Source of the DNA: a virus
Length of the DNA: 23,681 nucleotides
Reading direction: 5' to 3' (one strand)
IMG/VR virus record: IMGVR_UViG_3300024262_000246
Coordinates: 1 to 23,681 of that record
Both the position numbers and the translations under genes were made by a program. The notes below the pieces were generated by a model, which did not search any database, had not been told where the DNA came from, and saw only the letters and a list, made by a program, of their open reading frames with translations. Every line of letters begins with the position of its first letter. The first letter of the stretch is position 1. Below are positions 1 to 23,681 of this stretch, one piece after another.

Positions 1-77
1 CAAGAGTTACAAGAGTTACAAGAGTTACAAAAGTCACAATAGTTACAATAGTGACAAAAGTGACAAAAGTGACAAGA
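1..77. repeat. degenerate tandem 9-bp repeat
   Basis: About eight copies of a nine-base unit (AAGAGTTAC in the leftmost copies), drifting to AAAAGTGAC towards the right. On the minus strand it encodes the Cys triplet repeat. The unit may continue beyond the left edge. Confidence 0.85.
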
Positions 78-95
78 AGTATTATCAGAACTCAT
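1..95 (-). CDS. Cys-triplet-repeat small protein, partial at left edge
   Basis: Thirty-one residues are visible before the window ends. After a short MSSDNTS start, the chain repeats a three-residue unit, Cys then H/N/D then F/Y/S, eight times (CHF, CHF, CHY, CNY, CDF, CNS, CNS, CNS), and the next codon again begins TG. I chose this frame because its ATG overlaps the TGA of the upstream gene as ATGA, and GGAG lies at a good distance (about 8 nt) inside that gene. The nine-base repeat is also open in other frames, but those lack a start with an SD. No family is recognised. The spacing suggests metal binding or a disulfide-rich ladder, which is inference. It is the third gene of a minus-strand operon of very small genes. 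Confidence 0.65.
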   Translation of the reverse strand, partial: MSSDNTSCHFCHFCHYCNYCDFCNSCNSCNS

Positions 96-107
96 TGGGC
101 TTTCTCC
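85..107 (-). repeat. 23-bp direct repeat, copy 1 (gene-junction cassette)
   Basis: This is identical to 201-223. On the minus strand it holds GGAG, codons for EKAQ and stop, the overlapping ATGA, and the first codons MSS of the next gene. Confidence 0.9.
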
Positions 108-211
108 ACTAATTCATAATATTGTTTATAATAAGAAGTTAATTCATTTGGTTTAACTTCTTCAACTTCTCCTGTTTGTTTATTTCTTACTTTAATCTTT
201 TCAGAACTCAT
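92..211 (-). CDS. small hypothetical protein, 39 aa
   Basis: This is a short charged protein, starting MSSEKIKVRNKQTGEVEEVK and ending ...ELVEKAQ. Its middle is rich in Lys and Glu, followed by a Tyr-rich helix (SYYKQYYELVEKAQ). The ATG overlaps the upstream gene's TGA as ATGA, and its own TGA overlaps the next ATG in the same way, so translation is probably coupled through all three genes. The SD (GGAGAAAG) lies inside the upstream coding sequence. The start and the end of this gene both sit on copies of one 23-bp direct repeat. I recognise no domain or function. Confidence 0.7.
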   Translation of the reverse strand: MSSEKIKVRNKQTGEVEEVKPNELTSYYKQYYELVEKAQ

Positions 212-223
212 TGGGCTTTCTCC
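201..223 (-). repeat. 23-bp direct repeat, copy 2 (gene-junction cassette)
   Basis: This is identical to 85-107. It forms the junction between the 43-aa and 39-aa genes, carrying the downstream gene's SD, the upstream stop and the downstream start. Confidence 0.9.
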
Positions 224-339
224 TTTGCAATTCTTTCAATATAATCGGATAGTGTTTCATTCTTTCGTCCGTAGTAAGCACGTCTTAACTTATTCCACGA
301 CGTTAATCTAAACTTAACCATCTTGTATTGTTTTTCCAT
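208..339 (-). CDS. small basic protein, possible ribbon-helix-helix regulator, 43 aa
   Basis: The protein starts MEKQYKMVKFRLTSWNKL and ends ...SDYIERIAKEKAQ. A short alternating beta-like strand (YKMVKFRLT) followed by two predicted helices, the second with SDYIERIA, resembles MetJ/Arc-type ribbon-helix-helix proteins in size and order. That assignment is from pattern only. It is the first gene of a three-gene operon. A TATA-like box lies 26 nt upstream of the ATG with no SD, so the mRNA is probably leaderless. Two GTTTAC half-sites 11 bp apart sit between the box and the start, which would suit autoregulation by a dimeric DNA-binding protein. It ends in the same EKAQ as the next gene because both stops fall in a shared repeat. 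Confidence 0.7.
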   Translation of the reverse strand: MEKQYKMVKFRLTSWNKLRRAYYGRKNETLSDYIERIAKEKAQ

Positions 340-340
340 G

Positions 341-357
341 GTAAACTTATAGTAAAC
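341..357 (-). promoter_or_regulatory. candidate operator, two GTTTAC half-sites 11 bp apart
   Basis: The minus strand reads GTTTACTATAAGTTTAC between the TATA box and the start codon. A near copy (GTTTACTATAGGTTTAA) lies in the divergent region at 3569-3585. One helical turn between half-sites suits a ribbon-helix-helix dimer pair. Function is inferred. Confidence 0.4.
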
Positions 358-360
358 TAC

Positions 361-371
361 CTTTATAAATG
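361..371 (-). promoter_or_regulatory. archaeal-type TATA box for the small-gene operon
   Basis: The minus strand reads ATTTATAAAG, centred 26 nt from the ATG at 339, with no SD between. That is the spacing of a leaderless archaeal promoter. It lies immediately beside the 3' end of the metallophosphoesterase gene. Confidence 0.6.
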
Positions 372-378
372 TATCTAT

Positions 379-1194
379 TTATAATGAAACTCTTATAGTA
401 TGTTCTAATCCGCCAAGTTTTAATTTTGGGCTTCCAATTCTGGCTGGTTCCATGTTAGCCATATGTGCATAACTTCCCCAGTGTTTTAAATAACTACCTG
501 TAAGAATATAATGTTTTTGAGCCTCATCAATTTGTCTTGTGGATTTATTTATCTTATAGAAATTTTGAACGTGATGACTTAATTGATGGACATGACCCTG
601 TGCATAGATTTCTGAATCTATCATCTGGTTTGCCTTAATTATGTTAGCTATTTTTGTGTGTGGCATTCTAGCTCCAGAATTTCCATGTGTAGTATAAAGA
701 GTATAACTTTGTTTTCCAATTCTTAAAATATGTGCAGCTCCTGTTCCAAGATATTTAACATTTAATAAACTGCTTAAAATTTTAGATAAGTTTGCTCCAG
801 AATGATTGTATACTCTTGCTTCATGGTTTCCTATATGATTTCCTAATATTAATCCCTCATCTGCCAATGGTTTGTATAACTCAACAGCCTTTTCTAATTG
901 TTGTTGAACAATTTCACTTTGTTCAAATATACCTGCACCGATACTTGTCTTAGTAGCCGTTTCTAGCTCATCACCCATTAAAATAACATGAACTCCGTTC
1001 TCTAAACAATAGTCTAAATTTCTTCTATGTGTATCTTCATCATAATAATTACTTCCAATATGTTCATCACCCATAAGAATTATTTCTTTTTTATCCACAT
1101 CAAATTTATGTAAATTTACCTTTCGAGAATGAGGTGTTTTAGATAAAGTATTTTCCCAATCTTGTTTGTTTTGAACATTTTTTTTGATACTCAT
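379..1194 (-). CDS. calcineurin-like metallophosphoesterase
   Basis: The 271-aa protein shows the two-metal phosphoesterase signature in order: GDEH at 42-45, GDELE at 74-78, GNHE at 122-125, TTHG at 168-171 and GHVH at 200-203. These supply the Asp, His and Asn metal ligands of the family, which hydrolyses phosphomono- or diesters (nucleases, cyclic nucleotide and polynucleotide phosphatases). The substrate cannot be read from the sequence. The protein is cytoplasmic, with no signal peptide. It lies downstream of the primase in the replication half of the genome, which suggests nucleic acid processing or nucleotide signalling. It has its own TATA-like box 25 nt before the ATG and no SD, so the mRNA is probably leaderless. 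The second motif has Glu in its last position where Asp would also be possible. Confidence 0.88.
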   Translation of the reverse strand: MSIKKNVQNKQDWENTLSKTPHSRKVNLHKFDVDKKEIILMGDEHIGSNYYDEDTHRRNLDYCLENGVHVILMGDELETATKTSIGAGIFEQSEIVQQQLEKAVELYKPLADEGLILGNHIGNHEARVYNHSGANLSKILSSLLNVKYLGTGAAHILRIGKQSYTLYTTHGNSGARMPHTKIANIIKANQMIDSEIYAQGHVHQLSHHVQNFYKINKSTRQIDEAQKHYILTGSYLKHWGSYAHMANMEPARIGSPKLKLGGLEHTIRVSL

Positions 1195-1209
1195 TTTAAT
1201 ATTATGTAA

Positions 1210-1228
1210 AAGGTATTTTTAAAACCTT
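1210..1228 (-). promoter_or_regulatory. palindromic TATA promoter for the phosphoesterase gene
   Basis: The minus strand reads AAGGTTTTAAAAATACCTT, a near palindrome centred 25 nt from the ATG at 1194. It belongs to the GGTTTTAAAA family found before other genes here, and it overlaps the stop codon of the primase gene. Confidence 0.6.
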
Positions 1229-3437
1229 ATAATTCCAAATCCTCCTCTTTGGATAAATTGTTTAAATCATAATTTTTGGAAGGGTCTTTGAATTTTATGT
1301 AATTATAAACTCTGAATTTCTTATAGTTTAGAGTTTTGAAACTTTGCATGGCTCCAATTTTTTGTAAACAATCTTTCCGCTCTGATAACTTTTCTAATTG
1401 TAAATTATGTTCAATACAAAACTCAATGTATCCACGGTTTAAATCATTAATACTGATAAAACCGTTTAAACTAGTGTCAACTTCTACTTCAGATGTCAAA
1501 AACGCAGAGAAGCTGGAAGCCACGTCTGCCCATTTTGACCTTGTAAATTTATTATCTTCAGTTTCTGTAAACTTCTGATTCTTTTGTAACCTCTCTAACC
1601 CAGTAAGTGCCCAATTTAATAAACCTGACATCTCTTTGTCAGATGTAATTGTGTTCAAAATATTAACATCGATTTGTCTTTCGTGTTCTTCTTTAGGGTC
1701 ATTAACAAATTTATATGGAAAATCAACTCTTATCCATCTGTCATAATAACCTTCAGAATCATCATTAACGTTTGGTAATTCATTACATGCAAATAAGAAT
1801 TTAGCAAAGTTTATGAATTTGATAGGACTTAAAAATTTCCTCATACAAGTTGTTGAATCTCTACCTGTGAATTGTTTTAACTTTGAAGTGTCTTCAATTT
1901 TAGTTTTTGGAATATCCCCGCCCAAATTAACATATTTCCCAAATAACTTTTCAGTATCATATGAATTAGGTTTTGTAATTTCCTGTAGAGATAAACTTAA
2001 AGAATTTTGATAACCAACAAATCTTTCTATCAGTCCTAAAAGTTTTCCCTTACCGTTTCTTCCACTTCCTAAAAATATAAAAGTCTTTTCAATATTATAC
2101 TCACGGAAAAGTAAATATCCAAACAATTCCTGTATCAATTCCATATTCTCATTATCTTTAAGAATATCTTTAATAAATTTTAATGTAAGTTCGGGTTTAA
2201 TCAATGGGTCAAATATTAGTGGTAACTTATTGAAAAAAATATATTTATCTGAAAATGGTTCAATCGTTTTAGTTTTAATATCTAAAATACCATTAATTAA
2301 TGGGACCTTAGTTATATCTTCATTAATAAAAAAATCATCCTGATGTTTGTAAGTATCAGCTTCAATCTTAGCAACAACTTTATTAGAGAATGTCATGGAA
2401 TATAGTGGTCCCAGTATAGACCGTACAAATTGGTGTATGTAAGTTCGGGCATTTGGCACATATATTCCATTTCTATACACCCACATTTCCGTATCTTTGT
2501 CGTTTCGTATGGTTGTAATATTATTCATTTTAACAATTTCATCAGCTAATAATTCAGATGCTATATGTTTTGTTTTCTGTTCTGAATACATTTCTAATAT
2601 TTTAATCTTGAGATTATCATTTAATCCTGCCATCTTAGCTAATTCTCTTTTGGCTTCCTTAAATGTGCAAGTGTTCATCTTTTGGAATAATTGTATAACA
2701 TTTCCAGATTCTTCACAATGAAAACAGTGCCAAAGTGTATCTGAATGGCTAAAACATTTTCCGGACTCTGAAGAATGTCCCAACGGGCAATTTGTTAAGA
2801 TTCCGGGCGGTGTTTTGATATTTTGTGGTAATAAATCAACGGGTTTAATTTTCTCTTTGATTGCTACACATACTTCATCAAAATCTAATGTTGGAGAATC
2901 TTCCCTCTTTTTGGTTTTGGGGTTGATTATTTCTAAATTAGGCATAATGTTCTTTAAAATGTCAAATAGCTCTGTTTTGCCCACAGAAGCAATCTCACGA
3001 GGGTTTATGATTTCGTAACCTTTTCCATTAAGAAGTGTAGAAAGTGGACCCAGCACGTATGTATGGGCTCCCTGTAGGTCAAACACACGGGACTTGTTGT
3101 GGTCTGCACGAAATCCGACTGGTAATGTGTCTTCATCTGATTCTACATGAAAATAGAAATGGTATAAACCTTTACCCGCAGATTTAACTATAAAGGTTTC
3201 TCTAATCTTTTCATTTTGTAATAATTGTTCCTGAATTTTAGAATTATCACAATCAATTACCATTAAATTGTTATTACCACATAAAACTCCATAGGTTGGC
3301 TCATCTTTTGGAAAGTCTTCGTAAGAATAATTTGCTTTCGTCGGCCATGCCTTTTCAGCGGCCACTTTTTGTTTATCGACATCGTTATGTCTTAATCGTA
3401 TAAAACGCTCTTTTTTTAGTTGATTTGGGATAATCAT
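1227..3437 (-). CDS. prim-pol, CHC2 zinc finger and SF3 helicase fusion (replicative primase-helicase)
   Basis: The 736-aa protein has three parts. Residues about 15-160 are an archaeo-eukaryotic prim-pol domain, with VIDCD (D62, D64), a KGLYHFYF histidine segment (H93) and VFDLQG (D120). Residues about 195-270 are a CHC2-like zinc finger with C217, H221, C238 and C241. Residues about 290-680 are a D5/P4-type superfamily 3 helicase, with Walker A GSGRNGKGK at 457-465, Walker B-like VNLGGD ending at 508, the FACNELPN sensor motif around 552 and the YDRWIRVDF arginine segment at 565-573. It should unwind DNA and prime synthesis of the viral genome. It faces the repeat-rich divergent region. A TATA-like box lies 25 nt upstream. 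GGATGAT is present but 14 nt from the ATG, so leaderless initiation is favoured. Confidence 0.9.
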   Translation of the reverse strand: MIIPNQLKKERFIRLRHNDVDKQKVAAEKAWPTKANYSYEDFPKDEPTYGVLCGNNNLMVIDCDNSKIQEQLLQNEKIRETFIVKSAGKGLYHFYFHVESDEDTLPVGFRADHNKSRVFDLQGAHTYVLGPLSTLLNGKGYEIINPREIASVGKTELFDILKNIMPNLEIINPKTKKREDSPTLDFDEVCVAIKEKIKPVDLLPQNIKTPPGILTNCPLGHSSESGKCFSHSDTLWHCFHCEESGNVIQLFQKMNTCTFKEAKRELAKMAGLNDNLKIKILEMYSEQKTKHIASELLADEIVKMNNITTIRNDKDTEMWVYRNGIYVPNARTYIHQFVRSILGPLYSMTFSNKVVAKIEADTYKHQDDFFINEDITKVPLINGILDIKTKTIEPFSDKYIFFNKLPLIFDPLIKPELTLKFIKDILKDNENMELIQELFGYLLFREYNIEKTFIFLGSGRNGKGKLLGLIERFVGYQNSLSLSLQEITKPNSYDTEKLFGKYVNLGGDIPKTKIEDTSKLKQFTGRDSTTCMRKFLSPIKFINFAKFLFACNELPNVNDDSEGYYDRWIRVDFPYKFVNDPKEEHERQIDVNILNTITSDKEMSGLLNWALTGLERLQKNQKFTETEDNKFTRSKWADVASSFSAFLTSEVEVDTSLNGFISINDLNRGYIEFCIEHNLQLEKLSERKDCLQKIGAMQSFKTLNYKKFRVYNYIKFKDPSKNYDLNNLSKEEDLEL

Positions 3438-3456
3438 GTTTTAATAATATTATCAT

Positions 3457-3468
3457 CCTTTATAATAC
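3457..3468 (-). promoter_or_regulatory. TATA box for the primase-helicase gene
   Basis: The minus strand reads GTATTATAAAGG, centred about 25 nt from the ATG at 3437. A second TATAAAG lies further out, near 3470-3476. Confidence 0.55.
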
Positions 3469-3516
3469 TTTATAATTACTATTAAATTATTACACAAATT
3501 CTGTGCATTCTGTTCT

Positions 3517-3614
3517 GGTACAAAAGGAACCAAAAAGAGTACTAAAATACCTATAGGGAAAGTTAAAAGTTTACTATAGGTTTAAAATATATATAATTAT
3601 GTTCCTTTTGTGCC
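3517..3614. repeat. inverted repeat pair GG(T/C)ACAAAAGGAAC
   Basis: The 14-bp arms are at 3517-3530 and 3601-3614, in opposite orientation, with one mismatch. Between them lie the CCTATAG/CTATAGG inverted pair and the GTTTACTATAGGTTTAA element. Confidence 0.8.
3569..3585 (+). promoter_or_regulatory. second copy of the GTTTAC operator-like element
   Basis: The sequence GTTTACTATAGGTTTAA matches the element at the small-gene promoter (341-357) at all but two positions and keeps the 11-bp half-site period. Confidence 0.4.
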
Positions 3615-3628
3615 ATTCTCATAAGGAA

Positions 3629-3662
3629 TTGGAGGAACAAAAACAGTTTGGAGGAACAAAAA
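3629..3662 (+). repeat. direct repeat TTGGAGGAACAAAAA, two copies
   Basis: The copies are at 3629-3643 and 3648-3662, a 19-bp period. The core GGAACAAAA resembles the arms of the inverted repeat just upstream, so one protein may bind all four sites. Confidence 0.8.
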
Positions 3663-3727
3663 TAATCGCATAAAAACCTCAAAAAATGCAATTATTGGGG
3701 TTTTGGCTAAAAAATAAAATAGAAAAG

Positions 3728-3737
3728 TATATAAAGT
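3728..3737 (+). promoter_or_regulatory. TATA box for the packaging operon
   Basis: AGTATATAAAG is a close match to the archaeal TATA consensus, about 40 nt before the ATG at 3774. The predicted transcript start near 3758 leaves a short leader containing GAGATGAT, which can act as an SD. Confidence 0.6.
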
Positions 3738-3773
3738 TTAATATTATTATTATTGTTATAGAGATGATAAAAC

Positions 3774-4238
3774 ATGAAATCTAAGAAAAAGAAGTGGGGA
3801 AATATGACTCCGAAACAAATTGCTGCAGTCAAAAAGAATCTAATTCCACATAGTAAAAGGAGTAAAGCAGAAGTTAAGCGAATAGCTAGTTTGGGAGGTA
3901 GACATCTAAAAGGGCCTAGAAATACTACAAATATTAAAATAATGAACAGGTTAAAAAAGTTAAAACAACAAGGATTAACTGATGAGAATGCAGCATGGTT
4001 GCATGATATGATGACAGATTCTGAAATGGCCTCAATGCATATACTTGAGTATATTCATAAATTACAAAAGGATTCGGACGATGTTAAAGATGTTAATGCT
4101 GCAGTTAAAACTACAATGGATTGGTACAAAATTAAACACGGCACAAAGGAAAACGATAAAAATATTAAAATAGCGGCAATTATATTAAGCAAAACAGAAA
4201 AGGAGAAAGAAATAACACGGCTATTAACATTATCATAG
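3774..4238 (+). CDS. probable small terminase subunit (TerS-like)
   Basis: The 154-aa protein is basic at its N-terminus. The segment NLIPHSKRSKAEVKRIASLGG (about 22-42) resembles the small-subunit or packaging-associated segment often seen just before large terminase genes. Helices rich in Lys and Leu follow (IMNRLKKLKQQGLTDENAAWLHDMM). Small terminases recognise the packaging site and stimulate the large-subunit ATPase. The call rests mainly on position directly upstream of the terminase large gene, size and helical content. A TATA box and GAGATGAT precede the ATG. The coding region is followed by an 11-bp palindrome (4237-4247) and a GC-rich stem-loop. Confidence 0.6.
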   Translation: MKSKKKKWGNMTPKQIAAVKKNLIPHSKRSKAEVKRIASLGGRHLKGPRNTTNIKIMNRLKKLKQQGLTDENAAWLHDMMTDSEMASMHILEYIHKLQKDSDDVKDVNAAVKTTMDWYKIKHGTKENDKNIKIAAIILSKTEKEKEITRLLTLS

Positions 4239-4254
4239 TTGACAACTTCAACAC

Positions 4255-4300
4255 GGGCGAGGTTTTTTGTCTATCACGACATCATCTTTTTTCCTCGCCC
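4255..4300 (+). other. GC-rich stem-loop between the terminase genes
   Basis: GGGCGAGG at 4255-4262 pairs perfectly with CCTCGCCC at 4293-4300 across a 30-nt loop that begins and ends with TTTTTT. Such GC-rich arms are exceptional in this AT-rich sequence. It ends 12 nt before the large terminase ATG, which has no SD. It could be a packaging site, an RNA control element or a terminator/attenuator. Confidence 0.6.
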
Positions 4301-4312
4301 ATCATAATTAAA

Positions 4313-5830
4313 ATGAAAGTAACATCAAGACAAATAGCTAAGATAATCCAATATACAAGTGATGATGAGGTTCTAAGACAATTATTAGAACACATATTTG
4401 AAGATAAACAAAACATTAATACATTTGCCGAGGTATTCTTTCCAAATACTATCACTAATAAGGTGCCTTCATTCCATCAAGAGTTTTATGATTTCTTATT
4501 TGCTAATGGAAGTGGTGCAATGGCAGCACCAAGAGGTCACGCTAAATCCTCAATAACAGGTATTATATTTTTAATATATTGTATTGTTTATAAATTGGAA
4601 AAGTACATAGTTTATACATCACAGAACCATTCAAAGACGGTGCAATTCTTGGACCCTGTAAGAAATGAGTTTAAGAATAATAAAATGTTAAGATTTGTTT
4701 ATGGTGACTTAACGCCAACATCTGCAAGGGATGACGAAGGTAAAGACCGTGAAGATTGTTTTGATGTTGGAGGCTGTAGAGTTGAAGCAGTATCCTTTGA
4801 AAAGAATATTAGAGGTTTTAAATGGAAAAACTATAGACCAACACTAATCATTTTAGACGATATTGAAGATGACCAACGTGTATTAAATCCAGAGTTAAGA
4901 GTTAAGGACGAAAACAAATTAAACAAAGTTATTATCCCATCTTTAGATATTAATGGTCGGTATAAGTTTATTGGTACATTATTACATTATGATTCATTAC
5001 TAGCTAAAAAGCTTAAACTACATGGAGGTAAAACATTTAAGGCATGTGATGAGAATATGGAGAATATATTATGGCCTGAAAGATTTACAAAGGAAGTGTT
5101 AATACAAATTAAACATGACATCGGTTCTATACCATTCCAGCAAGAATATTTAAACAACCCAATAGATACAGCGTCGTCAATTATTAAACGTGAATGGATA
5201 GAACAATGCTTTGATGAAACGTTATCACACGAAGATACAAGAGGTATGGATTTCACAATGAAAACAATGGGTGCAGACTTTGCATTCTCTGATAGGATAA
5301 CAGCTGATACTAGCCCATTCGTTGGGTTAGGAACATATAATGATAAATACTATTTATTAAATTGTAACATCTATAAGGGATTATCAATCAATGAGCAAAT
5401 GGATATTATTAAAGATGATTTACATCCAAAATATAAATACGATTCAATAGGTTTAGAGGAGAATAGTATTAAAGCAATAAGTAAAGACATACAGCAATGG
5501 AATTTACCTATCACTCTATTTTGGACAGCAGCAAGCGACCCAGCAATGAGGAAAACTCCAGATTATGATTGGAGTGAAAAACGTCACACAGTTGGTAAGA
5601 TTAATCTTATCATGAGGTTAGGAACAGCATTTGAAAATAAATCAATTGTTATACCATATAAAACCGAAAAGGATAAATATATTGCTGATAAAATATTATC
5701 GGAGTGTACAAGCTTTGCATTAAGTGAAGGTAAACTCGTGGAGGCTGGTGTGCATCCTGATATACCAATAGCATTAGGTTATGCTTTAGAGTTAATAAAT
5801 CAACGAGGTGCATACTTTGACTTCGGGTGA
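4313..5830 (+). CDS. terL: terminase large subunit
   Basis: The 505-aa protein is the ATP-driven DNA packaging motor and headful or site-specific nuclease. Residues 72-79 (APRGHAKS) are the Walker A variant usual in terminases. LIILDDIEDD at 178-187 is Walker B with its acidic residue, and FIGTLLH at 219-225 is a coupling motif. The RNase H-like nuclease domain begins near 315, with D322 in GADFAFS, E382/E383 in GLEEN and D483 in HPDIPIALGY as likely metal ligands. Length is normal. The ATG is not preceded by an SD but by the stem-loop at 4255-4300, so its translation may depend on that structure or on coupling. It overlaps the next gene by 23 nt. Confidence 0.93.
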   Translation: MKVTSRQIAKIIQYTSDDEVLRQLLEHIFEDKQNINTFAEVFFPNTITNKVPSFHQEFYDFLFANGSGAMAAPRGHAKSSITGIIFLIYCIVYKLEKYIVYTSQNHSKTVQFLDPVRNEFKNNKMLRFVYGDLTPTSARDDEGKDREDCFDVGGCRVEAVSFEKNIRGFKWKNYRPTLIILDDIEDDQRVLNPELRVKDENKLNKVIIPSLDINGRYKFIGTLLHYDSLLAKKLKLHGGKTFKACDENMENILWPERFTKEVLIQIKHDIGSIPFQQEYLNNPIDTASSIIKREWIEQCFDETLSHEDTRGMDFTMKTMGADFAFSDRITADTSPFVGLGTYNDKYYLLNCNIYKGLSINEQMDIIKDDLHPKYKYDSIGLEENSIKAISKDIQQWNLPITLFWTAASDPAMRKTPDYDWSEKRHTVGKINLIMRLGTAFENKSIVIPYKTEKDKYIADKILSECTSFALSEGKLVEAGVHPDIPIALGYALELINQRGAYFDFG

Positions 5831-6089
5831 TTTTAGGGAACGATATTTCCAATGCCCGTATTGTTTAAAATATGAAGGCGGTCATAAAGTAAGAGTACCT
5901 AAATCTGTTGGGAAGTATAGAGTCAAGATAATGTATAATGATATATTAATATTTACTTGTTGTAAGTGTGCACGAATATTTAAAATAATATATAAGCCAG
6001 AGATGGTGCTATGGTCATATATGAATAGTAAGAAACGTTTAGAGTTTAAAGAGATTCAACATACAAGACACAAAGGAGGTAAAAAGTAA
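5808..6089 (+). CDS. small zinc-ribbon protein, 93 aa
   Basis: A zinc ribbon is formed by CPYC at 16-19 and CCKC at 51-54, separated by a basic strand region, followed by a Lys/Arg-rich tail ending in GGKK. The start chosen is GTG, 23 nt inside the terminase gene; a TTG at 5817 is an alternative, and no ATG is available before the first zinc knuckle. Its function is unknown. Nucleic acid or protein binding during packaging is possible from its place between terminase and portal. The last codons contain the SD (AAAGGAGGT) of the next gene, so the two are translationally linked. Confidence 0.7.
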   Translation: MHTLTSGDFRERYFQCPYCLKYEGGHKVRVPKSVGKYRVKIMYNDILIFTCCKCARIFKIIYKPEMVLWSYMNSKKRLEFKEIQHTRHKGGKK

Positions 6090-6539
6090 ATGGAAAAGAA
6101 TTTTAAAATGGTCGGAGATAAACTGCATGTAACATTTGAAACTGGAGATAAAGTATTTATTCCTGTGGGAGAAGAACAAAAAGAAGTAGGAGAATATAAA
6201 CAAGTCAATGTCCAAATTATAGATAAGGATAAGATTCAAACTCTTATAGATTTTACCAGCAAAGAGATAGAAGTATCTGAAAATAATCTTAAAAAGTTAA
6301 TTCAGAAATTAGAACCAATTAAAGGCTTACAAGAAATTGATGATGAGTTATTAAAGGCAATGAAGGAATCATTAAAGAAAGGTTCAAAAACTTTTAGAGA
6401 TAAAATGGCTAAACTTAATCAAAGAATTAACGATTTGGATTTAAAGAAAGGATTAAATGCTAACATTAAATACTATAATGATAGACTTGCAGACATGAAA
6501 TTAGACCTTAAACAACTAAATGCAGCTATTAAAAAATAA
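6090..6539 (+). CDS. coiled-coil hypothetical protein
   Basis: This 149-aa protein begins directly after the previous TAA, with AAAGGAGGT ten bases upstream of its ATG. Residues 1-45 are strand-rich (KLHVTFETGDKVFIPVG). Residues about 50-149 are a long, highly charged helical region with heptad-like Leu/Ile spacing, probably a coiled coil (KKLIQKLEPIKGLQEIDDEL; MAKLNQRINDLDLKKGL). No family is recognised. Its position between the terminase and portal suggests a head or packaging accessory role. It ends just before the portal promoter. Confidence 0.7.
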   Translation: MEKNFKMVGDKLHVTFETGDKVFIPVGEEQKEVGEYKQVNVQIIDKDKIQTLIDFTSKEIEVSENNLKKLIQKLEPIKGLQEIDDELLKAMKESLKKGSKTFRDKMAKLNQRINDLDLKKGLNANIKYYNDRLADMKLDLKQLNAAIKK

Positions 6540-6543
6540 TTGA

Positions 6544-6555
6544 TGGTTTTATAAT
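6544..6555 (+). promoter_or_regulatory. TGGTTTTATAAT promoter for the portal module
   Basis: A member of the TGGTTTTAWAA family, five bases after the upstream stop codon. The centre is about 34 nt before the portal ATG and no SD is present, so any leader is under about 10 nt. Confidence 0.55.
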
Positions 6556-6584
6556 TAAATTTTATTTATTATTTTTATCTTAAA

Positions 6585-8180
6585 ATGGGAATACTTGATT
6601 ACTTTAGGTCACAGAAAGCTTTAACACCTGAAAAAGCAAATACTAATGAGCAATCTCTTTTATCTGGAACACGAAAAGACGAAGATATTTTTAAAGCATA
6701 TATTCCCGACTTTTTGTACAAACCTCCATATGGTATGCCAAGACGTGACAATACCGTTATGTTCAAAAAGCTTGCACAAAATCCTTATATATTCTCTGTA
6801 ATTAAAACCCTATGTGATGAGGCAACAACCAATCCATGGGATATAAGAGTTAAAGAGGAATTTCAAGAAGGCGGAGACGATTATTCTGAAGATATTAAAA
6901 AGGTAACTAAATTTTTCCAAAACCCTAATGGAAATGACGAATCATTAAAACACATTTTAAGACAATTGATAACTGATTTATTGGAAGTCGATTCCGCTGT
7001 TCTTGTTAAAATATTTAATAGAGCTGGAGAGTTTAAACAAATCTTTGCTAGAGATGGTTCACTATTCTTAAAGAATACTGACATATATGGATACTTGGGA
7101 AACCGTGCAGAATTTGTAAACCCTTTACCAGATGGATTTACAGGAGTTAATATTGACTTTGGTGGAACTCCAACAGTATCACAACAACAAATTATGAAAC
7201 AATATTCTCTTTTATATAAAGAACAAGCTGCATATTTCCAATACGGATGGACAGCCGGTTCAATGCCTGTGCCGTTTGGAAGAAGGGAAATAGTGTACAT
7301 GATGCAAATGCCAAGAGCTGATTCAATATACGGAACATCACCAATGGGAAGACTTACCAACGTTATTCTTAATTTAATATATGGTGTTGATTTCAATTTA
7401 GACTTCTACACAAATAACAATATGCCCGATGGGGCAATTCAGTTATTGGGTGCAACACAAGACCATGTTAAACAGTTTAGAGAGAACATGGAAAATCAAT
7501 TTAGATTCACAGACGACTTGGGTAATAAGAGGAAGAAATTCTGGAAGCATCCAATATCAACCGTTCCCGTTGCTTTTACACCATTTTCAATAACTGCAAA
7601 AGATATGGAAATACTTGCACAGCAAAAATGGTTTACAAAGATTATGTGGATGTGTTTCGGAGTTAATGCAGATGAAATGGGATTTACCGAAGACAGCAAT
7701 AAATCAGATGGAGAAAATCAAATGAGTGCAGTTAAACGTAAAGCTATAGGACCATTGTTAGATGTTATTGCTTATCATTTCAATACACAATTGATGCCTG
7801 AATTTTTCAATAATGCAGACCCTGCAGATGTTCCACTTGAATTTGTATTCGATGACTACGATGTCCAAGAAGATACAGCAAGACATACACTATTAGAACA
7901 AGAACTTAGAATGGGAGTTAAAACACCAATAATGGTTGCCAAAGAATTAGGTATAGATATAGTTGAATTAGAAAAAGGTTTGCAAGAACAACAAGATAAA
8001 GAAATAGAAATGATGGAAACTGAAAATGGCTTTAATGATTCTGCAATTAATAATGATAAAAAGAAAGAAGAAAAATCTATTGAAAATCCTTTAAAAGAAA
8101 TTGATGATTATATTGACAACATAGGCAAAGACATAAGTAAAGCTGTGGGAGAATTATCCGATGCAGAACTTAGAATTTAA
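6585..8180 (+). CDS. portal protein
   Basis: The 531-aa protein is the dodecameric head vertex channel and the attachment point for terminase and neck. Family-like features are the N-terminal clip/wing region (KLAQNPYIFSVIKTLCDEAT), the long QQ-rich and glycine-rich middle, PRADSIYGTSPMGRLTNVIL, and the helical FSITAKDMEILAQQKWFTK with FGVNADEMGFTED, typical of phage portal proteins. The C-terminus from about 465 is charged and low in complexity. It starts soon after a TGGTTTTATAAT promoter without an SD, and its end overlaps the MuF gene by 20 nt. I cannot place it in a named subfamily without a search. Confidence 0.88.
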   Translation: MGILDYFRSQKALTPEKANTNEQSLLSGTRKDEDIFKAYIPDFLYKPPYGMPRRDNTVMFKKLAQNPYIFSVIKTLCDEATTNPWDIRVKEEFQEGGDDYSEDIKKVTKFFQNPNGNDESLKHILRQLITDLLEVDSAVLVKIFNRAGEFKQIFARDGSLFLKNTDIYGYLGNRAEFVNPLPDGFTGVNIDFGGTPTVSQQQIMKQYSLLYKEQAAYFQYGWTAGSMPVPFGRREIVYMMQMPRADSIYGTSPMGRLTNVILNLIYGVDFNLDFYTNNNMPDGAIQLLGATQDHVKQFRENMENQFRFTDDLGNKRKKFWKHPISTVPVAFTPFSITAKDMEILAQQKWFTKIMWMCFGVNADEMGFTEDSNKSDGENQMSAVKRKAIGPLLDVIAYHFNTQLMPEFFNNADPADVPLEFVFDDYDVQEDTARHTLLEQELRMGVKTPIMVAKELGIDIVELEKGLQEQQDKEIEMMETENGFNDSAINNDKKKEEKSIENPLKEIDDYIDNIGKDISKAVGELSDAELRI

Positions 8181-10176
8181 GGGATTGATTGATATTATTG
8201 TTCAAAGATTCACCGATATAATGTCTATTAAACCATTTCAAGGCAATATTAATACATTTCTAAGAAGGCAATTTGTTAAGTCTATGGAAAAGGTTGAAAC
8301 ACAATTAAAACCTTCTATAAACTTTATACCTGACGAAGCACAAATATCATTCATTAATGAATATGTGTTCCAAAATCTACAATCACATGCAGATGAAATA
8401 GGCAATCAGTTAAGACAGGAATTACAGCGAGGAATATTAAACAAGGAAACACCTGACCAATTAAAGAAAAGGGTTCAAGTTGTTTTTAATGATACTACTT
8501 ACACAAATAGATTAAAGACCGTAATGAGAACCGAGAAGTTAAGAGCTAATAATGCTGGAGCTTTCTCTGGTGCAGAGCAAGCAAAGGAAGCGGGTGTTAA
8601 TTTACACAAGTATTTACATGTTACAAATGATGATAGAACTACAAATATATGTCATAAGGAAGATAGTAAATACGGCACAAGAGAACAGGCAATTCCGTTA
8701 GAAGAAGAGTTCGTAGTTAAGGTTGGAAGCAGTACTTACACTGCATTATACCCACCCTTCCATGTAAATTGCCGTTCTGTTATCAGATTTACACGTGTAA
8801 GTGATGTAGAAGAAAAAGCAAAAAGATATGGTCATAAATATATTAGAAGAACAGGAAGTGCTGGTCATTATGAATATGAATATCCGGGTGATAGAAACCC
8901 CAGAAAAAGAGAAGACAATATAGTGGAATCACAATCAAATACAGAAACCTTATTCCTTGAGATGTTTCCAACTTATACTGATGTAGATAATAAACTGTTT
9001 AATAACGGGAGTTATTGGGATACTACGACTCTTGGTAAAAAGTTAAATATTTCACTAGGAGAACATAAAGAGGGTGGAATGGCATACGGTTTAAAAGTTA
9101 GAAGAATAGTCACTGAATTAATTTTTGATAAATACGGAAAACTTGTTGCTAATAATATTAAAGAAATGAAAACAAGTTATGATAGATTTGACAATGATGG
9201 GTTAAAAAGAGGTAGGGAGATTGTTAATAGATTGTATGAACTCGGTAAAGGTGGTAAAGAAAATAAATTATGGGATAATTCAAATGAAACAATTACAGAG
9301 CACGTGGCATATAGAGAAAAAATAATTAATAATATGCGTACAAATTTAAACAATGATACTAAGGAAATTAATAAAGCTCTAAAATATATGGGGTGGAAGG
9401 AAAGGGTTACTAAAGCAGGAAAAAAACAAACCGCTTCTTCTTTAACAAGAGAAGAAATTGTAAGCAAATTAAGAACAGGTACGTTTAAAGGGGTTTCTTA
9501 TAAGATAAGTCCAACATTTGTTAAAAACTCAGAAGGAATTAAAACTGATGATGATATGAAATTGATATTAAAAAACGTTATAGATTCATTACCAGAAAAA
9601 GGTAAAAATGTAATGAGTGAAGGTAAAACGAAATTACATTTTATTACAAGACAAGAAGCTAAAAAGGTAGATTTGGCTGGTGCAATAAGTTCAAGAGCTA
9701 TGGGATATTATAACCCAAGAACAAAACAGATATTTATTTTTCCACCTAAAGGCGGTTCAACAGGTTCTAATATATCAATAGATAAAATGAAAACAGATGG
9801 ATATGATGATAAAATAATAAACAGAATAGCTGATGGAAAAAAGACAGATTCAGAAAAATTAATAGCAACAACTGTTCATGAATCTGCACATGCAATGGCA
9901 TTGAATGACTCAGCCTTACAAGAAAAATATGATAATTTTTTAGCAGATAATAAATTATTTAATCGTGGAATGTTTATGACAAGAGAGGAAATGAAAAAAG
10001 CTGATGGGTTTGTTTCTAGATATGCTATGGTTAATACTCATGAAGACTTTGCTGAAACGTTTTCATTTTATGCTATGTATAGGGGGTTTATTAAAGGGTC
10101 TATACGTAAGAAAGATACTTGGATTGATGATAATTTAAAAAAGAAATTTGAGTTTATGGAGACAATATGGCAATGA
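8161..10176 (+). CDS. MuF/SPP1 gp7-like head protein fused to a zincin metallopeptidase
   Basis: Residues about 75-212 form the MuF-type head morphogenesis domain: the RTEKLRAN segment (123-130), HVTNDDRTTNICHKED at 153-168 and PPFHVNCRSV at 198-207. A middle region of about 250 residues is unassigned. The C-terminal domain (about 470-671) carries HESAH (H573, E574, H577) and, 51 residues later, HEDFAE with E628 as the probable third zinc ligand. That pattern resembles the anthrax lethal factor-type zincin family. MuF proteins sit inside the capsid and can carry injected effector domains, so this may be a virion-delivered protease or an assembly protease. It starts inside the portal gene with GGGAG 9 nt upstream and overlaps the 73-aa gene. 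Confidence 0.85.
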   Translation: MQNLEFKGLIDIIVQRFTDIMSIKPFQGNINTFLRRQFVKSMEKVETQLKPSINFIPDEAQISFINEYVFQNLQSHADEIGNQLRQELQRGILNKETPDQLKKRVQVVFNDTTYTNRLKTVMRTEKLRANNAGAFSGAEQAKEAGVNLHKYLHVTNDDRTTNICHKEDSKYGTREQAIPLEEEFVVKVGSSTYTALYPPFHVNCRSVIRFTRVSDVEEKAKRYGHKYIRRTGSAGHYEYEYPGDRNPRKREDNIVESQSNTETLFLEMFPTYTDVDNKLFNNGSYWDTTTLGKKLNISLGEHKEGGMAYGLKVRRIVTELIFDKYGKLVANNIKEMKTSYDRFDNDGLKRGREIVNRLYELGKGGKENKLWDNSNETITEHVAYREKIINNMRTNLNNDTKEINKALKYMGWKERVTKAGKKQTASSLTREEIVSKLRTGTFKGVSYKISPTFVKNSEGIKTDDDMKLILKNVIDSLPEKGKNVMSEGKTKLHFITRQEAKKVDLAGAISSRAMGYYNPRTKQIFIFPPKGGSTGSNISIDKMKTDGYDDKIINRIADGKKTDSEKLIATTVHESAHAMALNDSALQEKYDNFLADNKLFNRGMFMTREEMKKADGFVSRYAMVNTHEDFAETFSFYAMYRGFIKGSIRKKDTWIDDNLKKKFEFMETIWQ

Positions 10177-10388
10177 AAATATTATATAAAGGAGAGATTA
10201 AAGCAAGTGTGGTAGATGATAAAATAGTTTGGAAAGGATTGGATTTAAACCAAATAATTGAAGATGGAATTATAACATTACAACACGAAACAACTGATGA
10301 TGATATAGACATAATAATTAAAGTTGACCCATCATTAACACAAAAATTAGTATTCTTAGAGAGTTTAGGGTTTGAAATTATTAAGTAA
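10167..10388 (+). CDS. small acidic hypothetical protein, 73 aa
   Basis: This is a compact strand-rich acidic protein: ILYKGEIKASVVDDKIVWKG, then a helix, then TTDDDIDIIIKVDPS and a final LVFLESLGFEIIK. It overlaps the end of the MuF gene. GGAG lies 5 nt before the first ATG (10167); a second ATG at 10173 would give an ATGA overlap, so the start is uncertain by two residues. Being tied to the MuF-protease gene, it might be a partner or inhibitor of that protein, which is speculation. No family is recognised. Confidence 0.65.
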   Translation: MAMKILYKGEIKASVVDDKIVWKGLDLNQIIEDGIITLQHETTDDDIDIIIKVDPSLTQKLVFLESLGFEIIK

Positions 10389-10395
10389 ACAAATT

Positions 10396-10414
10396 AATGG
10401 TTTTAAAAACCATT
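10396..10414 (+). promoter_or_regulatory. palindromic promoter AATGGTTTTAAAAACCATT
   Basis: A 19-bp palindrome (nine-base arms, one centre base) containing a TTTTAAAA TATA-like core centred 26 nt before the ATG at 10431, with no SD. It is probably a leaderless promoter and possibly also an operator because of its symmetry. Confidence 0.6.
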
Positions 10415-10430
10415 AAAATTAATTTCAATT

Positions 10431-11396
10431 ATGGAATTAATGCAAGAATTATCCGAAGTAATGAATAATCAATCTGGTTATAGATTTACAACCGATAATA
10501 TGATATTTTCTACAACAGAATTTAAAGGTGAGAAGCAAGCATATGTAACCGGATATATTTCTGTTCCAGAGATTGATTTATACAATGATATAGTTACTGA
10601 AGCCGGATTAAAATCATTATTAACACAAATACAAGAATCAACAATTACAATTGATTATGAACATGAAGCATGGAGAGATGATAATTCTTTATTACCTGTT
10701 GCTAAAATTACTGAAGCTAGAGTAGATAAAAAAGGATTATGGGTAAAAGCAGTTCTTAATAAAAATTCACCTAAATATAAAGCACTATGGGGCAGTATTA
10801 AGGAAGGATTCGTAAACGCATTTTCTATAGCCTTCCAACCATTGAGAACAGTTGAGAAATCAATTGAAGGTGCAACCGTTAGACTTATTGAAGAATTAAA
10901 ATTGCTTAATGTAGCATTTACCGGAGCTCCTGTTAATAAGGGAGCAGTAATTAATGACTTTGGAATGAAGTCAGTTATGTTGAAAGCAATTCACGATTCT
11001 GAAGAACAAGTAATTGTTCCTAAAAGACTTTTAAATAAATTCATGGAGGCAAAAAATATGAGCGAAGAAGAAAATAAAATTGTGGAAGAAGTAATAGAAG
11101 AAGCTGTTAAAGAAGAAGTAGTAGAAGAAGAAGCAAAACCTGAAGTATCAGAGTTAAACCCAGAAATTGTAATAGATGAAAAAGCAATAAAAGAAGCTGA
11201 AGAGAAGGCATCAAAAGAAGCTGAACTTGTTGCTGAATTAAAAGCAATGGTAGAAGAACAAGACAAGAAAATCGAAAAACAAGCTGCAGAATTAAAAGCA
11301 TTAAAAGAAAGCGAAGTTTTCAAAAGTCCAATAACTATTAAACCTGAATTAAAAACAATTGAAGCGAACATTGATATGTTAGGTTTAATTAATTAA
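10431..11396 (+). CDS. prohead protease with C-terminal scaffold region
   Basis: Residues about 30-175 match the HK97-type prohead serine protease pattern: YVTGYISVPEIDLYNDIV, then TIDYEHE with the catalytic His (H78), then EGFVNAFSIAF with the catalytic Ser (S132), and LNVAFTGAPVN. Residues about 205-321 are a highly charged Glu/Lys/Ala coiled coil of the kind used as a scaffold (delta) domain. The enzyme acts in the procapsid, cleaving scaffold and capsid protein. The gene lies directly before the capsid gene under its own palindromic promoter. An internal GGAGG and ATG at residue 210 would let the scaffold be made separately. Confidence 0.85.
   Translation: MELMQELSEVMNNQSGYRFTTDNMIFSTTEFKGEKQAYVTGYISVPEIDLYNDIVTEAGLKSLLTQIQESTITIDYEHEAWRDDNSLLPVAKITEARVDKKGLWVKAVLNKNSPKYKALWGSIKEGFVNAFSIAFQPLRTVEKSIEGATVRLIEELKLLNVAFTGAPVNKGAVINDFGMKSVMLKAIHDSEEQVIVPKRLLNKFMEAKNMSEEENKIVEEVIEEAVKEEVVEEEAKPEVSELNPEIVIDEKAIKEAEEKASKEAELVAELKAMVEEQDKKIEKQAAELKALKESEVFKSPITIKPELKTIEANIDMLGLIN
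11058..11396 (+). CDS. nested scaffold protein from an internal in-frame start
   Basis: The ATG at 11058 (Met210 of the protease) is preceded by GGAGG at 11045-11049, an 8-nt spacing that is better than at most starts here. The 112-aa product (MSEEENKIVEE...) would be just the charged coiled-coil region, like the separately initiated scaffold nested in the lambda protease gene. It is inferred from the SD and domain boundary; no expression evidence is available. Confidence 0.5.
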   Translation: MSEEENKIVEEVIEEAVKEEVVEEEAKPEVSELNPEIVIDEKAIKEAEEKASKEAELVAELKAMVEEQDKKIEKQAAELKALKESEVFKSPITIKPELKTIEANIDMLGLIN

Positions 11397-11424
11397 TATA
11401 ATTACAAAGGAGGATAAAAAACAC

Positions 11425-12519
11425 ATGGCAGGAAATTACGGAGTTACTTTTTTGAACACACCAAATCATACTATTTATAGTAATCCTATGGGTGTAGCAA
11501 TGAAAGGAGTAGAGTATAGTGGTTCTATTAGTTTAGAATCTCTTAGGACACAACATAACGAAATAGCTATGAAGGCTTTAAGCACCACAGCAGGTGGAGC
11601 CGGAACAGCTGGTTATGCAATGGTTCCTATTTTTGTTGACCCTAGAGTGGTTGACCAAACTAGAAAATATACACCTTTAGTTGAATTAGTTCCAAGAGTA
11701 ACAAACCAAGGAATGTATGCAGATTACAATATTCTTACAGCAAAAGGTGGAGCAGTTACAGCAGTAGAAGATGCAGTTCTAACAGAAACCAATACTACAT
11801 ATGATAGACAATCAACAGCGATTAAATTCATATATGCAGTTGGAAGAGTTACAGGACCAGCAATCGCAGCTATGCCAGCATGGTCATTAGGAGGACTAAG
11901 TCCAGCAGGCGGAGCAACAGGTTCATTTAGCGACCAAAATGCTACAAACGCTAAACAAATGGAAGTTCTAGTTAAGACAAGAGAAATAAGAGAAAAACAA
12001 GAATCTTTAATTGTTAACGGTGATGCATCAACAACAGCAACCGATTATAGTGGAATAGTGAAGTTAATGGGAGCTACAAATACTGTAGATAAGAATACTT
12101 CAGCTTTAGCATTAGAGGATATTGACACAGCAATACAATATGCATTTGATGATGGTGGAAGACCAAATTTAGCAGTTTGTTCTAGTGGAGTTTTCACAGA
12201 CTTATTAGGACTATTAACAGCAAAGATTGGGTATATGAAATCAAACGACGTGGTATTTTGGGGATTCAGCACTATTGTATTAAATACAATGGTAGGAAAG
12301 ATTCCAGTTATACCAAGTATGTACTTATCAAATGTTTCAGGAAGCAAAGCAATTTACTTTTTGGATATGAGTGTAGTTGAAATGAGAGTTCTACAAGATT
12401 TAACATATGAAGATTTAGCTAAAACTAATGATTCAGAGAAATTTATGTTAAAGATTTACGAATGTTTCTTAATAAAAGCAACTTCATTTTGTTCAAGTAT
12501 TACTGAAATATCAGCATAA
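11425..12519 (+). CDS. major capsid protein (HK97 fold)
   Basis: The 364-aa protein follows the protease/scaffold gene. Its N-terminal segment (about 1-60) is loosely structured and could be the arm removed at maturation. From about 65 it shows capsid features: YAMVPIFVDPRVVDQTRKYTPLVELVPRV, a GMYADYNI strand, glycine/alanine-rich P-domain stretches, and a C-terminal half with SSGVFTDLLGL, IPVIPSMYLSN and FLDMSVVEMRVLQDLTYEDLA. It forms the icosahedral shell. A strong SD (AAAGGAGGAT) precedes the ATG, consistent with high expression. A T-rich terminator lies just downstream. Confidence 0.88.
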   Translation: MAGNYGVTFLNTPNHTIYSNPMGVAMKGVEYSGSISLESLRTQHNEIAMKALSTTAGGAGTAGYAMVPIFVDPRVVDQTRKYTPLVELVPRVTNQGMYADYNILTAKGGAVTAVEDAVLTETNTTYDRQSTAIKFIYAVGRVTGPAIAAMPAWSLGGLSPAGGATGSFSDQNATNAKQMEVLVKTREIREKQESLIVNGDASTTATDYSGIVKLMGATNTVDKNTSALALEDIDTAIQYAFDDGGRPNLAVCSSGVFTDLLGLLTAKIGYMKSNDVVFWGFSTIVLNTMVGKIPVIPSMYLSNVSGSKAIYFLDMSVVEMRVLQDLTYEDLAKTNDSEKFMLKIYECFLIKATSFCSSITEISA

Positions 12520-12521
12520 AC

Positions 12522-12550
12522 TTATTTTAATTTATTTTTTTTTATTTTTT
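12522..12550 (+). terminator. T-rich terminator after the capsid gene
   Basis: A run of almost pure T (with a few A) on the RNA-like strand begins 3 nt after the capsid stop codon, without a preceding hairpin. This fits archaeal intrinsic termination and would leave the capsid gene at the end of an abundant transcript. Confidence 0.55.
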
Positions 12551-12556
12551 AAATAT

Positions 12557-12573
12557 TATCTGGTTTCCAGATA
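12557..12573 (+). other. hairpin TATCTGG-TTT-CCAGATA in the leader of the decoration gene
   Basis: A perfect 7-bp stem with a 3-nt loop follows directly after the T-run. Weaker pairs AGCC/GGCT (12575-12590) and CCG/CGG (12597-12609) follow before the ATG at 12622. Confidence 0.5.
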
Positions 12574-12621
12574 AAGCCAAGGAAAAGGCTCAATAACCGA
12601 CAAAAACGGAGAACCCAAAAA

Positions 12622-12888
12622 ATGGCAACAAATACAAATGTCACAGCAGGAAGATTAGCAGAACTAGGTGGAGCTACAAATTCTGGTATAAAAATTGGTT
12701 TTGTAGATAGTGGAGCAAAAGCTGCTCAAAACGACACATGGACTGTTAAGAATGCTAAAACAGTTTTGGCTGCATTCTTAGTTACAGATGCAGATGGAGT
12801 AGCTGACCCAGTTACAATATCAACAAATGTTTTAACATTGACAGGTGCTACAGCTACTGCAGCAAGTGGATTTATAATCTTTAAATAG
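12622..12888 (+). CDS. small capsid-decoration-like protein, 88 aa
   Basis: A Thr/Ala/Gly-rich, strand-dominated 88-aa protein placed immediately after the capsid gene, where head decoration proteins are usual. Its last third (PVTISTNVLTLTGATATAAS then GFIIFK) resembles the end of the following protein (AGVLTITLGGSTNSDAK then VYIVWGK), so the two look like diverged copies of one beta fold. Position and composition suggest it binds the capsid surface; no motif proves this. It is separated from the capsid gene by a T-rich terminator and a hairpin leader, and has only a weak GGAG 10 nt from the ATG. Confidence 0.65.
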   Translation: MATNTNVTAGRLAELGGATNSGIKIGFVDSGAKAAQNDTWTVKNAKTVLAAFLVTDADGVADPVTISTNVLTLTGATATAASGFIIFK

Positions 12889-12935
12889 GTTATCAAAAAC
12901 ATGAATATAATTAAATACACACAGGAGGAAAAAAC

Positions 12936-13229
12936 ATGGCAGCAATAACAACAAGTACAATTACAGACCAAATACCAGCATTAGGAAGAAAAGCTATTAT
13001 GGTGGAAACACCAACAACGGCTGATACTGCAGATACTGTAGCAATTACTTTAGCAGATTATGGGATGTCTACATTCTTAGGAATTTTAGGATTTTCACAT
13101 GATACTGAAAATAGTATTGTTACAACAGAAGCACCAACTACAGCAGTAAGTGCAGGTGTACTAACAATAACTTTAGGCGGTTCAACAAATTCAGACGCTA
13201 AAAGAGTGTATATAGTTTGGGGTAAGTAA
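12936..13229 (+). CDS. second decoration-like beta protein, 97 aa
   Basis: This Thr/Ala-rich 97-aa protein has a strong SD (CAGGAGG). The central segment YGMSTFLGILGFSHDTENSIV and the end VLTITLGGSTNSDAKRVYIVWGK suggest a small beta-sandwich. Similarity in layout to the preceding 88-aa protein supports a gene duplication, though identity is low by eye. The neighbouring capsid gene suggests a head-decoration or capsid-stabilising role, which is inference. It ends two bases before the next gene's start. Confidence 0.65.
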   Translation: MAAITTSTITDQIPALGRKAIMVETPTTADTADTVAITLADYGMSTFLGILGFSHDTENSIVTTEAPTTAVSAGVLTITLGGSTNSDAKRVYIVWGK

Positions 13230-13231
13230 AC

Positions 13232-13687
13232 ATGCATATAATAGGAATTGCAGAAGGGTATGTAGATGGTATTCAAAGATTTAAGGAATACTTCAACGGT
13301 AAAGAATATTGTAAAGGTAAATGCAAAGTTAGAGTTAGGGATATCACACCACTACATTTTAGTTTAAATGAATGTGGTTATGAAGAGTTCTTAGCAGACC
13401 TTAAAGCATTTACTCGATATAACCATGATGTAACGTTTGACCCTAATAATAACTTTGGCCATCAGTTAGATACTACATCAGAATTGCATTCCAAATTAGC
13501 AAAATATGTTCGTTATATTCGCAAAATATTTAAAATGATAAAACCAATAGAAAAAGACTTAGATAATGTGAAGACATCAAATATTCGTGAAGAGTTAGAA
13601 AGCAAAGGATTACATTTTAATAGTGTTTTTCTTCCTATAGGAAAAGTAGCCGACTGGAGAAGAGCAGACGGGAAGGAGGCAGTATGA
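13232..13687 (+). CDS. hypothetical protein, 151 aa
   Basis: A 151-aa mixed alpha/beta protein: an N-terminal region with YCKGKCKVRVRDITPLHF, an aromatic middle (FTRYNHDVTFDPNNNFGH), and a helical Lys-rich second half (KLAKYVRYIRKIFKMIKPIE). No family is recognised. The GKCKVRVRDITP stretch may be a small strand-turn-strand unit. It lies between decoration-like genes and a membrane peptide, so a virion or assembly role is possible. Its TGA overlaps the next ATG (ATGA), and its last codons hold that gene's SD (AAGGAGG). Confidence 0.7.
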   Translation: MHIIGIAEGYVDGIQRFKEYFNGKEYCKGKCKVRVRDITPLHFSLNECGYEEFLADLKAFTRYNHDVTFDPNNNFGHQLDTTSELHSKLAKYVRYIRKIFKMIKPIEKDLDNVKTSNIREELESKGLHFNSVFLPIGKVADWRRADGKEAV

Positions 13688-13800
13688 TAGAACAATATTT
13701 AAGTACTCCTGACACAATTATATTAGCAGTAATATGCGGTATAGCAATTAAATTTATTCAATTTTTTTATTTTGACAAACAAAACGGAGGTAAAAAATAA
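13684..13800 (+). CDS. 38-aa single-pass membrane peptide
   Basis: It reads MIEQYLSTPDTIILAVICGI then AIKFIQFFYFDKQNGGKK. A hydrophobic stretch of about 20 residues (IILAVICGIAIKFIQFFYF) should span a membrane once, with a short basic tail. It starts in an ATGA overlap with AAGGAGG seven bases upstream and ends in GGKK because the next gene's SD (CGGAGGT) is inside its coding sequence. The function is unknown; a virion-associated or membrane-targeting peptide is possible. Confidence 0.65.
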   Translation: MIEQYLSTPDTIILAVICGIAIKFIQFFYFDKQNGGKK

Positions 13801-14010
13801 ATGGCACTAACAACACAAACAGCAGCAATGACTAATTCACATGCTATTGATAGTACCCCAGAATATGAGGTAAGATTAGATGCAGAAGGAAAAGGTTATT
13901 TAGCTAAGAAGAAGAAAGCAGTATCTATAGATGAAATCAAATTAATTGTATTAGAACCTAAATCTAAAGATAAATCTAAGAAAAAGAAAATCAAGCGGAG
14001 GAAGAAATAA
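13801..14010 (+). CDS. small basic-tailed hypothetical protein, 69 aa
   Basis: The N-terminal 30 residues are polar (MALTTQTAAMTNSHAIDS), followed by a short strand region (YEVRLDAEGKGYL) and a tail composed almost wholly of Lys, Arg and Ser (KSKKKKIKRRKK). The start follows the previous TAA directly, and its own TAA shares a base with the next ATG (TAATG). The basic tail suggests contact with DNA or with an acidic protein; the strongly acidic repeat protein encoded at 14911 is one possible partner. No family is recognised. Confidence 0.65.
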   Translation: MALTTQTAAMTNSHAIDSTPEYEVRLDAEGKGYLAKKKKAVSIDEIKLIVLEPKSKDKSKKKKIKRRKK

Positions 14011-14891
14011 TGGTAAATCATTATTGTACTGCTGCAGAAGTTAAAGCTGCAATAAACTACCCTACAACTGGACCAGTTACAGATGCAAATATCTTAGTAA
14101 ATATTGGTTATGCTGAAGAAGAGATTGAGAATATTTACAAAACTAAATTCGGTAATATAGAAATTACAGGAACAGCTGACGGCGATTATTCAACGACTAC
14201 TTTATCTGATTCTGGTGAATCATTCACAGCAAATGAATATATTGGTTATGTTGTTTGGATATATGGCGGTGCTGGTTCTGGTGAATATAGTGAAATAACA
14301 GCAAATACTACTACTAAATTAACATTTTCTCCGGCATTATCTGTAGCTACAGATGCAACTTCTACTTATAGAATACTTAAATTGGGATATAAATCAGAAA
14401 CAGTTGACGGAACTGGAAATAAAACAATGTTTCTCAATTATCAACCCTTAATTAATTTAAACTCATTAACTGTTGATTCTACTTCTGTTACACCAAGCAC
14501 TGTTTATCAATATAATGCTTCAGGTAGATTAGAATTAAGTACTAGTGCAGAAGTTAGTTACTTTGCTAATAATTTACCACAATTAATTGATTTAAAATAT
14601 TTCTATGGTGTTTATCCAATACCTCAAATCATTAAAAGATTATGCATATGTATAGCAGGAATAAGAACATTAACAGCTCAAATAGCTGGAACATATGATG
14701 ACTTTACTTCTGTTTCATTGCCCGGTGGATTTACAGGCAGTAAGGGAGAACCATATACAAATATTCAAGCATCATTAAATTTCTTGCAAGGAGAAGCAAG
14801 AGGAATAGTTTATGGAACACAAAGTACAGGACAAGTAAGTGGTGATATGAGAACACAACCAAGTTATAGACCATTTGCATTGTTTGGTTAA
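14010..14891 (+). CDS. head-tail adaptor with inserted beta domain
   Basis: The 293-aa protein starts CTAAEVKAAINYPTTGPVTD followed by NIGYAEEEIENIYKTKF, as in phage neck adaptor (gp6/gp15-like) proteins that dock under the portal. The C-terminal helix group (IPQIIKRLCICIAGIRTLTA, NFLQGEARG) fits the same family. Residues about 51-123 interrupt this with a beta module of the form TTTLSDSGESFTANEYIGY, VVWIYGGAGSGEYSEI, TKLTFSPALSVATDATSTYRI, a repeat type common in phage structural proteins. The normal adaptor length is nearer 100-150 residues, so this is an enlarged version. It follows a TAATG overlap. Confidence 0.72.
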   Translation: MVNHYCTAAEVKAAINYPTTGPVTDANILVNIGYAEEEIENIYKTKFGNIEITGTADGDYSTTTLSDSGESFTANEYIGYVVWIYGGAGSGEYSEITANTTTKLTFSPALSVATDATSTYRILKLGYKSETVDGTGNKTMFLNYQPLINLNSLTVDSTSVTPSTVYQYNASGRLELSTSAEVSYFANNLPQLIDLKYFYGVYPIPQIIKRLCICIAGIRTLTAQIAGTYDDFTSVSLPGGFTGSKGEPYTNIQASLNFLQGEARGIVYGTQSTGQVSGDMRTQPSYRPFALFG

Positions 14892-14910
14892 AAAGGGAGG
14901 AAAATATTAA

Positions 14911-15132
14911 ATGACAAATGAAGAAATCGTAAAGGAAGAACCTAAAGTAGAAGAACCTGTAGTAGTAGAGGAACCTGTTAAAGAGGAAGAACCTGCTAAA
15001 GTAGAAGAACCTGTAGTAGAAGAACCTGTTAAAGAGGAAGAACCTGTAGTAGAGGAACCTGCTAAAGTAGAAGAACCTACAGTTGTAGTAACTCCATTCG
15101 ATGCAATTAAATTACATACACAATTATACTAA
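14911..15132 (+). CDS. acidic EEPV repeat protein, 73 aa
   Basis: After MTNEEIVK the protein is almost only Glu, Pro, Val and Lys in repeated units such as VEEPVVEEPVKEEEP and EEPAKVEEP, ending with a short normal segment TPFDAIKLHTQLY. The DNA shows matching tandem repeats. It is preceded by GGGAGG and ends in a TAATG overlap with the head-closure gene. The charge suggests an extended, disordered chain that may bind a basic partner (the 69-aa basic protein two genes upstream). Its role is unknown. Repeat number may vary between relatives. Confidence 0.75.
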   Translation: MTNEEIVKEEPKVEEPVVVEEPVKEEEPAKVEEPVVEEPVKEEEPVVEEPAKVEEPTVVVTPFDAIKLHTQLY

Positions 15133-15518
15133 TGGTTCAAAATGTTCTGACTGTTAATGATTTTGATGCAATGTTAGATAATTATGCAGGAAGACAGGTA
15201 TCACATGCAGTTGTAACAAGAGCAATTTCAAATATGACAGGACAAGAAACTATGTCATATGGAGATGCAAGAACATTAAAAGCTTACTTTGTAAGAACAA
15301 GCCAAGCATGGGATTATGAAAAAGCAGGATTTCTAGAGAAAGGACATGCTATAATGTTATCAAAATATGCTGATGGAGTTGCAAAGAATGATAAGATAAC
15401 AGTCGATGGTGCCGTGTATACGGTTAGGGAGGCATATAATGTTTCAGGTGTATTTGATTCTACCGGTGCTGGTACTGCTTTTGTTTATACTGCCTGTAAC
15501 TTATTTTTAGACCAATGA
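15132..15518 (+). CDS. probable head-closure (stopper) protein
   Basis: The 128-aa protein sits between the adaptor and the gp10-like gene, where head-closure proteins usually lie. The sequence shows a helical start (NDFDAMLDNYAG) and a strand-rich second half, with LEKGHAIMLSKYADGVAKND, KITVDGAVYTVREAYN and a final FVYTACNLFL. The 'D.I..DG..Y.V' strand pair is usual in small head-tail joining proteins. Its stop overlaps the next ATG as ATGA. Assignment rests on order and fold-like pattern. Confidence 0.6.
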   Translation: MVQNVLTVNDFDAMLDNYAGRQVSHAVVTRAISNMTGQETMSYGDARTLKAYFVRTSQAWDYEKAGFLEKGHAIMLSKYADGVAKNDKITVDGAVYTVREAYNVSGVFDSTGAGTAFVYTACNLFLDQ

Positions 15519-15931
15519 GTTATACTGAAGAACAACTCAATAAGTTATTTTGGGGTATTGCTATTGATTTACAAGAAGCTATAAAAGATAAATTGTTATC
15601 ATTAGGAATTAAATTTACTGGGGCAGGTGTTAGTAGTGTTAGAGTTATAATTAAGGGCAATAAATTAATCATAACTATGAATGATTATTTAGAATATATA
15701 GAGTATGGAATGCCTAACCCTACAAGTCCGGAAGAATTAAGAGATTGGGTAGAACAAAAAATACTAAAGACATACAGTGGAAAGAATAAAGAAAGAGCAA
15801 TAGATAGAATTTCTGAAACATTAGCAAAACATATAACTCTATTTGGTCCAAGGCCTAATCCATTTTTAAGACCTGTATTGCATACACAATTACCTGCTAT
15901 TATTCAAAATAACATTGACAGATTAAGTTAA
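15515..15931 (+). CDS. HK97 gp10-like tail completion protein
   Basis: The 138-aa protein has the features of this neck family: an amphipathic N-terminal helix, a VRVIIKGNKLIITMND strand pair, YLEYIEYGMPNPTSPEELRDW, and a C-terminal GPRPNPFLRPVL motif, which is highly characteristic of gp10/gp41-type proteins. It should sit between the stopper and the tail terminator. The start is an ATGA overlap. A TGGTTTTATAAAT promoter begins at its stop codon. Confidence 0.82.
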   Translation: MSYTEEQLNKLFWGIAIDLQEAIKDKLLSLGIKFTGAGVSSVRVIIKGNKLIITMNDYLEYIEYGMPNPTSPEELRDWVEQKILKTYSGKNKERAIDRISETLAKHITLFGPRPNPFLRPVLHTQLPAIIQNNIDRLS

Positions 15932-15944
15932 TGGTTTTATAAAT
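15932..15944 (+). promoter_or_regulatory. TGGTTTTATAAAT promoter for the tail module
   Basis: The box starts one base after the stop of the gp10-like gene. Its centre is about 31 nt before a small upstream ATG (15971) and about 71 nt before the tail-terminator ATG (16011), so the mRNA has a leader with a mini-ORF. Confidence 0.55.
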
Positions 15945-15970
15945 CTATAATTTTATCTATATTTACTATA

Positions 15971-15997
15971 ATGTCTCATAATACTCAAGAGAGTTAG
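15971..15997 (+). CDS. 8-codon upstream ORF in the tail-terminator leader
   Basis: It reads MSHNTQES then TAG, near the predicted transcript start and 13 nt before the main ATG, in another frame. The main ATG lacks a clear SD, so a terminating ribosome could re-initiate. Coding status is uncertain. Confidence 0.3.
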   Translation: MSHNTQES

Positions 15998-16010
15998 GAC
16001 GATTAACAAC

Positions 16011-16658
16011 ATGGCAACAACATCAATTTATGATATCAAATTAGAATTTGAAAACTGGTTAAGGAATCAAAAAGTAATTTCTATCGGAACTAGGGGAGTA
16101 ACAACCTCAACCGATACTGGAACATTTTCATCCGCCGGTTCTCATACATTAGCAGTAAATCCTACATTATTAAAAAATGTAAGGTCAGTAGTAGTTGCAG
16201 GAATTACATTAGCTTATGGTGATGAATATACTGTTAATTTTGAAACAGGTGTTATTACATTTTCTCCTGTAGTATCAGGAGTATACACAATTATATATGA
16301 CCAAGGGTCAACAGATAAAATTTATCAAGATTTTCCTCAACCATATTTAAAATTAAATGATTTTCCAAGAGTTGGTTTTGATATAATATCTGGAAATACA
16401 TCAGAGTTAGGAATAGGTGCTACAACTACACAATCTGAATATATTATATCTATAGTTTGTTATGATAAAAGTCAATCAAATGTAGAGGAAATGATTGCAA
16501 CACTTAGAAGTTCATTAATAGCCGATAAAAAGAATTTCTATTATATCCCATTTATTACATTAGGAAGTACTGGACCAATGTTAATAACACCATTCGGACA
16601 AAATAAAATAGTTCAACGAAACCAAGACGTAATAGTTAAATTCGTATTCGAGAGTTAA
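16011..16658 (+). CDS. tail terminator-like protein with inserted beta domain
   Basis: The 215-aa protein has the layout of a tail terminator: a helical start (SIYDIKLEFENWLRNQKVIS) and, after an insert, FPRVGFDIISGNTSELG, EYIISIVCYDKS, EEMIATLRSSLI and a final strand VIVKFVFES. Residues about 27-105 are an inserted beta unit (LLKNVRSVVVAGITLAYGDE, YTVNFETGVITFSP, YTIIYDQG). Terminators are usually about 130-150 residues, so the insert explains the extra length. It caps the tail and joins it to the neck. It starts the tail module under its own promoter, without a good SD. Confidence 0.65.
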   Translation: MATTSIYDIKLEFENWLRNQKVISIGTRGVTTSTDTGTFSSAGSHTLAVNPTLLKNVRSVVVAGITLAYGDEYTVNFETGVITFSPVVSGVYTIIYDQGSTDKIYQDFPQPYLKLNDFPRVGFDIISGNTSELGIGATTTQSEYIISIVCYDKSQSNVEEMIATLRSSLIADKKNFYYIPFITLGSTGPMLITPFGQNKIVQRNQDVIVKFVFES

Positions 16659-16660
16659 AA

Positions 16661-16789
16661 ATGAAAACAAGAAAAATACCAAATTATGAAGATAAAGTTT
16701 TATCTAAAGAAGAAAGAATTGCTTTAAAGAAACTACAATGGCAAATCGCTAAAGGAATAATTAAAAGCGTGAAAGGGGGTAAGAAATAA
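16661..16789 (+). CDS. 42-aa basic protein
   Basis: It starts MKTRKIPNYEDKVLSKEE and ends in KSVKGGKK, mostly helical and Lys-rich (ERIALKKLQWQIAKGIIK). It begins two bases after the tail-terminator stop, and its last codons carry AAAGGGGGT, the SD of the tail-tube gene. This third occurrence of a GGKK ending reflects the embedded SD. The function is unknown; it may simply provide translational coupling for the tail-tube gene. Confidence 0.6.
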   Translation: MKTRKIPNYEDKVLSKEERIALKKLQWQIAKGIIKSVKGGKK

Positions 16790-16790
16790 G

Positions 16791-17795
16791 ATGGCACAAA
16801 ATTACATATCAGGGGGTGAATCAGTTGCCATATATGCATATGAGAATCCTGCACAATGGGCAAATGCAGCAGCATCACATTTAGCATCAGATGAAACATA
16901 TGTTCCATTTGGACAAGGTGTAGATGTTTCAGTTGCAAGGAATAATAATGCAGAGAGAATTTATGGTGTTGGAGCAAGAAATGCAACAGCAACTATAAAT
17001 AAACAATATGTAGGAACTGCAACAATTAATGGTGCAGTATCAAATGCGTGGTGGTTATTAGGAATTTTAGGAACAAATACAGACGCAGGAACAACTGGAG
17101 CTTATACACATACGTATACCGAAGCAAATAGATTACCAAGTTTCACATTAAAGACTGCCTTTGAATTAGGAACAACAGATGCTCAAAGTATTTTAATTGG
17201 TTGTAGAATCAATACATTTACATTAACGGCGGCAGTAAATGAAGCATTAAAGTTTAGTATTGAAGCACCATATAGATATGAAACATTAGGAACAACAGCA
17301 TCTGCAAACATAGCAGATACAGAACCAATTTTCACATTTGCACATGGGTCAATTGAAATGCCCGACGGAACAACAATTGCAGCAGTTCAATCATTCGAAT
17401 TAACAATCAATGAAAATTTAGAAGCAGTGTATGGAGTTGGAAGTAGATTCCTAACAGATAATGTTGCAAAGACTAGAGAATATAATTTTAATATGACAGC
17501 AGCATTTAATTCACATACAGCATTAATGACATACTTTTTGAATGGAACAAATTCAGCAACTGCACCTACTACAGGGAGCGGAACTGAAATTGCTACACTA
17601 GAGTTAACATTTACAAATGACGATGGAGATATACTCGACATCAATTTAACAGGAGTTCATTTGAATGAAGAGACTTTACCACAGAACGTTAATGAGGTTG
17701 TAAAGGAAAACGTAACTGGTTGGGCAAGAGCATGTACAAATGTTATTTATACAAATGACATACAATTGGCTCCAGCAGAAGCAAGTAACGTTTAA
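16791..17795 (+). CDS. major tail tube protein, duplicated fold
   Basis: The 334-aa protein holds two related halves. NNNAERIYGVGAR at 51-63 aligns with NENLEAVYGVGSR at 207-219. GCRINTFTLTAAVNEALKFS (138-157) likewise aligns with GVHLNEETLPQNVNEVVKEN in the second half. The N..AEYGVG motif is typical of siphoviral tail tube proteins. Two copies of the fold per chain predict rings of three chains instead of six, as known for phage T5 pb6. It should polymerise into the tail tube. It is preceded by GGGGGT and followed by a T-rich terminator, consistent with high expression. Confidence 0.8.
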   Translation: MAQNYISGGESVAIYAYENPAQWANAAASHLASDETYVPFGQGVDVSVARNNNAERIYGVGARNATATINKQYVGTATINGAVSNAWWLLGILGTNTDAGTTGAYTHTYTEANRLPSFTLKTAFELGTTDAQSILIGCRINTFTLTAAVNEALKFSIEAPYRYETLGTTASANIADTEPIFTFAHGSIEMPDGTTIAAVQSFELTINENLEAVYGVGSRFLTDNVAKTREYNFNMTAAFNSHTALMTYFLNGTNSATAPTTGSGTEIATLELTFTNDDGDILDINLTGVHLNEETLPQNVNEVVKENVTGWARACTNVIYTNDIQLAPAEASNV

Positions 17796-17804
17796 ATCCT
17801 ATAA

Positions 17805-17825
17805 TTTATTTTTTTAAATTTTTTT
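17805..17825 (+). terminator. T-rich terminator after the tail tube gene
   Basis: Two T-runs (TTTATTTTTTT and ATTTTTTT) begin ten bases after the stop codon, without a GC hairpin. This resembles archaeal intrinsic terminators and mirrors the site after the capsid gene. Confidence 0.55.
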
Positions 17826-17862
17826 AGGTAACAAAAACAATTAAACAGGAGGAAGAACAAAT

Positions 17863-18213
17863 ATGGATAAAACCCCAGAGATGAGAATTGAAGACGGAAA
17901 AATCGTAGATGAAACTATATCAATTGATATAGTAGTCAATGGCAAAACTGAACAAGTAATTGTAAAGAAACTTAGTTCAGGTGAAGCTGGAAGAATAAGA
18001 ACAGCACATGTCAAGACAAAATATATAGCAGGGCAGTCATCAATGAACGTTGATGAAAGTGCTTTGAAAGATGCTTTATTATTTGCCGCTATAGTATCTG
18101 CACCATTCCCACATGACTTAGAAGGTATAAAGAACTTACCAGATGATGTAAACTCTTATATATTTTTAAGATGGACTGAATTTTCAAATCCGACAGCGTC
18201 AAAAAAAGAGTAG
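17863..18213 (+). CDS. tail assembly chaperone (gpG-like)
   Basis: This 116-aa protein lies between tail tube and tape measure, the invariant site of tail assembly chaperones. It has a beta start (ISIDIVVNGKTEQVIVKKLS) with the helical core SGEAGRIRTAHVKTKYI and ...LLFAAIVSAPF. It coats the tape measure during assembly. The final codons TCA AAA AAA GAG TAG contain a run of seven A, and an open -1 frame continues to 18392, matching the G/GT frameshift of long-tailed phages. AGGAGGAAG precedes the ATG. Confidence 0.8.
   Translation: MDKTPEMRIEDGKIVDETISIDIVVNGKTEQVIVKKLSSGEAGRIRTAHVKTKYIAGQSSMNVDESALKDALLFAAIVSAPFPHDLEGIKNLPDDVNSYIFLRWTEFSNPTASKKE
18201..18208 (+). promoter_or_regulatory. -1 ribosomal frameshift site AAAAAAAG
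   Basis: A AAA AAA G precedes the gpG stop by one codon. Slippage by -1 continues in an open frame of 61 codons. A possible short hairpin (GGCCT/AGGTC, 18221-18234) lies 12 nt downstream. Confidence 0.75.
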
Positions 18214-18392
18214 TTGTGCAGGCCTTAAAAGGTCAGACCGATAATGAATGGGCTACAAACGAAGCCATGTACGGTTGGTTTGCATACGCTTTTCATTGGA
18301 CACCTGAACAAGTAGATAAAATTCCATATGATAGATTAACATATATAATGTCTTCCTACCAAGAAATAAAACGAAAGGAGAATCAAAAATAA
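18207..18392 (+). CDS. gpT extension of the tail assembly chaperone (-1 frame)
   Basis: Reading from the slippery site in the -1 frame gives RVVVQALKGQTDNEW..., then MYGWFAYAFHWTPEQVDKIP and a basic end (YQEIKRKENQK), stopping at 18390-18392, two bases before the tape measure start. It is probably not translated alone but as the C-terminal part of a fusion of about 176 residues with gpG. In lambda and relatives the T part recruits the tail tube protein. It contains the SD (AAAGGAG) of the tape measure gene. Confidence 0.75.
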   Translation, partial: RVVVQALKGQTDNEWATNEAMYGWFAYAFHWTPEQVDKIPYDRLTYIMSSYQEIKRKENQK

Positions 18393-18393
18393 A

Positions 18394-19371
18394 ATGCCAG
18401 AATTTAAAATCGAAGTACCAATAGATGTAAAGAATAAAGGCGGAACTAGTGGAGCAGGTGGAGGATTAGGAGTAGGAAAACTTGCAACCGGAGTAGCTGC
18501 AGGAACATTAGCATCTAAAGCATTAGCCACTGTAATGGAGGGTGTTATGAAAATAATGGAACCTTTAGTAAATGTTTTGAAAGCATTATTTATAGTTGTA
18601 TTCATGCCATTAATGCCTTTAATTATGTCATTAACAGAAGCAGTAGTTGGTGTAATTGACGGATTATTAAAATTATTTTCAGGTGAAATAGATTTTGTTG
18701 AATTTGTAAAACAATTCATTGGTCCAGCTATTTTAGCAGTTGCTGGAGCATTATGGGATTTTATTGTAATGATTGCAAAAGCAGCAATACAAATAGGAAA
18801 TGATATAGGTCAATGGATATATGATTCAATAATTGTTCCAATGGCTGATGCAATTACAGGAGCAATGAATTGGATTGCAGATAAAATAACAGAAGGAGTA
18901 TTGTGGATTATAAATGCATTACAAATAGGATTATCATTCTTTGCTACATTAGGTTCTGATATTTGGAACTTTATATTATCAGGATTACAATTTATTGCAG
19001 ACATTGGAGTTAAAATTTGGGATTTCTTCTTATCAGGATTAAGTTTTATAAGTGATTTGGGAGCTAAAATTTGGGCATTTATAAGTAATGCACTAAGTGG
19101 GTTAGGCAGTTTTATCAGTGGAATATTTGGAGGACATAGAGCTGAAGGAGGTCCTGTTGCAAGTGGCTCATCATATATAGTTGGAGAACAAGGTCCAGAA
19201 TTATTTACACCATCAACTTCAGGGAATATAACACCAAATGGCAGTAGTGGCGGAGATAGTATAACAATCAATTTGTCAAACAATAACTTCCAAAGTGAAA
19301 GTGACATGAGAAGAATGGTCGATATGATTTCTAGAGAATTACAAAGTAGAAGTAATAGGAGTTTTAGTTAA
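18394..19371 (+). CDS. tape measure protein, short
   Basis: The 325-aa protein has a flexible Gly-rich start (18-30), then long hydrophobic helices through residue 245, and a C-terminal GGHRAEGGPVASGSSYIVGE followed by QGPELFTPS (246-273), a hallmark of tape measure proteins. Residues 186-239 contain three 18-residue repeats built on (L/I)G..IW.F..SGL.FI.D. An 18-residue period equals five alpha-helical turns. At about 0.15 nm per residue the protein predicts a tail near 50 nm, short for a siphovirus. It follows the G/GT pair as expected. Confidence 0.82.
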   Translation: MPEFKIEVPIDVKNKGGTSGAGGGLGVGKLATGVAAGTLASKALATVMEGVMKIMEPLVNVLKALFIVVFMPLMPLIMSLTEAVVGVIDGLLKLFSGEIDFVEFVKQFIGPAILAVAGALWDFIVMIAKAAIQIGNDIGQWIYDSIIVPMADAITGAMNWIADKITEGVLWIINALQIGLSFFATLGSDIWNFILSGLQFIADIGVKIWDFFLSGLSFISDLGAKIWAFISNALSGLGSFISGIFGGHRAEGGPVASGSSYIVGEQGPELFTPSTSGNITPNGSSGGDSITINLSNNNFQSESDMRRMVDMISRELQSRSNRSFS

Positions 19372-19497
19372 ATGGACAAGAAAACATATGAAGAGTTGAA
19401 AGAAATTAAAACATTGTCATTAGCAACAGCATCACTTTTAAGAGATATATTAATAGAATTAAGGAGGTTCAAAAATGGCGACATTAAACGGAATTGA
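19372..19497 (+). CDS. 41-aa hypothetical protein
   Basis: It reads MDKKTYEELKEIKTLSLATA and ends ...RDILIELRRFKNGDIKRN. The ATG follows the tape measure stop directly, and the frame overlaps the next gene by 23 nt while containing its SD (AAGGAGG). The product is a probable amphipathic helix (SLLRDILIELRRF). It is likely translated, since it bridges the two genes with no gap, but coupling rather than a product may be its main role. No family is recognised. Confidence 0.5.
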   Translation: MDKKTYEELKEIKTLSLATASLLRDILIELRRFKNGDIKRN

Positions 19498-19846
19498 TTT
19501 AGGGGATGTACAATCTGAAAGACAGAATAAATTTGCTTCGTTGTTTCAACAAAACTTACCAAGACGAGATAGTTCTGTTGCAATACTTTTAGATATTTTT
19601 GGAGTTGGAAGAACAATAACTGTTGATGGAATATTAACAGGAGTAGATGCAACCCAAGTTACATTCATTAATGCAATGGAAGCAATCATTGCAGGTACAC
19701 AATCAGGAGTAACATTTGTTAGCAGTAAAACAGGATTTGCAAATAAGACTGTTTTTATTGATAGTTTTGATTGGAGAGTTGATAAAGCAGATGTATCAAA
19801 AATTAGATATACATTAACATTAAAAGAAGGAGCAGCAGTCGCATAA
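19475..19846 (+). CDS. distal tail (Dit)-like protein
   Basis: A 123-aa protein in the slot between tape measure and hub. It reads MATLNGIDLGDVQSERQNKF and then RRDSSVAILLDIFGVGRTIT, with VDGILTGVDATQVTFINAMEA and ending in YTLTLKEG. The layout suggests a small beta-barrel protein that terminates the tail tube and joins the hub, as Dit or initiator proteins do. The TVDGIL and FIDSFDWRVDKAD segments look like the strand pairs of such proteins. Position is the main evidence. A strong AAGGAGG precedes it, and its stop shares a base with the hub ATG. Confidence 0.6.
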   Translation: MATLNGIDLGDVQSERQNKFASLFQQNLPRRDSSVAILLDIFGVGRTITVDGILTGVDATQVTFINAMEAIIAGTQSGVTFVSSKTGFANKTVFIDSFDWRVDKADVSKIRYTLTLKEGAAVA

Positions 19847-21810
19847 TGGGATATTTAAAATCTAAAGTCCAAATTAATGGAACAACAATTTGGGACGATT
19901 CAGATGCAGGAGCATTAGACTTATTAATTAATTGGGAATATGAAAGAACTGGTACTAATGAAATATCAGAACTAACACTCAATGTATTAAAATCAATTGA
20001 TAGCAGTATAACATTAGCAGTCGGTCAAACTGTTTCTGTTTGGAAAGGATTCACTACATCAACTGATACAAAAGTTTTTGAAGGAAGAATTGCACAATTT
20101 GAACCAGACGGTGGATTAACAAAAATTACTGCAAAGGATAAATTATGGGATTTAATCAAACTAAATGTTAATAAAGTATATGAAAGTTCTGGACCACAAG
20201 CAGGACAAATAAGTGCTATAGCAAAAGACCTAATTGAAACATATGGATTATTGACTTCTGATGAACAAGCTACAGGAACGGGCACAAGTGAAATAATTGC
20301 AGAGTTTAGATGTGTTCATACTGACATATTTGAAAGATTAAAAGCTTTAGCTGATGCAGTAAGATACCAGTTTTGGTATGATGCAGTAAATGATACTGTT
20401 CATTTTGAACCAGAGGGATATAATGATTCAGCAACAACATTAACTGTTGGGACAGAAATAATAGGTGTACCTAAATGGGCTACTGACACTTCACGGATGG
20501 TAAATGATTTAAGAGTTGACGGAGCTGTTAGTTTAACACAGATTAGAAAACCTGTTGGAACTGGAAATGGAATAATCGATACTACGGCAGATTTTGATAC
20601 AACAAATATTCTATTAGATAAAACACCAGAGAGTGTAGAGTTAATATTAGAAAATGCTAACCCGCCTACAGAAGTTAAGGAAGGTGGAACTAAAGATAGT
20701 ACAAGTGGAAATTTCTATTATGTTGATAAAGAAAACAAAAAAGTAATGCCTGCAACAGGAACTACCTTTACAGCAGGTCATAGGGCAATAGTTAATTATA
20801 CTTGGAATGCTCCAGCACCTATACATCAGACAAATCAAGCTAGTATAGATACGTATACAAAGTTTGAAAAACAAATGACATTATCAGATATTCAAACAAT
20901 AGCTGACGCAGAGGTTCGAACAGCTGATATTTTAGCAAGATTCTCACAGCCCTTTTTAGTTGGAGATTTATTAGTAAAATCTGATTCAACAATTGATGTT
21001 AATTTCGGTGACACTGTAACAATTGTTGATAATGTTTCAAGCCCTACAATTAATCAAACATTAGTTGTTACAAAACAAATTATAAAATATCCCGGCAGTT
21101 ATCAAGAATTAACAGTTGGAGATGAAGCAATTAGATTAGCTGATTGGCAAATAGATGTTCAAAATAGATTAAAAAGAATTGAAGAAAGTTTAAGTTTATC
21201 TAATCAAGATTTGATTTTAGAATTAATAGATATTCAACAACAAGTACAAACAACACCAAGATATAGGAAAATACAACAAGCTAATATTGCCGGTGATACA
21301 TTAATTTGGGGAAGTACAGATTTTGGATTATGGGGAACATTTAAGTGGGGAAGTGCTGCAAATACTAGTTTTGTTTTAGGACATTCGTTAGCTGGAATAT
21401 TAGGGACAAGTAAATTAGGAAGTCAAACAAGTACACCAGTTGACCATTTTATACAACAATATGAAAATTCATATACAGAAGATTTCATTGATTCTGACTT
21501 TGAAGATACAGACGGCACAGCCAGTTGGAGTACTACAGGGTCTGTAACATTTACATCTGGGCAAATAGCATTAAGTTCAAGTATAGATTATAACAATGGA
21601 ACAATCACAACTGCGACTTTAACATCAACAGAAACTAGCGGAAGTTTTGATTATGAGATGACAGCGGATGGTGGCTCAAATTGGGAGTCTGTAACATCGG
21701 GGGCTGCACACACATTCACAAATACTGGAACTGATTTAAGATGGAGAGCAACAGAAAATGCGGCAAGTACTGGAGAAATAAGTAAAATTGAGGTAACTTC
21801 ATATCATTAA
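19846..21810 (+). CDS. tail hub / tail-associated protein with C-terminal beta domain
   Basis: The 654-aa protein begins with a gp27-like hub region: KSKVQINGTTIWDDSDAGAL, TLAVGQTVSVWKGF, FEGRIAQFEPDGGLTKI, YQFWYDAVNDTVHFEPEG and, later, PFLVGDLLVKSDSTIDVNFG. Residues about 255-325 hold an inserted beta unit (ESVELILENANPPTEVK with VNYTW). From about 490 a Gly/Trp-rich linker (LIWGSTDFGLWGTFKWGS) leads to a C-terminal domain of about 110 residues with FDYEMTADGGSNWESVTSGA and LRWRATENA, resembling carbohydrate- or surface-binding beta domains of fibres. It probably forms the tail tip and contacts the host. A new promoter starts at its stop codon. Confidence 0.72.
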   Translation: MGYLKSKVQINGTTIWDDSDAGALDLLINWEYERTGTNEISELTLNVLKSIDSSITLAVGQTVSVWKGFTTSTDTKVFEGRIAQFEPDGGLTKITAKDKLWDLIKLNVNKVYESSGPQAGQISAIAKDLIETYGLLTSDEQATGTGTSEIIAEFRCVHTDIFERLKALADAVRYQFWYDAVNDTVHFEPEGYNDSATTLTVGTEIIGVPKWATDTSRMVNDLRVDGAVSLTQIRKPVGTGNGIIDTTADFDTTNILLDKTPESVELILENANPPTEVKEGGTKDSTSGNFYYVDKENKKVMPATGTTFTAGHRAIVNYTWNAPAPIHQTNQASIDTYTKFEKQMTLSDIQTIADAEVRTADILARFSQPFLVGDLLVKSDSTIDVNFGDTVTIVDNVSSPTINQTLVVTKQIIKYPGSYQELTVGDEAIRLADWQIDVQNRLKRIEESLSLSNQDLILELIDIQQQVQTTPRYRKIQQANIAGDTLIWGSTDFGLWGTFKWGSAANTSFVLGHSLAGILGTSKLGSQTSTPVDHFIQQYENSYTEDFIDSDFEDTDGTASWSTTGSVTFTSGQIALSSSIDYNNGTITTATLTSTETSGSFDYEMTADGGSNWESVTSGAAHTFTNTGTDLRWRATENAASTGEISKIEVTSYH

Positions 21811-21825
21811 TGGTTTTAAAAAACC
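21811..21825 (+). promoter_or_regulatory. TGGTTTTAAAAAACC promoter for the fibre module
   Basis: The box begins one base after the hub stop codon. Arms GGTTTT/AAAACC are symmetrical, and the centre is about 29 nt before the ATG at 21847, with no SD, so a short or absent leader is likely. Confidence 0.55.
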
Positions 21826-21846
21826 AAAGTGATAAATAATATTAAT

Positions 21847-22245
21847 ATGGCAACTGGACAGATAATCACGACAAGTGGAAAGAAAATAATGCTTAATAGG
21901 ACATTTTTAGCAACACCAACAATTACGGCACCCTCTAGATTTAAAGTTGGAACTGGAACTACTACACCGGCTGTCGGAAATACTGATTTAGTTACACCTG
22001 TAAATATCAATGGGACAGCATTTAAAAACTTTGTAAGTGGTTATCCTACACTAGACACAACTAATGTTCAAGCAACAATAAGATGTTTTATAAATTCATT
22101 AGAAGCAAACGGAAATACATTAACAGAGTTTGGAATAGTAAACACCGACGGAACACCATTAATGTTTAGTAGGTCAGTATTCACAGCAATAAGTAAAACA
22201 TCAAGCAATGAAATAACTTTCATTGAAAAGGATAAAATAATATAA
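21847..22245 (+). CDS. tail fibre/baseplate-type protein, 132 aa
   Basis: The sequence MATGQIITTSGKKIMLNRTF, then FKVGTGTTTPAVGNTDL, then FVSGYPTLDTTNVQATIRCF, then EANGNTLTEFGIVNTDGTPLMFSR and FTFIEKDKII-like ending match a common type of phage fibre or tail-tip protein that I recognise by pattern. I prefer the ATG at 21847; an in-frame GTG at 21829 adds six residues but lies only about 10 nt from the promoter centre. It probably belongs to the receptor-contact apparatus with the next two genes, which follow without a gap. Confidence 0.72.
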   Translation: MATGQIITTSGKKIMLNRTFLATPTITAPSRFKVGTGTTTPAVGNTDLVTPVNINGTAFKNFVSGYPTLDTTNVQATIRCFINSLEANGNTLTEFGIVNTDGTPLMFSRSVFTAISKTSSNEITFIEKDKII

Positions 22246-22246
22246 A

Positions 22247-22723
22247 ATGACAATAACAAATGGACAAGTAGCAGATGCCGACGAAGTGTTACAGATTACA
22301 AAAATTGAGGAGATTTATTCAGGTGCTGGGTTTGACTGTACTCTCGGGGTTACTGGGTCTTATGAAATGACTGCAATATCTGCAACAAAATTAGTGAACG
22401 CAAGTTATATTAATATTTCTATAACTGGACATGCTAGTGCAGGTTATGGTGGAACACCGGGTGGAGCAACAGTTCAAGTAAAAGCACAAATAAAAGAAAC
22501 TGGCGGTGCTTATGGTGATGTTGTGGCATATAAAACAATGGCCTACAGTGGTGTTGGTGGAGAAAGTAATCAAAGTTCTCAAACATATAATATAATAGCC
22601 ACAGTGACTGCTGGAATGAAAACTAATGGATGTCAAGTTAAAGTTTTTAGTACAGGCAGTGGCGGTGCAGGAAGTACAGCATCCTTTACAAATATTCAAA
22701 CATTTTTGGAGGTTAAACCATAA
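22247..22723 (+). CDS. receptor-binding/fibre-type protein A, 158 aa
   Basis: A beta-rich 158-aa protein. The core runs IYSGAGFDCTLGVTGSYEMT, AISATKLVNASYINISITGH, VQVKAQIKETGGAYGDV, VTAGMKTNGCQVKVFSTGSG, FTNIQTFLEVKP. It is clearly homologous to the next gene product over almost its whole length. Such beta domains are typical of tail-tip fibres that bind cell-surface polymers. The N-terminal NGQVADADEVLQITK resembles the attachment segments of short fibres. There is one base between the previous stop and its ATG, and its stop shares a base with the next ATG (TAATG). The glycan or protein target is unknown. Confidence 0.72.
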   Translation: MTITNGQVADADEVLQITKIEEIYSGAGFDCTLGVTGSYEMTAISATKLVNASYINISITGHASAGYGGTPGGATVQVKAQIKETGGAYGDVVAYKTMAYSGVGGESNQSSQTYNIIATVTAGMKTNGCQVKVFSTGSGGAGSTASFTNIQTFLEVKP

Positions 22724-23256
22724 TGGCAGTTGAAGGTGAATTCCCAAAAGTAGATGGAGATGTTTTATATGCAAGCGAAATTAATAGTTTTAAACGAAGT
22801 ATAAATCAAATTTATACCGCTACTGGTTTTGATAGTGCTATTGGACCAAGTGCAGCAGCAGGAAATGACGAATCAAGTGTAGAATTAACTGCAATAACTG
22901 CAGCAGACCTTGTTGGAAAATTATACTTAAAAATATCTGTTTTAGGAAGTACTTCAATGAGTGCAGTCGGTAGCCAGACAGGTGTAATTGAATTAAAAAT
23001 TCAAGTTAAAGAAACAGGTGGTGCTTATGGAGATGTTCTAGCATATATTGATATAAATAGTAAAGATGTTGCAGGTGGACAGGTGGAGCAAAAGGCAATG
23101 GCTAGTCATTTAACATATCTTCATACACTAACAGCGGGACAATTAACTAATGGGGTTCAAGTTAAGATGTTTAGTAAATCTACAATCTCAAATAATAGTG
23201 CAAGTGATTGGGCACGTTTTACAAATGTTCAAACAGTAATTGAATTAATTAATTAA
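22723..23256 (+). CDS. receptor-binding/fibre-type protein B, 177 aa
   Basis: A paralogue of the previous protein. IYTATGFDSAIGP, SSVELTAITAADLVGKLYLK, IELKIQVKETGGAYGDVLAY, LTAGQLTNGVQVKMFSK and FTNVQTVIELIN align in order with the same blocks of protein A, with a 15-residue longer loop region. The N-terminus (GEFPKVDGDVLYASEINSFK) is the kind of segment that starts fibre proteins after an attachment helix. The tandem pair suggests duplication followed by divergence, allowing hetero-oligomers or two receptors. The function is inferred from neighbours. Confidence 0.72.
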   Translation: MAVEGEFPKVDGDVLYASEINSFKRSINQIYTATGFDSAIGPSAAAGNDESSVELTAITAADLVGKLYLKISVLGSTSMSAVGSQTGVIELKIQVKETGGAYGDVLAYIDINSKDVAGGQVEQKAMASHLTYLHTLTAGQLTNGVQVKMFSKSTISNNSASDWARFTNVQTVIELIN

Positions 23257-23257
23257 A

Positions 23258-23593
23258 ATGAACTATATAAAATCAGAATTTTTAAAACTTGCACCAATTT
23301 GTTTATTTTTAATCGTATCTTTTAATTATAAAATAGGATTAATATTATCAGGATTATTTTTATTAGCAGAACATATGTACTCGTATGGAAGATGGGATAT
23401 TAAGGATATTCTTGGACATGAGAATTTAGGAATAGTTCTTTTATTAATAGGTTTATATCTAAACAATAATTATCACGGAATGATTTATTCATTAATCATA
23501 TATTTAGCTTTTTCAAATTATAAATGGACAAGTAAATTAACACCTTTACAATATGCTAAAAGCAAGATTATAAATGGTTTTAAAAACAAATAA
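23258..23593 (+). CDS. small multi-spanning membrane protein, 111 aa
   Basis: Four hydrophobic segments can be seen: LAPICLFLIVSF, IGLILSGLFLLAEHM, LGIVLLLIGLYL and GMIYSLIIYLAF, separated by short polar turns including YSYGRWDIKDILGHEN, with a basic C-terminal tail. Size and location after the fibre genes would allow a holin or another envelope protein, but no diagnostic motif is present, so I leave the function open. The last codons of this gene are also the TGGTTTTAAAAAC promoter of the next gene. It starts one base after the previous stop and has no clear SD. Confidence 0.7.
   Translation: MNYIKSEFLKLAPICLFLIVSFNYKIGLILSGLFLLAEHMYSYGRWDIKDILGHENLGIVLLLIGLYLNNNYHGMIYSLIIYLAFSNYKWTSKLTPLQYAKSKIINGFKNK
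23575..23587 (+). promoter_or_regulatory. TGGTTTTAAAAAC promoter inside the 3' end of the membrane protein gene
   Basis: The same motif family as before the portal, protease, tail and fibre modules, here inside the final codons of the upstream gene, about 70 nt before the next ATG. The leader is predicted to be roughly 40-45 nt. Confidence 0.5.
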
Positions 23594-23608
23594 ATTTAAT
23601 AATATAAC

Positions 23609-23632
23609 ATAGGAGACAGCATAGACTCCTAT
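23609..23632 (+). other. leader hairpin ATAGGAG ... CTCCTAT
   Basis: A perfect 7-bp stem with a 10-nt loop lies near the predicted transcript start. The left arm contains an SD-like AGGAG and the right arm continues into CTCCTATCACC, which resembles the 16S rRNA 3' end. It may hide or expose a ribosome-binding site. Confidence 0.45.
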
Positions 23633-23651
23633 CACCGTAAAAAAAACTAAA

Positions 23652-23681
23652 ATGGCACAGAGAAAAAACGTAAACGACAGA
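23652..23681 (+). CDS. start of a further gene, partial at right edge
   Basis: Ten codons are visible, MAQRKNVNDR, and the frame remains open to the window end. It has its own promoter and a hairpin-containing leader, so it probably begins another transcription unit. Nothing about its function can be read from ten codons. Confidence 0.5.
   Translation, partial: MAQRKNVNDR

What the first reader, a model, noticed from the sequence alone, without database searches (positions are those of the whole stretch)
1..95. Protein with Cys at every third residue
The minus-strand frame gives at least eight repeats of Cys-[HND]-[FYS], preceded by a coupled start with an SD. Such regular spacing does not match a standard zinc finger, ferredoxin or pentapeptide fold that I recognise, and it continues past the left edge. 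It could bind metal or form a disulfide ladder. Caveat: the 9-bp DNA repeat stays open in several frames, and in one alternative minus frame the same changes would be mostly conservative (V-T-F/I/L).
Basis: partly seen in the sequence, partly recalled or inferred. Interest (0 to 1): 0.75.

Follow-up and report, generated by a model that had tools for sequence, protein, structure and literature searches.

The report
Diversifying viral cysteine-tripeptide repeat protein
The window ends inside a gene for a viral protein built from dozens of three-residue units (Cys plus two variable residues); the same kind of gene occurs in about 50 other uncultured viruses, where only those two residues change and silent DNA positions do not, as if the repeat string were under strong pressure to vary what it binds or shows.

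Summary
ORF 3..95(-) reads MSSDNTS-(C-x-x)8 and runs off the contig, which breaks inside the array. The same array occurs in about 50 other IMG/VR viruses as complete genes: 7-41 C-[N/D/Y/H/K]-[S/Y/F] units (Cys in 1038 of 1039 registers), a conserved cap, and one of two C-terminal parts. The Cys frame is therefore coding. The larger C-terminal domain follows NTG/NSG pentapeptide arrays in other phages, and a third C-terminal domain follows either Cys units or a YdcK beta-solenoid, so the Cys array appears interchangeable with solenoid arrays.

The surprise is in the DNA. Within an array the three wobble bases are almost fixed, although they differ between viruses at the ordinary synonymous rate. 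Two amino-acid-changing bases vary near saturation (194 distinct residue-pair types beyond the first per array, against 11 wobble types). Cellular 9-bp minisatellites do not show this. It looks like concerted evolution plus diversifying selection at two residues per unit, as in PRDM9 or TAL-effector arrays. I infer a modular, rapidly diversifying recognition or decoy protein. Partner, fold and metal binding are unknown. The window's C-terminus is not seen, so its membership rests on the array and start.

The parts
3..95 (-). Visible part of the Cys-tripeptide gene: MSSDNTS-(CHF)2-CHY-CNY-CDF-(CNS)3, open past base 1
1..74 (-). Tandem array of 9-bp units TGT-NAC-TNT; only bases 4 and 8 of the unit vary
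   Evidence: same wobble at every unit
85..107 (-). Ribosome-binding site and start of the array gene: GGAG at 104-107, ATG at 93-95 overlapping the upstream TGA
92..211 (-). Coupled upstream small ORF, 39 aa, no significant family match
201..223 (-). Second copy of the 23-bp RBS and start segment, before the 39-aa ORF
208..339 (-). Further coupled small ORF, 43 aa, of the same minus-strand cluster; no significant family match
379..1194 (-). Upstream gene on the same strand, DNA repair exonuclease-like (phrog_7339, 2.6e-38)
1227..3437 (-). Primase/helicase-like gene (Prim-Pol, CHC2 zinc ribbon, DUF5906), same strand: the array gene lies in the replication-side cluster

Best explanation
Bases 1-95 hold the start of a tailed-virus accessory protein: a string of Cys-x1-x2 units, followed in complete relatives by a conserved cap and a C-terminal domain. 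SHOWN: the Cys frame is protein-coding in dozens of viruses. In other phages the same C-terminal domain carries a pentapeptide array in the same place. Within arrays silent positions are homogenised while x1 and x2 differ freely and independently from unit to unit. INFERRED: the array is a scaffold (probably a narrow solenoid, interchangeable with pentapeptide and YdcK-type beta-solenoids) whose invariant Cys holds the structure and whose x1/x2 side chains form the exposed, partner-facing surface. Units are copied by unequal recombination (concerted evolution), and diversifying selection keeps x1/x2 changing, as in PRDM9 zinc-finger or TAL-effector arrays. The likeliest role is modular recognition of, or mimicry of, a fast-changing partner in host-virus or virus-virus conflict. 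The location is probably cytoplasmic and sometimes DNA-associated (one member is fused to a LexA DNA-binding domain). For the window itself the C-terminus is unseen, so family membership is inferred from array composition, uniform wobble and start context.
For: Coding: 44 complete ORFs with cap and C-terminal part in the Cys frame; Cys in 1038/1039 registers. Interchange: the C-terminal domain follows NTG/NSG pentapeptides in Roseobacter phage CRP-811, MT835533 and L187-L191 (phrog_14105 up to 1e-39, PF01469). L147's C-terminal domain (phrog_20532/7964) follows YdcK beta-solenoid repeats (PF18836, 1.5e-41) in phiRM10 gp34. Diversification: within-array diversity 0.561 and 0.458 at bases 4 and 8 against 0.010, 0.024 and 0.020 at the three wobbles; 194 against 11 unit types beyond the first. 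Wobble between viruses diverges at about the synonymous rate of the C-terminal part (0.38-0.43 against 0.27-0.38). Chance that NAY wobbles would be this uniform given the same ORFs' C-terminal usage: 1e-127. Units found by protein search rather than by DNA pattern behave the same (L165, L175, L179, L180). Pentapeptide arrays L188 and L190 also vary mainly at two adjacent residues, x1 again N/D/Y. Control: 71 cellular 9-bp minisatellite arrays show no such concentration. Sister contigs L010/L015: 2 array substitutions, one at base 4 and one at base 8. LexA fusion L132, PF01726 2.4e-10.
Against: No array structure was confidently predicted: type 2 gives continuous beta at pLDDT about 60 with no significant PDB match; type 1 arrays have pLDDT below 50. 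The arrays that define the statistics were found with a DNA pattern that fixes A at base 5 and T at base 7, so constancy of those bases is partly by choice (C/T at the wobbles was left free). Cys arrays of Campylobacter phages (phrog_15341) show ordinary wobble variation, so the mode is not universal to Cys-x-x repeats. Pentapeptide arrays keep some wobble variation (base 6). One relative carries a stop in its array. No partner or phenotype is known. The only sister-contig comparison with array differences is small (2 changes in 279 bp against about 5 in 7.6 kb; one search tested 2 against 4, p = 0.017).
Confidence: 0.55

Rival explanations
1. A metal-binding or redox protein (metallothionein-like, or a stack of Zn or Fe-S sites) in which only Cys matters and x1/x2 drift freely.
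For: Cys nearly invariant (1038/1039); CxxC spacing is typical of metal ligands; some type 2 members end in a CxxC knuckle.
Against: If x1/x2 merely drifted, wobble bases would drift too; the excess is 158 non-synonymous alleles at two sites against 9 at three silent sites. x1/x2 stay within small sets. Pentapeptide arrays without Cys occupy the same place and vary likewise. Metal binding and diversification are not exclusive, so this survives as a partial truth.
Confidence: 0.2
2. Targeted mutagenesis (a diversity-generating retroelement or other hypermutator) writes variation into bases 4 and 8.
For: Variation is confined to fixed positions and looks combinatorial; unit order and x1-x2 pairing are close to random.
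Against: No reverse transcriptase (RVT_1) in any of 34 virus records; the A at base 5 beside variable base 4 hardly changes, unlike adenine mutagenesis; sequence context of the variable bases differs between Cys and pentapeptide arrays. Records may be fragments.
Confidence: 0.1
3. A DNA-level element (iteron, recombination or packaging repeat) that happens to stay open.
For: 9-bp periodic DNA; alternative frames also open.
Against: Conserved protein domains continue in the Cys frame; wobble bases differ freely between viruses.
Confidence: 0.04
4. A non-coding minisatellite or an assembly artefact at a contig end.
For: Simple 9-bp minisatellites with this pattern are common in cellular genomes, and the window's array lies at a contig edge.
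Against: Those arrays are mostly uniform and lack the cap; the window array has five different units among eight with constant wobble, plus a start codon and RBS.
Confidence: 0.06

Closest known systems
phrog_15341 (Campylobacter phage CP21_166 and WX1_155; function unknown)
   Same: Long arrays with Cys at every third residue in tailed phages; L147 carries its N-terminus and array (7e-22)
   Different: x1/x2 much more varied, TGT/TGC mixed, no homogenised wobble; a different N-terminal motif and no cap or C-terminal domain of the kind found here
phrog_14105 / Pentapeptide_2 (PF01469) phage proteins, some with DUF7666
   Same: Same C-terminal domain; arrays with two variable residues, the first again N/D/Y/H
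   Different: Five-residue NTG/NSG units instead of three-residue Cys units; more wobble variation
YdcK-type beta-solenoid (PF18836) phage proteins such as phiRM10 gp34
   Same: Share the L147 C-terminal domain (phrog_20532/7964)
   Different: Hexapeptide G-[ND]-A-x-V-x units; only L147 among the Cys proteins has this C-terminus
PRDM9 zinc-finger arrays and TAL-effector repeat-variable diresidues
   Same: Evolutionary mode: near-identical tandem units with changes at a few specificity residues; positive selection at DNA-recognition residues is described for Prdm9 (PMC3890296), RVD-determined DNA specificity for TAL effectors (PMC3597551)
   Different: Unrelated folds and sequences; no ligand known here
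Metallothioneins
   Same: Very high Cys density with CxxC spacing
   Different: No homology found; much longer and strictly periodic; fused to unrelated C-terminal domains

Membership tests
Viral Cys-tripeptide array family described here | Six or more C-x1-x2 units with x1 mostly N/D/Y/H/K and x2 S/Y/F | tested here: met
   Eight units in the window
Viral Cys-tripeptide array family described here | Uniform wobble within the array | tested here: met
   All window units TGT-NAC-TNT
Viral Cys-tripeptide array family described here | Cap and C-terminal domain after the array | not testable with these tools
   Window ends inside the array; no contig carrying the junction was found
phrog_15341 | Whole-length profile match including the GYYTDSNNNKWD N-terminus | tested here: not met
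   Window N-terminus is MSSDNTS; the type 2 relative L012 matches only the Cys part weakly (1.3e-5)
Pentapeptide repeat proteins (PF01469) | Five-residue units and a profile match | tested here: not met
   Three-residue units; no Pfam pentapeptide match for Cys-array relatives
Pentapeptide repeat proteins (PF01469) | Right-handed beta-helix structure | tested here: inconclusive
   Low-confidence models
Metallothionein or ferredoxin | Bound metal or cluster | not testable with these tools
   No homolog in Pfam, NCBIfam or PDB sequences
DGR variable proteins | Reverse transcriptase encoded nearby | tested here: not met
   RVT_1 in 0 of 34 records; records may be fragments

The most novel reading that the evidence does not exclude
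The arrays are a string-like recognition code: each three-residue Cys-x1-x2 unit contributes one of about nine surface types, and viruses retarget the protein by shuffling and point-mutating units under diversifying selection. That would be an exceptionally short modular recognition repeat, with pentapeptide versions obeying the same two-residue rule.
Probability: 0.2. Interest if true: 0.92.

Novelty: new variant of a known kind. Interest (0 to 1): 0.72.

Why it matters
Tandem arrays whose silent sites are homogenised while two residues per unit are driven apart are the hallmark of proteins that must keep changing what they bind; PRDM9 and TAL effectors are the textbook cases. Here the same signature appears in uncultured tailed viruses, on a three-residue Cys scaffold for which no structure or function was found, and in part on pentapeptide arrays joined to the same C-terminal domain. 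If binding follows x1/x2, this would be a very compact modular recognition system and would point to an unrecognised arms race. Even if not, it defines a viral protein family and gives phrog_14105 and phrog_15341, both of unknown function, a testable common theme.

Tried and rejected
Terminase relatives of the window (L119-L122) hold no Cys array in the parts available, and the window primase found no relatives, so the window gene could not be extended. A degenerate pattern across the 39-aa ORF/array junction found nothing. The same array pattern in cellular genomes gave 70 loci, all read as simple minisatellites without the cap. The DGR hypothesis was not supported. A longer superperiod or fixed order of units was rejected: lag identities equal expectation and neighbouring residues are independent. 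AlphaFold models of the array are too weak to name a fold; Foldseek gave no significant match for the array, and for the type 1 protein only weak viral hits, the second being a phage pentapeptide protein. No PDB sequence relatives. Literature searches for Cys-every-third-residue phage repeats or diversifying pentapeptide phage proteins found nothing relevant; most subscription journals are not covered.

Full report
1. What is in the window. The window is a 23,681-base virus record with tailed-virus head and tail genes on the plus strand (portal, SU10-type capsid, tail tube, terminase) and a minus-strand cluster on the left: primase/helicase 1227-3437, an exonuclease-like gene 379-1194, two small ORFs (43 and 39 aa), then ORF 3..95, which runs off the edge. 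It reads MSSDNTS-CHF-CHF-CHY-CNY-CDF-CNS-CNS-CNS. Eight TGYNNNNNN units in a row occur once in the window and in none of 100 shuffles. The start is coupled (ATGA) and lies in a 23-bp segment GGAGAAAGCCCAATGAGTTCTGA repeated exactly at the start of the 39-aa ORF. Contigs of relatives also end within their arrays, and G028 at both ends, so the edge is probably an assembly break.

2. Relatives show that the Cys frame is coding. A scan for six C-[NDH]-[SYF] units over IMG/VR gave 39 loci and a looser nine-unit scan 60. After removing simple repeats, 44 distinct complete genes remain, plus incomplete ones. In 55 arrays Cys holds 1038 of 1039 registers. Pfam and NCBIfam have no significant model for them. 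One relative, L180, has a TAA in its array.

3. The array is interchangeable with beta-solenoid repeats. The type 1 C-terminal domain matches phrog_14105 (1.3e-14), whose members in Roseobacter phage CRP-811 and MT835533 carry NTG[ND]x pentapeptides (Pentapeptide_2, 8e-19 for CRP-811) in place of the Cys array. A protein-based scan with the domain also found NSG[NDYH][WRGL] and STG-type arrays in IMG/VR, one behind a DUF7666 domain. Separately, L147 combines a phrog_15341-like N-terminus and Cys array with a C-terminal domain (phrog_20532/7964) that in Ruminococcus phage phiRM10 gp34 follows YdcK beta-solenoid repeats. Two unrelated C-terminal domains thus accept either a Cys array or a known solenoid. 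That the Cys array is itself a solenoid is an inference: the type 2 model is continuous beta but only at pLDDT about 60, type 1 arrays have pLDDT below 50, and fold searches gave nothing significant.

4. The unusual evolution. In each array the codons keep one wobble choice (for example all TGC-NAC-TNC in one virus, TGT-NAT-TNT in another), while base 4 (N/D/Y) and base 8 (S/Y/F) vary. Over 56 arrays and 1005 units, diversity within and between arrays is 0.011 and 0.493 at the Cys wobble, but 0.575 and 0.632 at base 4 and 0.470 and 0.576 at base 8. Restricted to NAY/TNY units (865 units, 54 arrays), within-array diversity is 0.561 and 0.458 at bases 4 and 8 and 0.010, 0.024 and 0.020 at the wobbles. 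Counting each distinct type once per array, there are 194 residue-pair types beyond the first against 11 wobble types, or 158 alleles at two sites against 9 at three silent sites. The C-terminal codons of the same ORFs are mixed, and the chance of such uniform NAY wobbles given that usage is 1e-127. Between viruses the wobble consensus diverges about as fast as two-fold silent sites of the C-terminal part, so wobbles are not frozen; they are homogenised within arrays. x1 and x2 are independent of each other and of neighbours, and no superperiod exists.

5. Controls. Seventy-one arrays in cellular genomes that match the same DNA pattern are mostly of one unit type, without concentration at bases 4 and 8. 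Campylobacter-phage Cys arrays (phrog_15341) have mixed wobble. Arrays found by protein rather than DNA pattern (L165, L175, L179, L180) show the same uniform wobble. Pentapeptide arrays L188 and L190 vary mainly at two adjacent residues, though one Ser wobble also varies. The search patterns fixed bases 5 and 7 but allowed C or T at every wobble. Short-read assembly favours heterogeneous arrays but has no reason to favour non-synonymous over silent heterogeneity. Sister contigs L010/L015 differ at two array bases, one at base 4 and one at base 8, against about five elsewhere in 7.6 kb outside a variable 12-bp repeat; this is supportive but small (one search tested 2 against 4, p = 0.017).

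6. Interpretation. Uniform silent sites with saturated amino-acid sites inside one array mean that units are copied among themselves and that x1/x2 differences are kept or favoured. That is the pattern of PRDM9 zinc fingers (PMC3890296) and resembles TAL-effector RVDs (PMC3597551). I conclude that x1/x2 most likely form a partner-facing surface under diversifying selection. Targeted mutagenesis is less likely: no reverse transcriptase in 34 records, and the variable bases sit in different sequence contexts in Cys and pentapeptide arrays. A metal role for Cys is compatible but does not explain the x1/x2 pattern. One member, L132, is fused in frame to a LexA DNA-binding domain (2.4e-10), pointing to the cytoplasm and, for that member, DNA.

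7. Limits. The window shows only eight units and no C-terminus; it is assigned to the family by array composition, uniform wobble and start context. Host, partner, fold and metal content are unknown. The records are metagenomic and may be fragments. Literature coverage is limited to open-licence papers.

Noticed in passing
L132 (minus strand), 275-aa ORF: LexA DNA-binding domain (PF01726, 2.4e-10) fused in frame to a 33-unit Cys array and the type 1 C-terminal domain; the only such fusion seen.
   Followed up: partly
L180:1189-1896: In-frame TAA inside a Cys array that otherwise continues in the same frame on both sides; a broken allele, a sequencing error or a recoded stop.
   Followed up: partly
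L010:3559-3700 (also L015, L029): A 12-bp tandem repeat (CGCTTTACCACA-like), apparently outside the main genes, differs at many positions between otherwise nearly identical sister contigs.
   Followed up: no
window 85-107 and 201-223 (-): Identical 23-bp RBS and start segments before two successive coupled small genes.
   Followed up: partly
window 14935-15083: Tandem 15-51-bp repeats rich in GAAGAACCT (Glu-Glu-Pro in one reading frame).
   Followed up: no
G028 (L025/L137): A 39-kb contig that starts and ends inside its Cys array, suggesting a circular genome opened at the repeat.
   Followed up: no
L012:2131-2535(-), L146:10628-11023(+), L134:1001-1585(+): Type 2 array genes overlap by 8 bases a similar-looking small upstream gene (ME[KR]I.I...); no PHROG match for the 60 residues of the L012 copy tested.
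   Followed up: partly
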